Assembly: GCA_028280945.1 (NCBI GenBank)
Contig: JANQKV010000042.1
Location: 1 to 64,000 of the forward strand
Length of the DNA stretch: 64,000 nt
From: Opitutaceae bacterium
GTDB lineage: Bacteria > Verrucomicrobiota > Verrucomicrobiia > Opitutales > Opitutaceae
Reading direction: 5' to 3'
Within the stretch, counting starts at the first letter, position 1, and every line of letters starts with the position of its first letter. A program made the translations under genes and the position numbers. Below are positions 1 to 64,000 of the stretch, in pieces. The notes below the pieces were generated by a model, which saw only the letters and a list, made by a program, of their open reading frames with translations, had not been told where the DNA came from and did no database searches.

Positions 1-1
1 C

Positions 2-1693
2 GGCAACATCGAGAGCAAGACCCTGGTTGATGGCACGGTCGTGAACGATTATGCGTATGGTGAACGCAACCACGGCCCGCACGCGGTAACCACGGCCAAT
101 GGGGTGGAATACACCTACGACCTGAATGGCAATTTAGTGAGCACCAACGATGGAGCCACGGCGAGCTGGACCGGCTTCGACAAGCCCCGCTGGCTGGCTG
201 AAGCCGGCGCCGGTAGCGGATTCCACTACAACCTGAATCGCCAGCGCGTGGTGCAGCACACGTTCACCTCGTTGCCCGACGGAGCCACTCCGGCCTTCAC
301 CGAGAAGAAGCTCTACATCGGCAGCGGCATGGAAGCCGACTACAGCATGGGCTCCAGTGAATTGGAACTGGATCGGGTGCGGCTTTATGTGACGACACCC
401 TCCGGCCGCAGCGGCGCCGTGGAAATCGATGCGGACTATACCGCGGGAGCGAAACACCGCCGGCTGGTCTACCACCAGGACCACCTCGGCTCGATCGACG
501 TGATCACCGAGTTTGCCACCACCACCGAATACGTCCAAGCCGCGGTGGCGAAGGACTGGGCGCAACCGTTGGGGCGGGACAGCCGCTACAGCTACGACGC
601 GTGGGGTGAGCGGCGCGATCCGAGTGACTGGATCGGTGCTCCCGATAGCACCACCCACGGTGGTGAAGACGACCTGACCCCGCGCGGCTTCACCGACCAC
701 GAGATGTTGGATGGCTTGGGCCTGGTCCACATGAACGGGCGCATCTATGATCCGCTCCTGGGCAGGTTCCTCTCAGCGGACCCGATCATCCAGGCTCCCG
801 CCAACCTGCAGAGTTACAACCGGTATAGCTACGTGATGAACAGCCCCCTGGGGTATGTGGATCCAAGCGGTTATACCCGCGAAGAGTATTACAACCAGCA
901 GACATCCTTCTCCCAGAAACGTCTCGATAAGTTTAACGCGGCGACGAAGAACGCTTTTGGAGGAACAGTCTCCAGTGATTCAGATATTCCAGCCGCAGAC
1001 CGTGTAGATTCTAACGCTCCAAGCACGTCCTCTAATACCCGGGGTAATTCTCAAAGCACCATTGACAAAGACGCTCCGACCACCAACGAAAATTCTACTA
1101 AGCATAGAAATAACGAACGTGGAAAAACTGAGAGTAACTCGGAAAATCCATCAACAGCTAATACCTACTCCTCTTTAGAGGAAGCAATCAAAGATACAGA
1201 TTTTGAAGACACCGTAGTTATCACGGAACAGTTCTATTATTACCACGCCTTAGACCCAGAAAAAGCGCTTCATGACACAGTAGAAGCCGTGCCTGGTGCG
1301 GGATATAAGAAAGTTTTTGGTAAGGTCGGATCAATGATACGCAAAGCGATGGCGAAATCGACAGAGCCTACCCGTTACCGAATGGATGATGAAAGAATTA
1401 TTGAAGTTCGCGAAGGTAATTACTTCGAATATATGAAACATCGATATAATTATAAAAAGATCCAGCACGTGAGTGGATTTAGGTTTCGAAGAATCGCAGT
1501 TCCATTCAGGCTCAAGGAGCGTCCTTTCATCGCAAGAAGTTCGATATGGGATGAAAACTCAGATTATTTGAGGGACCTATTGAAAAATATACCGGATAGT
1601 TCATCTAAAACGTATGTCAGAGTGCGTCGGTATTATATGTATACGCCTACAGTAGACGATCATCATTATCCTGAAATGCTAAATGAAGAATAA
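2..1693 (+). CDS. RHS repeat-associated core protein, C-terminal part with variable toxin tip (5' truncated by window edge)
   Basis: The reading frame is open from base 2, so this is the 3' end of a longer gene. YD-type repeats (YTYDLNGNLVS) lead to the RHS core hallmark GRFLSADPI followed by NRYSYVMNSPLGYVDPSG, ending near base 871. RHS proteins are large secreted or cell-surface shells that enclose and release a C-terminal toxin made after this core. The following roughly 270 residues are unrelated to the core, rich in Ser, Asn, Lys and Tyr, and encoded by much more AT-rich DNA, as expected for an exchangeable toxin tip acquired by recombination. I do not recognise the toxin fold; the last 100 residues are basic and aromatic. 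The stop overlaps the next gene by 11 bases, fitting a toxin-immunity pair. The RHS assignment is firm; toxin function is inferred. Confidence 0.9.
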   Translation, partial: GNIESKTLVDGTVVNDYAYGERNHGPHAVTTANGVEYTYDLNGNLVSTNDGATASWTGFDKPRWLAEAGAGSGFHYNLNRQRVVQHTFTSLPDGATPAFTEKKLYIGSGMEADYSMGSSELELDRVRLYVTTPSGRSGAVEIDADYTAGAKHRRLVYHQDHLGSIDVITEFATTTEYVQAAVAKDWAQPLGRDSRYSYDAWGERRDPSDWIGAPDSTTHGGEDDLTPRGFTDHEMLDGLGLVHMNGRIYDPLLGRFLSADPIIQAPANLQSYNRYSYVMNSPLGYVDPSGYTREEYYNQQTSFSQKRLDKFNAATKNAFGGTVSSDSDIPAADRVDSNAPSTSSNTRGNSQSTIDKDAPTTNENSTKHRNNERGKTESNSENPSTANTYSSLEEAIKDTDFEDTVVITEQFYYYHALDPEKALHDTVEAVPGAGYKKVFGKVGSMIRKAMAKSTEPTRYRMDDERIIEVREGNYFEYMKHRYNYKKIQHVSGFRFRRIAVPFRLKERPFIARSSIWDENSDYLRDLLKNIPDSSSKTYVRVRRYYMYTPTVDDHHYPEMLNEE

Positions 1694-2039
1694 AATAGTT
1701 TTCATATCAGTCTTTGCTCTATCTATATACATAATAATGGTGTTTCGCGTAATTGCCAGAGATTTATTTCTATTGCCTCATGATGGAAATAGAATAGAGT
1801 TGGGTTTGGGGGTTGATCTTGTTTCAATAATATTATTAATTGACATATTTTTTGTAGGATTGGGGTTCATAAAATATTTATTGATTGGATTTTATGCTTT
1901 CATTGGATGGAAATGTGTCGATAAATATTTACAGAGCATGGGTATTTTGATTTCGATGGGAAAATTTGTTTTAATGTTCATTTTCCCTATAATTATTTTT
2001 TATCTTATACCGACAGTATATGTGGTGATATTGCGTTAG
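1683..2039 (+). CDS. Small four-helix membrane protein, candidate immunity protein for the RHS tip
   Basis: This 118-residue protein is almost entirely hydrophobic. I see about four membrane segments, near residues 4-23, 42-63, 65-79 and 87-117. It starts inside the end of the RHS gene (11-base overlap), which implies translational coupling, and shares the same low GC content as the toxin tip. In RHS and other polymorphic toxin systems the gene directly after the toxin tip normally encodes the cognate immunity protein, so that role is inferred from position. A membrane immunity protein would suggest that the toxin acts on, or crosses, the inner membrane, but no homology supports this. It could instead be an unrelated passenger of the cassette. 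Confidence 0.6.
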   Translation: MKNKIVFISVFALSIYIIMVFRVIARDLFLLPHDGNRIELGLGVDLVSIILLIDIFFVGLGFIKYLLIGFYAFIGWKCVDKYLQSMGILISMGKFVLMFIFPIIIFYLIPTVYVVILR

Positions 2040-2665
2040 ATTTATAATGTAACCACCCACAAGCCAACCAATAGCAGGCGTGCCAATGCGCCAAAGGCGC
2101 ATGAGCCTGCCGGAAAATGAGGTGCGCGATGAACAGCTTCTGGGCTATAACCACCCCGACAATGCCCGGTCGAAAGCTAAGACAACTAACAAGGTTCCCG
2201 CAGGAAGTAGTCTTTGCTGATCAAATCCAACGGCAGGAGCCTTTTCCTTTCTGACTTACCCCAGCCTTCCCGTGACATTCAATAACGGGCCAAATTTGCC
2301 TACGCAAAGCACACCCCAACGGCTTGCCCATCCTCCTTCGCCAGAGGCTTCGGCGGACAGGCCACGGACCGCTTTCCCCGGTAACCGGAGAACGCCCTCC
2401 TGTCTCTTTCAACCCAGACGCCCGCTGCAAATGATAGGTAGGGATGCGACTGCCCATGCTATGTTGAGTCCAGAACAAGACCAAGGATGGGCCCTCGCCA
2501 GGCCGAAAGATTTTGCTTGGATCTCAACAGACGATCCTCGGCAAAGATTTGCCAACGCAAACGACAATCAAGCCTCCCCGTTGCGGCTTGGGGAGACATG
2601 AACGTGCTCCGCGGCCTCCGCAAGCAACCAACTATCTGACCGATCCTGCAGTTGTGTTTTCCCAG
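2040..2665. other. Gene-poor stretch after the RHS cassette
   Basis: About 620 bases with no convincing gene. Overlapping open frames of 80-170 codons exist in several frames, but their translations are low-complexity, Arg/Pro/Ser-rich and mutually overlapping, and none has a start context or domain I recognise. Base composition returns to GC-rich by about position 2080. One imperfect inverted motif is seen near 2333-2357 (ccttcgccagag / ttcggcgg). The stretch may hold decayed remains of earlier cassettes or a mobile element, but I could not identify any. Confidence 0.4.
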
Positions 2666-2965
2666 TTACTTCACCCGGTGCCAGCGCAGGGGTTTGGTTT
2701 TTTCCCGGACGAGAGTGCCCTTGGCTTCGAGGTCGAGTTGCACGCATTTAAACCACCAGCCGGAGGTTTTGCCACCGGGGAAGATTTTGTCGGACAACAG
2801 GGGCTTCACCGCATCCATGACTTCCGACTGGCTCATCCCGGGGGCTTTGCCTGGCAGGAGCTTGAGCAGGGCTCGTTTCATTTCGCGGTATTTCACGGCA
2901 TCCACCCGGGTGAGGTGTCCCGGCACGTTGAAGTTCTCGACCTCGATTTTCTCTACACCGGGCAT
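2666..2965 (-). CDS. DUF6958-like small protein
   Basis: The product is 99 residues, starting MPGVEKIEVENFNVPGH and ending with a basic LRWHRVK tail. The pattern (IEVEN-x-PGH-x-TRVDA-x-KY, then an MxxAVxPLL segment, PGGKTSGWW and VQLDLEAKG) agrees with my memory of the DUF6958 family of compact, single-domain bacterial proteins of about 100 residues. The gene is complete by length. Function is unknown; the even charge pattern and lack of signal or membrane segments suggest a cytoplasmic protein, possibly with a small winged-helix-like fold. It is transcribed towards the RHS cassette and stands alone. The gene call is better supported than the family name. Confidence 0.7.
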   Translation of the reverse strand: MPGVEKIEVENFNVPGHLTRVDAVKYREMKRALLKLLPGKAPGMSQSEVMDAVKPLLSDKIFPGGKTSGWWFKCVQLDLEAKGTLVREKTKPLRWHRVK

Positions 2966-3085
2966 TCCTTAGCCGAGCCGTATGTAGGCCTCAAGGCGAG
3001 GCTGTTCTGTAGTTTGTCACCATAATGGTGACACTATGGGGAAGCGTTGCGTGACGGCGCGGGGTGTGATGATTTTTGAGGCGTG

Positions 3086-5326
3086 ATGGGCTGTTGGCCA
3101 AAACGAGTGATGGTGTTGCTGGGGTTGGTTGCGGGTGGCTCCGCCTGTCTGTGTTCCTCCACGAACGCTGCCGAGAAATGGCGGATCGCAGTAGATTTTT
3201 CACCGTTCGGGAGTGTGGCGGAAGCGGCCCACGCGGAGGCGGAGGTTGATTGGCGGCGCGGACCGCTGCGTGAGCGAAATGCCTGCACTTTAAGCTACGC
3301 CGCACTGGAGTTGCGGGAGCACCTGGAGCGTGTTTCCGAAGCCCGTTTTGAGTTCACAAGCTTGGGCGACGAACCGGTGGAGCAATCGCTCATGTTGGCC
3401 ACGATGCAGGAGGCGCGGAGCCATCCATTCCTCAGTGAGTTGGTGCGCGAGCATGCACTCGCTGCCCGGCTCGAGCAGGAGGGCAGTTATGCCTTGGTTC
3501 CGCACGAGAGCGGACTCGCCATCATCGGTGGTGACCGGGCGGGGGTGCTCTACGGGGTTTATGGGTTTTTGGAGAGCCTGGGCATTCGGTGGTATGGACC
3601 GGAGGCGCACGAATCGTATTTTCCCGAGCCGGGGCCGCTGCGGTTGCCGGAAACGCTGGTGGTGGCGCAACCCAGTTTTAAGACGCGCGGGTTCTGGGGC
3701 AGCCAGGGAATGGATACGCCGGAGTTCTACACCTGGATGGTGCGCAACCGCTTCAATTACTGGACCATCCTCGAGCCCAACCGAGCCATCCTGCACAAGC
3801 TGGGCGTGCATCTGACGTATGGCGGGCACCGCTATTTTGAGCGCTACATGGATCCTGGAGCTGCCTACCCGTTCGATCTCCCCGGGTTCGACGGGGATGA
3901 GGCGTTGCCGGCCGATCCGTATGGCGCAGCCAGCGCAGAGTTTCAGGGGGACACCGATGGGGATGCCCAACTGACTTTCTTTGAGGCCCGGCCCGAATGG
4001 TATGGTTTAAACGAGGAGGGCGAGCGGGAGCCTTTCGACGGTTATTATGGCATGAACCTGTGCACCTCCAATCCGGCGCCGCTGGGTTTTCTCTATCAGC
4101 AGATCGTGCGGGAGATTGCGGAGGGAGAGTGGCAGGACATCGACTCCCTCAACTTTTGGGCAATGGACAATGGCGAGTGGTGCCAGTGCGAACCCTGCAC
4201 GGCGCTGGGAGAACCGACTGACCGGGTGCTGTTGATGGTCCATGGCCTGGAGCAGGCGTTTGATGCGGCGGTGCAGCGTGGTGAAATCCCCCGGCCACTG
4301 CGGATCATTTTCCCCATCTATCAGCAGACCCTGGCCGCGCCCACGCGGCCGCTACCGGAGGACTTCGATTTCACGACCAACATCGGCAATTACTTTCCCA
4401 TCCTGCGGTGTTACGTGCATCTGATCGATGATCCCACGTGCACGGAATATAATGTCGAGAACTGGGAAGCACTCACCGGCTGGACCCAAGGCGAGGATCG
4501 CCCCTTTGACGGCGAAATCTTCATCGGCGAATACTACAACGTGTCGGTGAATCGTTCGCTGCCCGTGCTCTATACCCGGTCGATCCAATACGATATCCCG
4601 ACGTATTACCGATTGGGGGCCCGGCACATGCTCTACATGCACACCGATACGCATCTCCTTGGGGTGAAACGGATCAACAACTTCCTCTACTCGCGCTTGC
4701 TTTGGGATGTTGAAGCCGACTTGGAAAATGAGATCGATGACTACTTCACCCACCTTTACGGCCCGGCGGCCGGGGCGATGCGGGAGTTGGGCGCAGAACT
4801 GGAATTCGCCCTCTCCAGCATCAAACCCCTGCGCTACTGGCATCACCTGCCCGAGCGTATCATCGATCGGGAATTTCCGTTGTTTGACAAACAACACTTC
4901 CAGCTGGAACCGGTCTCGAGCGAAGTCGATGACGGCGTGGACCTCGCCGAAAGCGTGGCGGCATTCCACCGCATCGCTGATCAACTTCAGGTGATCCTCG
5001 CCCAGGGAGACTTGTCGGCCGATATCAAACGCCGGTTGGTCGACGACGCCAAAACCATCCGTTACGGCGAGCATACCGTGCATTTTTACGATGCGGTGGC
5101 GCGGGCGCTGATCGCCGAAAACAACGGCGATCTCGATCTGGCCCGGACCGAGTTTCAACGCAGCCTGCCGCATGCCCGGGCCTTGATCGCGATGACGGAT
5201 GTCACGAATTCGGCCATCAGCAATGCCGCCCGGGCGGAAAACGGCTTGGTCGCGACCCGGATCGATGAAGCTTACGCTGAGCTTGCCGAGCGGCTGGACC
5301 TTCTGTGGTCGCCGGAATCGAATTGA
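3086..5326 (+). CDS. DUF4838 domain secreted protein (alpha-glucuronidase-like)
   Basis: A 746-residue protein with a signal peptide (hydrophobic core VMVLLGLVAGGSACLC, Ala-Ala near residue 30). Residues 60-200 resemble the N-terminal alpha/beta domain that precedes GH67-type barrels (YALVPHESGLAIIGGDRAG, LYGVYGFLESLGIRWYGP). The rest matches the DUF4838 barrel-like domain, including DNGEWCQCEPCTAL, a CxCxxC cluster near residues 366-371 typical of the family. DUF4838 proteins occur in polysaccharide-degrading Bacteroidota and Verrucomicrobiota and are thought to act on glycans outside the cytoplasm; the substrate is unknown here. I chose ATG 3086, preceded by GAGG at about 5 bases, over GTG 3083. 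The gene stands alone upstream of an unrelated gene. Confidence 0.85.
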   Translation: MGCWPKRVMVLLGLVAGGSACLCSSTNAAEKWRIAVDFSPFGSVAEAAHAEAEVDWRRGPLRERNACTLSYAALELREHLERVSEARFEFTSLGDEPVEQSLMLATMQEARSHPFLSELVREHALAARLEQEGSYALVPHESGLAIIGGDRAGVLYGVYGFLESLGIRWYGPEAHESYFPEPGPLRLPETLVVAQPSFKTRGFWGSQGMDTPEFYTWMVRNRFNYWTILEPNRAILHKLGVHLTYGGHRYFERYMDPGAAYPFDLPGFDGDEALPADPYGAASAEFQGDTDGDAQLTFFEARPEWYGLNEEGEREPFDGYYGMNLCTSNPAPLGFLYQQIVREIAEGEWQDIDSLNFWAMDNGEWCQCEPCTALGEPTDRVLLMVHGLEQAFDAAVQRGEIPRPLRIIFPIYQQTLAAPTRPLPEDFDFTTNIGNYFPILRCYVHLIDDPTCTEYNVENWEALTGWTQGEDRPFDGEIFIGEYYNVSVNRSLPVLYTRSIQYDIPTYYRLGARHMLYMHTDTHLLGVKRINNFLYSRLLWDVEADLENEIDDYFTHLYGPAAGAMRELGAELEFALSSIKPLRYWHHLPERIIDREFPLFDKQHFQLEPVSSEVDDGVDLAESVAAFHRIADQLQVILAQGDLSADIKRRLVDDAKTIRYGEHTVHFYDAVARALIAENNGDLDLARTEFQRSLPHARALIAMTDVTNSAISNAARAENGLVATRIDEAYAELAERLDLLWSPESN

Positions 5327-5417
5327 TCCGGCTGATTTCCTGTGTGGACAAGTTTGTGCTGGGCAGCGGCAGGCCGATCTGGGAGGGGTTGTGCGCTCGC
5401 CTTGAGCGACCAACTAC

Positions 5418-6980
5418 ATGGCAATCTGGGAATACAAAGTAATCAGCAGCGGCAAGGGCGGCTTCGCCAACCCCAGCCTGCTGGAGAATTTTTTGAACGA
5501 CCTCGGCAAGGAAGAGTGGGAGATCATCGACTACCGTCCCGCCGACGACAACCCGCTGGCTTTCACCGGCTTGGCCCGCCGGGCCCAGCAACGGGATTGG
5601 ACCTTGGAAGCCGAAGCCGCCGCCCAGGCCCGGGAGGAAGAGCGGAAAAAACGCGAAGAGGAGCGCCGCCGCGAAGAGGAGCGTATCGCCGCGGCCGCGG
5701 TCGAAGCGGAACGTGAGGCTGCGAAAGCCGAACAGGAAGGGCTGCGGGCCGCTAGTGACACGGAACGGGATGACGATTCCGAGGCATTGGCTGATGAGGC
5801 CAGCGGCCTCGAGATTTGGGACGAGTTCGACATGGAGGACGAGCTGCCGACCCTGCTTGACGCCATCAAACCGCACCTGCGCCGCAACCCCAAGGGACTG
5901 GGCGAGGCGGCGGCGATCGACTACCTCGCCAAACGCTGGGACCAGGAGCCGTCCGATGTGCTGGGGGCGCTGGAGGAATGTGGTTTGGAGATCCCGGAAT
6001 CGGACGAGGCCGAGCCGGCCTACTTTGGTTTTGAGGGCGACCTGTTCTGGCTGAATCGCAACAACCGCGGGCAGCTCTTCATCAACGTGCGCGAAAAGCC
6101 GCGGGCAAAATTCAGGACCACCAAAATGAAGAAGGTGGCGGACGATGATCCGGCCGCGGAGGACCTGCGCGAGGATCACGCGGCGGAGAAAGCGCGCCGC
6201 CAAAAGAAGGCCGAAGAAAAGGCCGCCCGGGAGGAAGCGGCAGCCGCGGAAGCAGCCAAGCCGGCCGAGCCCCTGCCGGAGGGGTTGGATTTGCTGGATC
6301 TGCTCAAAGACAGGATGCGGCGCAACCGCCGGGGACCGGGATTTTCGGGGTCCATCAGTTTTCTGGCCAAGGCCCTCAAGCATGAGCCGGAGGTTTTGGT
6401 CGAAGCACTGGCCTCGATTGGTCTGCAACCGCCCGAGGACAAGGATGCCAAACCCAGTTTCGTGGAGCATGGCGGGGAGCTCTACTGGATGAAGCAGGAC
6501 GCCCGGGGCGGCGGATGGATCAACTGCAAGGAGATCGACAAGGCCAAAGACACCAAGGCAGAGGAGACAACTTCCGAGTCACCCGACGATGAGACCACCC
6601 AATCGGAAGGTGAAATCACCTTCGCGCCCGGTCCCAACGCGGTGCCGGCCTTGCGCCTGCTGCTGAAACCAAAATCACGGGGATCCGGTGAAGCGGCGGC
6701 GATTGAATCCCTGGCCGAGAACCTGGCCAAGGCGCCGGGGGAGATCCTGGAGGTGCTGGTGAAGGCGGGGCTGACCGTGCCGGAATCGGTCGATGACAAG
6801 CCGACGTTCATTGAATTGGGCGAGGAGATTCTCTGGCTGAACCGTAACAAACGAACGGATGTGCTGTGGCTGAATGCCAAACCCAAGCCGAAGCGCAAGA
6901 CGGCCACGAAGAAGGCCGCCGCGAAAAAAGCGACAACCAGGAAAACCACCAAGAAAAAAGCCGAATCAGCGAAGGACTGA
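5418..6980 (+). CDS. Triple-repeat protein with DUF4177-like head and histone-H1-like lysine tail
   Basis: The 520-residue product has a modular layout. Residues 1-62 (MAIWEYKVISSGKGGFANP) look like the short DUF4177 fold. Residues 75-125 are a Glu/Arg/Ala-rich coiled coil. Then come three copies of an approximately 85-residue domain (about 135-225, 285-375 and 405-490), each with an LRRNPKG / MRRNRRG / KPKSRG segment, a helix (EAAAIDYLAKRW, GSISFLAKALKH, EAAAIESLAENL), a VLxxLxxxGLxxPE helix and a final LFWLNRN / LYWMKQD / ILWLNRN strand. Spacers are acidic and Ala-rich. The tail (490-520) is Lys/Ala/Thr-rich like histone H1 or bacterial HU extensions. The repeats resemble small winged-helix units, so nucleic-acid binding is plausible, but this is inference. 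No signal peptide. Confidence 0.75.
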   Translation: MAIWEYKVISSGKGGFANPSLLENFLNDLGKEEWEIIDYRPADDNPLAFTGLARRAQQRDWTLEAEAAAQAREEERKKREEERRREEERIAAAAVEAEREAAKAEQEGLRAASDTERDDDSEALADEASGLEIWDEFDMEDELPTLLDAIKPHLRRNPKGLGEAAAIDYLAKRWDQEPSDVLGALEECGLEIPESDEAEPAYFGFEGDLFWLNRNNRGQLFINVREKPRAKFRTTKMKKVADDDPAAEDLREDHAAEKARRQKKAEEKAAREEAAAAEAAKPAEPLPEGLDLLDLLKDRMRRNRRGPGFSGSISFLAKALKHEPEVLVEALASIGLQPPEDKDAKPSFVEHGGELYWMKQDARGGGWINCKEIDKAKDTKAEETTSESPDDETTQSEGEITFAPGPNAVPALRLLLKPKSRGSGEAAAIESLAENLAKAPGEILEVLVKAGLTVPESVDDKPTFIELGEEILWLNRNKRTDVLWLNAKPKPKRKTATKKAAAKKATTRKTTKKKAESAKD

Positions 6981-7012
6981 TTCGGCGGATCCCCGGCTCA
7001 CTTCCGTGAGCC
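6961..7012. terminator. Two adjacent hairpins between convergent genes
   Basis: A perfect 9-bp stem (CCGAATCAG / CTGATTCGG, loop 7) overlaps the stop codon of the triple-repeat gene, and a second 7-bp stem (GGCTCAC / GTGAGCC, loop TTCC) follows at 6995-7012. The next gene converges from the other strand at 7035. Neither stem has a clear U-run, so these are terminator-like structures that probably separate the two convergent transcripts. Confidence 0.5.
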
Positions 7013-7034
7013 ACTGTCTGTCGGGGTGGCGGGC

Positions 7035-8117
7035 TTATTCCTTTTTCCGAATGAGAATGTCGCCGTTCATGGTCGCGACCTGCAGGTCGACACCGCCGCC
7101 ATTGAGCGTGCCGCTGACAACCTTGCCGCCCGCCATGGAAGGAATGCTGGGCGGGCGCGGAGGGCGGGGGGCCCGCGGTGCTTTTGCCACTTCGCGGGCC
7201 ACCTCGGCCTGGACGCGTTCCATTTCAGCCTGGGCCCGATCCATTTCGGCCCGGGCATGGTCCATCTCACGTTCGGCATGCTCGCGTTCGCGCTGGACCT
7301 CGGCGATTTCGATGCGTGCTTCGGCCATGGCGTCGCGGACCTCTTCGGCAATCTCCATCGCCATCTCAACGGCTCCCTCCGCCATCTCGGCGGCAAATTC
7401 GGCAATCTCCTCATGGGCTTCGGGGGCAAACGTGCGGCCGCTGGTGGTTGTGGTGACCATCTCCTCGTTGTCGAAATTGGTGAGAATACTGCCGTTTTGG
7501 GTGCGGAACCGCACGTTGGCCTGGGCGTCGACCGGGAGGTGCAGTTCGATCTCGCCGTTCATGGACGTGAAGGAGAGTGGTCGTTCCGGGTGAAGCTCGG
7601 TGAAGGATGCTTCGATCTCGCCGTTCATGGATTCGATGATCGCCCCGCCGGAGATGTTCTGCAGTTCGATTTCGCCGTTGAGGTTCTTGATGGCGATATT
7701 CCCGGAAATGTCGTCGACATCAATCTCACCGCCGATGCTGACCTCGATGTCGAGGTGGGTATCGTGCGGCACGGTGACGACAAATTGCGCGGGTTCGGCC
7801 CAATCCATGCCGTTGCCGTAATCCAGGGTGATGACGTTGTTCTTCTCGATGAGTGAAAAGGACGCGCCGGAGCTGAGCACACGCATGCCGTCGTCCCGCA
7901 CTTCTTCACGGGGATCACGGGAGGCGTCCGTGCGAACGGAGACTTCCTCGACGTCGGCGCCTTGGATGAGCACCTCGCCGTGCATGAGACGGGCCTGAAA
8001 ACGCCCGGGTTCGTCGGGATTGGAGAACGTGGCCGTGGTCGCGTTGGAGTCGGCGCGGGCGATGAGCGAGCCCATCGTGCCGAGCGCAACCAGGGTGAGA
8101 ATGGATTTTAGTTTCAT
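7035..8117 (-). CDS. Secreted DUF4097-type beta-repeat protein with a central coiled coil
   Basis: The product has about 360 residues when started at MKLKSILTLVALGTMG, which gives a normal signal peptide; a longer start at 8162 adds 15 non-signal residues. Residues 70-200 contain the repeating MNGEIE / LNGEIE / SIGGEID pattern of the DUF4097 adhesin-like beta-solenoid. It is interrupted at about 215-310 by a long helical, heptad-like segment rich in Glu, Ala, Met and Arg (EREHAEREMDHARAEMD), then a Pro-rich hinge, and ends with one further beta repeat (VATMNGDILIRKKE). DUF4097 genes often sit beside sigma/anti-sigma genes, as here: it lies 48 bases after the anti-sigma-like gene on the same strand. 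It is probably exported to the periplasm or envelope; the ligand is unknown. Confidence 0.8.
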   Translation of the reverse strand: MKLKSILTLVALGTMGSLIARADSNATTATFSNPDEPGRFQARLMHGEVLIQGADVEEVSVRTDASRDPREEVRDDGMRVLSSGASFSLIEKNNVITLDYGNGMDWAEPAQFVVTVPHDTHLDIEVSIGGEIDVDDISGNIAIKNLNGEIELQNISGGAIIESMNGEIEASFTELHPERPLSFTSMNGEIELHLPVDAQANVRFRTQNGSILTNFDNEEMVTTTTSGRTFAPEAHEEIAEFAAEMAEGAVEMAMEIAEEVRDAMAEARIEIAEVQREREHAEREMDHARAEMDRAQAEMERVQAEVAREVAKAPRAPRPPRPPSIPSMAGGKVVSGTLNGGGVDLQVATMNGDILIRKKE

Positions 8118-8165
8118 GGTTTTAAGAGGACTGAGGGTTTGGAGGTGTGGTGTGGGACCCAAAAA

Positions 8166-9014
8166 TCAGGAGGCGCCGAGGCGCACGAGACCGCGGCGGG
8201 CGGCTTCGCGAACGACGTCATTGGTGGCCGGGTTGCGGGTGAGGGAGTCGAGGGCGGCTTCAGCGCCGTCATCGCGGGAAGCGACGACAAAATCGATCAT
8301 GGCCACCTGCACCAGGGGGGAGGACTCACGGGGCAGGGCATTGAGCACGCCGGCGCGGACGGGAGCCAGGTCGACATGAGCATAGAGCGCCTCAAGGGCG
8401 GTGAGGCGGACGTTGACGCTGGGGTCGAAGGCGAGGGTATTAAGCAATCGGGCGAGGGTGCGGTCATTGGCTTCGCCTTCGTTGAGGGCGGCAATCACAC
8501 CTTGGAGGCGGTTGGAGGCCGGCTGGGCCAGCAGCTGGGTGCTGACGACACGGTTCATCGATTCCATCTGGGCCCGAAGATCGGCCAGTTCCTGCTGAGT
8601 AGCCGGGTCGGTTTGAACAATGATCTGCGGCTCGGCGGTGGGGAGCAGGCGGGTGCCGGCGACCACGCCTAGGATGAGCACAACAACGGTCAGAGCAAAC
8701 TGCAGGGCAGGGCGGCTGGGCAGCAATGCGGCGAAGAACGAATCGATGCGGCTGCGGGCCAGGGTGAAGGGACTGGGGGCGTCGAGCTCGGCCTGGGCTT
8801 CCTCGAGCCAAAGGTTGAAATTGGCGCGCAGGCGGGGCGACGGTTCGGGCTCGGGCAGTTTGTCGAGTGCGATGAGGGTCTTTTGCAAGTCGGCCCACTC
8901 GCGTTGGCAGTCGAGACTGGTCTTGAGAAGTTCGCGGATCTTCGCGGATTCATGGGCGGGCAATTTGCCGGCCTGGTAATCGATGAAATTGTCCTGTATG
9001 CGTTGACGGTCCAT
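8166..9014 (-). CDS. Anti-sigma-factor-like membrane protein with C-terminal HEAT-like repeats
   Basis: Starting at MDRQRIQDNF (ATG 9014) the protein has 282 residues. Residues 1-80 are helical, like an anti-sigma domain (ESAKIRELLKTSLDCQREW) but without the HxxxCxxC zinc motif. One membrane helix lies at about 103-122 (FALTVVVLILGVVAGTRLL). A short coiled coil follows, then about 100 residues of Leu/Ala-rich helical repeats (VRLTALEALYAH, LVQVAMIDFVVASRDDG) of HEAT type facing the periplasm. It begins 16 bases after the ECF sigma stop, the usual sigma/anti-sigma order. Role: probably binds and holds the sigma factor at the membrane, with HEAT repeats as the sensing part. Sensing is inferred. 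Confidence 0.75.
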   Translation of the reverse strand: MDRQRIQDNFIDYQAGKLPAHESAKIRELLKTSLDCQREWADLQKTLIALDKLPEPEPSPRLRANFNLWLEEAQAELDAPSPFTLARSRIDSFFAALLPSRPALQFALTVVVLILGVVAGTRLLPTAEPQIIVQTDPATQQELADLRAQMESMNRVVSTQLLAQPASNRLQGVIAALNEGEANDRTLARLLNTLAFDPSVNVRLTALEALYAHVDLAPVRAGVLNALPRESSPLVQVAMIDFVVASRDDGAEAALDSLTRNPATNDVVREAARRGLVRLGAS

Positions 9015-9030
9015 GGCGGATAAAGGTGGG

Positions 9031-9600
9031 TCAGGCCGAAGCGGAGCGGCCGGAGAGTTGGAAAAAGCGGTCGCGCAAGGCGGCCAGGGCGCGGTGTACG
9101 CGAACTTTGGCGGCACCGGTGGAGATGTTGAGCAGCCGCGCGATGTCCTGGTGCGGCAGGTGTTGAAAGCGGTGCAGAATCAGGATCTCGCGTTGTTCGG
9201 TGGGCAGGCAGGCGAGAGCGTTTTGCATGACGTCCAAGTCGTCGCGCTTGGCGGCGGTCTCACCGGCGTGACGAGCGCCGTCGTCAGACACGCGGTCGAA
9301 GTCCGCGGGGTCGGTGGCGTCCCCCTGCCGGGCCGAACGACGGTAGTGGTCGGCGGCGACGCGACGGGCGAGGTGATACATCCAGGCGGAGAATTTTCCT
9401 TCGTCGCGATAGGTGTGGCGATATTTCAGAATGCGTTGGAAGACGATTTGCACGAGATCCTCGGCCGCGTCGCGATCACCAATCAGGCGGGCAAGAAAGC
9501 CATAAAGGGGACGATGGTGGCGCTCGAACAGATCACCGAGCCGGCCGAGTTCGCCGGCTCGCACGGCGAGCATCAAGTCATGGTCGGAGGTTTCGTCCAT
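9031..9600 (-). CDS. ECF-type RNA polymerase sigma factor
   Basis: Sigma-70 region 2 is clear (LFERHHRPLYGFLARLIGD, then DAAEDLVQIVFQRIL and FSAWMYHLARRVAADHYRR), followed by an acidic linker and region 4 (LACLPTEQREILILHRFQH, then DIARLLNISTGAAKVRVHRAL with the helix-turn-helix). The length from ATG 9600 (189 residues) is normal for ECF sigmas; a GTG at 9672 would add 24 residues that do not resemble the family, so the shorter form is preferred. It is the first gene of an operon with the anti-sigma-like protein and the DUF4097 protein. It probably directs its own operon in response to an envelope signal (inference). Confidence 0.92.
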   Translation of the reverse strand: MDETSDHDLMLAVRAGELGRLGDLFERHHRPLYGFLARLIGDRDAAEDLVQIVFQRILKYRHTYRDEGKFSAWMYHLARRVAADHYRRSARQGDATDPADFDRVSDDGARHAGETAAKRDDLDVMQNALACLPTEQREILILHRFQHLPHQDIARLLNISTGAAKVRVHRALAALRDRFFQLSGRSASA

Positions 9601-9822
9601 GGGTTCAGAGGAGGCGAGCGTAGCGGGGTTGGCCGATGAGGCGAAGTTGATTTCTGGAGCAAGAGCAGGCACGGCGAGCGGTCATTGAAAAGTCTGAATG
9701 CCGAAGAATACCGCGTAGCGACGAAATGGTTACAGTGGCGGAGCCGGGTTTTTTCTACTGGCGGAATTTTTTTCGCAAATTGTCGAAAGATTTGAGTACC
9801 AAGCTCCGTTGAATCAAAGAAC

Positions 9823-9841
9823 GGGGGCGCTTAGCGCCCCC
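9823..9841. repeat. Perfect GC-rich hairpin upstream of the orphan gene
   Basis: GGGGGCGC-TTA-GCGCCCCC is an uninterrupted 8-bp stem with a 3-base loop, 30 bases before the start at 9872 and 220 bases upstream of the divergent sigma gene. There is no U-run. It could be a REP-like element or a 5' UTR structure of the following gene. Confidence 0.6.
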
Positions 9842-9871
9842 ATGGTAACAACATAAACTCCCAATCGACTC

Positions 9872-10348
9872 ATGAGCGAAATTCGCGATACCTCCGCGCT
9901 GGTCCAGGTTACCAGCTTCGATGTCCTGCTTGATGATAATATGCGCATCAATTGGCAGGGTTTCCGCCCCGTTGGGGCCGTCCCAAAAGACCCCACGGTC
10001 TACTTCACCACCCTGCCGGGCAACGGCACGGGTTCCATGCAGGTTTCCATGATCACCCTCGGCGCTCAGTCAAAGGACTTCCCGGTGGAAGTCACCCTGT
10101 TGAACGGCGCGGCTACCCTGGATGGAACCCCGCTGACCATTGACCAGCCGGTAATCCTTCCGGCCCAAGGAACGGGTAATCCGGCGGAACTGGTCTACAC
10201 TTCCCAGACATGCTCGCTGAAAGTCTGCCCGCAGCGGCCACCCACCAGCTTGACCAGCGAATCCGCGTCGGCGGCAACGCAGTCCAGGGGTGGTGGAGAT
10301 GGTGATCCTCCCCCACCACCTCTGCCCGGAAACAACGGCAACGATTAA
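9872..10348 (+). CDS. Hypothetical protein with beta-rich body and Gly/Pro tail
   Basis: I do not recognise this 158-residue protein. It begins MSEIRDTSALVQVTSFDVLL and has a beta-rich body to about residue 110 (VYFTTLPGNGTGSMQVSMITL, a TLDGTPLTIDQPVILPAQG segment and two Cys in TCSLKVCPQ). A low-complexity tail of Ser/Thr, then Gly-Asp, then five prolines and PGNNGND ends the protein. No signal peptide or membrane helix is visible. The gene is monocistronic, flanked by a perfect hairpin and a strong bidirectional terminator, with ordinary GC content. The tidy transcription unit supports a real gene; its role is unknown. Confidence 0.65.
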   Translation: MSEIRDTSALVQVTSFDVLLDDNMRINWQGFRPVGAVPKDPTVYFTTLPGNGTGSMQVSMITLGAQSKDFPVEVTLLNGAATLDGTPLTIDQPVILPAQGTGNPAELVYTSQTCSLKVCPQRPPTSLTSESASAATQSRGGGDGDPPPPPLPGNNGND

Positions 10349-10370
10349 CTCGACTCCAAAGAACACAATA

Positions 10371-10404
10371 AAACGGCGCTCATGGTTTGAGCGCCGTTTT
10401 CTTT
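10371..10404. terminator. Bidirectional intrinsic terminator
   Basis: A perfect 12-bp stem (AAACGGCGCTCA / TGAGCGCCGTTT, loop TGGTT) followed by TTCTTTAG on the + strand and preceded by an A-run that serves as the U-run on the other strand. It lies between the convergent orphan gene and the Ser/Thr kinase gene, ending both transcripts. Confidence 0.9.
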
Positions 10405-13400
10405 AGTCCCGCCGCCACACTTTAACGCGGCCTTCAATATCGACAGCCACCAGGGCTTTTCCATCCGAGGAGAATTGAAGATGGGAGACGTGTCCGCTTA
10501 CAGGCGTGTCCCTTTCAAATCTCAGGTTCAGGGGGGTGGTTGATCTTCCGGTTCGATAATCGATCAGTGAAACGCTTCCTCTCAGGGTCTGGGTGGCGAC
10601 AATCGGTTCGAACGGGTGAAACGCCATGTCTATGCCGTTGCTTCGAGTACCCGGGAACTCGCGAAGTGTCTCCAGATTTGCCAGGGATACTATTTGGGAG
10701 GATTCATATCCTCCCGTGATCGAAACCAGTTTCTGGTCGGGTGAGAGCTCGATCCGGACTGCTCGAGCGAGGTTGGTCCTCTGTCGCACGATTTCCCCGG
10801 TTCGCGCCTGCCAAAGCACCAGTCGTTGCATCGTATCCATGCTTAGCACCAAGCCATCGTCGCATAGGACGTAGGCCATCAATTGTTGATTCTCCAGCCC
10901 GAGTCGGCTGCGCGGAACGCGACTTTCGATCTTCTCGGCCGTGACATCCCAAAGGATGAAGTCTCCCTGTTTGGGCTCTATCAGCCAAAACTCTCCTGAT
11001 GGTGATGGAGTTGCGTTGTGAACCGGGGGGATCCGTGAATCCGCCGCAAGCTGGCGAATTGTTCGTCCGGTGTGGACATCCAGTTCGAGAATCTTGTTTT
11101 CGACGGAAAGCACCCATACCGATTTTGTGTCGGAGTCTATCGTCTCACGAATATCGTTCCGGTGCCAACGAGGGGAAAGGGACGGAAAATCCCACACCTG
11201 CATTGCTCCGGTCGATCGCAACACCGCCATCATTTGCGAGTCGGTGTTCAAGCTGAGTTGAAAGATGTCGGATTTGCCTGGTGCAACAAACTCAGCGGAG
11301 CTCGTTGGCGACATATCGATTGCGCGACTCCAACGGCGCACTTCACCAGCCCGGTCGGCTGACCAGATGAATTCCCCTCGGGCATCATAGGACACCACCG
11401 CGACTTGACTTCGGCTTCCTGACAAAAGCCTAAGGTGGCCGAGATCAGCCATGTCCAGCTCGGCAATCTTGTTGCCGTAGACAGGAACAATAAGGTGATT
11501 GTCATTCGGATGCACCTCCATCCGATGGCCGACGGACCGCAGCTCGGTGGAATGGATGATTTCTGAAAGATCCGGCGAAAACCCCGCTCGAATCGTGGGG
11601 TCGGTCACTACAAAGCGGGATGCATCGGAAGACAGGACGAGCGGATTTGACGCCCGGTTTGAGTCCCTGCTGGCCACTAGTTTCCCGGCGTCCAAATCAA
11701 TAAGCTGCAGCCGGTGTCGCATGGCCGAACCCAATCGGGCGGAGGTTAAAAGGAGGACCTTGCTCAGGTCTCTTGACGCGGAAGCCTGATGGTAAACCCA
11801 ACGGTCATCGCCGTCGTGCTGATCAATCATCCAGATTCGCTCGGTATCGCCGGTCTCGTAATTCCAGATCCCCAATATGTGTGGTTCACTGTCCGGGGAA
11901 TCTTCAAAAAAAAGTATGTGGGGGAGATCCGGATGCACCTCCAGCGGGCGATTGATCCCTGGTTTGTTTGGGACCCCATCGGGTGAACCGTCGGCAGTGG
12001 ACCATGTTTCGATTTCGTAGGTTGGAGTTGTGCCCACCAATCTGGAGCCATCGGCGGTGAACCCGGCCACCCGGTGTATGCCTTCAAGCGACTTCACAAA
12101 CTCCCCGGTTTGTTGGTCGAAGAGATCGATGACGGGAGACGTGTTGTCGACGGCCATCCAGCGGCCGCCCGGCGAGGCTTCCAGACGGGTCACGGTATCG
12201 CCCGACTCGCGGATGATCTCGGCGGGGTCGCCTTGGGCTTCGCGCCACAGGGCATACCACTCGAATCCGCGCAAGTCGGGATCACCGGTTTGGGGAATGG
12301 ACCGTTCCAGCGCTTCCCGGGCGACGCCGAAGTTCTCGGTTTCCAGGGCGCGTTGGGCGGCTGCCAGGCTGGCGTCATAGAGCGTGCGACGAGTCAGCTC
12401 GGCCAATTCGGCTTCGGCCGCCGCTCGACCGGCCGCCTCCCGATCAGCCCGATTGCGTTCGATGGCGGCACCAACTCCGGCGATCACCGCAATGCCAAGA
12501 GCCAACAGTCCCCAGCGGCGCGCCCGGGAAAGCCCCCGTTCCGCGAAACGCAGTCGACGGACGGATTTGCCGGCCTGCAGTAGTTTCAGCTCCTCCAGCA
12601 GCGCCAGCGCATCGGGGTGGCGATGTTCGGCCAGCGGCGCACAGGCTTTGACGATGACCTCGTTGAGTTCCAGCAGCTCGGCGCGATCCTTTCGTTGGTC
12701 AAGGTCACCGGGCAGGGTGGGGAAGTTCTGCCGGTCCTCCCCCATGGCGAGTTCATAAAGGACCTTGCCCAATGAGAAAATATCGGCGGCGGGTGTGCCC
12801 GGACCCTCCGGGGGAATAAATCCCTCGGTGCCGACCACCGACATGGTCTCACGTGCCTCGCTCACTTGCCCGATGTCCGCGAGTTTCGGGCGGCCATTCA
12901 CGATGATGATGTTCGAGGGCTTGATGTCGCGGTGGACAAGACCGGTGGCATGCAAGTTGGCCAGACCGGCGGCGAGTTCGATGCCGAAAGCGAGCACCTC
13001 ATCGGCCGGCACGTGTTCCGACTGGTCCCGGCGTATCCTCAAGGTCATCGGTGCGTAGCAGTCGGGATCGATTTCGTTGCCGGTGATCGCGTCGTCCGCC
13101 AACTCCATCACGTAGTAAAACCAGCCGGCGTCGTTGTTGCGCCCGACATGGAGGAGCGCCATCTGACGATTTACTCCCTCCGTGCGCCGCATGAAATCCG
13201 AGAGTCCGCGAAACTCCCGCTCGTAAGGTTCGACGTCCTCGAACCGATTCCGCCAGACAACCTTGACCGCCCGGTAGAGCCCTGTCGCACCCCGCCCCAG
13301 CCAGACGTCTCCGTAACTGCCCCGGCCAATCAGGCGGAGCAGCTCGTAGTCCGGGATGATCGGCGGGGCTGGCGACTTTTCCTCCGGTGGCACAACCGCC

Positions 13401-13423
13401 ACCCAACCAAAGGATTGCGGCAA
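10403..13423 (-). CDS. Ser/Thr protein kinase with one membrane helix and WD40-like propeller
   Basis: A Hanks-type kinase fills residues 27-285: G-loop GRGSYGDV (33-40), Lys54 in AVKVV, catalytic HRDIKPSN (164-171) and a DIG instead of DFG at 183-185. A juxtamembrane coiled coil flanks a membrane helix at about 303-321. Residues 390-1006 show repeating beta-propeller blades (DNTSPVIDLFDQQTGEFV, ADRAGEVRRWSRA, SLIDYRTGRS, VDIEGRVKVWRRD). The kinase would be cytoplasmic and the propeller periplasmic. Such kinase-propeller proteins preceded by an ECF sigma gene are common in Planctomycetes and Verrucomicrobia, and here the sigma gene ends 34 bases upstream. The open frame begins with TTG at 13423; GTG codons at 13402 and 13393 are alternatives, all before the kinase fold. 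Substrate unknown. Confidence 0.9.
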   Translation of the reverse strand: MPQSFGWVAVVPPEEKSPAPPIIPDYELLRLIGRGSYGDVWLGRGATGLYRAVKVVWRNRFEDVEPYEREFRGLSDFMRRTEGVNRQMALLHVGRNNDAGWFYYVMELADDAITGNEIDPDCYAPMTLRIRRDQSEHVPADEVLAFGIELAAGLANLHATGLVHRDIKPSNIIIVNGRPKLADIGQVSEARETMSVVGTEGFIPPEGPGTPAADIFSLGKVLYELAMGEDRQNFPTLPGDLDQRKDRAELLELNEVIVKACAPLAEHRHPDALALLEELKLLQAGKSVRRLRFAERGLSRARRWGLLALGIAVIAGVGAAIERNRADREAAGRAAAEAELAELTRRTLYDASLAAAQRALETENFGVAREALERSIPQTGDPDLRGFEWYALWREAQGDPAEIIRESGDTVTRLEASPGGRWMAVDNTSPVIDLFDQQTGEFVKSLEGIHRVAGFTADGSRLVGTTPTYEIETWSTADGSPDGVPNKPGINRPLEVHPDLPHILFFEDSPDSEPHILGIWNYETGDTERIWMIDQHDGDDRWVYHQASASRDLSKVLLLTSARLGSAMRHRLQLIDLDAGKLVASRDSNRASNPLVLSSDASRFVVTDPTIRAGFSPDLSEIIHSTELRSVGHRMEVHPNDNHLIVPVYGNKIAELDMADLGHLRLLSGSRSQVAVVSYDARGEFIWSADRAGEVRRWSRAIDMSPTSSAEFVAPGKSDIFQLSLNTDSQMMAVLRSTGAMQVWDFPSLSPRWHRNDIRETIDSDTKSVWVLSVENKILELDVHTGRTIRQLAADSRIPPVHNATPSPSGEFWLIEPKQGDFILWDVTAEKIESRVPRSRLGLENQQLMAYVLCDDGLVLSMDTMQRLVLWQARTGEIVRQRTNLARAVRIELSPDQKLVSITGGYESSQIVSLANLETLREFPGTRSNGIDMAFHPFEPIVATQTLRGSVSLIDYRTGRSTTPLNLRFERDTPVSGHVSHLQFSSDGKALVAVDIEGRVKVWRRD

Positions 13424-13457
13424 CGGGCAAATGCAATCGCCCGGTGGCCGCGGGATT

Positions 13458-14093
13458 TTACGAGTGATACTCGCGCAATTGCTCCACCTCGTGGCGCAAC
13501 TGTTTCTTCAGTCTGTGTGTGATAAGATAAACGGTCGCCCGGTTCATGCTGAGGTCGGCGGCCACTTGCGCGACCGGTTGCCCGCGGCGGGCATGCAGGT
13601 CGAAAGCCTGGAAGTGTTTGGGCGGAACCCGCCGGGCCAAACGCTCCATGGCGGTGTCGAGCACGTTTTTCTGCCACTCCAACTCCCAAAAGTCATCAGG
13701 CGTGTCGTCGACAAGCTGGTTCAACGTATCCTTTTCGCTCCCATCTTCTTGCGTGGATTTATGATACTCGGACTGGACGGCGGCGCGGTCCCGCTGCCGA
13801 AACTTGTCGGCGATCCGCCAGCGCGTTTGATTCATGAGCCAACGGCGGAATGCTCCGCGGTTTTCGCGCACCTCGTAGTCCTTGATGCGATCGGCCAGGT
13901 TACGCAGCACGTCCTGCACAACTTCATCCGATTCGGCGTGATTCAGGCCGGCGCGCAGGGCGAGGCCACGAATAAATCTACGGTAGAGACGGTAGAATTC
14001 ATCCCAGCTCGAGTTATCCCCCCAGTTGCGCATACGAAACAACAGGCTGGGCCGCGTAAGAAGAGAGGGCCGTTCGGATTGGGTCATTATCAT
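13458..14093 (-). CDS. ECF-type sigma factor linked to the Ser/Thr kinase
   Basis: The 211-residue protein has sigma region 2 (WDEFYRLYRRFIRGLALRAG, ESDEVVQDVLRNLADRI, FRRWLMNQTRWRIADKFRQR) and region 4 (VPPKHFQAFDLHARRGQPV, then VAADLSMNRATVYLITHRL). The linker between them is longer than usual and acidic. This architecture, with the gene directly upstream of a membrane Ser/Thr kinase, fits the kinase-associated ECF groups in which phosphorylation rather than a classical anti-sigma controls activity; that regulation is inference. ATG 14093 and ATG 14087 are both possible starts (MIMTQSE). Confidence 0.88.
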   Translation of the reverse strand: MIMTQSERPSLLTRPSLLFRMRNWGDNSSWDEFYRLYRRFIRGLALRAGLNHAESDEVVQDVLRNLADRIKDYEVRENRGAFRRWLMNQTRWRIADKFRQRDRAAVQSEYHKSTQEDGSEKDTLNQLVDDTPDDFWELEWQKNVLDTAMERLARRVPPKHFQAFDLHARRGQPVAQVAADLSMNRATVYLITHRLKKQLRHEVEQLREYHS

Positions 14094-14210
14094 TGAGCCT
14101 GAAACGCGTTCCAGTCGGGGTATCTTTCAAAAAAGTTTCGGTTTTGGAGCAAGAAATCCGGACACAGCTTTTTTCTTTTTTTCTGAAAGAAACCGGCGGG
14201 TTCGCGCGTT

Positions 14211-14603
14211 TCAGGGGTCATCAACAAACGAAAAATGTCTGCTGGCCTCCATAAAGGTAAAGTCGCCTCTGCTCTGATTCCGCCCGAGCAGCCTGGTGAC
14301 GACGTCCGGATTAATGACACTAGTCCGGCTCTTTTGCCAGAGGAGCACGCGTTCGCCCGGAAATCTGTTTGGCGGGCTCCGGCTGATTTGGCGCACGCCC
14401 CTGGTCCGGAAGAGGTGCTTCCGCAATTCGCCGCTCCTGGCATCCGGATCGAATGTGTCAGCCGTCGCCCGATCAACACTTTGCCAGACCGGGTGGACCT
14501 TTGCCGGGAAAAGCAACGAACCGAGGGCCGTTTGCTTGCCTCCACGTTTTGCCACGGCGGCAGCCTGTTTTTGGTCTTCAAGCGCTGGCCGATCAGCGCT
14601 CAT
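14211..14603 (-). CDS. Hypothetical basic protein, possible first gene of the sigma-kinase unit
   Basis: I do not recognise this 130-residue frame. It starts with ATG 14603 preceded by a purine-rich GCGGAAAGGG. The product is hydrophilic: an Ala/Lys-rich start (KQAAAVAKRGGKQTALG) and a basic second half (ERVLLWQKSRTSVINPDVV) that reads like a folded domain. No signal or membrane helix. It ends 117 bases before the ECF sigma gene on the same strand; the gap holds A/T-rich runs. An overlapping frame of 163 codons on the same strand has a Ser/Arg-rich low-complexity translation and is less likely. The call rests on start context and composition only. Confidence 0.4.
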   Translation of the reverse strand: MSADRPALEDQKQAAAVAKRGGKQTALGSLLFPAKVHPVWQSVDRATADTFDPDARSGELRKHLFRTRGVRQISRSPPNRFPGERVLLWQKSRTSVINPDVVTRLLGRNQSRGDFTFMEASRHFSFVDDP

Positions 14604-14728
14604 CCCTTTCCGCGGTCGACCTGAGTCGAGTCACCAGACCGCGGAATCCCCGGGGTCGTCGGCACAAGGGCCAGCGTGCCGGCGGGCCCCTCTCGGGGGG
14701 GGCTGCGACGGGAGTCGCCTGGCCCGGG

Positions 14729-15352
14729 TCAGGACCTGCGCAACACGGCGCGGACGGGGGATCCGTCGGCTCCCGTGATTTTCAAGGGCAACGCCATCAG
14801 TTCGTAGTTGCCGGGAGTCACGCGCTCGAGGTCGAGGTTTTCCAGGATCAATATATCGGCGTCGCCACAGGCGTGGTGGCGGGGAAGGTTCTTGCTGGAG
14901 AACGCGTCGACCGAGGGCGCATCCAGCCCCACGAGCACAACACCGTTTGCCGCGAGCCATGCCGGCACGTCTTTGTCCATCAGGGGCCAGTTGCGGGGGA
15001 ACTCGGCGGGATTTTCCCAAGCACCGGTATTCAGAATCAATCTGGGTGCGTTGGGTGCGCCCAGGGACTTCAACAACCCGATACTGATGGACTCCTGTCC
15101 GCGCACGTCGATGACTTGCGCGGCACCGATGTATTTGTCCGGTGGCACCGCATCGATGGTTTTTCCGGCATCGTTGTAGTGGGCCGGTGCATCCGTGTGG
15201 GTCCCATTGTGCAGGCTGATGGACAGTGAACCCAGGTTGACCGACTCCCCATCGGCGATACGCAGCTCCTGCTTGAATTCGACCTGGCGGTCTCCCGGCC
15301 AAGGTGGCGTGCCGGCTTCCAAGGGTCGGCTGATATCGATGAATTCGGACAT
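14729..15352 (-). CDS. kynB: Arylformamidase (kynurenine formamidase), cyclase family
   Basis: From ATG 15352 (MSEFIDISRPLEAGTPPWPG) the protein has 207 residues, the normal KynB length. The metal site motif HNGTHTDAPAHY gives His48, His52, Asp54 and His58, and DVRGQ and GLDAPSVDAF match the cyclase/formamidase family. It hydrolyses N-formylkynurenine to kynurenine in tryptophan catabolism, in the cytoplasm. It follows kynU by 7 bases on the same strand, which fixes the function better than sequence alone. No tryptophan 2,3-dioxygenase gene is present in the window. Upstream in-frame codons (to 15586) lie inside kynU and are not used. Confidence 0.92.
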   Translation of the reverse strand: MSEFIDISRPLEAGTPPWPGDRQVEFKQELRIADGESVNLGSLSISLHNGTHTDAPAHYNDAGKTIDAVPPDKYIGAAQVIDVRGQESISIGLLKSLGAPNAPRLILNTGAWENPAEFPRNWPLMDKDVPAWLAANGVVLVGLDAPSVDAFSSKNLPRHHACGDADILILENLDLERVTPGNYELMALPLKITGADGSPVRAVLRRS

Positions 15353-15359
15353 GAAAAAC

Positions 15360-16610
15360 TCAGGGTGTCGCACTGATGGGATCAGGCCAAGCCCGGTAAT
15401 CTCCCGTTTGCATGATTTTGGTGAGACGATCAACGGCTTGGTCGATCTCGGCGCGGGTCGTGTAGAACGGCACGGGAGCCAGGCGCAGAACCGCGGGCTT
15501 GCGATAGTCGGGCACCACCCCCACCGCGCGGAGCGCTGTGCAGATACGGCCTGCCTCGGGATGACACAGGGCGACGTGACCGCCACGGTCGTTTTCGGCT
15601 CGTGGGGTTACGATTGAGATGCCGAATCGAGCCAGTTCATTTTCCGCCCGGTCGATGAGATGGCCGGTCAATTCGAGTGAGCGCCTGCGAACCGCGGTGA
15701 TTCCCCCCGCCTCTGCAAACATTTCCAGGCTTCCGAGCAGGGGAGCGAGGCTCAGGATGGCGGGCGTGCCGATTTGCAGGCGAGACGCTCCCGGAGCAGG
15801 TTCGTGCCGAGACTCGAGGTCAAACCGAACCGCCGGATCGACCCCCCACCAACCAGCGAGTCCGGGCTTTTTTTGATGGTGCCGAGGATGCCAATAGAGT
15901 CCTCCGATCGCTCCCGGGCCGGCACTCAGATACTTGTAGTTGCACCAAAAGGCGAAGTCGGCGCCCTCTGCCTCCAGCGCATGGGGCACGATTCCGATGC
16001 TGTGAGACAAATCCCAGCCCACGATGATTCCCCGGGCCCTGGCGGTGGCATTGATGGTCGGGAGATCCAGCCATTGCCCGCTCACGTAAAGCACGCTCGG
16101 CAATACCAACATCTGCACGTCGTCGGTCAACGCGGCCACGATGTCTTCCGTGCGCAGCGTAAATCCATCGCGGGATCGAATCCAACGCAGGTGCGTCCTG
16201 GGATCCAGGCCGCGCAGCTGCAGGTGACTGGCCAGCGCGTGAGCATCGGAAGCGAAGTTGAGTTCATCGGCGACAATGACGCGTTTATGGGGAAGGGCGG
16301 GGTCAAACAACGTCGCCAGTAGTTGGTGGAGATTGACGGTGGTTTGAGCGGTCGCACAGACGCTTGCCGCCGATGCTCCCGCCAACGGAGCCAACCGCAT
16401 GGCGGCGCGTTCGGCCATATCGATCCAGCCGCTCTCACTCCATCCGGCGATCCCCTGCGCCGACCACTGCGCGAGCACCTTCAACACGGCGGCTTCCGAC
16501 CGTTGGTTGAGCAACCCCAGGGAGTTGCCGTCGAGATAGATTTGCCCCGGAGGCAAATGAAACTCGTCCCGCCACCTGGCCCAGTCTGATTCGCCGGAGA
16601 ACGCGGTCAT
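15360..16610 (-). CDS. kynU: Kynureninase
   Basis: A 416-residue PLP enzyme of aminotransferase fold type I that cleaves kynurenine or hydroxykynurenine to anthranilate or hydroxyanthranilate plus alanine. Family signs are QIYLDGNSLGLL near the start, DELNFASDAHAL, VLPSVLYVSGQWLD, DLSHSIGIVPH and the PLP-lysine context FWCNYKYLSAGPGAIGG. The start ATG 16610 overlaps the methyltransferase stop by 4 bases (ATGA), and kynB follows at 7 bases, so the three genes are probably one operon. Length is typical. Confidence 0.95.
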   Translation of the reverse strand: MTAFSGESDWARWRDEFHLPPGQIYLDGNSLGLLNQRSEAAVLKVLAQWSAQGIAGWSESGWIDMAERAAMRLAPLAGASAASVCATAQTTVNLHQLLATLFDPALPHKRVIVADELNFASDAHALASHLQLRGLDPRTHLRWIRSRDGFTLRTEDIVAALTDDVQMLVLPSVLYVSGQWLDLPTINATARARGIIVGWDLSHSIGIVPHALEAEGADFAFWCNYKYLSAGPGAIGGLYWHPRHHQKKPGLAGWWGVDPAVRFDLESRHEPAPGASRLQIGTPAILSLAPLLGSLEMFAEAGGITAVRRRSLELTGHLIDRAENELARFGISIVTPRAENDRGGHVALCHPEAGRICTALRAVGVVPDYRKPAVLRLAPVPFYTTRAEIDQAVDRLTKIMQTGDYRAWPDPISATP

Positions 16611-17335
16611 GGCCTCTTCCGAAAGTGGTGGCAGGCGATCCCGCCGGCGACGGCGGCGTTGAGTGATTCCGCCGGGCCGGAACGGGAAATCGTGATCCGC
16701 CCGGAGAGCGCGGCGTTGACTTCGGGCGACAGTCCGCGGCCTTCGCTGCCGATGACGAGCGTGACGTCGTCGAGCGGTTCCACTTCGTCGAGCGGCTCCC
16801 CAGTCAAGTCGCAACCCAGGACCGGCACCCGGGTCGTTTGCAGCGGCGCGGCCAGATCGGTAGTGACAATGTGAATACGGGAGAAGGATCCCATGCTGGC
16901 GTTGATGACTTTTTGGGAAAACAGATCGGCGCTGTCAGGCGAAAGCAGCACGCGGTCGAAACCAAACCAATCGGCGACGCGCAGCAGGGTGCCGACGTTT
17001 CCCGGGTCCTGGATGCCGTCCAGGGCCAGCGTTCGACCTTGATCAAGTTCTCCGTCGACGAGTTGCGTTCGTTCGATCTTCCCCACCGCCAAGACAGGAC
17101 CGGGAGAGGGGTAGTGGCTGATTCGGCTCATCTCGATCGCCGTGATCACCGTGGGCGACACGTTCGCCGGTGGTGTCCAATCCATCGTCGCATAAATCGC
17201 TTCAAAGGCCTGGCCGGCCTCCAGCAACTCCCCGACCACCTTCGGGTTCTCAACGACAAACCGGCCGGCGTCCTCACGGTGCTTTTTCAGTCGCAAGCTG
17301 CGAAGCTGGGAGATGGCGGCCTTGGTGAGCGGCAT
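16607..17335 (-). CDS. SpoU/TrmH-family RNA 2'-O-methyltransferase
   Basis: 242 residues with an N-terminal substrate-binding domain (KKHREDAGRFVVENPKVVGE) and a C-terminal SPOUT knot: ALDGIQDPGNVGTLLRVADW (motif 1), VIGSEGRGLSPEV (motif 2) and SGPAESLNAAVAGGIA (motif 3), the SAM-binding trefoil knot. It methylates ribose in tRNA or rRNA; which nucleotide cannot be told. It is the promoter-proximal gene of an apparent operon with kynU (4-base overlap) and kynB, an odd functional mix. The start ATG is divergent from the TonB receptor gene with 164 bases between them. Confidence 0.9.
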   Translation of the reverse strand: MPLTKAAISQLRSLRLKKHREDAGRFVVENPKVVGELLEAGQAFEAIYATMDWTPPANVSPTVITAIEMSRISHYPSPGPVLAVGKIERTQLVDGELDQGRTLALDGIQDPGNVGTLLRVADWFGFDRVLLSPDSADLFSQKVINASMGSFSRIHIVTTDLAAPLQTTRVPVLGCDLTGEPLDEVEPLDDVTLVIGSEGRGLSPEVNAALSGRITISRSGPAESLNAAVAGGIACHHFRKRP

Positions 17336-17499
17336 GAAGGCATTGAGCGCCGCATGGAGGGCAACGCAATCTCCGTAACGCCACCGTCGCGTATGTTACG
17401 AGGGCATCGCACGCAGGTGAACTTACCGCGTCGATATCGACGTGGCGTTGACCGGAAGCCGGGGAGCGGGGAGGTCGAAGGCTCCTGTTCTACCAAGCT

Positions 17500-20304
17500 A
17501 TGAAACCTCTCCTCTCTCTTCTACTGGTCCTCGTTGTCGGTTCTTCGACGGCATGGGCCCAAAACCTCGGTTCGATCACCGGCCGAGTGATTGACGGAAA
17601 TACGGAACTCGCTCTCGGTGGAGTGCGGGTCAGTGTCAGTGGCACGGCTTTGGAGGCTTACACCTCCGCCAACGGTCGTTACACCATCCCGGCGGTGCCC
17701 GAAGGTGCTCAGGTCGTCGTTTTCAGCTACGTCGGCTACGGCAACATGTCACAGTCGGTCACGGTTTCCGGAGCGACCCGCCTCGATGCCTCGTTTGGCA
17801 GCGATGTCGTGGAAATGGATGCCTTGGTCATCGAGGGTGCCATGGTGGGAACCGCCCGGGCCATCAATCAGCAGCGCGCCGCGAACACCCTGACCAACAT
17901 CGTCGCCTCCGATGAAATTGGTTCGTTCGCCGACCAAAACGCGGCCGAAGCGCTGCAACGCATCCCCGGCGTCTCCCTCTACCGCGACCAGGGCGAGGGT
18001 CGCTACATTGTGCTGCGCGGCCTTAACTTCAATTACACCTCGGTGCAGGTGAACGGTGGCAGCTTCGCCGGGGCCGACCTCGGTGACCGCGCCACCGCGC
18101 TCGACGTCGTGCCCACGGACGCCCTCGCTTCCATCGAAGTGATCAAGGTCCCTACTCCCGACATGGATGCCGAAGGTCTGGGGGGTAAGGTCAACATCAA
18201 GACCAAGAGTCCCTTCGATAGTGAAGGCATGGACGCCAACTTTCGCGCCCAAGGTCAATACAGTGCCCTCTCCGGGGAATGGACGCCGAAGATCAACGGC
18301 ATGTTCTCCACCCGCTTCGGTGATGACAACCAGTTTGGTTTCCTCATTGCCCCGACCTGGCAGGTGCGGGAGTTCGGCTCCCACAACATTGAAACCGGCG
18401 GCGACTGGGGCTTGGAAGAATCCCCGCAGGACAACAACGAATACTACTTCATTGAGGAGATTCAGCCCCGCGACTACGTCATCGAACGTGAGCGCTACGG
18501 GGTGAACCTGGCGCTCGAGGCCAAGCCGACCGACCAGCAGTATTTTTACCTGCATGCCGGCTACAATCGCTTCACCGACACGGAGGACCGCCACCGCAAT
18601 CCGATCGCTTTCTCCGACGGCGAAATCGAATTCCTCGACGGCAACAGCGCCACCATCACCACAGAGGAAGACGACGGAGAGTTCGAAACGATCTTCGCGC
18701 AAGAGCTGCGGATTCGTGAAAAGGACCAGGAAGTCATCTCGCTCGTTGCCGGTTTTGAACAACGCATGGACCTCTGGGAATTCACCGGCCAGATCGGTTA
18801 CACGGAAGGTGAGGAGACCCGCCCGGACGAGCTGCAGGCGGCCTACGAGCCCTCCGACGAGATCTCCAAGACCTTTAGCTATGTCTTCAACGGTCCCTAC
18901 GACGTGCAAATCGCCCAGACCGCCGGTCCCAGCATCCTCGATGCCGCCAGCTACGAGTTTGATGAGCTCGAGTGGGTTGATGAAATTGGCACCGAAGAGT
19001 CCTTCGATCTGAGCTTCGATGTCCGCCGCGACCTCGACACCGAGAATCCGGCCTACATCAAGTTCGGCGGTCTCTACCGCGCCAAGGAGAAGACCTCCGA
19101 GGCCGAGGTCTTCGAACTCGGAGATGGTCCGGATTACATCCAGAATCTGGCCGATGCCACCCTCGGGCCCAATCCCGATTTCCCATTCATCGCCACGCCG
19201 CGCGTCGATCCGGACGTCATCCGCCGCGCCTTCTATGAGGATCGCGATACCTTCGACATCGAACGTAACTTTGAGGACAGTGAATTCGACGACTGGACGG
19301 TGAGCGAGGATGTCACCGCGCTCTACTTCATGGCCTCGGGCACCTTCGACCGTCTGAACGTCATTGGTGGTGTCCGCTGGGAGAGCACGGACTTCAGCAC
19401 GACGGGCCGGGAAATCATCTTCGATGAAGACGGCGACCCGGCCGGTGCCCAGGATATCACGGAAAGCCGTACCTACGATGACGTGCTCCCCGGTGTCTAC
19501 TTCCGCTACGACATGTCCGATCAGTTGGTCTTCCGCGCTTCCTATTCCAACTCGCTCGCGCGGCCCAACTTTGGCGACATCGCCTTCCGCCGCCTGATCA
19601 ACGACGAGGATGGCGAGATTACCATTGGCAACCCCTTCCTCGAGACCCTTGAAGGCACCAATTGGGACGCTTCGGTGGAATATTACCTGCCGTCCCTCGG
19701 CATGTTGTCCGCCTCCGTCTTCTACAAGGAGATCAAGAACTTCTCCTACGAGTTTGAGACTGATGCCGATCCGCGCTATCCGGACTACGACGTGACCACG
19801 TTCGCCAACGGCAGCGAAGGTGACATCATGGGCCTCGAGCTCTCCTACCAGCAGCAGTTCAACATGCTGCCCGGTCCCCTCGCCGGCATCGGCGTGATGG
19901 CCAATGGCACGTTCCTCGACGCCGATGCCACCTACCCGACGCGTCCAGACGAAGAGGTGCCGTTTATCGGCCAGTCCGACCTCACCGCCAACTTCGCGCT
20001 CACCTACGACCGCGGCCCGTTCTTCGCCCGCCTCGCGTTCAACTACCGTGATGCTCGCCTGCGGGAAGACGAAGCGCTCGGCGGCGAGTTTGCCGAGGAC
20101 TTCTACATCGACGACTTCCAGCAACTCGACCTCGTCGTGCGTTACGAGATGACCGAGAACTGGGAGCTGTTCGCGGAATGGATCAACATCACCAACGAGC
20201 CCTTCCGGGTGTTCCTGCCGAGTGACAACGGCCAGGACGACCGCCTGGGTCAGATCGAGATCTACGACACCAGCGCCAATGTGGGCGTGCGCTGGAAGTT
20301 GTGA
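17500..20304 (+). CDS. TonB-dependent receptor, probably for phytate or its products
   Basis: 934 residues: signal peptide (LLSLLLVLVVGSSTAWAQ), a CarboxypepD-reg-like beta sandwich (residues 24-105, SITGRVIDGNTELALGGVR), the plug domain (about 125-240, including QRIPGVSLYRDQGEG and RYIVLRGLN) and a 22-strand barrel ending in a C-terminal aromatic-basic strand (NVGVRWKL). It is an outer-membrane gated importer driven by TonB. A hairpin terminator follows at 20364, but the phytase gene lies immediately downstream on the same strand. TonB receptors beside beta-propeller phytases are a known arrangement in aquatic and plant-associated bacteria, so inositol phosphates are the best guess for the substrate (inference). 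Confidence 0.9.
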   Translation: MKPLLSLLLVLVVGSSTAWAQNLGSITGRVIDGNTELALGGVRVSVSGTALEAYTSANGRYTIPAVPEGAQVVVFSYVGYGNMSQSVTVSGATRLDASFGSDVVEMDALVIEGAMVGTARAINQQRAANTLTNIVASDEIGSFADQNAAEALQRIPGVSLYRDQGEGRYIVLRGLNFNYTSVQVNGGSFAGADLGDRATALDVVPTDALASIEVIKVPTPDMDAEGLGGKVNIKTKSPFDSEGMDANFRAQGQYSALSGEWTPKINGMFSTRFGDDNQFGFLIAPTWQVREFGSHNIETGGDWGLEESPQDNNEYYFIEEIQPRDYVIERERYGVNLALEAKPTDQQYFYLHAGYNRFTDTEDRHRNPIAFSDGEIEFLDGNSATITTEEDDGEFETIFAQELRIREKDQEVISLVAGFEQRMDLWEFTGQIGYTEGEETRPDELQAAYEPSDEISKTFSYVFNGPYDVQIAQTAGPSILDAASYEFDELEWVDEIGTEESFDLSFDVRRDLDTENPAYIKFGGLYRAKEKTSEAEVFELGDGPDYIQNLADATLGPNPDFPFIATPRVDPDVIRRAFYEDRDTFDIERNFEDSEFDDWTVSEDVTALYFMASGTFDRLNVIGGVRWESTDFSTTGREIIFDEDGDPAGAQDITESRTYDDVLPGVYFRYDMSDQLVFRASYSNSLARPNFGDIAFRRLINDEDGEITIGNPFLETLEGTNWDASVEYYLPSLGMLSASVFYKEIKNFSYEFETDADPRYPDYDVTTFANGSEGDIMGLELSYQQQFNMLPGPLAGIGVMANGTFLDADATYPTRPDEEVPFIGQSDLTANFALTYDRGPFFARLAFNYRDARLREDEALGGEFAEDFYIDDFQQLDLVVRYEMTENWELFAEWINITNEPFRVFLPSDNGQDDRLGQIEIYDTSANVGVRWKL

Positions 20305-20363
20305 TTACGGGCAATCCCTTATGGTTCGCGTGGTTTAGTCTGTAACGTTGCTCGAATCCAACG

Positions 20364-20402
20364 TGCGCGGGCTATGGGGGCCCGCGCATGTTTCATTTTT
20401 TC
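20364..20402 (+). terminator. Intrinsic terminator after the TonB receptor gene
   Basis: A perfect 9-bp stem (TGCGCGGGC / GCCCGCGCA, loop of 7) is followed by TGTTTCATTTTTT. It sits between the receptor stop and the phytase start, and argues against a phytase start upstream of it at 20348. Confidence 0.85.
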
Positions 20403-20437
20403 CGCCTAGCTCAATTTTCACCGTTCGTATCAACACC

Positions 20438-21559
20438 ATGAGTATGTTTTCCCGTTTTGTTGTCGGGCATAAAGCCCGACCCACGAATTTGATGTCTCGG
20501 TCCTTGTGGGTCGGGCTTTATGCCCGACAACTTCCCGTGCTTGGCATCGGTATCCTGGTGTCTTCGCTTGCCGTCGCCGAACCTGTTGCTCCGCGCGTCG
20601 TGACAACCGTGTCGCGCTACGATACCGATGACCCTGCGATTTGGGTCAATCGAACCAATCCGGCCGAGAGCCTGGTACTGGGCACCGACAAGGACGCCGA
20701 CGGTGCCCTGATGGTCTTTGGGCTCGACGGAGTGGAGCGCAAGGATCTCTCCGTGCGCGGCCTGCTGCGTCCCAACAACGTCGATCTCGCCTACGACATC
20801 GAGCTGGGTGGCCAAAAGGTCGACGTGGCCGTGGTCACGGAGCGGTTTGCCCATCGCCTGCGCATCTACACCTTGCCCGACATGCGCCCGGTCGATGGCG
20901 GCGGCATCCCGGTTTTTGCGGGAGAGCGGGCCCGTGATGTCATGGGCATCGCGTTGTATCGACGCCCGGCCGACGGGGCGTTGTTTGCCATCGTGAGCCG
21001 GTCGGATTTTGGCGCGCCGAAGCAGGGCTACCTGCACCAGTATCGGCTGGTCGACGATGGCACCAGCCAACTCCACGGAATCTTCGTGCGCGCCTTTGGC
21101 GACTGGAGTGGCAAGAAGGAGATCGAGGCCCTGGCGGTTGATACTGAACTCGGCTATGTCTACGCCAGCGACGAAACCCATGGCGTGCGCAAGTATCTCG
21201 CCGATCCCGCGGCCGAAGATGCCGAGGATGAGCTGGCGGTGTTTGGACTTACCGGGTTTGCCCGCGATCACGAAGGCATCTCGGTTTATCCGACGGGCCC
21301 CGGCACGGGTTACATCCTGGTCTCAGACCAACAAGCCAACATGTTCCGCATCTTCACCCGTGAAGGCACTGCGACCGACCCGCATGACCACAAGTTCCTG
21401 GCCGCGGTTCACCTGTCCACGATGGACAGCGATGGCAGTGATGTGACCGCCGTCGCGATCCCGGGTTTTCCGGGTGGTCTTTTTGTCGGCATGTCCACCG
21501 ACCGGACCTTCCACTACTACGCCTGGGACGACATCGCCAAAGCGGCGGGACTGGAGTGA
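20438..21559 (+). CDS. Beta-propeller phytase (3-phytase)
   Basis: The mature region has beta-propeller phytase motifs: RYDTDDPAIWVN, GTDKDADGALMVFGLDG, RPNNVDLAYD, the VTERFAHRLRIY blade, VDTELGYVYASDETHGVRKY, and the EGISVYPTGPGTGYILVSDQ region, with many acidic calcium ligands. The enzyme removes phosphate from phytate outside the cytoplasm. Starting at ATG 20438 gives 373 residues with an unusually long N-terminus before the signal core VLGIGILVSSLAVA; ATG 20492 would give a more normal signal peptide. The extra codons are exactly those made by a perfect 26-bp inverted repeat lying inside the frame. A start at 20348 would lie upstream of a terminator and is rejected. Confidence 0.88.
   Translation: MSMFSRFVVGHKARPTNLMSRSLWVGLYARQLPVLGIGILVSSLAVAEPVAPRVVTTVSRYDTDDPAIWVNRTNPAESLVLGTDKDADGALMVFGLDGVERKDLSVRGLLRPNNVDLAYDIELGGQKVDVAVVTERFAHRLRIYTLPDMRPVDGGGIPVFAGERARDVMGIALYRRPADGALFAIVSRSDFGAPKQGYLHQYRLVDDGTSQLHGIFVRAFGDWSGKKEIEALAVDTELGYVYASDETHGVRKYLADPAAEDAEDELAVFGLTGFARDHEGISVYPTGPGTGYILVSDQQANMFRIFTREGTATDPHDHKFLAAVHLSTMDSDGSDVTAVAIPGFPGGLFVGMSTDRTFHYYAWDDIAKAAGLE
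20459..20531. repeat. Perfect 26-bp inverted repeat inside the phytase N-terminal coding region
   Basis: The left arm 20459-20484 begins GTTGTCGGGCATAAAGCCC and the right arm 20506-20531 is its exact reverse complement; the spacer is 21 bases. Each arm is itself a small hairpin (GTCGGGC-ATAAA-GCCCGAC). This looks like a REP/MITE-type palindromic element. It keeps the reading frame open and encodes the segment between the first Met and the signal-peptide core. No second copy was seen in this window. Confidence 0.85.
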
Positions 21560-21576
21560 CCGGTGGGAGTGGATTG

Positions 21577-21648
21577 AACCACAAAGAACGCCGAGGGCAC
21601 GAAGGCGAACCTGCCCGGGTTTTTGTGTCCTTCGTGAGCTGCGTGGTT
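21577..21648. repeat. Imperfect inverted repeat between convergent genes
   Basis: Left arm from 21577 (AACCACAAAGAACGCCGAGG, continuing to CACGAAGG) pairs imperfectly with CCTTCGTGAGCTGCGTGGTT at 21629-21648. It fills the gap between the convergent phytase and DUF3299 genes, and probably acts as a bidirectional terminator or is a dispersed intergenic repeat. Confidence 0.6.
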
Positions 21649-21657
21649 AAGCGGTGT

Positions 21658-22311
21658 TTATTTTTTGATCTCGAAGGGAGTGACCAGCGCTGACTCCAAC
21701 GTGTAGCCGATGTGGATGTCGGCGGAGCCATCGACGAAGAAGAGGCCTTTGGTGATGTCACCGGTTTTCATGGTGCCTTCCACAAAAACCGGCTCCCATT
21801 GGCCCTGGACTTTCCAAGGAGTCGAAGCCTGCACGTAGACAATTTGATTGGGCGGCGGCGGCGGGGTATGGATGCAGGCGCCGACCCAAGGAACCAAGAG
21901 AAACTCAACCACCTCTCCTTCGGTGATATCGAGGGGAAGCAGGTATCCCGGCATGCGGATCTTCTGGCCGTCGAGGTCTTCACGCACCGCCTGGGCACGC
22001 TGACGGCGCATTTCGGTGATTTCGGCGCGTTTTTCCAACAGGTAGTCGATGTCGATGCCGGCGTCTTCGAGTGATTTCGTCTTCTCGCCCAGCTCGGTTT
22101 GATTGGTCTCCGAAAGCGGCTTATCGCCGTCGGCCGCCATGGCGCGCAACCGGGCCACCATGCCAAGCTCGAAGAGTTGATCGCTGGTCAGGGCGGTGAA
22201 CGGGTCCTCAAACTCTTCGATCTGCCCCTGTAAATCCGGCCACAACAATTCAAGGGTCTCCGCGGAAACCACAATGGAAAGGAGGAGGAACGAGACGAGT
22301 AACCGGTACAT
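21658..22311 (-). CDS. DUF3299 domain exported protein
   Basis: 217 residues from ATG 22311 (MYRLLVSFLLLSIVVSAE, a signal peptide). The C-terminal half carries the DUF3299 hallmark WVGACIHTPPPPPNQIVYV and KIRMPGYLLPLDI; the N-terminal half is helical with EITEMRRQRAQAV. DUF3299 proteins are periplasmic or lipid-anchored and are often found next to FtsX-like ABC transporter genes in metal-related clusters; here it stands alone, about 15 kb from such a pair. Biochemical role unknown. An ATG at 22332 would add seven residues before the signal peptide. Confidence 0.85.
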   Translation of the reverse strand: MYRLLVSFLLLSIVVSAETLELLWPDLQGQIEEFEDPFTALTSDQLFELGMVARLRAMAADGDKPLSETNQTELGEKTKSLEDAGIDIDYLLEKRAEITEMRRQRAQAVREDLDGQKIRMPGYLLPLDITEGEVVEFLLVPWVGACIHTPPPPPNQIVYVQASTPWKVQGQWEPVFVEGTMKTGDITKGLFFVDGSADIHIGYTLESALVTPFEIKK

Positions 22312-22572
22312 GGAGATACCCAACGTTGCCAATCCGCCGCACCCCGCAAGCGGAGAAGGAGAAGCATTGCCTTACAGGAGGCAGCAGAGAACAGCAGAGC
22401 CGTCAGCCTAAGTGGGTTCGATATCCTGGTCGTCCTCTGGGTTGACGCCGGCGCGGCTCCGCTGGCCTCTGTGAACTCCGGTGGAATTAACGTTGTAGCG
22501 GATTCGGGTTTATTGCCTCGTCGACAAGCTCCCCGGATGTCGCTTCGCTCGGTAGCCGTCCCATTAATTACC

Positions 22573-23487
22573 ATGCTTTCTGTTGGATTTGTTTCTGCGA
22601 TTCTTCCGGACTTGAGTTTTGAAGAGGTCATCAGCTTCGCCGCTGAAGCCGATTACGCCGCGGTGGAGCTGTGCTGCTGGCCGGCGGGCAAAGCCGAGCG
22701 CCGTTACGCCGGCGTCACTCATCTCGATGTGGGCGACCTGAGCGACGCGCGGCTGGAGGAGGTGAAGGCCTACCTCTCCGAGAAAAAGGTCTGCCTCTCC
22801 GGTCTGGGCTATTATCCCAATCCACTCGATGCCGACGCCGAGAAGGCGGCGTATTACCGGGAACACATCCGCAAGGTCATCAGCGCCGCGTCTCGTCTTG
22901 GTCTCAAGAATGTGAATACGTTCATCGGCCGCCACCAGGCCCTGAATGAGGAGGAGAACCTGAAACTCTTTGCGGAAGCGTGGCCGCCCTTGGTCAAGTT
23001 TGCGGCGGAACATGGAATCAATATCGGCATTGAAAACTGCCCGATGTATTTCACCGGCGACGAATGGCCCAAGGGGCAGAATCTCGCCTACTCACCCAAA
23101 ATCTGGCGGCGGATGTGGGAGATTATTCCCGAGGGGAATTTTGGCCTGAACTACGACCCGTCGCATTTGCTTTGGATGCAGATGGACTACTGCAAACCGC
23201 TCACCGACTACACCGACCGGCTGCACCACCTGCACCTCAAGGACGCCGTGGTGCATCGGAACCAACTCGATGACGTGGGCATTCTGGCCAATCCGTTGGA
23301 GTTTCACACCCCCCGACTACCCGGTCGCGGCGACATCGACTGGGGCAAGTATTTCGAGACCCTGCGGGCGATCGGTTGGAACGGTCCCGTGGTTGTTGAA
23401 GTCGAGGACAAGGACTACGAGGCCACGCTCGAAGACCGTAAACGTGCCCTGACCGAGACCCGAGAATTCCTGCGCCGGTGGGTGTGA
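22573..23487 (+). CDS. Sugar phosphate isomerase/epimerase (AP endonuclease family 2 TIM barrel)
   Basis: 304 residues from ATG 22573 (MLSVGFVSAILPDLSFEEVI). The barrel motifs are VELCCWPAGK, LGLKNVNTFIGR, NIGIENCPMYF, NFGLNYDPSHLLWM, DRLHHLHLKDAVVH, GRGDIDWGKYF and PVVVEVEDKDYE; the Glu, Asp, His and Glu of these are the expected divalent-metal ligands. It acts in the cytoplasm on a sugar or inositol-like substrate that cannot be named from sequence. It converges on the LacI-type regulator of the carbohydrate locus. In-frame codons back to 22471 are not needed and have no family match. Confidence 0.85.
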   Translation: MLSVGFVSAILPDLSFEEVISFAAEADYAAVELCCWPAGKAERRYAGVTHLDVGDLSDARLEEVKAYLSEKKVCLSGLGYYPNPLDADAEKAAYYREHIRKVISAASRLGLKNVNTFIGRHQALNEEENLKLFAEAWPPLVKFAAEHGINIGIENCPMYFTGDEWPKGQNLAYSPKIWRRMWEIIPEGNFGLNYDPSHLLWMQMDYCKPLTDYTDRLHHLHLKDAVVHRNQLDDVGILANPLEFHTPRLPGRGDIDWGKYFETLRAIGWNGPVVVEVEDKDYEATLEDRKRALTETREFLRRWV

Positions 23488-23573
23488 CGTTCTCGATTTT
23501 TGAATTCGTCGTCTTACGTCAGAATTTGCCCAAGTGCAGGTTCACCACACAACCGACGTCCGGGGTTCTCTGC

Positions 23574-24572
23574 TCAGACGACCGATGCCCGGTCGATCAG
23601 ATGAACGGGGAGAATGGTCCGGCTGGGTTTCGGGGCGTTGCCGGCCCCGAGTTTTAAAGTGAGCTCGACGGCTCGTTCGGCCATTTCAGCAAGTGGCTCG
23701 ACGACGGTGGTGAGCGGGGGTTGCAGCAATTCGGAAACTCCCGGGGTTTCCCCGGTAATCAGCGCGATGTCTTGCGGAACCTTCTTGTCCAACACGTAGG
23801 TCAACACGTGCAGGCAGTTGACACCCTCCAGGCTGGATCCGGGAGCGAAAATGGCATCGGCTCCCGACCGGACGGTGCGGGCGACCCAGCCTCCGTAGCC
23901 GGTGGATGTCTCGAATTCGTCGAACAGCTTCAGTAAATTGTCATCCGCTTCCACTTCGGCCTCGGAGAGCGCTCGTTTGAGCCCACGCAGGCGTTCCCGA
24001 TTTGGGTGCACGTTGGCCGCCACCATGGCGATGCGTCGTTTGCCGTGGGCGATCAGGTGTTGGCCCGCCAGATAGCCGGAGTGCTCATGATCGGAACAAA
24101 CCGCGTGGTAGTTCTGCTCACCATCGAACCGATCCATGTAGACGATGGGAATACGCGCCTCGATGTCCCGCAGCAGTTTGAGCATCGCAGGATCGAAGGT
24201 CACTGCGATGATGCCGTCCAGAAATGTGCTGGGGAGCTCCCGATGAGGATCGACCGGGTGCAATACCGAGGCGTTGTTTCGAGCCAGGGCAAATGACAGG
24301 TGGGTGGTGAGGCGAGCGGCATATCCGTTGATGCGATCGGTGAAATTGGGTTCCGAAATCACCGCGACCTGCTTCATTCGCACTCCCGCCTGCGGGCGCA
24401 TGTCGAGTTTCCTGGCCGCCTTCAGCACCTTTTCACGGGTGTCCGCGTTGACCCGGTCACGATTGTTAAGAACTCGGCTTACCGTGCCCGGCGAAACTCC
24501 GCAAAGCTTGGCGAGGTCATAAATTGTCGAGCGCTTGCCCTTGGAGGAGTGGGAGGTGGTTGAGCGGGGCAT
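23574..24572 (-). CDS. LacI-family transcriptional regulator of the adjacent carbohydrate locus
   Basis: An N-terminal LacI helix-turn-helix with hinge (STIYDLAKLCGVSPGTVSRV, residues 15-34) is followed by a periplasmic-binding-protein-like sensor domain (DGIIAVTFDP, IPIVYMDRFDG, GYLAGQHLIAHGKRRIAMV, DAIFAPGSSLEG). The start ATG 24572 gives 332 residues, normal for the family; TTG 24593 is an alternative. The gene is divergent from the TonB-SGNH-GPH-GH2-GH5 operon, and a perfect 19-bp palindrome lies between them, so it probably represses both directions until a sugar is bound (inference). Confidence 0.92.
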   Translation of the reverse strand: MPRSTTSHSSKGKRSTIYDLAKLCGVSPGTVSRVLNNRDRVNADTREKVLKAARKLDMRPQAGVRMKQVAVISEPNFTDRINGYAARLTTHLSFALARNNASVLHPVDPHRELPSTFLDGIIAVTFDPAMLKLLRDIEARIPIVYMDRFDGEQNYHAVCSDHEHSGYLAGQHLIAHGKRRIAMVAANVHPNRERLRGLKRALSEAEVEADDNLLKLFDEFETSTGYGGWVARTVRSGADAIFAPGSSLEGVNCLHVLTYVLDKKVPQDIALITGETPGVSELLQPPLTTVVEPLAEMAERAVELTLKLGAGNAPKPSRTILPVHLIDRASVV

Positions 24573-24703
24573 GGGGTGAGATGGACGGGGCAACGATCGG
24601 CCAGCGATCCTTTGTTCTCAGCCAGCCCAATGATGCGCGTCAACATGCAGGTTCCATCCATTAAGGGGAAATTTTGACCTGAAAAGTTAAAAAGTATTGC
24701 ATT

Positions 24704-24722
24704 TAGTAAAACTGTTTTACTA
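24704..24722. promoter_or_regulatory. LacI-type operator
   Basis: TAGTAAAACTGTTTTACTA is a perfect 9-1-9 palindrome in the region between the LacI-family gene and the TonB receptor gene. A TTGACC -35-like hexamer lies at 24674-24679, so the operator would sit over or just after the -10 region of the rightward promoter. The A/T-rich arms with GTAAAAC half-sites are typical of LacI-family operators. It was the only such palindrome seen in the window. Confidence 0.85.
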
Positions 24723-24878
24723 CCACTTTGGGCATCGGAGCACGTCATCCGCAACTTCGCATCACGATTGAGCTCCCGAATTAGCAACCCCGCCTGAAAA
24801 CAGATCTACCCCACCGAGTCTGGTTTGATGCCGATTTTGGACATCCAACCCGATCCCTACCCAAAGGACCGCCCAACC

Positions 24879-27584
24879 ATGAACACGCCTCTTGTTTCCC
24901 TATCGAAAATCACCCTTACCCACGGGCACGCATGGCTGCTCGCCATTTCCCTTACCATTCTGTCTTTGACTGAACTTCACGCTCAATCGGTCGAACCCGC
25001 GGGTTTCGGAACCAACACGCCTGACGAGGAGACAGTGATGCTTGAGGCATTTGAGGTCAGGTCATTCCGGACCAGCATCCAGGACTCGATCGATCTCAAG
25101 CGGGAGGCCTCCAGCATTGTTGACGCGGTTCAAACCGAGGACATCGGGAAGCTTCCCGACATCAGCATTGCGGAATCACTCGCCCGTCTTCCGGGCGTGA
25201 CCGCCGGCCGGGTTCGTGGCAATGCCAGCGAGCTCAACATCCGCGGCATGGGGGGAGATTTCGGCATTACGTTGTTGAACGGGCGCGAGCAGACCTCGCC
25301 GTGGTCGAGTCGCCAGATTGATTTTTCGCAATATCCGGACGAGCTCCTGACCGGTGCCGTGGTTCATAAATCGCCCACGGCATCCCTCATTGCCGGAGGA
25401 TTGTCCGGAACCGTCAACATGACCACGATCGATCCGCTGTCCTTTGATAGCAGTCGTTTGATCACGGGAGTTCGGGTCAGCTACTCGGAGTTGGGCGCCG
25501 AAAGCCGCGATGCCGACTCGTGGGGTTACCGGGCCAACTTTTCCTACATCGATCAACTGAGCGATGGTGTGTTGGGCTACGCGGTGGGCTATGCCCGACT
25601 GGAGCAACCCAACGTCGCATCCGGCCCTGCTTTTTGGGGATATGCCAATCCCGCCATCGATCTAAATGGCGATGGTGAACTGGACGCCTTGTCCTGGGGC
25701 GCCGGACTCAACAGCCGGGGAGGCACCGAGATCCGCGACGGCTACATGGGTGTGGTGAAGTGGCGTCCGTCCGACAGGTTGGAGCTGAGCTTCGATGTGA
25801 TGATTTCGCAGTTCGATAACCAGGATGCCGCGCGGTCGGTGTGGATTGGATCCGCCGAAGCCACCAACAGTGCGGGTGATCCCAATGCCTACTCCGATGT
25901 CACCATCTCGAATGGCGCGGCGGTGGCTGGCACGGTTCAGCGCACGAATCCCTGGTGGGGACTCAATTTCCAGACGGTCAATCAAGACAACTCGATCGAG
26001 GATGACCTGCAGAATCTTGGGCTCAGCGCCGTGTATCGTTTCGAGAACTTCCAGTTGAACGCCGATGTCTCGTATTCGCGCTCAGAGCGTAGTTCGGAAT
26101 TTTTTGGCGTGTATGCACAGCCCTATGATCTCTCGAGTGGATCGCCGCTCGCGGATACGAACCTCGTCTACACGTTCGACATCACGGATGCAGCCGCCGG
26201 AGTTCCGTCCATCTCCGTCAACAAGGACCTGCAGGATCAGGACACCAACCTGATCTACCGCATGGAGGGCTGGCAGGGAGACAACGAGGATGAACTGGTG
26301 TCGGGCCGAATCGACGGCCACTGGCACCTGGATGGAGGCTGGATCGACTCACTCCAGGCGGGGGTGGACATCAGCAGCCGCACCAAGGTGTTCCGCAATG
26401 CCTCATATCTTCCCTACATTTCACCCGTGCCAATTCCCAGCGGGGAGGCCTTCAACTTTTCACTGGTCGGCGCGGGGAGTCGGTTTGACGAACTCCCGGC
26501 ATTTTTGGGATTTGATGCCCGATCGGTCGCGCTGGAACTGTTTTCGCCGATTGAATACACGATCTCGGACAGCCAGGCCTCGTCGAACTGGGTGATTGAT
26601 GAAGAAGCACTCGGTGCTTTTGTGCAGGCAAACTTTGGCGGAGAGATCGCGGGACGGTCGTTCGAGGGCAACATCGGGCTTCGTGGCGTGAAGACTGAAA
26701 TCGAGTCCAGCAGTGCCCGGCTCGTGAATGGGGCGCTGGATACCGGAGCCTATGTGGTGACCAATGAATATGACGATCTTCTGCCGAGCCTGAATCTTAG
26801 CTGGCAACTCACGGATCAGCGAAAACTGCGACTCGCCGCCGCCAAGGTGATGGCTCGTCCGCCCATCGATTCGCTGGGATCGGGGGTACAGCGCTGGGGC
26901 ATCAATGACTTTGGCGGCAATCCGGAACTCGACCCGTTTCGCGCCGATCAGGTTGACCTCTCATTTGAGCACTATTTCCGGAGGGGTGGAGCGGTGGCCG
27001 TTACCGGTTTCCACAAGGAATTGAATTCCTTTATTTTCCAATCCCAGGTGCCGAACGAAGTGGGTGGCACCTTTACACAACCGGCCAATGGCACGGGCGG
27101 GGAGGTGCAGGGTGTCGAATTCGCTGCGACCATTCCATTCGAGCAGATTTCGGACAGTCTCAGCGGTTGGGGCCTGTCGGCGAATTACACCATCGCGGAC
27201 AGTTCGGTCTCCTGGCAGACGCCGTGGTCCGTCACGGAGTTCGACCTGCCCGGGTTGTCGCGTGATGTCGTCAACGCCGTGCTCTGGTATGACCGGGGTG
27301 GTTTCTCATCGCGGATCAGCTACCGCAATCGGGCCTCCTTCGTGAGCTACGGTCCGAATGCGGCCTCAAATGACCTCACCTTTACGAAAGGAGAGACCAT
27401 CATCGATTTTGAGGCCTCCTACACATTTGGACCACAAAGTCCTCTGCGGGGCACGCGGGTGATGTTCCAGATCAACAATCTTACCGATGAACCCTACCGC
27501 ACTTTCTCGGGAGTTGCGGAGAGGATCGGCACCTACGAGACTTACGGCACCCGCTACTTCCTGGGCGTCCGCTATGAGAGATGA
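24879..27584 (+). CDS. TonB-dependent receptor of the carbohydrate locus
   Basis: 901 residues from ATG 24879, with an AAAGGA ribosome-binding site about 10 bases upstream. After a long signal peptide (HAWLLAISLTILSLTELHAQ) come a TonB-box-like region (ETVMLEAFEVRSF), the plug (EDIGKLPDISIAESLARLPG, then ELNIRGMGGDFG) and the barrel, ending in GTRYFLGVRYER. It lacks the CarboxypepD-like domain seen in the other receptor of the window. The family is common for oligosaccharide import in Opitutaceae and Proteobacteria. It is the first gene of the operon under the LacI operator; the following esterase, symporter and glycosidases point to a hemicellulose-like oligosaccharide. Confidence 0.92.
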   Translation: MNTPLVSLSKITLTHGHAWLLAISLTILSLTELHAQSVEPAGFGTNTPDEETVMLEAFEVRSFRTSIQDSIDLKREASSIVDAVQTEDIGKLPDISIAESLARLPGVTAGRVRGNASELNIRGMGGDFGITLLNGREQTSPWSSRQIDFSQYPDELLTGAVVHKSPTASLIAGGLSGTVNMTTIDPLSFDSSRLITGVRVSYSELGAESRDADSWGYRANFSYIDQLSDGVLGYAVGYARLEQPNVASGPAFWGYANPAIDLNGDGELDALSWGAGLNSRGGTEIRDGYMGVVKWRPSDRLELSFDVMISQFDNQDAARSVWIGSAEATNSAGDPNAYSDVTISNGAAVAGTVQRTNPWWGLNFQTVNQDNSIEDDLQNLGLSAVYRFENFQLNADVSYSRSERSSEFFGVYAQPYDLSSGSPLADTNLVYTFDITDAAAGVPSISVNKDLQDQDTNLIYRMEGWQGDNEDELVSGRIDGHWHLDGGWIDSLQAGVDISSRTKVFRNASYLPYISPVPIPSGEAFNFSLVGAGSRFDELPAFLGFDARSVALELFSPIEYTISDSQASSNWVIDEEALGAFVQANFGGEIAGRSFEGNIGLRGVKTEIESSSARLVNGALDTGAYVVTNEYDDLLPSLNLSWQLTDQRKLRLAAAKVMARPPIDSLGSGVQRWGINDFGGNPELDPFRADQVDLSFEHYFRRGGAVAVTGFHKELNSFIFQSQVPNEVGGTFTQPANGTGGEVQGVEFAATIPFEQISDSLSGWGLSANYTIADSSVSWQTPWSVTEFDLPGLSRDVVNAVLWYDRGGFSSRISYRNRASFVSYGPNAASNDLTFTKGETIIDFEASYTFGPQSPLRGTRVMFQINNLTDEPYRTFSGVAERIGTYETYGTRYFLGVRYER

Positions 27585-27653
27585 GGCGGGCGCCAGCCGC
27601 TTGCCCGTTCGTTGTTCCGGTGATGGCCGTCAACCCATGATTTCAGCGCCCCC

Positions 27654-28499
27654 ATGAGATCCCCGCGCAGCCAACTCTTGTCCGTCTTGCTCCTGGCGTT
27701 CATTGGCCATCACTCGTTGGCCGTGGCGGGGTCGTTTCGCTCCGCCGTGCCCACCGAACGCGTTGCGGATTGGATAAAACGCCAGCAGGCGATCAGTGCT
27801 GCCGTGGCCCAATGCGAAGAAATGAAGAAGGTCCGGGTGGTTTTTGTCGGCGATTCAATCACCGACTACTGGCAGATGGGCGACAATCCGTGGCACGAAG
27901 GGGCGCGGGGTGGGGCGGCGATTTGGGCGGAGTCCTTCGACGATGCCTCAAGCCCTAATCATGCCCTGAACGTTGGCATAACGGGTGACCGGACTGAAAA
28001 CGTGCTCCACCGCATCACCCCGCAATCCGCCGGTGGTCTCGGTCATCTCGGCGACGACTGTCTGGCCCCGGAATTTGTGGTGGTCATGATCGGCATCAAT
28101 AATCGTTGGGCCGGGGAAGAGCCCTTGACCGAAAGCATTTATGCCGGGGTCGCCGCGGTGGTGGAGAAGGTTCGCCAGGTAAAACCTGCCGCCATCGTTG
28201 TGCTGCAAAGCATCCTTCCTTACCATGAGACCGAAATCAATCGCAGGGTTATCGAACCGGTGAATGAGCGGCTGGCAGAGTTGCCCCGGGCCCATCCGGA
28301 GGGCGCGTCGATTCGCTTTTTGGATCTGTATCCCCTGTTTCTGCGGGCGGATAGATCGCTCCGGGATGAACTGTTTTATGACGGCTTGCATCCCAATGAA
28401 GCGGGCTACCGGGTTTGGCGGGACGCGTTGGTCCCGTTCCTTGAGCGTATTCGAAATTCAATGACAATGAATTCCCGCTCTTTTCCCGGCACTTCCTGA
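27654..28499 (+). CDS. Secreted SGNH/GDSL hydrolase, probable carbohydrate acetylesterase
   Basis: 281 residues with a signal peptide (LLSVLLLAFIGHHSLAVAG). SGNH blocks are present in order: VVFVGDSITDYW (Ser nucleophile), NVGITGDRTENVLHR (Gly), VVMIGINNRWAG (Asn) and FYDGLHPNEAGY (Asp-His). The enzyme type removes acetyl or other acyl groups from sugars or lipids. Its place between a TonB receptor and a GPH sugar symporter (12 bases upstream of the latter) suggests periplasmic deacetylation of an imported oligosaccharide. Substrate inferred from context only. Confidence 0.88.
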   Translation: MRSPRSQLLSVLLLAFIGHHSLAVAGSFRSAVPTERVADWIKRQQAISAAVAQCEEMKKVRVVFVGDSITDYWQMGDNPWHEGARGGAAIWAESFDDASSPNHALNVGITGDRTENVLHRITPQSAGGLGHLGDDCLAPEFVVVMIGINNRWAGEEPLTESIYAGVAAVVEKVRQVKPAAIVVLQSILPYHETEINRRVIEPVNERLAELPRAHPEGASIRFLDLYPLFLRADRSLRDELFYDGLHPNEAGYRVWRDALVPFLERIRNSMTMNSRSFPGTS

Positions 28500-28511
28500 A
28501 AATTCTCCCAT

Positions 28512-29936
28512 ATGTCCATCTCCCCTGAAGCTCCTCCCGATGCGCGTGACACGCGTGCCTCGGATCGCGTGGGCTTTTGGGAAAAATCAGCGCTCGGCAC
28601 CGGCTATTTGGCCAACTTTTACGGCACCGCCGGAGTCAACAGTCTGGCCGTTCCGGTCTACCAGATGGTCTTGGCGGTCGATCCCGTTTTGTTGGGACTC
28701 GTTTTGGCCATTCCCCGATTTTGGGATGCCATCACCGATCCGATTGTCGGCGTGTTTTCCGACAACCTGCGCACCAAGTGGGGGCGCCGGAAGCCACTGA
28801 TCGTCGTCGGGGCCATTTTGCAGGGACTCGCTTTCGGAGCGTTGTGGATGGTGCCGGCGGAGTGGGGACAGACGGCCACGCTGGCCTACCTTACGGTGAC
28901 GCTGCTGATTTTTTATACCTGCTACACGATATTCTCGGTGCCGCTGAGCAGTCTGACTTACGAGATGACACCCGACTACAAGGAACGCACTCGAATCGGG
29001 GCGTTCATCGGGTTTTTTCACAAACTGGGCGAATCAACCTACAGCTTCGCCATCCCATTGGCGGGGTTGGCGATCTTCGGATCGCTGATGGGCGGCGTCC
29101 AAGTGGTGGGCTGGATCATCGGCATAGCGATCATGGGCTGCTGTGGTATGATGCCGGGCCTCTTCGTCAAGGAACGTTATTACAAGAAGGCGGCCAAACA
29201 GGAGAAAGTGCACCTGTGGCCCGCCTTCAAGGCGGCGTTGTCGAATCGGGCCTTTGCCATTCTCGTTGGTCTCACGATTTGCCAGGTGCTCGCCGGCATG
29301 TTGGCAAGCAATCTCGATTACTACCTGATCGTGTATCACATGAACGACGGAGACCTGGCGACCGGGTCTTGGTGGAAGGCGAAGCTTTCGCTTGCTTATG
29401 CGGTTGTGGGCATCCTTTCGATCTACCCGGTCAACTGGCTCGCCAATCGTTATGGCAAGCGGGTCGCGCTCACCGTCATCTTCGGCCTGGTCCTGTTCGG
29501 AGCCTTCGGAAAATGGTTCCTCTATACCCCGGGAAACCAATGGAAAATCCTGCTCGATCCTTTGCTTTGTGGCCCGGTGTGGACAGGCATTCGGGTCCTG
29601 CTGCCATCGATGTTGGGTGATATCTGCGATGACGACGAATTGCGGCATGGCCTGCGGCGAGAGGGCATGATGGGGGCGTTGTTTTCCTGGATTGAAAAAA
29701 CCGGATTTGCCTTCGCCTTCTTTGGCGCCGGGGTGGCTTTGAAGATCACCGGATTTGATGCGGCCCTGGGAGGCGATCAATCCGAGGGCGCGGTCTTCAA
29801 CATGCGGATGGTGCTCGCGGCCTCCACGTTTGTCTGGGCCGCAATCGCCCTGGTTCTCATCGCCTTCTATCCTCTCACCCAAAAACGCGTCTATGAAATC
29901 CGCGACCAACTGGAGGCGCGGCGTGGCCGGGTGTAA
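28512..29936 (+). CDS. GPH-family sugar:cation symporter (MFS)
   Basis: 474 residues with about 12 membrane segments and the GPH family motifs: RFWDAITDPIVGVFSDNLRT with the conserved Asp-Pro and loop GRRKPLIVVG, followed by YEMTPDYKERTRIGAF in the middle. The family imports glycosides, pentosides, hexuronides and oligosaccharides with H+ or Na+ across the inner membrane. The gene is 12 bases after the SGNH esterase and 98 bases before the GH2 gene. It is the inner-membrane step of the locus. Confidence 0.9.
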   Translation: MSISPEAPPDARDTRASDRVGFWEKSALGTGYLANFYGTAGVNSLAVPVYQMVLAVDPVLLGLVLAIPRFWDAITDPIVGVFSDNLRTKWGRRKPLIVVGAILQGLAFGALWMVPAEWGQTATLAYLTVTLLIFYTCYTIFSVPLSSLTYEMTPDYKERTRIGAFIGFFHKLGESTYSFAIPLAGLAIFGSLMGGVQVVGWIIGIAIMGCCGMMPGLFVKERYYKKAAKQEKVHLWPAFKAALSNRAFAILVGLTICQVLAGMLASNLDYYLIVYHMNDGDLATGSWWKAKLSLAYAVVGILSIYPVNWLANRYGKRVALTVIFGLVLFGAFGKWFLYTPGNQWKILLDPLLCGPVWTGIRVLLPSMLGDICDDDELRHGLRREGMMGALFSWIEKTGFAFAFFGAGVALKITGFDAALGGDQSEGAVFNMRMVLAASTFVWAAIALVLIAFYPLTQKRVYEIRDQLEARRGRV

Positions 29937-30034
29937 CGATTCAAAACCTCACTCATATTCGAAAAATCCCATTTTGAAGAGAAACAGATCCAACCGTGAA
30001 CCACACGTGTTCGCTGCTTTGCCAAATTGATTCC

Positions 30035-32362
30035 ATGCTCCCTGCATCCTCACTGTCCGCGGAACTCCAACATAACACCCAGCTCCGGTGTCAAAGACTT
30101 GATTCGGGCTGGTTGTTTCGTCGCTTCGAAGCCGGCACGACCGAGGTGGCCGTGGAACTGCCCCACACTCCGTTTGTTGCCGACCTGGATGGTAACAATC
30201 TGTGGTTTGGCGTTTGCGCCTATCGAAGAAGACTGAAGCTGCCGCCGCGCACCCGGGGCGAACGGGTGGTTTTGTATGTGGGAGCGGCGATGCAGACCAC
30301 CAGAGTGCTGGTCGACGGGGTTGAGGCTGGGGCCCACACCGGGGGCTACCTGCCGTTCGAGATCGACCTGGACGGGTTCATCGCCGGCCAGAACGAGGTG
30401 GATCTGACCATTGAGTTGGATAACCGGCATTGCGAAACCGTGCCACCCGGCAAGACCATCGATGAGTTGGATTTTTGTTGGTATGGCGGTCTTTACCGGG
30501 AGGTTGAGTTACGGGTTTATCCGCCCGTCCATCTTACCGATTCGGTGTATCCTGAAACCGGGGGAGGTGGATTGTTTGTGCGTACGGAATCCATCGAAGC
30601 ACGCGGAGCGACATTGGCCGTAAGCGCCGGGATTGCCAACTCATCCACTGAAACCGCCACGGTCGAACTGCACTGGGTGTTGACCGATGCGGAAGGTCAG
30701 GAAGTTGTGCGTCAACGTGGTTCGACCACCACCTTGGAAGCGGGAGTGTCCCGGGTTTTGGCATCCGAGCTGAAGGTGCGGGATGCCGAACTCTGGTCGC
30801 CCGCGTCACCCCATCTGTATCAACTGACGGCGATACTGGTCCAAGCCGGGTCGGGAAACATCCTCGATCGGCGTGAGGTTGACTGTGGAATTCGGCGCAT
30901 CACTTTCTCCCGATCCGGTGGGTTTACCATCAACGGTCGGCGGCGGCGATTGCGAGGGGTCAACCGGCATCAGGACTTTCCGCATGTCGGCTACGCCGCT
31001 CCCCGCGCCGCGCAGTATCGCGATGCCCAGCGCATCAAGGAAGCGGGGTTCGACTACGTCCGCCTGTCGCATTATCCGCAGTCCCCTCACTTTCTGGATG
31101 CCTGTGATCAACTCGGCCTGGTGGTCGCGAACTGTCTTCCCGGGTGGCAGTTTTATGGTGGCGAGCTCTTTCAGCAGCGCTGTGTGGAAAACGCCCGTCG
31201 TTTGATCCGTCGCGATCGCAATCATCCGTGTGTGGTGCTGTGGGAGTTGTCGCTCAACGAAACCAAAATGCCGGTCGGATTCATGCGCCGCCTGCACGAC
31301 ATTGGTCATGAGGAGTATCCGGGGGATCAGATGTTTACCTGTGGATGGATGGACGAGTTCGATGTCTTCCTCCACTCCCGCCAGCACGGTGCCATCCATT
31401 CGTGGAGAAACGACGACAAGGCGCTGGTCGTAGCCGAGTATGGCGATTGGGAATACTTCGCCGCAAACGAGGGTTTCGATCAGAAATTGGGAACCGGGCT
31501 GCTCGATCCGAAGGGCAACAGCCGCAAGCGGCGGGGGGATGGTGAGGCCGGGCTCCTCCAACAGGCGCGAAACCATGTTGAAGCGCTCAATGATACTTTG
31601 GCGTCGCCGGCGGTGCTTGACGGGTTGTGGTCCGTGAACGACTACCCGCGAGGGCATGATCTCGTGCGGGCCACCTGCGGGATTATGGATTCTTTCCGGG
31701 TGCCCAAGTTTTCGTATCACTTTTTTCGCAGTCAGCGTGATCCCAAGGAAACGGGAGCTGATTGGCGGGGTGGGGCGGTCGTCTTTGCGGCCACGCGCTG
31801 GCAGGCATCCTTGCCGGACGACCGCCTGTGGGTTTTCAGCAACTGCGAAACCGTTGAACTGTGGGTGAATGGGAAGCTTCTGAAACCGGCCCGGGGGCCG
31901 GACTCGGAGAGGTGGCCGGCCTTGCCCCATCCTCCGTTTGAATTCGACGACGTGAGGTATTTGCCCGGCGAGGTGGAGGCGGTCGGTCGCATCGGTGGAA
32001 GGGTTGCGGCCCGGCATCGAGTCCGCACCCCGGGTAAACCCGTCCGTCTGGTTGTGTGGTCGGACCAGGCAAACGTGCGACCACGGGCTGGTGAAACGGA
32101 TCTGTTGATGGTCCATGCGGAGCTGCAGGATAAAGCAGGCACCGTTTGTTCCGATGCATCGGCCTCGGTGGAATTTGAGTCGAGTGCTTCCGCCGAAATC
32201 GTGGGACCACGGGAGTGGGTTACCGAGGCAGGCATGGCTTCCACCGTGGTGCGAATCCCCTCGGACACCGGAGCATTTCAGATTTGGGCCAAATCTTCCA
32301 CCGTTCCCAATCTGTTGGCCGGGAAACTGGAGGGCTTGGGCAGCAGGAAAGACACCCGTTGA
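30035..32362 (+). CDS. Glycoside hydrolase family 2 enzyme
   Basis: From ATG 30035 the protein has 775 residues; GTG 29996 would add 13. The domains are the GH2 jelly roll (residues 20-165, FCWYGGLYREVEL), an Ig-like domain (about 170-290), the TIM barrel from GVNRHQDFPHVG (308) with VRLSHYPQSPHFLDACD, and a C-terminal beta domain. The acid/base is Glu409 in ELSLNE and the nucleophile Glu468 in VVAEYGDW. GH2 covers beta-galactosidase, beta-mannosidase and beta-glucuronidase; the exact activity cannot be told. There is no signal peptide, so it may act on imported oligosaccharide in the cytoplasm. The next gene begins 16 bases after the stop. Confidence 0.9.
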   Translation: MLPASSLSAELQHNTQLRCQRLDSGWLFRRFEAGTTEVAVELPHTPFVADLDGNNLWFGVCAYRRRLKLPPRTRGERVVLYVGAAMQTTRVLVDGVEAGAHTGGYLPFEIDLDGFIAGQNEVDLTIELDNRHCETVPPGKTIDELDFCWYGGLYREVELRVYPPVHLTDSVYPETGGGGLFVRTESIEARGATLAVSAGIANSSTETATVELHWVLTDAEGQEVVRQRGSTTTLEAGVSRVLASELKVRDAELWSPASPHLYQLTAILVQAGSGNILDRREVDCGIRRITFSRSGGFTINGRRRRLRGVNRHQDFPHVGYAAPRAAQYRDAQRIKEAGFDYVRLSHYPQSPHFLDACDQLGLVVANCLPGWQFYGGELFQQRCVENARRLIRRDRNHPCVVLWELSLNETKMPVGFMRRLHDIGHEEYPGDQMFTCGWMDEFDVFLHSRQHGAIHSWRNDDKALVVAEYGDWEYFAANEGFDQKLGTGLLDPKGNSRKRRGDGEAGLLQQARNHVEALNDTLASPAVLDGLWSVNDYPRGHDLVRATCGIMDSFRVPKFSYHFFRSQRDPKETGADWRGGAVVFAATRWQASLPDDRLWVFSNCETVELWVNGKLLKPARGPDSERWPALPHPPFEFDDVRYLPGEVEAVGRIGGRVAARHRVRTPGKPVRLVVWSDQANVRPRAGETDLLMVHAELQDKAGTVCSDASASVEFESSASAEIVGPREWVTEAGMASTVVRIPSDTGAFQIWAKSSTVPNLLAGKLEGLGSRKDTR

Positions 32363-32378
32363 ACCCATTTTGAATCTC

Positions 32379-34955
32379 ATGATCGCTCGATTCCGCCATC
32401 TCCTGCTCGCATTCGGCCTGATGGCCGCCGTGGTTTCCTCGACCGCCGAAGAACGGGTTTATCTCGACGACCAAGGCGTGGTGCGCTGGCGGTCTGATGG
32501 CAGTGAGGTGACGCTGTTTGGAGCGAATTACAGTCTGGGGTCAGCCAGCGACTATCGCGCAGCCGGTCGCCTTGGGGTTGATCGCAAGCAACTTGTTGCC
32601 GACGACATGGCACACTTCGCCCGGATGGGTTGGGATGGTGTTCGGCTCGCCACCTGGGGGGATTGGGAGAGCAGCGACCATGAGGGAAACCTGATCGTGA
32701 ACGACCACATCGATGTTTTCGATTATGCGGTCTACCAGGCGAAGCAGCGCGGCATCCATATCCTCTTTAATCCCATCCACACCTATTCGGCATGGTGGCC
32801 GGATGCTGACCCGGAGGGCGACTATCCGGGTTTTGCCAACCACTTTGAGAAATTCGATCTGGGCCGACTGCCCGCCGCGATCACCGCGCAACAGAATTTC
32901 ATTCGCCAGTTTCTCAACCACGTGAACCCCTACACCGGTTTGGCGATCAAGGATGAGCCGCAGATCCTCTTTATCGAGATGATCAACGAACCGTGGCATC
33001 ACCCCGATGACTTCCCGGGATCGGTGGACTACATCAATGCGTTGGTTGAGGCCGTGCGTGACACCGGTTGCCGGAAACTGACCTTCCACAACATCACGCA
33101 GGATTTCGGAATCATTCCGGCGACCAGGGCTTCCCGGGTGGATGGAGGAAGTGTCGGGTGGTATCCGACCGGGCTGAATCTCAAGCGGCAGCTGACGAAC
33201 AATCATCTGCGCAGTGTCGACGACTATGCACCGCTGCTGCGACCGGACGTGCGCAACATGCCTCTGGTGGCCTACGAGTTTGATTCCGCCGACATGGACT
33301 CAGGTTACATGTATCCAGCCATGGCGCGGGCGTTTCGAGGCGTGGGGGTGCAATTCGCCGCGATGTTTTCGTATGACATGCTCGCAACCGCGCCCACCAA
33401 CGGTGGCTGGCAAACCCATTGGATGAATTTGGTGTATTCGCCGAAAAAAGCGGTCAGTGGCATCATCGCGGCTGAAGTCATGCGTCGCATCCCGGCGGAT
33501 TCGCGCTACGGCGACTACCCGCAAAACCGGGAATTTGGACCCTTCCGAGTAAGCTACGAGGAAGATACCAGCGAGTTGGTGACGAATGAGGTGTTCATGC
33601 ATGCCAGTCGCACCCGGTCAGCCCCGGCTCACCCGGAAAAGCTCCAACGCATTGTCGGCCGATTGGATTCGCCTCTCGTCTCATACGAAGGTTCGGGAGC
33701 ATACTTCTTCGACCGGTTGAGCGAAGGAATCTGGCGACTCGAAGTCTATCCTGACGCCGAAATGATCCGAGACCCATTCACGTTGGCCTGGGATGCCGGC
33801 AAAACGGCTTCCCGGCTAATCGAGCGGCAGTGGCCCATGGTGGTGAACCTCCCGGATTTGGCGGATTCGTTTGTCGTCACTCCCCTGGATTCGGGCAATA
33901 CGCACAGTGCCGTCGCGATTGCGGGCGCATTTCCTATTCGACCGGGGGTGTACCTGCTGTCTCGCCATCCCGAAGTGGATGTCGATGCATTGCCGGAGCG
34001 GGTGGGCCATTTGGGATTACGTGAATTCGTCTCACCGAAAGCATCTCGGGTGTCGCCAACGATTTTGCCTCGATTGCCGCAGACTGCGCCCGCAGATCAG
34101 CCGTTGGTCCTGGAGGTGGACTTCATCTCAGAGAGTTTACCCGGGGAAATGGTTGCGACGGCCGTCGGTGCCAACCAAGCCGAACGCCGATTCACCCTCA
34201 AACGTAGTCATCGCTACACCTACCAGGCCACAGTGCCCGCGGGGACCCTCTCCCCGGGAAACTGGTCCTTCGGGTTCCAGGGCAAGGTCGACGACAATCT
34301 CGTATCGCTCGAACATGATAGCTCGTCTGCGCCCTCGCTGCGAATGGTCGATCGGCATGAGCCGCTGGTGCTCTTCGATGCGGAGGCTGCGGATTTGGAT
34401 CTGTTGGTCTATTCGCGCGGGCCTTGGGAAATCAGGCAGCAGGTGTTCCCGCACCTGGCCGGAGACGATATCGGGGGATTTGTCGTTTCAGTTCCGGACA
34501 ACCCCGGCGATTTGCCACCCGACCTGACCGCTCAACTGGCTGTCCGCGACCGTATTCACGAACGCCGGCACCGTCTTAAGGAGGTCGACCGGATTCGACT
34601 TGAGCTTAAAACCAGCGGCAACGCTTTGCCGGTTTCAGTAACTTTGCTCGAAAGCGACGGAACCGCTTGGAGCGCGCGATTGGTGGTTCCCAAAGGGACT
34701 CATACCTTGGAAATTCCAATGGATGAGCTGCATCTCGATCGGGGGGTCTTGCTACCGCAGGGATACCCGAACACTTGGTCCTATTGGGTCAACCCTGCCG
34801 CCGATCGAGGTGGGAAAGGTGATGAAGTGCGGTTGAGGAACGTGGAGCACCTGCAGCTTTCGTTGCGCCCGACGGGAGAAAGCTCGGATGTGAAAGGGCC
34901 GGGGAAGGTTACGGTCTATCGAATCACGGTTCCTCTACAGGAACCCATTCCCTGA
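32379..34955 (+). CDS. Large secreted GH5-like glycoside hydrolase
   Basis: 858 residues from ATG 32379, with a signal peptide (LLLAFGLMAAVVSSTAEE). Residues 40-400 form a clan GH-A TIM barrel: MGWDGVRLATWGDWE, GIHILFNPIH, FIEMINEPWHHP with acid/base Glu204, and PLVAYEFDSADM with nucleophile Glu300. The roughly 450 residues that follow are beta-rich, unassigned, and probably carbohydrate-binding or Ig-like modules. The enzyme is probably an endo-acting or exo-acting beta-glycosidase (mannan- or glucan-type) outside the cytoplasm. It is the last gene of the LacI-controlled operon. Long in-frame codons upstream to 32115 overlap the GH2 gene and have no family match. Confidence 0.82.
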   Translation: MIARFRHLLLAFGLMAAVVSSTAEERVYLDDQGVVRWRSDGSEVTLFGANYSLGSASDYRAAGRLGVDRKQLVADDMAHFARMGWDGVRLATWGDWESSDHEGNLIVNDHIDVFDYAVYQAKQRGIHILFNPIHTYSAWWPDADPEGDYPGFANHFEKFDLGRLPAAITAQQNFIRQFLNHVNPYTGLAIKDEPQILFIEMINEPWHHPDDFPGSVDYINALVEAVRDTGCRKLTFHNITQDFGIIPATRASRVDGGSVGWYPTGLNLKRQLTNNHLRSVDDYAPLLRPDVRNMPLVAYEFDSADMDSGYMYPAMARAFRGVGVQFAAMFSYDMLATAPTNGGWQTHWMNLVYSPKKAVSGIIAAEVMRRIPADSRYGDYPQNREFGPFRVSYEEDTSELVTNEVFMHASRTRSAPAHPEKLQRIVGRLDSPLVSYEGSGAYFFDRLSEGIWRLEVYPDAEMIRDPFTLAWDAGKTASRLIERQWPMVVNLPDLADSFVVTPLDSGNTHSAVAIAGAFPIRPGVYLLSRHPEVDVDALPERVGHLGLREFVSPKASRVSPTILPRLPQTAPADQPLVLEVDFISESLPGEMVATAVGANQAERRFTLKRSHRYTYQATVPAGTLSPGNWSFGFQGKVDDNLVSLEHDSSSAPSLRMVDRHEPLVLFDAEAADLDLLVYSRGPWEIRQQVFPHLAGDDIGGFVVSVPDNPGDLPPDLTAQLAVRDRIHERRHRLKEVDRIRLELKTSGNALPVSVTLLESDGTAWSARLVVPKGTHTLEIPMDELHLDRGVLLPQGYPNTWSYWVNPAADRGGKGDEVRLRNVEHLQLSLRPTGESSDVKGPGKVTVYRITVPLQEPIP

Positions 34956-35327
34956 AAGTTCTTTGGCCCGCATGCGGGTTCAAGTGATGGTTAGTCACTC
35001 CATGACCGCTAGTCGCGGCTCCGGCCTGTAGCGTTCACGAAAAGACGGTTCCGACCTGCTTGCAGCTCAATCAGTTTCATTTATGTCCGATTTTCAGACG
35101 GATTTTTCATATTTTAGTATCCGAATAATGACTACTAGGGGTTTTGCACTAAAAGTTAATATATTTAAAATGAATATGACGAGGCGGGCTTGGGGGCAAC
35201 TCCTCAGTATTCTTGGGTGGTATTGAAGTAATGCGGCCAATAGCATTTATTATAAACTCCTGTTCGAGGGCCGGGAGTTTGTTTCTCGGGCTTCATCCAA
35301 CTGAAACAATCAACAACATAATACTTC
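34956..35327. other. AT-rich intergenic region with probable promoter of a small secreted-protein gene
   Basis: No gene. From about 35085 the region is strongly AT-rich compared with its surroundings (runs such as ATATTTTAGTATCCGAATAA and GTTAATATATTTAAAATG), followed by a purine-poor leader before the start at 35328. This composition fits a strong promoter, or a recently acquired segment. No operator palindrome or clear hairpin terminator for the preceding operon was found. Confidence 0.4.
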
Positions 35328-35657
35328 ATGACTAGGAACACATTGCTTCGCCTTTTCGCCATCACTCTTCTCTCCATTGGCCTGGCCGGCATGGTGCACG
35401 CAGCCGATCGTTATGTCTACTACAGCATTGCCAGCCAGACGTGGTTTGCCGAAGGAGTATGCGACGATTCGACAACCGACCAGTTCCATACCGTTCTGCA
35501 TGGTGCGGCCGTTTACGTCGAGACATGGGACGATGGGATTAATAATGGACTCGACGCACTCGAAGTGGGTGTGGACGATTCTTATGGTGTTGGCACCTAC
35601 CACGTGGCTACCCTCGCGGGCAGCGGCGAAAAGGTATACCTTGTCATAACCAACTGA
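35328..35657 (+). CDS. Small secreted protein of unknown function
   Basis: 109 residues with a clear signal peptide (LRLFAITLLSIGLAGMVHAA, cleavage near residue 26). The mature 83-residue part is acidic and aromatic, starting DRYVYYSIASQTWFAEGVCD; its single Cys lies near residue 45, and the end is predicted to be beta-stranded (EKVYLVITN). I do not recognise a family. The gene is a single transcription unit with an AT-rich promoter region and its own strong terminator, suggesting high expression. Could be a small envelope or secreted structural protein. Confidence 0.7.
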   Translation: MTRNTLLRLFAITLLSIGLAGMVHAADRYVYYSIASQTWFAEGVCDDSTTDQFHTVLHGAAVYVETWDDGINNGLDALEVGVDDSYGVGTYHVATLAGSGEKVYLVITN

Positions 35658-35695
35658 ATACGTCCGGCGTATTCTGAATATTACTTGCCAACCTC

Positions 35696-35737
35696 AAACC
35701 GGCTCTTCGCTCGACGAAAAGCCGGTTTTTATATATT
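35696..35737 (+). terminator. Intrinsic terminator after the small secreted-protein gene
   Basis: A perfect 9-bp stem, AAACCGGCT / AGCCGGTTT, with a 15-base loop, followed by TTATATATTT. It may also serve the convergent P1 peptidase gene from the other side, which ends at 35758. Confidence 0.85.
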
Positions 35738-35757
35738 TGGATTTTACCAGGGACTGC

Positions 35758-36783
35758 CTACGGACGGACGGCGCGCAGGACCGCTTCGGCCATGGCATCG
35801 GCGGCCAGGGCTCCGATGGTAGTCACATCCACCTCACCGTTCCAGTCGCCGGTCGCCAGTGAGAAAACCGTGTCACCGTCAACCATGGTGTGGGCGGGGT
35901 AGGTGGTGCGGGCGATGCCGTTCTGCGCCATCTGCGCGACCTTGGTGGCTTGAGCCTTGGTCAAAGGGGCGTTGGTGGCGACCACCCCGATCGTGGTGTT
36001 TTCGACAGGCAAGGGTTGAGCAGTTTCGCCGCCCTGGCGGAGCACCTTTCGCAGGTCGGCAAAGCCCGAGTCATCGGCGTTGCGGGCCCCGGCGACGATT
36101 TTTCCGGAAGCCGGGTCGATAATGTCACCCACCGCGTTGACCACAACGGCCGCGGCCACGATCAAACCGTCATCGAGTTTAATGGCCGCGGTGCCAAACC
36201 CCCCGGGCATGGAGCGGTCCGCTCCCAGCAGCTTGCCAACGGTGGCCCCGGCGCCGGCCCCAATGCGGCCTTCGATGGGAACGGCGGCTGAGGCAGTTTT
36301 TGCCGCGAGGTAGCCTGCTTCAGCATCCGGTCGCAACCGTTCATCGGGGGGTTCAAGTTGCAGGTCGAAAATCACCGCCCCCGCGACGATGGGCACCACT
36401 TTACCGCGACCAACATCAAATCCGATGCTTTGATCCTCAAGATAGCGCATGACTCCATCGACTGAGGCCAGTCCGTAAGCGCTCCCGCCCGTCAGCACGA
36501 TGGCGTGGGCTTCATCGACCAAATTGATCGGATCGAGGGTTGCAGTCATGATGGTGCCGGGGGCTCCGCCCCGCACATCAACCCCGGCGACTGCCCCTTG
36601 TCGGGCCAGGATCACCGTGCAACCCGTGGCCCGGGCGGAGAGGGTGTAGTGGCCCACTTCGATACCCGGTACCGCGGTCAGGCTGCGATTTTCCGAGTCT
36701 TCACCGGCCGGCAGCCATGATCCGACTCCCAGAAGAGCTGCACTGAAGCACCCTTTAAACAGCGAATCCGAATTGAAGCTCAT
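35758..36783 (-). CDS. P1 (S58/DmpA) family peptidase, exported
   Basis: 341 residues. The core matches the DmpA/P1 family: VPGIEVGHYTL, GVDVRGGAPGT, HAIVLTGGSAYGLASVDGV, GAGAGATVGKLLG, and the cleavage-site region ENTTIGVVATNAPLTK, where the family self-cleaves to expose a Ser/Thr nucleophile; here the candidate is a Thr in NTT. The final block HTMVDGDTVFSLATG is also conserved. These enzymes act as aminopeptidases or D-esterases. An N-terminal hydrophobic stretch (GCFSAALLGVGSWLPAG) suggests export, which is less usual for the family. Monocistronic. Confidence 0.88.
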   Translation of the reverse strand: MSFNSDSLFKGCFSAALLGVGSWLPAGEDSENRSLTAVPGIEVGHYTLSARATGCTVILARQGAVAGVDVRGGAPGTIMTATLDPINLVDEAHAIVLTGGSAYGLASVDGVMRYLEDQSIGFDVGRGKVVPIVAGAVIFDLQLEPPDERLRPDAEAGYLAAKTASAAVPIEGRIGAGAGATVGKLLGADRSMPGGFGTAAIKLDDGLIVAAAVVVNAVGDIIDPASGKIVAGARNADDSGFADLRKVLRQGGETAQPLPVENTTIGVVATNAPLTKAQATKVAQMAQNGIARTTYPAHTMVDGDTVFSLATGDWNGEVDVTTIGALAADAMAEAVLRAVRP

Positions 36784-36814
36784 GAATGTGGAGACGAGGT
36801 GAACGACCGGGATA

Positions 36815-37141
36815 TCAATCTATCAGCGGATCAAAAGAAGCGCGGGTGGCGCGCTCGTGCTCGGGGCAGCAGAGGGCTTGGATCTTCAGGCGATCCGGGC
36901 CGAAAACGGGTTGGTGGCTGCCACCAAACAAGGGATCGTAACTCGGAGCAGGCATCACAAAACTCGGCGGCAGTCGGGTGGGTGCGGCTGATGTCGTTGC
37001 CGCTGGTGCAGGCGGGGTCGAAGTCGATGCGACAGTTACAGCTTCTTCAGCGGCGGCCGGCGGAGCGGTGGTTGCGCAACCGGTCCAGGCTGCCAGCAGG
37101 AGAGGCAGAGCCAAGGGAATGATTGCGGTGCGCCACTTCAT
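36815..37141 (-). CDS. Short exported Pro/Ala-rich protein, possible lipoprotein
   Basis: 108 residues starting MKWRTAIIPLALPLLLAAWTGC. The hydrophobic start ends in a Cys that resembles a lipobox, but Trp-Thr-Gly before the Cys is not the usual pattern, so lipidation is uncertain. Residues 24-60 are Ala/Pro/Thr/Ser-rich and the rest has no family I recognise (MPAPSYDPLFGGSHQPVFG), with a CC pair near the end. It is divergent from the ABC transporter pair with 95 bases between them. Confidence 0.55.
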   Translation of the reverse strand: MKWRTAIIPLALPLLLAAWTGCATTAPPAAAEEAVTVASTSTPPAPAATTSAAPTRLPPSFVMPAPSYDPLFGGSHQPVFGPDRLKIQALCCPEHERATRASFDPLID

Positions 37142-37236
37142 GGGATCAAGGAAACAAATCCCATATTCGATGGATCGAAACCGTCGATTCGCTTTTTTGA
37201 ACGAGTGTATTTTGATCTGCCATTGCTTTCTCCTTC

Positions 37237-37947
37237 ATGACCCCTTCCGCCTACAACCTGGTTGAAATCCGAGACCTGCGCTTTGCCTGGTCGTCCGATG
37301 GCGCCCTCATCCTTGATATTGCGGAACTTGTCGTGAACTCCGGCCAATCATTGTTTCTGCACGGACCAAGCGGCTGCGGTAAAACCACGCTGCTGAATAT
37401 AATCGGAGGGGTGTTGTCACCTCAAAGTGGCCAGGTGGCGGTTCTGGGGCGCGACCTGCGGCAGCTCAGTGGGGCCGAACGGGACGCCCTGCGGGCTGAC
37501 CGGATTGGGTTTGTTTTTCAGCAATTCAACTTGGTCCCGTATCTATCGGTCATCGACAATGTCACGCTCCCAACGCGGTTTTCGGTCGCTCGCCGATCCC
37601 GTGCCGAGATCGATGGAAAGACCATCGAAAGCGCTGCGATCGAACTGTTGGACGAACTGGGAATGGCCCACGTCCAGCGGGAAACGGTGACTTCGCTCAG
37701 TGTCGGACAGCAGCAGAGGGTGGCGCTTGCCCGGGCGCTGTTGGGAGCGCCGTCGATGATCGTTGCCGATGAGCCGACCTCGGCGCTCGACAGCGATCGG
37801 CGGGACGAGTTTGTGGAACTGCTTTTCGATTCCGCGCGGGCGGCCGGCAGCAGCGTTGTCATGGTGAGCCATGATCGGGAACTGGGCGATCGATTTGATC
37901 GCGTGGTTGATTTGCGGGCCATCAATCGAGCGGGAGGACCGGCCTGA
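37237..37947 (+). CDS. ABC transporter ATP-binding protein, LolD/MacB type
   Basis: 236 residues with a complete ABC ATPase set: Walker A GPSGCGKTT, Q-loop FVFQQFNLVPYLSV, signature SVGQQQRVALARAL, Walker B IVADEPTSALD and H-loop MVSHD. The class (short, QFNLVPYLSVIDNV) is that of FtsX-type permease partners such as LolD, MacB and their relatives. Its stop codon shares one base with the ATG of the permease gene (TGATG), so the two are translationally coupled. Substrate to be inferred from the partner with the His-rich loop. Confidence 0.92.
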   Translation: MTPSAYNLVEIRDLRFAWSSDGALILDIAELVVNSGQSLFLHGPSGCGKTTLLNIIGGVLSPQSGQVAVLGRDLRQLSGAERDALRADRIGFVFQQFNLVPYLSVIDNVTLPTRFSVARRSRAEIDGKTIESAAIELLDELGMAHVQRETVTSLSVGQQQRVALARALLGAPSMIVADEPTSALDSDRRDEFVELLFDSARAAGSSVVMVSHDRELGDRFDRVVDLRAINRAGGPA

Positions 37948-39443
37948 TGTTGCTGCGACTGGCCTGGCAATCGTTGATGAACCGGCGCGCGACGGTGATG
38001 CTCACCATCCTTTCCATCGCATGCAGCGTGATGCTGCTGCTGGGGGTCGAGCGCGTGCGGCAGGAATCACGCGAGAGTTTCCTGAGCACCGTTTCGGGCA
38101 CCGATCTGGTGGTGGGAGCGCGCAGCGGGGGGCCGCAATTGTTGCTCCAGGCGGTGTTTAATGTGGGCTTTCCGACTCAAAATCTAAGCCGCACGAGCTA
38201 CGCGATGATTGGCGAGGATCCCCGGGTGAACTGGATCATTCCGCTTTCGATGGGGGACATGCACCGCGGTTACCGGGTCGTGGGCACGACAACGGCGTTC
38301 CGGGATCACTACCGATTTGCTCGCGACCAGGGACTGCAGTTGGCGCGGGGCGCCTGGTTTGCCAACGACGCGGAGGCGGTGATCGGCGCGGATGTGGCCC
38401 GCGAGCTCGCTTACACGGTGGGACAATCGATCGTGGTTTCACACGGAGCGGGGGAGATCAGTTTTGTGCACCACGATGAACACCCGTTTGCCGTGAGTGG
38501 GGTGCTGGCCCCCACCGGCACTCCGGTTGATCGTGCGGTCTTGGTGAGTTTGGCCGGGGTAGATGCGATGCATGCGGACTTTGTTGGTGCGGCCGAGCAT
38601 GATCACGACGTCACTGATCCCCTGGCGGCAGCGATGGCGACGATCGGAGGGCCGGTGGAGCACGATCACGACCACGATGCTCATGACCATCACGACCACG
38701 GAGGCCACACTGGTCACGATCACGACCATGCAGCGCATGATCATCATGATCATGATCACGGTGCGCATGGCCACGGGGGACACGACCATGACCACCACGA
38801 TCATGGTCACGACCATGGCCCCGCGCACGGTGAGCCCGGGCATGTGCACGACGAGACATGCAACCATGGACACGCCCATCACGAGGGCACCGGGTCGTTG
38901 TCCGCGCTGTTGGTGGGATTGAATGATCGGGCGACCGCACTGGCGGTGCAGCGCATGATCAACACTTACGACGAGGAGGCGCTGACGGCGGTATTGCCGG
39001 GCGTGGCGTTGCAGGAGCTCTGGGCGGTTCTGGGTGTAATCGAGCGCGTGCTGTTGTTTCTCGGTGCATTTGTCGTGGTGATAGGACTGCTTGGCATGCT
39101 GAGCAATTTGCTGGGCACGCTGGATCAACGACGTCGCGAGATGGCGATTCTGCGTTCGGTGGGGGCACGGCCCCGCCACCTGCTGCTTTTGTTGGTGGGC
39201 GAGTCGTTTTGGGTGTCGGCCGTGGGAGCCTTGGTGGGGCTGGGTTTGCTGAGTGTTGTGATGATCATCGGCACTCCGATCCTCGAAGCACACTACGGTC
39301 TGCATTTTGCGCTGACCTGGCCGACACCCAACGAGTGGGGTCTGCTGACGCTCATTGTGATCGCGGGAACCTTGATTGGGTTGATCCCCGGCTGGCGAGC
39401 GAGCCGCCAAGCGTTGATCGACGGACTCACCCCGCGACTTTGA
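37947..39443 (+). CDS. FtsX-type ABC permease with a large His-rich periplasmic loop
   Basis: 498 residues. An N-terminal membrane helix (TVMLTILSIACSVMLLLG), an extracytoplasmic domain, and three C-terminal helices (about 355-380, 405-430 and 455-475) with the FtsX core (LGMLSNLLGTLDQRRREMAILRSVG). Inserted in the extracytoplasmic part at residues 239-312 is a run of His-Asp pairs with about 32 histidines (HDHDHDAHDHHDH type). Such loops bind Zn, Ni or Co. Family members without the loop move lipoproteins or efflux substrates; Vibrio Zrg-type zinc uptake systems use FtsX-like permeases with DUF3299 partners, so a metal role is a reasonable inference. Confidence 0.88.
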   Translation: MLLRLAWQSLMNRRATVMLTILSIACSVMLLLGVERVRQESRESFLSTVSGTDLVVGARSGGPQLLLQAVFNVGFPTQNLSRTSYAMIGEDPRVNWIIPLSMGDMHRGYRVVGTTTAFRDHYRFARDQGLQLARGAWFANDAEAVIGADVARELAYTVGQSIVVSHGAGEISFVHHDEHPFAVSGVLAPTGTPVDRAVLVSLAGVDAMHADFVGAAEHDHDVTDPLAAAMATIGGPVEHDHDHDAHDHHDHGGHTGHDHDHAAHDHHDHDHGAHGHGGHDHDHHDHGHDHGPAHGEPGHVHDETCNHGHAHHEGTGSLSALLVGLNDRATALAVQRMINTYDEEALTAVLPGVALQELWAVLGVIERVLLFLGAFVVVIGLLGMLSNLLGTLDQRRREMAILRSVGARPRHLLLLLVGESFWVSAVGALVGLGLLSVVMIIGTPILEAHYGLHFALTWPTPNEWGLLTLIVIAGTLIGLIPGWRASRQALIDGLTPRL

Positions 39444-39497
39444 GCACACCATTGCGAGGGCGATTGAGCCCGCCCCCGCCGGTGGGATGATGCCCAG

Positions 39498-40718
39498 TCA
39501 GGCCTTCGACTTCTCGTCGCGGAACAGCAGGGCGAAGACGATCATGACCGCCACGGCAAAGGCGGCGGGCAGCCACCAGAACTGTTGCCATTGGGCGAGC
39601 GTAAGCCCGTCGGCGTCCTGGAGGAAGGAGTTGAATACGGCACCGGCGGCCTGGGCACCGATCAACATGCCGAAACCATACGTGACCAGCACCAACAGGC
39701 CCTGGGCCTGGCCACGGATTTGGTCGTTGGATTTCTGGTCCACGTAGATCTGGCCGGTGACGAAGAAGAAGTCATAGCAGATGCCGTGCAGGGCGATGCC
39801 GCCGATAATCATCCATGTTACCTGGTCGGGGGCGCCCAGAGCGAAGAGCGCATAACGCAGCGCCCAGGCGGCCATGCCGATCATCAGCATCCACTTCACC
39901 CCGAGGCGGGCAAAGAGCAGGGGCATCAGCAGCATGAAGCCGACCTCGGACATCTGGCCAATGGTCTGGGTGCCCGCGATGTTTTGGAAGCCGGTCGCGC
40001 CGAGATAGAGCTGGGTGAAATTGTAGTAAGCTGCCAGCGGGATGCAGATCAGGAACGAGCAGGCGAGAAAGACGAAAAACGAGCGGGAGGCCAGGGCCTT
40101 GAGCGCATCGATCCCCACGATCGATGCGACCGAAACCTTCTTGTCGGCGCCGGAAGGCGGCGTGTGCGGCAGCGCAAAACAGAACGCGCCGAGCAGCAGC
40201 GAGGCGATGCCCGCCGTGTAGAGGGGAGCGGCCGTCGCTTCGGCCACCGTGCCCATCGCACTGCCGAGCACAAACGAGATGAACAAGCCGGCGACGATCC
40301 AACCCACCGTGCCAAACACGCGGATCTTCGGGAATTGCTTTTCCTGGTCGGTAATGTGGTGAAACGCGAGCGAGTTGGCCAGACCCAGGGTCGGCATATA
40401 GCAGAGGTTGTAGGCAAGCAGCGCGAGAATGAAGGCGGTGGGGTTGCCGGTGAGTTGCGGTGCGAACAGCAACAACACACCGCCCAACAGATGCAGCACG
40501 GCCAGGACCTTTTCCGTGGCGAAGAACCGGTCGGCGACGAGTCCCAGCGCAAACGGGGCGATGATCGCGGCGATCGGATTGACCGTGAACGGCCAGTGGG
40601 TCAGGTCAGGCATGCCGTTGTTGCTCATGTAAACGGCGATGGACGTGAACCAAGCTCCCCAGACAAAAAACTGGAGAAACATCATCACACTGAGACGGAC
40701 GGTCGGGGCGGAGTTCAT
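39498..40718 (-). CDS. MFS nucleoside transporter (NHS family)
   Basis: 406 residues, about 12 membrane segments. The start VRLSVMMFLQFFVWGAWF, the IAAIIAPFALGLVADRFF loop, LCYMPTLGLANSLAFHHI, and FPKIRVFGTVGWIVAGLF are characteristic of the nucleoside:H+ symporter family (NupG/XapB relatives). It imports nucleosides across the inner membrane. Monocistronic, convergent with the ABC permease, divergent from the CAP lipoprotein gene. A nucleoside hydrolase gene lies 6 kb downstream. Confidence 0.88.
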   Translation of the reverse strand: MNSAPTVRLSVMMFLQFFVWGAWFTSIAVYMSNNGMPDLTHWPFTVNPIAAIIAPFALGLVADRFFATEKVLAVLHLLGGVLLLFAPQLTGNPTAFILALLAYNLCYMPTLGLANSLAFHHITDQEKQFPKIRVFGTVGWIVAGLFISFVLGSAMGTVAEATAAPLYTAGIASLLLGAFCFALPHTPPSGADKKVSVASIVGIDALKALASRSFFVFLACSFLICIPLAAYYNFTQLYLGATGFQNIAGTQTIGQMSEVGFMLLMPLLFARLGVKWMLMIGMAAWALRYALFALGAPDQVTWMIIGGIALHGICYDFFFVTGQIYVDQKSNDQIRGQAQGLLVLVTYGFGMLIGAQAAGAVFNSFLQDADGLTLAQWQQFWWLPAAFAVAVMIVFALLFRDEKSKA

Positions 40719-40862
40719 AAGTGGGCAGGGGGGCTAGCGGGAGGGGAGCGGGGAGAATGTGAGCGCGAGGAGGTCGGTGACCAGCTTCGGTTCGCTTTTC
40801 GTTCAGGCAAGGGAGCTTAATGTCGATTGCGTTGTCTGGGGTATGGCTGAATGTGTGAGACC

Positions 40863-41531
40863 ATGGAGTCGATCCGAATACGCCAAGCAGGCTTGATGTT
40901 GGGAGCGTTACTCCTGGCGGGGTGCGCCTTTTCCTCGCGCGTGCCGGAGGAGGAGACCCCGCCCACGGGGACCGCCGAGGCATTGGTCACCTGGGATGAT
41001 TTTAATGCCGAGTGGCTGGCCGCAGCGATTTTTGCCGAAACCAACCGGGTTCGGGCCAAACACGAACTGCCGCCGTTCATGAGCCAGGTCAATTTGGTCA
41101 GGGCGGCCGAGTTCCAGGCGGATACGGTGGCGATGCTGGGGGTGGCGAGCCACGACAATCCCTTTGCCGGGCGCCGCAACGTGATGGACCGGGTGCGATA
41201 TGCCGGAGTGACGGCTGACGTGGTATGGGAAAACGTTGCGTCGACGTCGGTGCGAGCCCCGGCGGAAGGCGAATTTGTGCGGGTAGTGGTCATGCCCGGG
41301 GGTCAGCGTATCCGAGTTAATGATACAACCGGCGAACCGCTGCCCTGGCCGACCTACCGGGAGTTGGCGGAGCGCATCGTGGCCCAGTTCATGAGCTCAC
41401 CACCACACCGGGCCAACATCCTCGGCACCGAGCCCACTCGCCTGGCCTGCGCCACCGCCATCGGTCGCACCGCCACCGGCGGTGAAGTTGTCCACACCAC
41501 CCAAGTCTTCATGTCGAAAAAACCCTTATGA
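40863..41531 (+). CDS. CAP-domain (SCP/PR-1-like) lipoprotein
   Basis: 222 residues from ATG 40863. A lipoprotein signal with lipobox LLAGC gives a lipidated Cys21. The CAP fold is shown by FAETNRVRAKHELPPF, the SHDNPF histidine, VVWENVA with the conserved Glu, and FMSSPPHRANIL with the second histidine. CAP domains in bacteria are often found in envelope or stress proteins; biochemical role is unclear. The stop overlaps the Gfo/Idh start by 4 bases (ATGA). The usual CAP length is about 120 residues; an insert after VRAPAEG lengthens this one. Confidence 0.85.
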   Translation: MESIRIRQAGLMLGALLLAGCAFSSRVPEEETPPTGTAEALVTWDDFNAEWLAAAIFAETNRVRAKHELPPFMSQVNLVRAAEFQADTVAMLGVASHDNPFAGRRNVMDRVRYAGVTADVVWENVASTSVRAPAEGEFVRVVVMPGGQRIRVNDTTGEPLPWPTYRELAERIVAQFMSSPPHRANILGTEPTRLACATAIGRTATGGEVVHTTQVFMSKKPL

Positions 41532-42583
41532 CCTCCGCCGAATCTTCCTCATCGTCCGGGCCCGTTTTGCGTTGGGGCATCGTCTCCACGGGACACATCG
41601 CGAGCGTGTTTGCGCGCAATTTGGATCAATCCCGCCTGGGCCGACTCGTGGCGGTGGGCAGCCGGCGACAGGAGTCGGCGCGAGCCTTTGCCGGGGCCTG
41701 GTCGATTTCGCCGGACCACGCCCATGGGTCGCTGGACGAGCTCTTGGCCGATGAGGCCGTTGATGCGGTTTACGTGGCGACGCCGCATCCCCGGCACTGC
41801 GAGGCGGTGCTGGCGGCCCTGATCGCCGGCAAACACGTGCTTTGCGAAAAGCCCATGGCCATGACGTTGGATGAGGTGGATCGCATGCAAACCGCGGCGC
41901 GCCGGCATGAGCGCACGTTGATGGAGGCGTGGATGTATCGTTGCCATCCGCAAACGGCACGGGTGGTTGAACTCATTCGCGATGGGGCGATCGGCGAGCT
42001 GCGTCACGTGCAGGCGTCGTTCAGCTTCCGGGCTGATTTTGATCCCCAAGGACGCCTGTGGAACCGGGCCCTGGGCGGGGGCGGGATCCTGGATGTGGGG
42101 GGGTACCCGCTGTCGTATGCCCGTCTTCTCGCCGGGGTTGCGAATGGGCGGCCGTTTGCAGATCCGGCAGAGCTTTCCGGGGTGGGAGTGCTGCATCCCG
42201 TGAGTGGATCCGATGCCCAGGCCTCGGCGGTGCTGAAGTTTCCGGGCGACATCACGGCGGAGATTTCCTGCGGCACGTGGGTGCAGCAGGACAACGTGGT
42301 GCGAATCTACGGAACAAAGGGATGGATTCACGTGCCTTCGCCTTTCGTCGTTTCGCGAGACCTCAGTCCCACGTCGGTATGGTTGCATCGCGAGGGTGGC
42401 GACCGGCCGGAGGAAGTCATCATCACGCCGGACCGAGGGCTTTACGCCTACGAAGCCGATGGGTTTGCGGCGGCGGTGGCCCGAGGAGAGTTGGAGGTGC
42501 CGGCCTGTTCGTGGGCGGATACCCGGGGCAACATCACAGCCCAGCTGGAGTGGTGCCGGCAGGTCGGGGTCGACTACGCATAA
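41528..42583 (+). CDS. Gfo/Idh/MocA-family oxidoreductase
   Basis: 351 residues. An N-terminal Rossmann fold with WGIVSTGHIASVFARNL, DAVYVATPHPRHCEAVL, and the family signature VLCEKPMAMT (Glu-Lys-Pro). The C-terminal beta-sheet domain follows (LWNRALGGGGILDVGGYPLS, FPGDITAEISCGTWV). Enzymes of the family use NAD(P) to oxidise or reduce sugars, inositols or dihydrodiols; the substrate cannot be named. Starts within the end of the CAP lipoprotein gene, so they are co-transcribed. Confidence 0.9.
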   Translation: MTSAESSSSSGPVLRWGIVSTGHIASVFARNLDQSRLGRLVAVGSRRQESARAFAGAWSISPDHAHGSLDELLADEAVDAVYVATPHPRHCEAVLAALIAGKHVLCEKPMAMTLDEVDRMQTAARRHERTLMEAWMYRCHPQTARVVELIRDGAIGELRHVQASFSFRADFDPQGRLWNRALGGGGILDVGGYPLSYARLLAGVANGRPFADPAELSGVGVLHPVSGSDAQASAVLKFPGDITAEISCGTWVQQDNVVRIYGTKGWIHVPSPFVVSRDLSPTSVWLHREGGDRPEEVIITPDRGLYAYEADGFAAAVARGELEVPACSWADTRGNITAQLEWCRQVGVDYA

Positions 42584-42659
42584 TCCCGCATATTTTGCGG
42601 ATGGATTTATCAAGGCGGCTCGTTTCAACTTGTCGCTCCGTCTGCAACGTTTTTACCGC

Positions 42660-43877
42660 ATGAAACGACTGAGCCCCATATTCGCTTTCGCTTTTGTCAT
42701 CGCCGTCGTCACCACCCCGCTATGGGCGTCGGACGGTGCCGCGATGCCTTCCGACCGTTCCCCTGCCGCGCCGATTGTGACCTCGGTGGCCGCTGTGACC
42801 GGGATCGCCATCTCCCCGCTTCTGGGCACGGGCGCATATGGGGCCTACATCTATTTCGACACTCCGGCAGAGGAGCGGCACACGTTGCCCTGGTTCGCGA
42901 AAATCGGGTTCTGGCTTCCGGCCCTTGGTTTGGTGGGAGCGGCTGCGGCCAAGGATGCCGCGGGTGCGGCCCTTCCTCCGGGATGGAAGAAACCCCTGGA
43001 TGTGATCGATACCCTGGAAAACCAAGCGACGGGATTGATCGCCGCTGGAGCGGTGGTGCCGTTCACGATGTCGAACCTTTCGAAGATGATACTGGGCGGC
43101 GGTGAGTCCACTGCTTATGTGGCGCCGGAGATGATGTCGTTGAGTGGGCTCGCCACGATGAACCTCGCAGCCATCGATCTTTCCTGGCTGCTCAACATCC
43201 TGACCGTGCCGTTCGGAATCGCGATCTATGCGGTTGTTTGGATGGCCGCCCATGCCATCAACGGCCTGATCCTGCTCAGTCCGTGGGGGGCGATCGATGC
43301 GGCATTGAAGTCAGCCAAGACGGCGCTGTTTGGACTGGTCGTCCTGGCTCCGGCCATCGATCCGTGGATCGGTGCCGGCCTCTCGCTGGTTGTCATCGTC
43401 ATATCATGGTTCGTGGCGGGATGGTCGTTCCGACTCACCATTTTCAGCTGGGTGTTTTGCTGGGACTTTTTCTTACGCCGGAACCGTCGGTTTTCGGTCG
43501 GCATGCACCGTACCAGTGTTTTTGCCGGTGTCGGGTTGCCCGGCGTGCCGCAGCGCACTTACGGAAAGCTGGCCCGCGATGAAGGAGGCAACAACACCTT
43601 CGTCTACAAACCCTGGCTCGTGATGGCGGAGAAAAAGATTCCGTTTCCGGATGGGGCGAGTCTCGCGGTGGGCCGCGGTGCCTTCTTTTCCAACGTTACG
43701 GATGGCGAAGCCGAGATCCTGGTGCTGCCGCCGCGCTACCGCACGAACGAGGCAGAATTGGCCGACCTCTATGGCTTTAAGCAAGGGGTTGAACCGATTG
43801 GCCTCAATCGAGCGTGGAGTTGGTTGCGAAGCGCGATAGGTTTGGGGGTGAAAGCCAAATATGCCCCGGCTTCCTGA
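42660..43877 (+). CDS. Hypothetical polytopic membrane protein
   Basis: 405 residues from ATG 42660, starting with a signal-like helix (SPIFAFAFVIAVVTTPLWAS). About five or six further membrane segments follow between residues 35 and 270 (IVTSVAAVTGIAISPLLG, FWLPALGLVGAAAA, LTVPFGIAIYAVVWMAAHAI, LSLVVIVISWFVAGW). The C-terminal 120 residues are soluble and basic (KLARDEGGNNTFVYKPWLV). No family recognised. It ends 12 bases before the hybrid histidine kinase gene, so the two are probably co-transcribed and functionally linked. In-frame codons back to 42396 overlap the oxidoreductase gene and are rejected. Confidence 0.7.
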   Translation: MKRLSPIFAFAFVIAVVTTPLWASDGAAMPSDRSPAAPIVTSVAAVTGIAISPLLGTGAYGAYIYFDTPAEERHTLPWFAKIGFWLPALGLVGAAAAKDAAGAALPPGWKKPLDVIDTLENQATGLIAAGAVVPFTMSNLSKMILGGGESTAYVAPEMMSLSGLATMNLAAIDLSWLLNILTVPFGIAIYAVVWMAAHAINGLILLSPWGAIDAALKSAKTALFGLVVLAPAIDPWIGAGLSLVVIVISWFVAGWSFRLTIFSWVFCWDFFLRRNRRFSVGMHRTSVFAGVGLPGVPQRTYGKLARDEGGNNTFVYKPWLVMAEKKIPFPDGASLAVGRGAFFSNVTDGEAEILVLPPRYRTNEAELADLYGFKQGVEPIGLNRAWSWLRSAIGLGVKAKYAPAS

Positions 43878-43889
43878 ACCGGCTTGAAA

Positions 43890-45656
43890 ATGAGTGACGA
43901 AGCCTGGCATCCGGCCCTGGCCCGGCAGATTCGGGAAGACCTCACTGGCGTTGATCTTGAGCGTGGTCCGTGGCCGACGTTTTTGCGATCGGTCAACGAG
44001 GCCTATCGGAGAGGTGACCAGGACAAAGAGGTCGCCGAAAGCACCCTTAACGTCGTCTCCCGGAAGCTCACCACGGCCAACGAGCAAATCCGGCGCGACG
44101 CGGAAAACCGCTTCAATCAGCTCAACCGCTACTACGTAAGCACGCTGGATCTGCAGGAGGGTCTCGTCCTGTGCTATCGGCGCACGGATGACGGTGATTT
44201 CCTTCACACCCTTTGCCGGGGAAGACTTTGTGCGCTGATGGGCTACTCCCCGGAGCGGGTGGAAAACCGCCGCTTGGGTGATATCCTGCGAGGCCCGCTC
44301 AAGCGCAGAATGCTGCGGGTTTATGCGGCGGCTTGGGCCGGCAAAATCCGTCTGCTGGAAGGCGGCAGCAAACGCCGAGGCGTGCGATTCCTGGCCGTGT
44401 TTCACCCGCGCAAGGAAAACGGCGTGGTCACCGAGGTCATCGTCACTGCGGTCGAGGTCACGGAGCTCAAGAATACGGAGCAGGCGTTGCGGACAGCCAA
44501 GGTGAAAGCCGAGGCGGCGGACCGGGCGAAGAGCGATTTCCTGGCCGTGATGAGTCACGAGATTCGCACCCCGATGAACAGCGTCATTGGGTTCACCAGC
44601 CTGCTGCGCACGACGGACCTGACGTCGGAGCAGGAGCACTTTGTGAAGATGATCGAAGCCTCGGGCGAAGGGTTGCTCGAAATCATCAACGACGTGCTCG
44701 ACATCTCGAAGATCGAAGCCGGTCGCCTGGAACTGTCCCTCGAACCCGTCGAACCCATCCTGCTGGCCCATGAGGTCGTCGCCATCATGCACTCCCGGGC
44801 CGACGAAAAGGGCATTGCCCTCGACCTCAACATCACGCCGGAGCTGCCGGCCAAAGTGCGCACGGATCGGGCTCGCTTACGGCAAATCCTGATCAATCTG
44901 TTGGGCAACGCGGTGAAGTTTACCGCCAAGGGGTCCGTCACCCTCGACGTCGAGTACAACGCCGACGGCCACCTTATCTGCAAGGTCACCGACACGGGCA
45001 TCGGCATCCCGCCGGAGGGATTGGAGCGCCTCTTCAAACCGTTCAGCCAAGTCGACTCGTCCACGACCCGGGATTTTGGCGGCACGGGTCTCGGGCTCGC
45101 CATTTGCAAGCGACTCAGCGAAGCGCTGGGAGGAGGGATTTCGGTCACCAGCACCGTGGGCGAGGGTTCCTGCTTTGAGTTTTCGGTGGCAGCACCGCCG
45201 GCGGAAGAGGCCGCAGAAGCGGCCCTTTCCGAAGCGGAGCCCGGGGCCCAGACCGATCTCGGTCCGGCGAAGGATCCGGAGGACAATCCCCGGATCATGG
45301 TGGTCGACGACAATCCCACCAACCGGAGGGTTCTGGAGATGATATTGCGGGCCGGTGGTTATGATGACCTGGAGTTCGCGGAAAACGGCGCCCTCGCCTG
45401 CAGCGCGGTGCGCCAAGCCCCACCCGACATCATCTTCATGGACGTGGAAATGCCAACCATGGATGGGATCACGGCGACCAAGGAAATTCGCGCCCTCGCT
45501 GGAACCACAACTGACCGGCCTTGGATCATTGGGCTAAGTGCCACGGTGATGAAGGAGGCCATCGAGGAGGCACGGAAAGCGGGCATGAACGAATACTTGA
45601 TGAAACCCGTGCGACGTTCCGCGGTGGGCACCGCCATTCGTAATCGGCGCAAATAA
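43890..45656 (+). CDS. Cytoplasmic hybrid histidine kinase with PAS and receiver domains
   Basis: 588 residues. Residues 40-80 form a coiled coil and about 85-200 a PAS-like sensor (LQEGLVLCYRRTDDGDFL, CALMGYSPERVENRR). HisKA follows (FLAVMSHEIRTPMNSVIGF, His223), then HATPase with N, G1 and G2 boxes (NLLGNAVKFTAKG, VTDTGIGIP, FGGTGLGLAICKRL), and a C-terminal receiver (IMVVDDNPTN, Asp518 in FMDVEMPTMDG, Lys in EYLMKPVR). No membrane helix, so it senses a cytoplasmic signal, perhaps with the membrane protein encoded 12 bases upstream. The output partner is not in the window. Confidence 0.93.
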   Translation: MSDEAWHPALARQIREDLTGVDLERGPWPTFLRSVNEAYRRGDQDKEVAESTLNVVSRKLTTANEQIRRDAENRFNQLNRYYVSTLDLQEGLVLCYRRTDDGDFLHTLCRGRLCALMGYSPERVENRRLGDILRGPLKRRMLRVYAAAWAGKIRLLEGGSKRRGVRFLAVFHPRKENGVVTEVIVTAVEVTELKNTEQALRTAKVKAEAADRAKSDFLAVMSHEIRTPMNSVIGFTSLLRTTDLTSEQEHFVKMIEASGEGLLEIINDVLDISKIEAGRLELSLEPVEPILLAHEVVAIMHSRADEKGIALDLNITPELPAKVRTDRARLRQILINLLGNAVKFTAKGSVTLDVEYNADGHLICKVTDTGIGIPPEGLERLFKPFSQVDSSTTRDFGGTGLGLAICKRLSEALGGGISVTSTVGEGSCFEFSVAAPPAEEAAEAALSEAEPGAQTDLGPAKDPEDNPRIMVVDDNPTNRRVLEMILRAGGYDDLEFAENGALACSAVRQAPPDIIFMDVEMPTMDGITATKEIRALAGTTTDRPWIIGLSATVMKEAIEEARKAGMNEYLMKPVRRSAVGTAIRNRRK

Positions 45657-45695
45657 TCTCCCGTCCCGGGGAGGGAAAGCGGTCGGCAAGACGGT

Positions 45696-46769
45696 TCAGT
45701 TCTGGGGGGTGATGATCGCCTTCAAGATCCCGTCGCCGCACCGCAGCGCCAGGTCGAAGGCCGCTTTTGAGTCAGCAAGTTTGAAGCGATGGCTCACCAG
45801 TTCATCGAGCACGCCGGCCATCAGGGGATGCTCCTGGAGGGCCAGAGCCCGGGGGTAGGTGTGTTTCATCCGTCGGGAGAACCGCACGGTCAGGCCTTTT
45901 CGTCGCGGCAGGGAATGACCGAACTCGGTCCGGTCACGCGCAGGGATGCCGACCAACACCACGCGTCCTCCGAATCGGGCCGCCGCAAAAGACTGGTCGA
46001 CTGACTTCCCTGCATCGGCGGCTTCGAAGACCACATCGACCCCGCGTTCCCGGGTCTGCTGCATAAGCGGTTGAACCACCTCATCGAGGTCTGCGTTGGG
46101 CGCGACGTCCCATGCCGCCGTGGCACCGAGTGCAATCGCTTTGGCCCGACGGACTGCCACCGGTTCGAATACCAGGACCTCCCGTGCTCCCTGAATCTTC
46201 GCGAGGACAAGCAATAACAGTCCCACGGGTCCGGCCCCGAAGATCGCGACGGTATCACCCAGCTTGATCCGGCCCAGGTCGATCGCGTGCAGCGAAACAC
46301 CCAGTGTTTCCAGCAACGATCCGGCTTCGTGACTGACACTGTCGGGCAGCCGAAAACAGTTGCGAGCCGGAACCTTCAATCGCTCGACCAGCGCACCATC
46401 ATCAGGGGGCACGCCGTGGAAAAAGTGATCCAGGCAAAGATTTGGATTGCCGTCGCGGCAAGGCTCGCAGCGCCCGCATGGAATCGCCGGGTCGACGGCG
46501 ACGCGGTCTCCGATCCGGAGCGGTTCTCCGTTTTCCGTCACCGCGCCCTGGCCGACAGCGGTCACTTCTCCGGCGAATTCATGACCCAGGGTTACGGGTT
46601 CGTTGACGAACTTACCACCGATGCCGCCGGTCTCATACATGTGCAGATCCGAGCCGCACACCCCGACTGCGGTGACCGCGATAACCACCTCGTCTGTCCC
46701 GGGGTCGATGGGTTCAGCGACCGAATCCAGCCGGAGGTCGAACGGGCCTTGGAGGCGGATGGCTTTCAT
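45696..46769 (-). CDS. Zinc-dependent medium-chain alcohol/polyol dehydrogenase
   Basis: 357 residues from ATG 46769. The catalytic zinc site comprises Cys in GVCGSDLHMY and His-Glu in TLGHEFAGEV; the structural zinc site is CGRCEPCRDGNPNLC. The NAD-binding Rossmann turn is AIFGAGPVGLLLLVLA. The family includes sorbitol, L-idonate, threonine and xylitol dehydrogenases; FHGVPPDDGALVERLKVP is like polyol or idonate dehydrogenases. Convergent with the histidine kinase gene. Substrate not assigned. Confidence 0.92.
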   Translation of the reverse strand: MKAIRLQGPFDLRLDSVAEPIDPGTDEVVIAVTAVGVCGSDLHMYETGGIGGKFVNEPVTLGHEFAGEVTAVGQGAVTENGEPLRIGDRVAVDPAIPCGRCEPCRDGNPNLCLDHFFHGVPPDDGALVERLKVPARNCFRLPDSVSHEAGSLLETLGVSLHAIDLGRIKLGDTVAIFGAGPVGLLLLVLAKIQGAREVLVFEPVAVRRAKAIALGATAAWDVAPNADLDEVVQPLMQQTRERGVDVVFEAADAGKSVDQSFAAARFGGRVVLVGIPARDRTEFGHSLPRRKGLTVRFSRRMKHTYPRALALQEHPLMAGVLDELVSHRFKLADSKAAFDLALRCGDGILKAIITPQN

Positions 46770-46884
46770 CAACGTTCAACGTAACACGGTGTCAGCAGGA
46801 GGCCAGATTCGATTGGCGGAAGACAAAGCCTGGTGCTCACTGCGGTGTTCGCTCCATGCTTTTCCCATCCCCAGACTTGTTGTC

Positions 46885-47856
46885 ATGAAACTAAGATCTT
46901 TTGTTGCTTCCCTCGCTGTCGCCGCCTCGGCCATGGCCGCCACCCCTACCGTGCTTTCCACGGATATTGGCGGCGATATCGACGATACGTGGGCGCTGGC
47001 CCACCTGCTTCGCTCGCCGGAGCTCGATCTCAAGATGGTGCTGACCGAAACCGGCGAAGCCCGGTATCGCGGCCAGGTCACGGCCCGGGTGCTCGAGATC
47101 GCCGGGCGCACCGATGTGGACATCGCCCTGGGGCTGGATTTTGGCGTGATGGGGGACCAGGACCGGAACCAGGGTCCGTGGGTCAGTGACTACGAATTGG
47201 AGGCCTATCCGGGAACCGTGCATGAAGATGGCATTCAGGCTTTCATCGATTTTGTGCGCGCCGCGGAAGAGACGGTTACGGTGATTGCGATCGGCCCGGT
47301 GCCGAGCCTGGGCGCGGCGATTGAGCGCGCCCCGGATATCGCGGCGAAATGCCGGCTCTTCAGCATGCACGGCGCTTTCGACAAAGGCTACGGCGGCGGG
47401 CCGTTGGAGGATTCGGAATACAATGTGCGGGCCGACGTCCCGGCCCTCCGCACCGTCTTCAACGCGGATTGGCAGTCAATTCGTATCACTCCGCTGGATA
47501 CGTGTGGCCTTGTTTACCTCGATGGCAAAAACTACCGCAAGATCTGGTCGGCCGTGGACGACAAGCTCGTCCGCGCGGTGATCGAAAACTACGCGGTCTG
47601 GGCTCCGCGGGTGCCGTGGATGGATGGCCTGGAGCTGCTGACACATTCGACGTCCACGCTCTTCGACGATGTGGCTGTCTACATGGCCTACGGTGATGAC
47701 TTCATCGAATACGAGACGATCCGTTTCCATATCACCGACGAAGGACACACCGTGCGGGACCCCGAGGGGCCCCATGTCGCCGACGTGGCCATCAACTGGA
47801 CCGATCTTGACGGATTCAAGGCCTTCCTGACCGGACGCCTTTTGGGCGAACACTGA
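46885..47856 (+). CDS. Exported nucleoside hydrolase family protein
   Basis: 323 residues from ATG 46885. A signal peptide (FVASLAVAASAMAA) precedes the nucleoside-hydrolase motif VLSTDIGGDIDDTWAL, the calcium-binding Asp cluster of the IU-NH fold. Later blocks are VIAIGPVPSLGAAIERAP and HGAFDKGYGG. The enzyme cleaves the N-glycosidic bond of ribonucleosides, giving base and ribose. Export to the periplasm is shared by some fungal, plant and bacterial homologs that scavenge nucleosides; a nucleoside MFS transporter gene is 6 kb away. In-frame codons back to 46603 overlap the dehydrogenase gene and are rejected. Confidence 0.88.
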   Translation: MKLRSFVASLAVAASAMAATPTVLSTDIGGDIDDTWALAHLLRSPELDLKMVLTETGEARYRGQVTARVLEIAGRTDVDIALGLDFGVMGDQDRNQGPWVSDYELEAYPGTVHEDGIQAFIDFVRAAEETVTVIAIGPVPSLGAAIERAPDIAAKCRLFSMHGAFDKGYGGGPLEDSEYNVRADVPALRTVFNADWQSIRITPLDTCGLVYLDGKNYRKIWSAVDDKLVRAVIENYAVWAPRVPWMDGLELLTHSTSTLFDDVAVYMAYGDDFIEYETIRFHITDEGHTVRDPEGPHVADVAINWTDLDGFKAFLTGRLLGEH

Positions 47857-47865
47857 ACGACCGGC

Positions 47866-48660
47866 TTACTCGTCGTATTTCGTCAGGCCGTTGCTTCGAA
47901 TCATGCCGCGAATCTTTGCGACATATTCGTAGCCAAGCTCGGAGTAGCTGCGCAGGCCGTCGACCAGGGCCGGACCGGTGATGGTCTGGCCGCGGCTGCG
48001 CAGGCCGGCGCGACTGATGCGGAGGCGCAGGTAGGGGTCGTGTGTATTCAGGTTATGGATATACGCGGCCAGCCCTTCGGTGACCGTGTCGTAGGCCGCC
48101 ACCTCCCAGGTCTGCCCGGGGGGACGGCGCTTGGGCACGATGCCGGTGCCGGGTTCGTAGGTGCGCATGCCAAACAGGTTGTTGCCTTCGCGGGCGAAGC
48201 GGGATTCGCCCCAGCCCGACTCAACGGCAGCCTGCGCCAGTACCAGCGAGGCGGGGATGATGTCCATGCGCTGGGCCAGCAGGCGGAGCGTTTCGCCGTC
48301 GATTTTATCGACAGGATCAAACTCGTATTGCTCCAGCTTGCCGTGAACCCAGCGCCGGTCGAACCAGCCGGGCTCATCACCCGGCTCGAGGTCCTCACGA
48401 ATTTCCTCCAAACGTTCGCGGTCGGCCAGGATGGCGCCGTTGGCTTCATCGACGTGTTCGGCGAGATAGGTGAAGAACGCCTCCTTTTTCTCGTCGACCC
48501 GTTCGTATTTGGAGAAGTCGGGCAGGCGATCGCCGGCGAAAAAACTCGAGATGCCCCAAAGCAGGACCACCGCCACAACAAAGGCGGCGCTGAGCAACCG
48601 AAGACGAAGAGGTTTGCCGCGGCCCAACGGCGCTCGCGGACTGGAGCCGGACAGGCTCAT
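47866..48660 (-). CDS. Bax-like N-acetylglucosaminidase domain protein
   Basis: 264 residues with a membrane anchor at about 22-42 (LLSAAFVVAVVLLWGISSFF). The C-terminal domain is the Bax/GH73-like glucosaminidase: LVLAQAAVESGWGESRFARE with the catalytic Glu, GNNLFGMRTYEPGTG, and YDTVTEGLAAYIHNLNTH. It probably cleaves peptidoglycan glycan strands in the periplasm. Its ATG overlaps the stop of the upstream small exported-protein gene by 4 bases, so the two are coupled. Convergent with the nucleoside hydrolase gene. Confidence 0.88.
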   Translation of the reverse strand: MSLSGSSPRAPLGRGKPLRLRLLSAAFVVAVVLLWGISSFFAGDRLPDFSKYERVDEKKEAFFTYLAEHVDEANGAILADRERLEEIREDLEPGDEPGWFDRRWVHGKLEQYEFDPVDKIDGETLRLLAQRMDIIPASLVLAQAAVESGWGESRFAREGNNLFGMRTYEPGTGIVPKRRPPGQTWEVAAYDTVTEGLAAYIHNLNTHDPYLRLRISRAGLRSRGQTITGPALVDGLRSYSELGYEYVAKIRGMIRSNGLTKYDE

Positions 48661-49067
48661 TCAGTCACGCGCTTGAGGTGCAGGATCTTTTTGTCGCCGA
48701 TCCAGTATTCCACGTAGGGGGCGGTGGTTTCGACCCAATCGGTCCAGGCATTGGCCGGGTGTCCGGCGTTGGCGGGGGAGACGAGGTCGAATTCGCCGTT
48801 ATACCATTTGCGGTAGGACTCTCCTTTGAGGAAGGATGCCCGCAACGTGATGGCCTCTTCGCGGTGATCCGCCTGGCGTTTGAGATAAATCCGATCCCGC
48901 ATGTAGGTGACGTCCTGAAGGTAATCCATGTCTATCATGAGCACGGCGTAGGGACCGGCCATTTTCTTGGCGGCCTTGTCCTCGCTGTGGTTGTCGGCGG
49001 ACAGGATTGCGGCGCTGAGCAACAGGCCAAGAGAGACAAGAAAGCCGAAGAAAGTGCGTGGGTTCAT
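48657..49067 (-). CDS. Small exported protein coupled to the Bax-like glucosaminidase
   Basis: 136 residues from ATG 49067, with a signal peptide (FFGFLVSLGLLLSAAILSAD). The mature part is basic and aromatic (YAVLMIDMDYLQDVTYMRDR, YVEYWIGDKKILHLKRV). I do not recognise a family. The gene starts an operon with the glucosaminidase gene (ATGA overlap), so it may act on or regulate the cell-wall hydrolase (inference). ATG 49115 would add 16 residues before the signal peptide and is less likely. Confidence 0.7.
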   Translation of the reverse strand: MNPRTFFGFLVSLGLLLSAAILSADNHSEDKAAKKMAGPYAVLMIDMDYLQDVTYMRDRIYLKRQADHREEAITLRASFLKGESYRKWYNGEFDLVSPANAGHPANAWTDWVETTAPYVEYWIGDKKILHLKRVTE

Positions 49068-49154
49068 GATGAGGGAAGGTAGGTGGCTCACGGCCGGGGC
49101 GCAAGTCTCCGGCACAGGCGTTGACCCCGATTGGCGGAATATCAGATTGAACCC

Positions 49155-49808
49155 ATGCGTTGTGTTTTTGTTGCCGTCCTGTCACTGGGGGTTGCCACTG
49201 CGGTGGCCACCGAGCCGATCAACCGCCATTGGGAGGACGAGATCACCGGTATCGAACATCGGGAAGTGGATGCGCCGTTGGCGGAAGGCGGCATCTTGTT
49301 CACGGGGAGCTCCAGTATCCGGCTGTGGAAGACCCTGGCGGCGGATTTCCCCGGAGTGGACTTGGCCAACCGCGGGTTCGGCGGCTCGCAGATTTCGGAC
49401 CTGATAGGCTATTTTGACCGGGTGATCGTGCCCGGGCGGCCGCGCCAGATCGTCATTTATTCCGGAACCAACGACCTTGATTCCGGGGAATCGGCGGAGC
49501 ATGTGTTGGCGGATTTCGCGACCCTTTGTGGCATGATCGAACGTGCCCTGCCCGGCACCAAAATTGCCCTGATTTCGTGTGCGCCCAATCCTGCGCGCTG
49601 GGAACAGCGGGAAGAGCAGGAAAAGTTCAACACGCTGGCTGCGGCCTACTGTGACCGCATGGGCTACGATTTCATCGATGTTTGGACGTCGATGTTGGGT
49701 GAAGACGGTGAGCCCTCCCGTGACATCTACGTCGATGACAAGCTCCACATGAACCAGGACGGCTACGTCATGTGGCGAGAGCTCGTGGGCGGGTATCTGG
49801 ACCGATAG
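49155..49808 (+). CDS. Exported SGNH hydrolase
   Basis: 217 residues from ATG 49155 (MRCVFVAVLSLGVATAVATE, a signal peptide). The blocks are ILFTGSSSIRLWKTLA (Ser), NRGFGGSQISDL (Gly), VIYSGTNDLDSGESAEHV (Asn) and YVDDKLHMNQDGYVMW (Asp-His), giving the SGNH set with the GSSS variant of block I found in a platelet-activating-factor acetylhydrolase-like subgroup. Probably an esterase acting outside the cytoplasm. Monocistronic, divergent from the small exported-protein gene. Confidence 0.87.
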   Translation: MRCVFVAVLSLGVATAVATEPINRHWEDEITGIEHREVDAPLAEGGILFTGSSSIRLWKTLAADFPGVDLANRGFGGSQISDLIGYFDRVIVPGRPRQIVIYSGTNDLDSGESAEHVLADFATLCGMIERALPGTKIALISCAPNPARWEQREEQEKFNTLAAAYCDRMGYDFIDVWTSMLGEDGEPSRDIYVDDKLHMNQDGYVMWRELVGGYLDR

Positions 49809-49819
49809 TCAGCCAGGGC

Positions 49820-50527
49820 TTATTGCCGGGGTGTCCAGTCGGTGGTGACATCGAGCACCTTCACGTTGCGCGGGGATTTCGCTTCCACGATAATCTCCAC
49901 GCCGCGCCGCCGGTTTTGGAATGACTCGCCCACGCTGTCGTAGATGCTGAAGTAGGCGATGCCCTCCACGCGATAGCGGTCGGGCCAACCCGGGATGGCC
50001 GCGGGTTCATCCAACTCGACCTCGCCATTGGTCATGGTGGAGTAGCCCGAACCATTGCGGGAACTGTAGCGGAAGTGGCGCAGGGCGGCCCGTTCGGCCT
50101 TGGCGCTCACTGCCTCCGCGATGGCGGCGCGGGTGGCGGCGTTGGCCTCGGGCGAACCGATGGGCTGTGGGGTGGATTGTGGATTCACTTCTTCGGCGGT
50201 GTCCCGTTCCAGTCCTTCCTCGCGAGCGGCCCGGTCGGACGTGTCGGGGTATTCGGCCAGCCGGGAATCGATCTCGTCTCGAACAAACCCGGGGAAGAGG
50301 GCCGCCGGATAGGGCTTCAGTTTCCGGTCTTCCATCACGTAGATCAGCTCGGATTCGCGGTTGAAGCCGGTGAGGGCGGCGTTTTCAAGGATGCGCCCGT
50401 TGGCCAGGTTGACGCGTGCGAACCTCAGGTCGAGCGGCACCATGTCCACCGCGTGAACGGGCAGGAGTAGGGTGGCGCCGAGCAGGGAGAGGGTGAGGGC
50501 GAAGCGGAGGGGACGAAGCGAGCACAT
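49820..50527 (-). CDS. Exported protein of unknown function
   Basis: 235 residues with a signal peptide (ALTLSLLGATLLLPVHAVD). The segment DLRFARVNLANGRILENAAL looks like a short beta-barrel, SH3-like unit seen in several Verrucomicrobial exported proteins. The middle is acidic with a Glu/Arg helix, and the C-terminal 70 residues are beta-rich (YRVEGIAYFSIYDSVGESF). No family assigned. Monocistronic, divergent from cstA. Confidence 0.6.
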   Translation of the reverse strand: MCSLRPLRFALTLSLLGATLLLPVHAVDMVPLDLRFARVNLANGRILENAALTGFNRESELIYVMEDRKLKPYPAALFPGFVRDEIDSRLAEYPDTSDRAAREEGLERDTAEEVNPQSTPQPIGSPEANAATRAAIAEAVSAKAERAALRHFRYSSRNGSGYSTMTNGEVELDEPAAIPGWPDRYRVEGIAYFSIYDSVGESFQNRRRGVEIIVEAKSPRNVKVLDVTTDWTPRQ

Positions 50528-50621
50528 GACAGCGATGAGACCGGGGGTTGGGGAACGAAGTTCCGTTCCAGACTAGACGAGGATGCACGTTTGCCCATGT
50601 TAAAAGCCCCTTACCCCGCTT

Positions 50622-52460
50622 ATGCATCCTCTGCTCATTGCCCTCCTCGCCGGCGTCGGCTTCATCATCGCTTACCACACCTATGGCCGCTGGCTGGGTG
50701 GAAAGATCTTTCGACTTTCGGCCAATGCGGTGTGCCCCTCGCGGGAATTGGCCGATGGTACCGACTATGTGGAGACATCAAAGGGCGTGTTGTTTGGGCA
50801 TCACTTTGCATCGATTGCCGGCACTGGCCCGATCGTAGGTCCGGCCATCGCGATCACCTGGGGTTGGTTCCCGGCCATGTTGTGGGTGTTTTTCGGTTCG
50901 ATTTTCATCGGAGCGGTGCACGATTTTGGTGCGTTGGTTGTGTCGTTGCGCAACCGGGGCCAGACCGTCGGTGATATTGCGGGCCGGGTGCTCAATCGGC
51001 GGGTGCGGTTGTTGTTCCTGTGCATCCTGTTTTTGGCGCTCACCATTGTGCTCGCGATCTTCGGCCTGGTCATCGCGTCGGTCTTCAAGATGTTTCCGAG
51101 TGCGATTATTCCGTGTGTGATCCAAATCCCGATCGCCGTGGCCATCGGGGTTTGGCTGCACCGCCAGGGCCGGAGCCTGAAGCTGCCTTCGATCGTCGCG
51201 TTGGCGGTCATGTATCTGACCGTGATTTACGGCAACGAGGGGTTCCTCTTCGATCTTAACTCCGCGATGGCTGCGTGGTCTCCGATCACCTGGGTGGTGG
51301 TGCTCCTGAGCTACTCCTACATCGCCTCCGTCCTGCCGGTGTGGACGCTGCTGCAGCCGCGCGACTACATCAATTCGTTGCAGCTCATCTCGGTGCTGGG
51401 ACTTTTGGTGCTGGGATTGCTGGTGGCGTCGTTCGCGGGCGGTGCCTCGGTTGTGGCCGGAGGAGAACGGGTGGCGCTAGAGCTGGCGGCTCCGGCGATC
51501 AATCCCAACCCGGTGGGAGCGCCGGCGATGTTTCCGTTTTTGTTCATCACCATCGCCTGCGGTGCGATCAGTGGGTTCCACTGCCTGGTTTCGTCCGGCA
51601 CGAGCAGCAAACAACTCAAGCGCGAGCCCGACGCGCGGTTCATCGGCTACGGCGCGATGTTGACCGAAGGGTTCCTGGCAACATTGGTGATCCTCGCCTG
51701 TGGCGCGGGGATCGGCCTGGGCATCGCCGCCGGCAGCGGGGCGACCCTGATGGGCACGGAAGCCTGGCAACACCACTACGGGACCTGGACATCGGGGCTG
51801 GGACCGGCGCTGGGTGCGTTCGTGGGGGGCTCGGCGAACTTTCTTGAGGCCATCGGAATTCCGGCCGGTGTGGCCGTCGCTTTGATGGGGGTGTTTGTGG
51901 CTTCGTTTGCCGGGACGACCCTTGACACTGCCTGCCGGCTGCAGCGCTACATTGTGCAGGAGCTGGCCAACACGGTTGCACCGAAAACGGATGGCAGCAC
52001 CGACGTCCTGGCATGGTTGCGCGACAAACACGGGGCGACGGTTTTTGCGGTGGTTGTCGCGGCAGTGATGGCGGCGATTCCTCCGGCCGGGCAGGAGTGG
52101 TCGCTCGCCAATGCGGGGCGGGGAGGTCTCATCCTCTGGCCGATTTTTGGCGCCACCAATCAGTTGCTCGGTGGTCTCTCGTTCCTGGTGGTGGCGTTCT
52201 ACCTCTGGCGTCGTTCCGTGCCGATTTGGTTCATGGTGGGGCCCATGATTTTGCTGCTCATCCTGCCGGCTTGGGCGATGACGTTGCAGGCCTTTGTGGG
52301 GGCGAACAGCTGGATGGCCCAGGGGAACTTCCTGCTCGTCGGGGTTGCCGTGATGACCATGGTCCTGGAGGCTTGGATGGTGGTCGAGGCCATCAAGCTC
52401 TTCCCCCGGGTCAGAGGTGTGGTCGAGGAGGGTGCGGTGCAACCCGCTGTTTCCGGCTAG
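50622..52460 (+). CDS. cstA: Carbon starvation protein A (pyruvate/peptide transporter family)
   Basis: 612 residues, with more than a dozen membrane segments. Family blocks are FIIAYHTYGRWLGGKIF, FGHHFASIAGTGPIVGPAIA, VHDFGALVVSLRNRGQTVGD, a GFHCLVSSGTSSKQL motif and FAGTTLDTACRLQRYIV. CstA-type proteins import peptides or pyruvate during carbon starvation. The C-terminus (FLLVGVAVMTMVLEAWMVV) is shorter than in the E. coli protein, as in the compact CstA subgroup. Monocistronic; 94 bases separate it from the divergent exported-protein gene. Confidence 0.93.
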   Translation: MHPLLIALLAGVGFIIAYHTYGRWLGGKIFRLSANAVCPSRELADGTDYVETSKGVLFGHHFASIAGTGPIVGPAIAITWGWFPAMLWVFFGSIFIGAVHDFGALVVSLRNRGQTVGDIAGRVLNRRVRLLFLCILFLALTIVLAIFGLVIASVFKMFPSAIIPCVIQIPIAVAIGVWLHRQGRSLKLPSIVALAVMYLTVIYGNEGFLFDLNSAMAAWSPITWVVVLLSYSYIASVLPVWTLLQPRDYINSLQLISVLGLLVLGLLVASFAGGASVVAGGERVALELAAPAINPNPVGAPAMFPFLFITIACGAISGFHCLVSSGTSSKQLKREPDARFIGYGAMLTEGFLATLVILACGAGIGLGIAAGSGATLMGTEAWQHHYGTWTSGLGPALGAFVGGSANFLEAIGIPAGVAVALMGVFVASFAGTTLDTACRLQRYIVQELANTVAPKTDGSTDVLAWLRDKHGATVFAVVVAAVMAAIPPAGQEWSLANAGRGGLILWPIFGATNQLLGGLSFLVVAFYLWRRSVPIWFMVGPMILLLILPAWAMTLQAFVGANSWMAQGNFLLVGVAVMTMVLEAWMVVEAIKLFPRVRGVVEEGAVQPAVSG

Positions 52461-52526
52461 TCGCGAAGCACCGAGATCCGGTCGACTGATTTGAACCCAC
52501 GGGAGTGACTCACTTATTGGCGAGTC

Positions 52527-53690
52527 ATGGACCAGACTCACGCTTCGAGCCTGATTAAACGCGAACCGCCGTTGCGCGCGGAGAAGAAGAAATCCACCCG
52601 GAGGTGGTTGTGGATGGGGGCCACCGCCCTCATGGGCGCCGTGGTGGGTTACTTTGGAGTGGGTTTGGTGGACGACTTGTTTCTCAAACCCGGGGGAGTG
52701 CTCGGCATCGTGATCATGTTGCTGTCGATTCCTCTGATCTGGCTGGTGGTCGTGGGGTGGCACGAACTTGGACACATCGTGGGAGGTTGGCTGGTAGGCG
52801 GCAGGTTTCTGCTGTGGGTGGTGGGGCCGCTCATGTTGCGGCGCACGCCGGTGGGTCTGCGTTGGGCGCGAAACCGCAGTGTCAACGTGGGTGGCGGCAT
52901 GGCGATTTGTGTTCCGGCTGATCCGGCATTGGTCACTCCGCGGCGCATGGCGGTGATGGTGCTGGGGGGACCGGTCTCGAGTCTGCTCCTGATGGTGCTT
53001 GCCCTGTTGATCACTCCCGTGGCCGGAGCAGTCGGCCACAACGTGCTGATGTTTACCGCCGGTCTCTCCGGACTGGTTTTTGCGCTCACCATCGCCCCGT
53101 TTGTTGCCGGTGGATTTAAATCGGACGGCAAGCGGGCGTGGGACATGTTGAAAGGGGACCGATTCTCCGATCAGGAGGCGGCGTTGATGACGATCACGAC
53201 GGTGGGTCTGGGGGGCACCCGGCCGGCGGATTACGATCCCGCGTTGGTCGCTCGGGCGACAGCCTTGGCGGATGGCTCGATGTTCGACCTCTACGGCCAG
53301 ATCACGATCTACTTTTTCCATGCGGACCGCGGAGAGTGGCCGCTGGCCCAGGCTTGCTTGGACAAAGTCATTGAGGGGGAGGACCTGCTCGTGCCCTACA
53401 TGAGCGATCTGGCGCGTTGTGAATACGCCTGGATGTTGGCGACGCAGACCGATTTTACGGAAGTAGCCCGGACCTGGTTAAACTCGGCGGGCAAACTCGA
53501 CTTCGATCCGGCGACGCGGTTACGCGCCGAAGCAGCCGTTGCGTTGGCCGAAGGTGACCCGGCGACCGCTGCGGCCAAGATTGCGGATTCCCGCCACGCC
53601 TTGGTGCACCGTAGTCTGACGCCCGTGAGAAATCCCTTCGCCGAGACCGCCCTCGATCATTTGGAAACAGCCCTAAAGGCCAACGTGTAA
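52527..53690 (+). CDS. M50-type membrane metallopeptidase-like protein with TPR-like tail
   Basis: 387 residues. A helix at about 30-48 and another at 58-77 precede HELGH (His79, Glu80, His83), the zinc-binding motif of the site-2 protease family. Further helices follow (FLLWVVGPLML, SSLLLMVLALLITPVAGA, GLVFALTIAPFVAGG). No NPDG-like second metal motif was recognised, so catalysis is not proven. From about residue 230 the soluble part consists of helical repeats like TPR (YDPALVARATALADGSMF, ADRGEWPLAQACLDKVI). Could be an intramembrane protease or a non-catalytic relative. Monocistronic. Confidence 0.7.
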   Translation: MDQTHASSLIKREPPLRAEKKKSTRRWLWMGATALMGAVVGYFGVGLVDDLFLKPGGVLGIVIMLLSIPLIWLVVVGWHELGHIVGGWLVGGRFLLWVVGPLMLRRTPVGLRWARNRSVNVGGGMAICVPADPALVTPRRMAVMVLGGPVSSLLLMVLALLITPVAGAVGHNVLMFTAGLSGLVFALTIAPFVAGGFKSDGKRAWDMLKGDRFSDQEAALMTITTVGLGGTRPADYDPALVARATALADGSMFDLYGQITIYFFHADRGEWPLAQACLDKVIEGEDLLVPYMSDLARCEYAWMLATQTDFTEVARTWLNSAGKLDFDPATRLRAEAAVALAEGDPATAAAKIADSRHALVHRSLTPVRNPFAETALDHLETALKANV

Positions 53691-53755
53691 CTTGCGGTTG
53701 ATGGCTTCGAAGTCTTCTCCGGAATCCTTTAACCCACCCACTTGGAGAAAACTCC

Positions 53756-53851
53756 ATGGCAACTAAGGTGTTAAAACAGAAGGGTGATAAAGATCGATCC
53801 CAGCAATGGACGATAACAAGACTGGCCGGGTTCGGTTTGGCAGGCCAATAG
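53756..53851 (+). CDS. Possible 31-codon small gene
   Basis: ATG 53756 follows a GGAG about 9 bases upstream (CTTGGAGAAAACTCC) and encodes MATKVLKQKGDKDRSQQWTI, then TRLAGFGLAGQ. It is short and basic, and matches nothing I know; only the start context supports it. It may equally be a chance frame in non-coding DNA. Confidence 0.2.
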   Translation: MATKVLKQKGDKDRSQQWTITRLAGFGLAGQ

Positions 53852-54101
53852 CCTGCGGTTGGAAGAGCACGATGAGGTGCTGAATTCGGCAGCGACTGAT
53901 TGACTGTTGCTGTTGTCGCGCCAGCCCTAGTCTGCGCTGTTCGTGGGATAAATGGGATCCAAACGATGCGCAGGCTCCGTGTTCGCTGAACGATCTGGAG
54001 CAAGTCAGCTCGCTTACTCTGCGTTCTTCACCATGTTTCAGGTGGCGATAGACTCGGAGTAAGTCTCTTGAGTGACCTCCGAGGGGAGGTTGAATGCCAT
54101 T
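53852..54101. other. Intergenic region, convergent
   Basis: No gene or convincing terminator. The sequence is of mixed composition, with many stops in all frames, and lies between the M50-like gene and the first PEP-CTERM gene, which converges from the other strand. Together with the upstream gap the uncovered stretch is about 400 bases. Confidence 0.4.
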
Positions 54102-54815
54102 CTAGCCCAGGCACGACCTGCGGCGTCTGCGCGAGACGGCAAAGCCGAGAGCTGCCAAGCCACCGAGGACAGCGAAGTTCGCCGGTTCCGGCACAGCGTA
54201 GAGTGCCACTGCTGAGCCGATGCCGAAGTCGTCGGAACCATCGAAGGTGGTGGCCTGAAAGGTAATGACTTGAGTTGTTCCGCTGGCGTCAAAGGTTCCC
54301 GTCACCCATTTGGGGGTACCCGCGCCATTACCCATGTCCACGGTGGAGCCGGAAATGAAACTGGTCGGAAACGGATTGTTCCAATAGCCGACTATGATCT
54401 GGACGCGATACCGTTGGCCGTCCGTCAAACCGCTCAGAGTGATGGTTCCGGTTCCTCCGTCACTCGTGTGAAACCCACGGTTGACGAGTCGATTGTAATC
54501 CGCGTCGAAACCCCTGTCCTCGTTGACGAAGTTGGCGTCGGTATCCAAAACACCCGAAAAGGTGATATCGTTGACGGTGTCCGCTGCGGCGAATGTGATG
54601 CCATTAACGGTGATGTCGGACGTGAAGGCAGCTTCAGCCACGACCAGTGGGTGTGCGGTGTAGATGTCTCCAGGTTCGTCGAGGTCTTGAACCGTATCCC
54701 AGTCGATAACCGCCTGTCCCGACGAGGAGAGGGTGACCGCGAGAAACAACGCAATCCCAAGGGAAAAAAGCGATGCTTTGGATGTTTTGAGGATCCGGGG
54801 CTCGATGTGCATCAT
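54102..54815 (-). CDS. PEP-CTERM sorting-domain protein 1
   Basis: 237 residues with a signal peptide (SLFSLGIALFLAVTLSSSGQA), a beta-rich body (ITVNGITFAAADTV, GTGTITLSGLTDGQRYRVQI, VIGYWNN-like loops) and a C-terminal sorting signal: VPEP, a hydrophobic helix (ANFAVLGGLAALGFAV) and a basic tail SRRRRR. PEP-CTERM proteins are cut at the PEP motif by exosortase and released into the extracellular matrix. No exosortase gene is in the window. Three CTTAAT repeats at 11-bp spacing abut and overlap the start codon, and there is no Shine-Dalgarno site. The start could be either of two successive ATG codons. Confidence 0.9.
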   Translation of the reverse strand: MMHIEPRILKTSKASLFSLGIALFLAVTLSSSGQAVIDWDTVQDLDEPGDIYTAHPLVVAEAAFTSDITVNGITFAAADTVNDITFSGVLDTDANFVNEDRGFDADYNRLVNRGFHTSDGGTGTITLSGLTDGQRYRVQIIVGYWNNPFPTSFISGSTVDMGNGAGTPKWVTGTFDASGTTQVITFQATTFDGSDDFGIGSAVALYAVPEPANFAVLGGLAALGFAVSRRRRRSCLG

Positions 54816-54841
54816 TAAGATTGAATTAAGGATTTATTAAG
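54814..54841 (-). promoter_or_regulatory. Three tandem CTTAAT repeats, 11-bp period, upstream of PEP-CTERM gene 1
   Basis: On the minus strand, CTTAAT occurs at 54841-54836, 54830-54825 and 54819-54814: three perfect copies whose starts are exactly 11 bp apart. The last overlaps the ATG. The helical spacing and head-to-tail direction are typical of OmpR/PhoB-family regulator sites. Confidence 0.75.
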
Positions 54842-55250
54842 ATAATTACCTTATCATCAATGATTTACGTTTATTAGCAGCCGTCAAGTTGATAAAGATT
54901 GGAGCGTGTCACATTCCGCATTCGCCGGAAGCAGAGTTTCAGTCTTGGGATCAGAGGGGACTGGCTTCCTTGGCGCGTATCCTGATGTGGTTGAGATACT
55001 TGATCCTGCTTGTTCCAAAAAGATCCCTTGGTCTTGCACGTGGTTTCAGAGAGGAGGGCTGATTGAAAAAGCGTCAGCCAATTCTGGACTCCTCGAAGAG
55101 GTGTGCTGGGGGAAGGGAAGGGTGATGCTTTCCTCGTCGAAGCGAATGAGCTGTCTGAGATGACAGCTTGGACGCTCCAACACCTTGCATTTATTCCCGT
55201 CTGGCAACCTGTACCGCGACTCATGCGGTGCTCCCGCCGGACGTTGCATC
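54842..55250. other. Intergenic region between the two PEP-CTERM genes
   Basis: About 410 bases without a supported gene. The first 60 bases are AT-rich (promoter of PEP-CTERM gene 1). The rest contains frames of 80-115 codons on both strands whose translations are Ser/Gln/Arg-rich and not protein-like. No terminator hairpin for the second PEP-CTERM gene was identified. Confidence 0.4.
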
Positions 55251-56168
55251 TTAGGCTCTGGGCCGGGGAGGCCGGCGGGTAAGAACAAGTCCTGCGATGG
55301 CCGCGCTCAGAATCATCGCGAATGATGATGGTTCCGGCACCGGAGAGACACTGAAACTGGCATTGGAACCTCCGTCTATGGAGTAGGTGATTGTATCCAC
55401 GTAAGCTTCCACCCCTTGGTTATAGGAGCCCACCCCGATCGAGATGGCAGTCACTTCGCCGGTCAGAAAATCCATATCGGCAGCGAGGAAGGCGCTTACC
55501 CATTCATCAAGCGATCGCAGCGGTGGTCCCCCGGCACCGTTATCGATTTCGAAGCCCCCGGTCCACCACCAGCCGCCGATGATGTCGCCGTCGCCACCTC
55601 CGGTGGAGCTGTCGATGTCGATGGTTTGCCACGTATCAAGCGGCGTTTGGGTGGCTGAGTTGCTTATGTTCCAGTAGGGCTCATACACCAGCTGGCCATA
55701 ATTGTCGCCAGTGCCCGATGAGCTTTCAATGGTCAGGCGGATGGCCGGTGCGGCATACGCGTTGCCGCCCGATACGGTCGCCTTGTAATAAGAGTAGGAG
55801 ATCGAGAGGTTCTGCAGGACCGACACCGCGTTGCCGAAGCTGGAGTAGGTGGTGATCGTGGCCTTGTCAGAGTTATCAAAGTGGGTCTGGAAATGAAACG
55901 CGCCACCGGCACCTCCCGGCGCGTTGTTCTCCAGATTGCCACCTTGCCCCGAGAGGCCGGTGATTCCGATCGAGGCATTGCCATTCTGGGTAGTAATGAC
56001 CCAGGTGCCCTCGGCAGGATTCCCTGAGGTTGGCAACAGTTCTGATATCACCGTGGTCTGGGCCCAGCCGGTGGAGACGGAGAGCGCGATCGCCAGCCAG
56101 GCCGAAAGGCTCAAGCAACGTGAAATTGGAAGGAAGAGTGAAGAGACAGATGGACTCATAAAACGCAT
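55251..56168 (-). CDS. PEP-CTERM sorting-domain protein 2
   Basis: 305 residues from ATG 56168 (ATG 56159 also possible). After a signal peptide (SLSAWLAIALSVSTGWAQ) comes a long Gly/Ser/Thr/Asn-rich beta body with many aromatic residues (SISYSYYKATVSGGNAY, GDIIGGWWWTGGFEI) and a C-terminal sorting signal SPVPEP, helix (SFAMILSAAIAGLVL) and tail TRRPPRPRA. It resembles a lectin-like or adhesive matrix protein but no named domain is certain. Two TTAACC repeats at 11-bp spacing lie about 77 bases upstream, on the same strand. Confidence 0.9.
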   Translation of the reverse strand: MRFMSPSVSSLFLPISRCLSLSAWLAIALSVSTGWAQTTVISELLPTSGNPAEGTWVITTQNGNASIGITGLSGQGGNLENNAPGGAGGAFHFQTHFDNSDKATITTYSSFGNAVSVLQNLSISYSYYKATVSGGNAYAAPAIRLTIESSSGTGDNYGQLVYEPYWNISNSATQTPLDTWQTIDIDSSTGGGDGDIIGGWWWTGGFEIDNGAGGPPLRSLDEWVSAFLAADMDFLTGEVTAISIGVGSYNQGVEAYVDTITYSIDGGSNASFSVSPVPEPSSFAMILSAAIAGLVLTRRPPRPRA

Positions 56169-56244
56169 GGTTTGGTGGTGGACGCCGCGTAACCCCATCC
56201 CGGAGATTTCCGCAGGCTCAAGTGCCCAACTTTTCCATATTCGT

Positions 56245-56261
56245 GGTTAAAGAGCGGTTAA
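56245..56261 (-). promoter_or_regulatory. Two tandem TTAACC repeats, 11-bp period, upstream of PEP-CTERM gene 2
   Basis: On the minus strand, TTAACC occurs at 56261-56256 and 56250-56245, 11 bp apart. It lies about 77 bases before the start at 56168 and is a variant of the CTTAAT pairs found at other promoters of this region (the core TTAAY is shared). Confidence 0.55.
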
Positions 56262-56490
56262 CCCCATCGGCTGCTCGCCGACAGCCACCGGGACCGGAGA
56301 TCTGTGTTTCTGCAGGGTCCTAGAAATCAGGCGGATACAACAGCCATGGTCCGGCAAAAAGGGAAATCAGACCACCGAAAAATGGCGTATTTCTTAATCC
56401 AGAACCATGAATTTCATTAAGATCATCGATCGGGCCGCAGCTCGGCCTATGTGTCGCTGTTAATACTGGTCCTTTCGCGTGCCCCTAAAA

Positions 56491-56507
56491 CTTAACAATG
56501 GCTTAAT
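56491..56507 (+). promoter_or_regulatory. Two tandem CTTAAY repeats, 11-bp period, upstream of response regulator 1
   Basis: CTTAAC (56491-56496) and CTTAAT (56502-56507) are spaced 11 bp apart; the second ends 22 bases before the ATG at 56530. No Shine-Dalgarno site is seen in those 22 bases. A third related hexamer, GTTAAT, lies at 56459 and a CTTAAT at 56393, but not in phase. Confidence 0.7.
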
Positions 56508-56529
56508 CCTGCGGGGCATAGTCTTAGAT

Positions 56530-57210
56530 ATGAGAATCCTCGTAGTTGAAGATGAGGGGATCCTACGGTCGCAACTTGTGCGGGCACTCCGTGAGGAAAA
56601 CTTCGCGGTGGATGGTGCCGAAGACGGCGAAGAAGGGCTTTATAAGGTCACTAATTGGCCTTATGAGACCGTTATCCTCGACGTGGTGCTGCCCAAACTG
56701 GATGGCTTCGAAGTCCTCCGGCGCATGCGGGAGTTGGAAATCACCATTCCGGTCATGCTGCTTACGGCACGCGACGGCGTGAGCGACCGCGTGCGTGGTT
56801 TGGACTTGGGAGCGGACGATTATTTGGTGAAGGGTTTCGACCTCAAGGAATTCAAGGCGCGGGTGCGGGCCTTGCTGCGGCGGCGTCGGAGGATTGCGGA
56901 CAATATCCTGCAGGCTCGGGATGTGACCTTAAATCTTGGAACCGGCATGGTCGACCGGGCCGGAGAGCGGGTTGATCTCACAGGTCGGGAGTTTGCAATC
57001 GTGGCGGAACTCATGAGCAATCCGGGGGCGGTGATTGCCCGCAACCAGCTCTACGAGCGAGTTGTCGACGAAACCGACGATTCGATGTCCAACCTGCTTG
57101 ACGTGCATGTGTGCAACATCCGCAAGAAACTCGGCCGGGACTTCATTCGCACCATTCGCGGACGGGGTTATCTGGTGGAGGCTAAAGACGGGGATTGGGA
57201 GGCACTTTGA
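56530..57210 (+). CDS. OmpR-family response regulator 1 (orphan)
   Basis: 226 residues. A receiver domain (MRILVVEDEGILRSQLVRAL; phospho-Asp in VILDVVLPKLDG near residue 51) and a winged-helix DNA-binding domain (LTGREFAIVAELMS, LLDVHVCNIRKKLG, TIRGRGYLVEA). The switch lysine is in LVKGFDL, with Gly where almost all receivers have a cis-proline. Hand alignment with response regulator 2 gives roughly 78% identity, so they are recent paralogs. No kinase gene follows it; instead a decayed sulfotransferase fragment lies downstream on the other strand. It is probably autoregulated through the CTTAAY repeats. Confidence 0.93.
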   Translation: MRILVVEDEGILRSQLVRALREENFAVDGAEDGEEGLYKVTNWPYETVILDVVLPKLDGFEVLRRMRELEITIPVMLLTARDGVSDRVRGLDLGADDYLVKGFDLKEFKARVRALLRRRRRIADNILQARDVTLNLGTGMVDRAGERVDLTGREFAIVAELMSNPGAVIARNQLYERVVDETDDSMSNLLDVHVCNIRKKLGRDFIRTIRGRGYLVEAKDGDWEAL

Positions 57211-57247
57211 GTCTTCGGCTGCCAATCCCATTGCGGCCGATGCGGAA

Positions 57248-57565
57248 TCATGGGACGGTCCGCCGCCCGGTGGTGAGCCAGGAGCGGTCCTTGGCCTGCG
57301 TCAGTGTTTTGACCTGATTGTCCTCGTGGCAGCTCTTGGGCTTGGATTCGTCAGCCTCGCGATTGCCGTTGGTGATGAGCTGGAGCCCGCTCCCCAGCGG
57401 AATCGTGCGGTGTTCTTGCGGGTCGGCGACGACAGCCTGAAGCACATGTTCGGCAAACTTGAACCGGCTGATGCGCAGCGGGACCTTGGTGCGGACGCAG
57501 CGGGTTTGGGGTTGGTGGAAATGGTGCCGGTTGGGATCGATACCCCCGGGATGCCTGAGGCTCAT
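57248..57565 (-). pseudogene. Decayed fragment of the phosphatase-TPR-sulfotransferase gene
   Basis: Translated on the minus strand the fragment aligns in two blocks with the intact gene at 60771-63596. Block one: HFHQPQTRC versus NFHHPQARY, and FKFAEHVLQAVVAD versus [14 protein letters not shown] (the last TPR). Block two: GNREADESKPKSCHED versus [16 protein letters not shown], and KDRSWL versus KDRAWL (the sulfotransferase start). About 95 residues between the blocks, including the PAPS-binding P-loop, are deleted, and both ends are missing. It cannot be functional as an enzyme. It marks an old duplication of the regulator-kinase-sulfotransferase module. Confidence 0.85.
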
Positions 57566-57662
57566 TCGTTAAGGGTGATTTACATTGGATCTGCAGTAAT
57601 GTTGCGTTTTCGGCTTTTTGGTTACATAGAAATGAGGTGTTTACCCTATTTTTTAGGACAGT

Positions 57663-57679
57663 ATTAATGTTTCCTTAAT
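57663..57679 (+). promoter_or_regulatory. Two tandem TTAAT repeats, 11-bp period, upstream of response regulator 2
   Basis: ATTAAT (57663-57668) and CTTAAT (57674-57679) are 11 bp apart. They also form an inverted pair, AGTATTAA / TTAATACT, around a 7-base centre. The second repeat ends 23 bases before the ATG at 57703. TATGCT at 57691-57696 is a -10 candidate 11 bases after the repeat, which would place the transcript start at or very near the ATG. Confidence 0.7.
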
Positions 57680-57702
57680 ACTCATGGGTCTATGCTCGCC
57701 AC

Positions 57703-58371
57703 ATGAGAATCCTAGTAGTCGAAGACGAGCCGATATTGCGGTCGCAGTTGGTGCGTGCTCTGCGTGATGAGAACTACGCCGTCGATAGTGCAGCGGACGG
57801 TGAGGAAGGGCTCTACAAGATCACCAACTGGCCCTATGAAACCATCATCCTCGACTTGATGCTGCCCAAAATCGGAGGCATTGAAGTGCTTGATCGGATA
57901 CGCGCTCACGGAATCTCCACCCCCGTCTTGATCATGACCGCCCGTGACGGTATCGAAGACCGGGTGCGAGGCTTGGACAGTGGAGCGGATGATTACCTCG
58001 TGAAGGGCTTTGATCTCAAGGAACTCAAAGCCCGGGTGCGGGCCTTGTTACGGCGTCAAAAAAAGGTGGCCGACAATCGGCTGCAGGCAGGGGATGTTGT
58101 GCTGGATTTGGGTTCAGGCATGGTAACACGCGACGGGGAGCGGGTGGAACTGACCGGCCGGGAATTTGCCATCGTGGCGGAGTTGATGAGCGGGCAGGGC
58201 ACGGTGATTTCGCGGGAGCATCTTTACGAGCGTGTCGTGGACGAGACCGACGACTCGATGTCCAACCTGCTCGACGTGCACATCTGCAACATTCGGAAGA
58301 AGCTGGGGAAGGACTTTGTGCGCACCATCCGAGGCCGCGGTTATCTGGTGGAGGCTGAGGCGTTGGTATGA
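57703..58371 (+). CDS. OmpR-family response regulator 2
   Basis: 222 residues with the same architecture as response regulator 1: receiver (MRILVVEDEPILRSQLVRAL; Asp in IILDLMLPKIGG), the unusual LVKGFDL in place of LVKPF, and a winged-helix domain (LTGREFAIVAELMSG, HICNIRKKLGKDF, RGRGYLVEAE). The stop overlaps the start of the sensor kinase gene (ATGA), so the two form a two-component pair. The likely binding sites are the CTTAAT tandem repeats of the region, including its own promoter. The target is inferred to be extracellular-matrix genes. Confidence 0.95.
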   Translation: MRILVVEDEPILRSQLVRALRDENYAVDSAADGEEGLYKITNWPYETIILDLMLPKIGGIEVLDRIRAHGISTPVLIMTARDGIEDRVRGLDSGADDYLVKGFDLKELKARVRALLRRQKKVADNRLQAGDVVLDLGSGMVTRDGERVELTGREFAIVAELMSGQGTVISREHLYERVVDETDDSMSNLLDVHICNIRKKLGKDFVRTIRGRGYLVEAEALV

Positions 58372-60047
58372 GGCTGCGGCATTCCTTGCGGTGGCGGGTG
58401 CAACTTGCCCAGCTCGTGCTGCTCGGGCTGGTCGTGGGGGTGCTGGTGAGCGGTTTCTACGTTTATGAACGACGCCATCGGCTCGAACAGGTCGACCTCG
58501 AGTTGTCCCTGCCGGAGTCCGTGTTGGTCGCCTCCCACATTGCCATCCCCCAATCCAACCGGACAGGAGATAAATCTCGGAAGTCATCCGGCAAACCTTC
58601 GCGGCGGGACAAGGGCACGGGCGACAAGCCGACCGCACCGCGCATGGAGGGGCCTTTGTTCAAGGCCAAAGTTAATCCGGCGGCGGACGGAGAAAACGAA
58701 CAGCCGCGGATCAAATCCCGTCGCCGCGCCCGCGAAATCGAGCTACTCGACCACAACAAAATGTATGCCGCCGTTTGGGGCGGAGGGGGTGAATTGCTCT
58801 TTGCCCACGGATTTGAGGCCGGGTTGTCACCGGAACTGCCGGTCGACCTTCTCGATCAGGAGGGGCGGAACTACCGCTGGAACGGTGACAATCGTGAGAT
58901 GGTGTTCATCGGACGACATGGTGAAGCGGTGGTCATCGGCAAAAGCGGGCTGGTGATCGCCAAGGATTTGGCGAATTTCGGGCAGATCATGCTCCTTGTG
59001 GGCGTGGGTATCCTGTTATTGGGGGCTGCGATCGGTTGGTATTCCAGTGGCCAGGTCCTGCGACCCATTGACGAGATTTCAGCCACGGCGCGACGGATCG
59101 CGGAGGGTGACCTGCACGAGCGAATCAACCAGGGCGACACCGATGACGAACTCAACGAGCTGGTCCGGGTGCTCAACACCACCTTTGCCCGGCTTTCCGA
59201 ATCGTTGGAGCGGCAGATCAAGTTTTCGGTCGATGCATCGCACGAACTACGCACCCCGCTGGCGATCATTCTTAACGAGTGCCAATGGGCACTCGACCGG
59301 TCCCGAGAGCTGCCGGATTACAAGGCAAGCATTGCGGTGTGCGAGAAGACCGCGCGGCACATGCGGGGATTGATTGAAGCCCTGCTGGAGTTGTCGCGCA
59401 TCGACGCCACTGCGAGCCCCCTGCGCAAAAAGAACCTGTCCGTGCCCGTGTTGTTCGACGATGCCCGCCTGTTGCTGGAAGGGTTGGCGGCTCGATCGGG
59501 GGTTCAGCTTGAGATGCAGGCCATCGACGTGAACATCCGGGTGGACCCGGGCAAGATCAAGCAGGTCCTCATCAACCTGGTGAACAACGCGGTCCAGCAC
59601 AGCCCGGTTGGCGGCACGGTGACGGTGGCAGCCCGTCAAGGTCTCGACATGGTAGCCATCGATGTGATCGATGAAGGCGAAGGCATCGCTGCAGCCGACC
59701 AGTCTCGCATCTTTGACCGGTTTTACCGAGTGGACAAAGCCCGTTCGCGGCTGCAGGGCGGGAGTGGCCTGGGCCTGGCCATCAGCCGAGTAATCGTGCG
59801 GACGCACGGCGGGGACATCAAAGTCATTTCCGTCGAGGGAAAAGGAAGCCGTTTCTCTGTCGAATTGCCCCGGGAGGAAACACCATCCGCAGCCCGGTCG
59901 ACGGTGGAGTTGGCCAATGCTCAATCAAGCGAGGTGCTCGAACCTTCGAAATTTAATGAAGCAAATGACTGGCAACTTAATGCTAGCTTAAACCGAAATG
60001 TGCGAAAGTTTCCTTTATCGAGACATGAACAGGAAACTAAAGACTAA
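58368..60047 (+). CDS. Membrane sensor histidine kinase
   Basis: 559 residues. Membrane helices at about 13-32 and 206-226 enclose a periplasmic domain of about 170 residues that is basic, with a Lys/Arg/Ser-rich stretch (residues 68-120). HAMP follows (SGQVLRPIDEISATARRIAE), then HisKA (SVDASHELRTPLAIILNECQ, His292) and HATPase (LVNNAVQHSPVGG, DVIDEGEGI, GGSGLGLAISRVI). The family is EnvZ/QseC-like. The last 55 residues are AT-rich and low in complexity and contain the tandem CTTAAT sites for the next gene. Coupled to response regulator 2 by a 4-base overlap. The ligand is unknown. Confidence 0.93.
   Translation: MRLRHSLRWRVQLAQLVLLGLVVGVLVSGFYVYERRHRLEQVDLELSLPESVLVASHIAIPQSNRTGDKSRKSSGKPSRRDKGTGDKPTAPRMEGPLFKAKVNPAADGENEQPRIKSRRRAREIELLDHNKMYAAVWGGGGELLFAHGFEAGLSPELPVDLLDQEGRNYRWNGDNREMVFIGRHGEAVVIGKSGLVIAKDLANFGQIMLLVGVGILLLGAAIGWYSSGQVLRPIDEISATARRIAEGDLHERINQGDTDDELNELVRVLNTTFARLSESLERQIKFSVDASHELRTPLAIILNECQWALDRSRELPDYKASIAVCEKTARHMRGLIEALLELSRIDATASPLRKKNLSVPVLFDDARLLLEGLAARSGVQLEMQAIDVNIRVDPGKIKQVLINLVNNAVQHSPVGGTVTVAARQGLDMVAIDVIDEGEGIAAADQSRIFDRFYRVDKARSRLQGGSGLGLAISRVIVRTHGGDIKVISVEGKGSRFSVELPREETPSAARSTVELANAQSSEVLEPSKFNEANDWQLNASLNRNVRKFPLSRHEQETKD
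59976..59992 (+). promoter_or_regulatory. Two tandem CTTAA repeats, 11-bp period, inside the sensor kinase 3' end
   Basis: CTTAAT (59976-59981) and CTTAAA (59987-59992), spaced 11 bp, lie in the final codons of the sensor kinase gene and 32 bases before the ATG 60025 of the next gene. They suggest an internal promoter controlled by the response regulator. Confidence 0.6.
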
Positions 60048-60483
60048 CCACTGGGGTGTGGGTCCTATCGACCGAAGCTTGCCTTCTTTCCGGGAACTCT
60101 TCTGCGAGCATTACAGAATTAAGGAAAGCGATTTCGGCTGGGTATGTTATCGCCGGTCCCTCTATCGGCGAGCTTGGCTTTGCTGGCCCCTGCTTAGGTT
60201 GTTTCGGCCGGACGAGACGGCCACTGATCGGGAGTTGATCGAAGACCTGGCAACCTGCCGAAGCTACGAAGAGGTGTATCATTGTGTGCAATCATTTCAA
60301 CTTCACTGGGTTAATGCGCCGTTCCTGCGGCAGCATCTGAAGATGCGGGTCTCCTTGGGGCGAGTCTTGGGAGAAGCCCGGATGCTCTACAGCCCGGCTA
60401 AGATGCAGTCATTTGCCAAGCACCGTAGAGTGAACCAGACGACTCCAACCCGTCATGATGCGGCAGTCACGGCGGTGAGTTAA
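60025..60483 (+). CDS. Hypothetical protein after the two-component pair
   Basis: 152 residues from ATG 60025; ATG 59998 would give 161, but lies only 5 bases from the tandem repeats. The product is basic and aromatic (CYRRSLYRRAWLCWPLLRL, SFQLHWVNAPFLRQHLKMRV). No signal peptide or obvious membrane helix except a short amphipathic patch. It overlaps the sensor kinase gene by 23 bases in another frame. No family recognised. Position and repeats suggest it belongs to the same regulon, perhaps as an accessory to the kinase or to envelope assembly. Confidence 0.55.
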   Translation: MNRKLKTNHWGVGPIDRSLPSFRELFCEHYRIKESDFGWVCYRRSLYRRAWLCWPLLRLFRPDETATDRELIEDLATCRSYEEVYHCVQSFQLHWVNAPFLRQHLKMRVSLGRVLGEARMLYSPAKMQSFAKHRRVNQTTPTRHDAAVTAVS

Positions 60484-60770
60484 AATCCTGATCGTTCCGG
60501 TTTCTGCCAGTCCGACGGGTGTCCTTTATTGGAAAAAGCCAGAATTTGAAGGCCGCTTCCACCTGCCGGATCCTCGGGACTCCGGGGGTGCCGTGAACGG
60601 ATGGTCACCGCTGACGCTGGCACCGCGGTGGCCGCCATCCCGCATGGTGGCCGACCGGGGACGGGTATTTCGCAACGCTGGTTGAAAGCGAGCTGAGCTG
60701 AAAAACGACACCCACAAACCTTTCAACCACTTGCATCCGGGGCGGTTACGCAATCGCGGACGTGTGCATC
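60484..60770. other. Intergenic region, convergent
   Basis: 287 bases without a gene. A 75-codon frame on the minus strand translates to a Ser/Arg/Pro-rich string without a protein-like pattern. A possible inverted motif (GGTGGCCGCCATCC / GCATGGTGGCC) around 60627-60653 was noticed, but no U-run. Confidence 0.35.
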
Positions 60771-63596
60771 TTAGTCGCGGTTGAATCGGTGGAGGGTGGG
60801 GTCCGCCACCGCTGCCATGGCTGCCAAATCCAGCTCGTGGCCCAAGAAGTCTGCTACCTCTGCCGCAGCTCGGGAGGGGGTCTGCACGGCTTGGGAATAG
60901 GATATCGGCAACAGTTCCAGATTCTCGCGAGAGTCAGCCCAGTTTTGGGCCGCCCTGAGCTGGGCGGCAAAAGTGCGGCCCAAGGCATGGTCGTCGGTGC
61001 GGGCACCTCCTTTGCGGTCTCGTTCCAGCATTTTGCGCTGGGACGCGATGACCTCGGCGGAGTCTCGTTCCATGAATATGACCTTGAGCGGCACTTCCGG
61101 AGGAATTGCCCGGAGGATAGGGGCTACGATCTTGATGGCCTTGCTTCGTTCAGCCGCGAGCCATGCGCGGTCCTTGGTTTGCAGCAACTTCTTCACCCGG
61201 TCGTCCTCGTGGTAGCCCTTGGGGTTGGAATCGTCGGCCTTCCGGTTGCCGTCGGTAACCAAGTCAATGCCGCCGGCTGCCAGCATTTGCATCATAAGCG
61301 AGGTTCCTGAGCGTGGCAGGCCGGAGACCACAATCAGCGGGTTGTCCGCGGCGGCGGAGCGACCCCTTACGGCGCTCATGGCGGGGAAAGCGGCAAGTTC
61401 CTCGAGAGGTTTGTCGGTGGTGGAGTGGACCTTGCGGCGTTGTTCGCGATTCGCGGCGGCGGCTTCCCGGGCGAGCCTGCCGTGCTTGTCGGCCGCCTCC
61501 GGATTCCTGATCCGGCGGCGGTAGATCATGGCCAGCATGGCATGAGCGAGGGCAAACCGGGGCATCTCGGCCACGGCGGCCAACAGCACCTGCTCGGCGA
61601 ACTTGGGCTGGCCGATACGCAGGAGCGCCTTGGCGTAAACGTAGCGCGCCTGCGGATGATGGAAGTTGAGCTCCAATGCCTCGCGGGCGTGAGCGGCCGC
61701 CTCGTAAGGTTTCTTGCGGGCAAGTTCGCAGATTGCCAGGCCGTGGTGGCCCTCCGGATTACGCGGGTCGATTTCAATGAGCTGACGATAGATGACCTCG
61801 GCCTCGTCCCAGCGGCGCAGGGTTCTCAACAGTTCACCTTTCTTGATGAGCAGCGAAGGCTGCAGGGCCTGTTCGGCACCGGCAGCCTTGTCCAGAATCT
61901 CGAGGGCTTCGGTCGGGTTTTCCTCCAGCCGCAGGACGTTGGCCTGCAGAAAGGCGAGCGCCCGCAGGTTGGTGCCGGCATGGCCGCGCAGGCGGCGCAG
62001 TTTTTGTTGGGTAGTGCGAGGCAGGTCCTCCGGCTTGAACTCCTTGCCCTCCTCTTCGGCCTTGGCCTTGGCCTCGTCCATGATGGTTTTGATCTGTTCG
62101 GCGGCCTTGGGAGCGTGCTCCTGCTTGCGCGCGATGATGAGTTCAAAGGTGGCCCGGGCCCATTCGGCTTCGCGCAGGGCGATGGCGCAGGAGAGCAGGC
62201 GCACGCCGAACCGGCTTTCCTCCGGCCAGCGTTCCCACAGGCGTTCGAGGATGGTCGCGGCCTCGGCGTAGCGGCCGCCGTCCATGTTGGCCTGGGCAAG
62301 GTTGTAGTCGAGTTCGCGGGTGGTCTCCTCGATGGCCTGGGCCCGATCGGGATTGGGCGCGTCGATGTAGCCGAGGTCGACCAGTTGTTGGATGGATTCG
62401 CGGGCTTCCTGGGCGTCGATCTGCGCGCCGGAAGGATGCCGGCCGTCAGGGTGGTCGCCGGCGACATCGTCCCAGGAGTCGATGAACTCGGGGACCTGCT
62501 CTTCCTCGAAGCAATTGACCAACACCTTGCCGTCCATGTCGCGGCCGACCGGCAGGCCGTAGAGATGGAGCAGAGTGGGCGTGATATCGAGCAGGGTGCC
62601 GCCGTGGATGCGTTCGCCTTGTTTGATGCCGGGCCCTTTGAGGCAGAAGATGCCGAATGGACTGTGCTCGGCGGCGGGGCCGGCGGGTTCGTTGGGGATG
62701 TACTGCGGGCGCAGGTTGCCGGGCTCGAAGCCGTGATCGGAGATCAGCATCACGGTGGTCTCGTCTCCCGCCAATTGCAGCAGGGTGTCGAGCATCATGT
62801 CGTGGTAGCGGTAGCCCGCCTCGGTGACGTCCTTGTAGAGTTCGAAGTCCTTTTCATCCACCCACGGTTGGCGCGGCGGATGATACTTCATGAAGGCATG
62901 GCCGAAGTGGTCGATGCCGTCGTAGTAGACGGCCGTGAACTCCCACGGCTCAAGCTGCATGGCCGCCGTAGTGGCGGCATGGATACCGGAGATTTCCGCG
63001 ATGATCTTGGCGCACGACTCCATGCGCTTGTCCTTCTCCTGGTCGATTTCCGCGGCGCGCGGAATGAAGGGCAGGATGTGTTCGTTTTCCAGCTCGGCCG
63101 GGTGGACGCGCATTTCCTTGAGCGGTTCTTCGAGGCGGGTGGGGTGCACCGTGCCTGGGCGCATCGGCCAGTCGTCCTCGAGGTTTTTGACCGCCTGCTG
63201 GAAGTGGTTGGAGATCATCACGCCGTTGACCGGCTCGGCAGGGTGAGAGGGCCACCAGCCGACAACATTGGTGCGCCAACCGTGTTGATTAAAAATGTTC
63301 CAGACGGCCTTGGTCTGGCGGGAAAGGTTGGTGATGGGGCGGATGCCGCCCGTAGCGGGGCAGGGTTCGGAAAAGCCGTGGATGCCGTGTTTCCAGGCGC
63401 GCTTGCCGGTGGCGATGCTGGTCCAGAGCATGGGGGAAAGCACGGGCCGAATGGTGGCGAGGTCACCCCAGACGCCGCTATCCATGAAACGTTTGAGGGC
63501 GGGCATCTTGCCCTGCTCGATCAGCGGCAGCGCAACATTCCAATCGGCGGCGTCCCAGCCAATGAGCAAGACTTTGCGAGGAGGGGAATCAGGCAT
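60771..63596 (-). CDS. Alkaline-phosphatase-superfamily/TPR/sulfotransferase fusion protein
   Basis: 941 residues in three parts. Residues 1-400 are a type I phosphodiesterase/phosphatase domain: [20 protein letters not shown] (metal Asp15), [10 protein letters not shown] (Thr/Ser nucleophile near 59), [13 protein letters not shown] and [10 protein letters not shown] (metal ligands). Residues 430-740 are TPR-like helices ([39 protein letters not shown]). Residues 750-941 are a sulfotransferase with PAPS-binding P-loop [15 protein letters not shown] at 758 and [18 protein letters not shown]. No signal peptide. The fusion suggests a protein that both removes and transfers sulfate or phosphate-type groups on a glycan or lipid carrier, held by the TPR scaffold; the substrate is unknown. 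Confidence 0.88.
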
Positions 63597-63916
63597 GGAG
63601 CGGAAACGTTAGGGTCCGCGAACAGGCGCAAGAAAGCACAAAACGACTTCCAAAGTTGTGGACATCGCGGCGGGTCGCGAAGAAGGAAGCAAGCTAACGG
63701 ATGGACGGTGGTCTGATCCGGAACTGGGGGTGAAATCGCCAATTGGCCTCTACCTTTCAGGTGGCTGTCCGGGATGTGCACAGGGTTGGGCGCCAAGCTG
63801 CTTAAGCTCCGCTTAATGAATAAAGTGTTTTCTTTGTGACCGTGGATTTCGTCGCCGCCACTCAGTGACTGTCCCTCCCGGCATACCATACCCCTGTTCT
63901 CCCCTTCTTCGCTCTC
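63597..63916. other. Intergenic region with candidate rightward promoter
   Basis: 320 bases without a supported gene. The part 63800-63840 is AT-rich (CTTAATGAATAAAGTGTTTT) and contains the tandem CTTAA repeats. The rest is GC-rich and unremarkable. Confidence 0.4.
63801..63817 (+). promoter_or_regulatory. Two tandem CTTAA repeats, 11-bp period, before the last gene
   Basis: CTTAAG (63801-63806) and CTTAAT (63812-63817) are 11 bp apart, 99 bases before the ATG at 63917. They match the sites at the PEP-CTERM and response-regulator promoters. Confidence 0.55.
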
Positions 63917-64000
63917 ATGAAAGCCCGACCTGCGACTCCTATTCCTCTCCAAACCGCGCCGACCGTGAAGACAGGTTTGGCGTCACTTGTCGCCTTGGGC
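63917..64000 (+). CDS. Start of a gene cut by the window end
   Basis: ATG 63917 opens a frame of 28 codons without stop to the end of the window (MKARPATPIPLQTAPTVKTG, then LASLVALG). The last eight residues could begin a membrane helix or signal peptide. The AT-rich promoter-like region and tandem repeats upstream support a real gene start. Product not identifiable. Confidence 0.4.
   Translation, partial: MKARPATPIPLQTAPTVKTGLASLVALG

Follow-up and report, generated by a model that had tools for sequence, protein, structure and literature searches.

How does a perfect palindrome come to lie inside the signal-peptide region of a phytase gene, and what does it do to the start of that gene? 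The question is raised by a window of 64,000 nt, the whole stretch of Opitutaceae DNA analysed here, in which the phytase, its surroundings and the palindrome are laid out as follows.

17500..20304, + strand: TonB-dependent receptor gene, upstream of the phytase (Pfam PF00593, PF07715)
20360..20392, + strand: terminator-like hairpin, then TCATTTTTTC, separating the receptor gene from the phytase
20438..21559, + strand: phytase gene including its stop codon, 373 aa counted from ATG 20438 (Pfam PF02333)
20459..20484, − strand: left REP, GTGG tag toward the loop (CCAC on the + strand), −13.6 kcal/mol when folded alone
20485..20505, no strand: spacer (loop) between the two REPs, 21 nt
20492..20494, + strand: loop ATG, in frame; unlikely, though possible, as an alternative start
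20506..20531, + strand: right REP, 5'-GTGGGTCGGGCTTTATGCCCGAC-3' plus AAC, −14.8 kcal/mol when folded alone
20459..20530, + strand: putative REPIN insertion, 72 bp, read as VVGHKARPTNLMSRSLWVGLYARQ, missing from same-genus orthologues, 24 codons without a stop
20531..20578, + strand: hydrophobic core of the signal peptide, LPVLGIGILVSSLAVA (hydropathy, maximum 2.35 over 12 residues)

The phytase reading frame matches PF02333 with 127.7-128.1 bits against a cut-off of 21, and alignment of the upstream regions places its ATG at 20438 opposite the start of the phytase in a same-genus orthologue (G003). This ATG has no Shine-Dalgarno-like sequence. At the end of LPVLGIGILVSSLAVA, AVA before E is, by rule of thumb only, a possible cleavage site. 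The terminator-like hairpin was the single one found in a scan where 0.5 would be expected by chance; the end of the receptor gene and similar hairpins likewise precede the phytase in same-genus relatives, and in two of them (G003 and G004) the hairpins, as judged by eye, stand at the equivalent place.

According to the earlier note, a 26-bp inverted repeat without mismatches, whose arms each form a hairpin of their own, lies between the first ATG and the signal-peptide core, and this description proved correct. The arms (20459-20484 and 20506-20531) are 26 nt long, 21 nt apart and 100% complementary, and the palindrome lies in frame, 3' of ATG 20438 and 5' of the core. Each arm alone forms a hairpin with a 7-bp stem, which none of 200 shuffles matched in folding, and the two together form one long hairpin (−68 kcal/mol for the 131-nt region, z −8.1). 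The 19-mer core has four matches in the window, both strands counted, a number reached in 0 of 100 shuffles, which excludes a chance palindrome.

A search for further copies of the arm, as had been suggested with the original reading, found the REP unit, 5'-GTGGGTCGGGCTTTAYGCCCGAC-3', dispersed in the host genome at 34 sites (clustered matches), its pattern giving 51 matches per strand versus 2 for the reversed control. The hairpin is GC-rich and carries GTRG at its 5' foot (GTGG-GTCGGGC-TTTAY-GCCCGAC), as in the GTAG (GTRG) superfamily. The REP is held by 20 of 141 relatives and, within the genus, by seven of eight genomes, six of them with at least 34 matches. We compiled 122 sites from five genomes of the genus, namely the listed host sites except a poor match at C33:102038, together with part of those in G001, G002, G004 and G005; inverted pairs account for 82 with GTGG pointing inward and for 3 with it pointing outward, and the rest are 2 triplets and 35 singles. 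The dominant inward pairing is the arrangement of REPINs. Some REPINs (loci L132, L134, L136 and L158) have longer similar flanks of about 20 nt per side, for example AAACCCAAGTCCCATTCGTT and AGTCTCTGCTTCTGTAAAAA, a hint of a larger compound repeat.

That such elements are usually intergenic, as had been remarked, holds in this genus as well: a simple codon-bias test, with a mark of 0.25 for the flanks, placed 4 of 118 testable sites (the 122 minus 4 at edges) clearly inside genes, a count that is a lower bound because the test is rough and scores weakly beside signal peptides. These four do not include the phytase site, and the test had been added because a GC3 filter for coding flanks missed the phytase. 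The second site in purL and the site in dnaE2 (see below), each with one flank below the 0.25 mark, were counted by frame and homology.

The host genome has six Y1-transposase matches, and one of these, on contig C59, is a RAYT of 185 aa flanked by REPINs. It scores 88 bits against NCBIfam NF047646 (cut-off 80) and aligns to E. coli TnpA-REP (PDB 4er8; E 1.8e-4) with the HxH motif kept and a tyrosine opposite Y115, which we take to be the catalytic residue. The E. coli protein is likewise an HUH tyrosine transposase with REP palindromes, which are linked to BIMEs, though at this E-value it is distant in sequence from the host RAYT. At the five other Y1-transposase genes of the host, an inverted-repeat search found no such REP pair, only one imperfect 17-nt pair. 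Among 20 RAYT loci fetched from relatives, the host's own included, the 8 best-scoring adjoin our REP family and the other 12 do not. At the same time, three genomes of the genus (G002, G003 and G004) have many REPs and no RAYT match at E 1e-15, which argues against a strict link between the two, and internal stops interrupt several of the near RAYTs; REPs may outlive their transposase. From these sequence comparisons we infer that the REPIN would be mobilised by the RAYT.

An element of either REP or MITE type had been proposed, and the first half of that proposal stands, given the 34 sites and the RAYT with copies of these REPINs on either side. Inverted repeats around a short centre would also be seen in a MITE derived from a DDE transposon, or in a palindrome formed by chance, but no direct repeat abuts both ends of the element, a frame-compatible target duplication is absent, and the RAYT association, the GTRG tag and the many copies all speak against a MITE; together with the shuffles, this leaves such an origin hardly credible. 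A 7-bp direct repeat, TTCCCGT, does occur at 20449-20455 and 20532-20538, with a gap of 3 nt to the element on its left side. We considered and dismissed it as a target duplication: its copies are 83 bp apart and an insertion of 83 bp would shift the frame, so the repeat is read as chance.

If the palindrome is a REPIN, relatives should tell whether it was gained by the phytase. The REP residues occur in none of the 51 other phytase loci examined (52 of 110 fetched loci were compared, our own included; at least four do not reach the start, and L023 equals L052 in sequence). In the nearest orthologue (G003), M-TRY-LPALFLL stands against MSMFSRF-VVGHKARPTNLMSRSLWVGLYARQ-LPVLGIG of the host, with start codons at matching places. 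Orthologous phytases with the same residues and no inverted repeat, by which the earlier note would have judged the repeat coincidental, did not appear; the orthologues lack the residues, which backs a gain of 24 codons (72 bp, 20459-20530) in place of the roughly 25 first estimated. The frame did survive, as had been claimed: of the three forward frames of the segment 20459-20530, only that of the phytase is free of stops. With the insert, 31 residues instead of 7 precede the core; neither the core nor the AVA-E site is altered. The ends of the insertion are themselves approximate and could be a codon off, since no near-identical empty site was found among the loci compared, the closest orthologue being 84-85% identical in protein, and signal peptides diverge fast.

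We therefore consider it very probable that a REPIN of a RAYT-served family inserted, in frame and nearly neutrally, into the 5' end of the phytase gene, with secretion probably tolerated. Directly observed are the repeat family, the RAYT, the reading frame and the absence from relatives; the course of events would have been as follows. A REPIN, two inverted REPs with their GTGG ends facing, of a family served by a RAYT transposase, would have entered a short ancestral signal peptide, M-S-M-F-S-R-F / L-P-V-L-G, between its codons TTT (F7) and CTT (today L32), adding 72 bp as 24 codons and lengthening only the n-region. The gene would have survived because the length of the insert is a multiple of three and its frame is free of stops, and, as residues were added only to the positively charged n-region with the core intact, secretion was probably tolerated and the insertion near neutral.

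The earlier note had further suggested that the palindrome places a strong mRNA hairpin over the initiation region, lowering or regulating phytase synthesis. The first of these ideas was not borne out and the second gains little, as the hairpin starts only at +22, counted from the A of ATG 20438, which is beyond the footprint that initiation usually occupies, and the predicted mean openness of the region from −18 to +15 is essentially unchanged (0.73 with the element versus 0.70 with the flanks joined; 0.64 with the element if the transcript start is set 14 nt further down). In four natural orthologues the same value ranges from 0.47 to 0.77. Predicted folding thus gives no backing for a block of initiation. 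Regulation could still act through slower early elongation, altered mRNA stability or less coupling to the receptor gene; the stability of the long hairpin and the view put forward in PMC3733652 that REP hairpins function as RNA elements would favour it. We regard such regulation as rather unlikely, given where the hairpin begins, the unchanged start and the fact that the element is not conserved in orthologues.

The loop does hold an in-frame ATG at 20492, as had been noted, and from this codon the REPIN would donate the start, giving MSRSLWVGLYARQ-LPVLGIGILVSSLAVA with an n-region wholly encoded by the REP. The n-region is plausible, and 54 of 162 REPIN readings have an ATG ahead of the WVGLYAR frame. 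Moreover, in a YCF48-like gene of two genomes of the genus (G001 and G002; loci L300 and L301) the nearest start is an ATG inside a REP, directly before the signal peptide, a position at which relatives free of the REP start with GTG or TTG. But the loop ATG is poorly placed: its upstream zone (−14..−5) is predicted to be 11% unpaired and its −18..+15 region 32%, compared with 74% and 73% for ATG 20438, which sits where the relatives start. It also has no Shine-Dalgarno-like sequence, which is not decisive because the normal start has none either. We judge a start at 20492 to be improbable. Placing the REPIN in the 5' untranslated region, with translation from GTG 20537, is a still different reading, in line with the warning in the main text of PMC3733652 that many N-terminal REPs may be extragenic for such a reason; its product, (M)LGIGILVSSLAVA, would be without any positively charged n-region and ATG 20438 aligns with the start in G003, making it very improbable. 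With the openness of the start unchanged and the loop ATG poorly placed, the predictions favour the tolerated, near-neutral insertion.

Other secreted proteins of the genus may have received REPs in a similar way. Besides the YCF48-like gene, a DUF885 gene (G001) and a gene for a secreted protein (G005) have REPINs placed as in the phytase, although all these N-terminal cases are judged from reading frames only. We had considered the loop ATG as a mark of N-terminal REPINs and dropped it, since a third of REPIN readings (the 54 of 162 above) have one anyway. It is conceivable, though we hold it only tentatively, that this REP family is a recurrent donor of N-termini to secreted proteins, supplying start codons (from the loop ATG or the ATG in TTTATGCCC) and a positively charged n-region (WVGLYARQ), with permissive loops such as those of PurL refilled time after time by unrelated REP families in various genera; the phytase, the YCF48-like gene, the DUF885 gene and the secreted protein of G005 would perhaps be the candidates.

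The same REP is found in frame within further genes. The host purL (L145:2616-6782, on contig C36) has it twice, as a single REP at about residue 460 of the reading frame and as a REPIN at about 979, and the protein with both inserts still scores 2095 bits as PurL. Both inserts fall where Salmonella PurL (1t3t) is shorter, in an alignment running to just past the second insert. In G001, dnaE2 has a REPIN in frame, in the linker before the C-terminal OB domain, and fdhD has a single REP in frame (L201/L207 loci). Across 30 Opitutaceae PurL genes, variation is greatest in the same few loops. One of them, in G002, has a single REP of the host's family in the loop of the host's second insert, and those of G010, G012 and G023 have REPs of other families that are dispersed in their own genomes (176, 228 and 29 matches, respectively, to the sequence beginning GTGGCACGGGC, and 62 in G010 to that beginning GTAGCCGGGGTC). 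A scan for GTRG hairpins gave a match in 21 of the 30 genes, with 0.45 matches expected per gene under codon shuffling; because many matches are by chance, only families dispersed in their own genome were counted as secure, which holds for the PurL inserts of the host, G002, G010, G012 and G023, those of G030, G043 and G045 being likely only. At loci L163, L170, L183 and L184, in-frame REPs of unrelated families occupy variable loops of PurL from several Opitutaceae genera. Other loop inserts (L163, L183, L187 and L190; G002, G023, G037 and G030) resemble translated short direct repeats, such as CCAAGTTCCAAGTTCC-like and CAGAGAGCACAGAG-like DNA.

These features agree with GTAG-superfamily REPINs and their RAYTs as described in the available text of PMC3116915 and PMC3733652: a 7-bp stem tagged with GTRG, copies that number in the tens and pair in inverted orientation, a RAYT with REPs of the same kind on its flanks and, in Opitutus terrae, intragenic copies. 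Unlike in those descriptions, the gene hit here encodes a phytase and the element sits in the n-region of its signal peptide. According to the main text of PMC3733652, REPs inside genes were reported in 2013, with O. terrae, of the same family as our host, the richest GTAG case and DnaE2 among the intragenic targets; a GTGG variant is given there for O. terrae GTAG-20, which we liken to the REP here by its tag and not by full sequence. The words phytase, purL and signal peptide are absent from that main text. Our literature search, which covered listings and the papers named here, found no report of this REPIN in a phytase, and the search combining Opitutaceae and REP was empty. Rickettsia palindromic elements, the classical analogue, are described in the available text of PMC10969869 as palindromes that likewise sit in frame within coding genes and are translated; by that description they are about 150 bp, compared with 72 bp here. 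RPE-4 and RPE-6 are assigned to the CGTC superfamily, and PMC3733652 reports no transposase association for that superfamily.

As intragenic REPs are already known in Opitutaceae, the phytase is a clear and tidy example, not a new system, and it leaves the picture of REP biology unchanged. Gene finders should take it as a warning that start codons called close to REPs may be incorrect. The case presents a small mobile palindrome turning into protein sequence at a site that forgives such additions, the signal-peptide n-region, and, together with the PurL loops, it offers natural experiments on which sites of a protein can accommodate 20-25 foreign residues.
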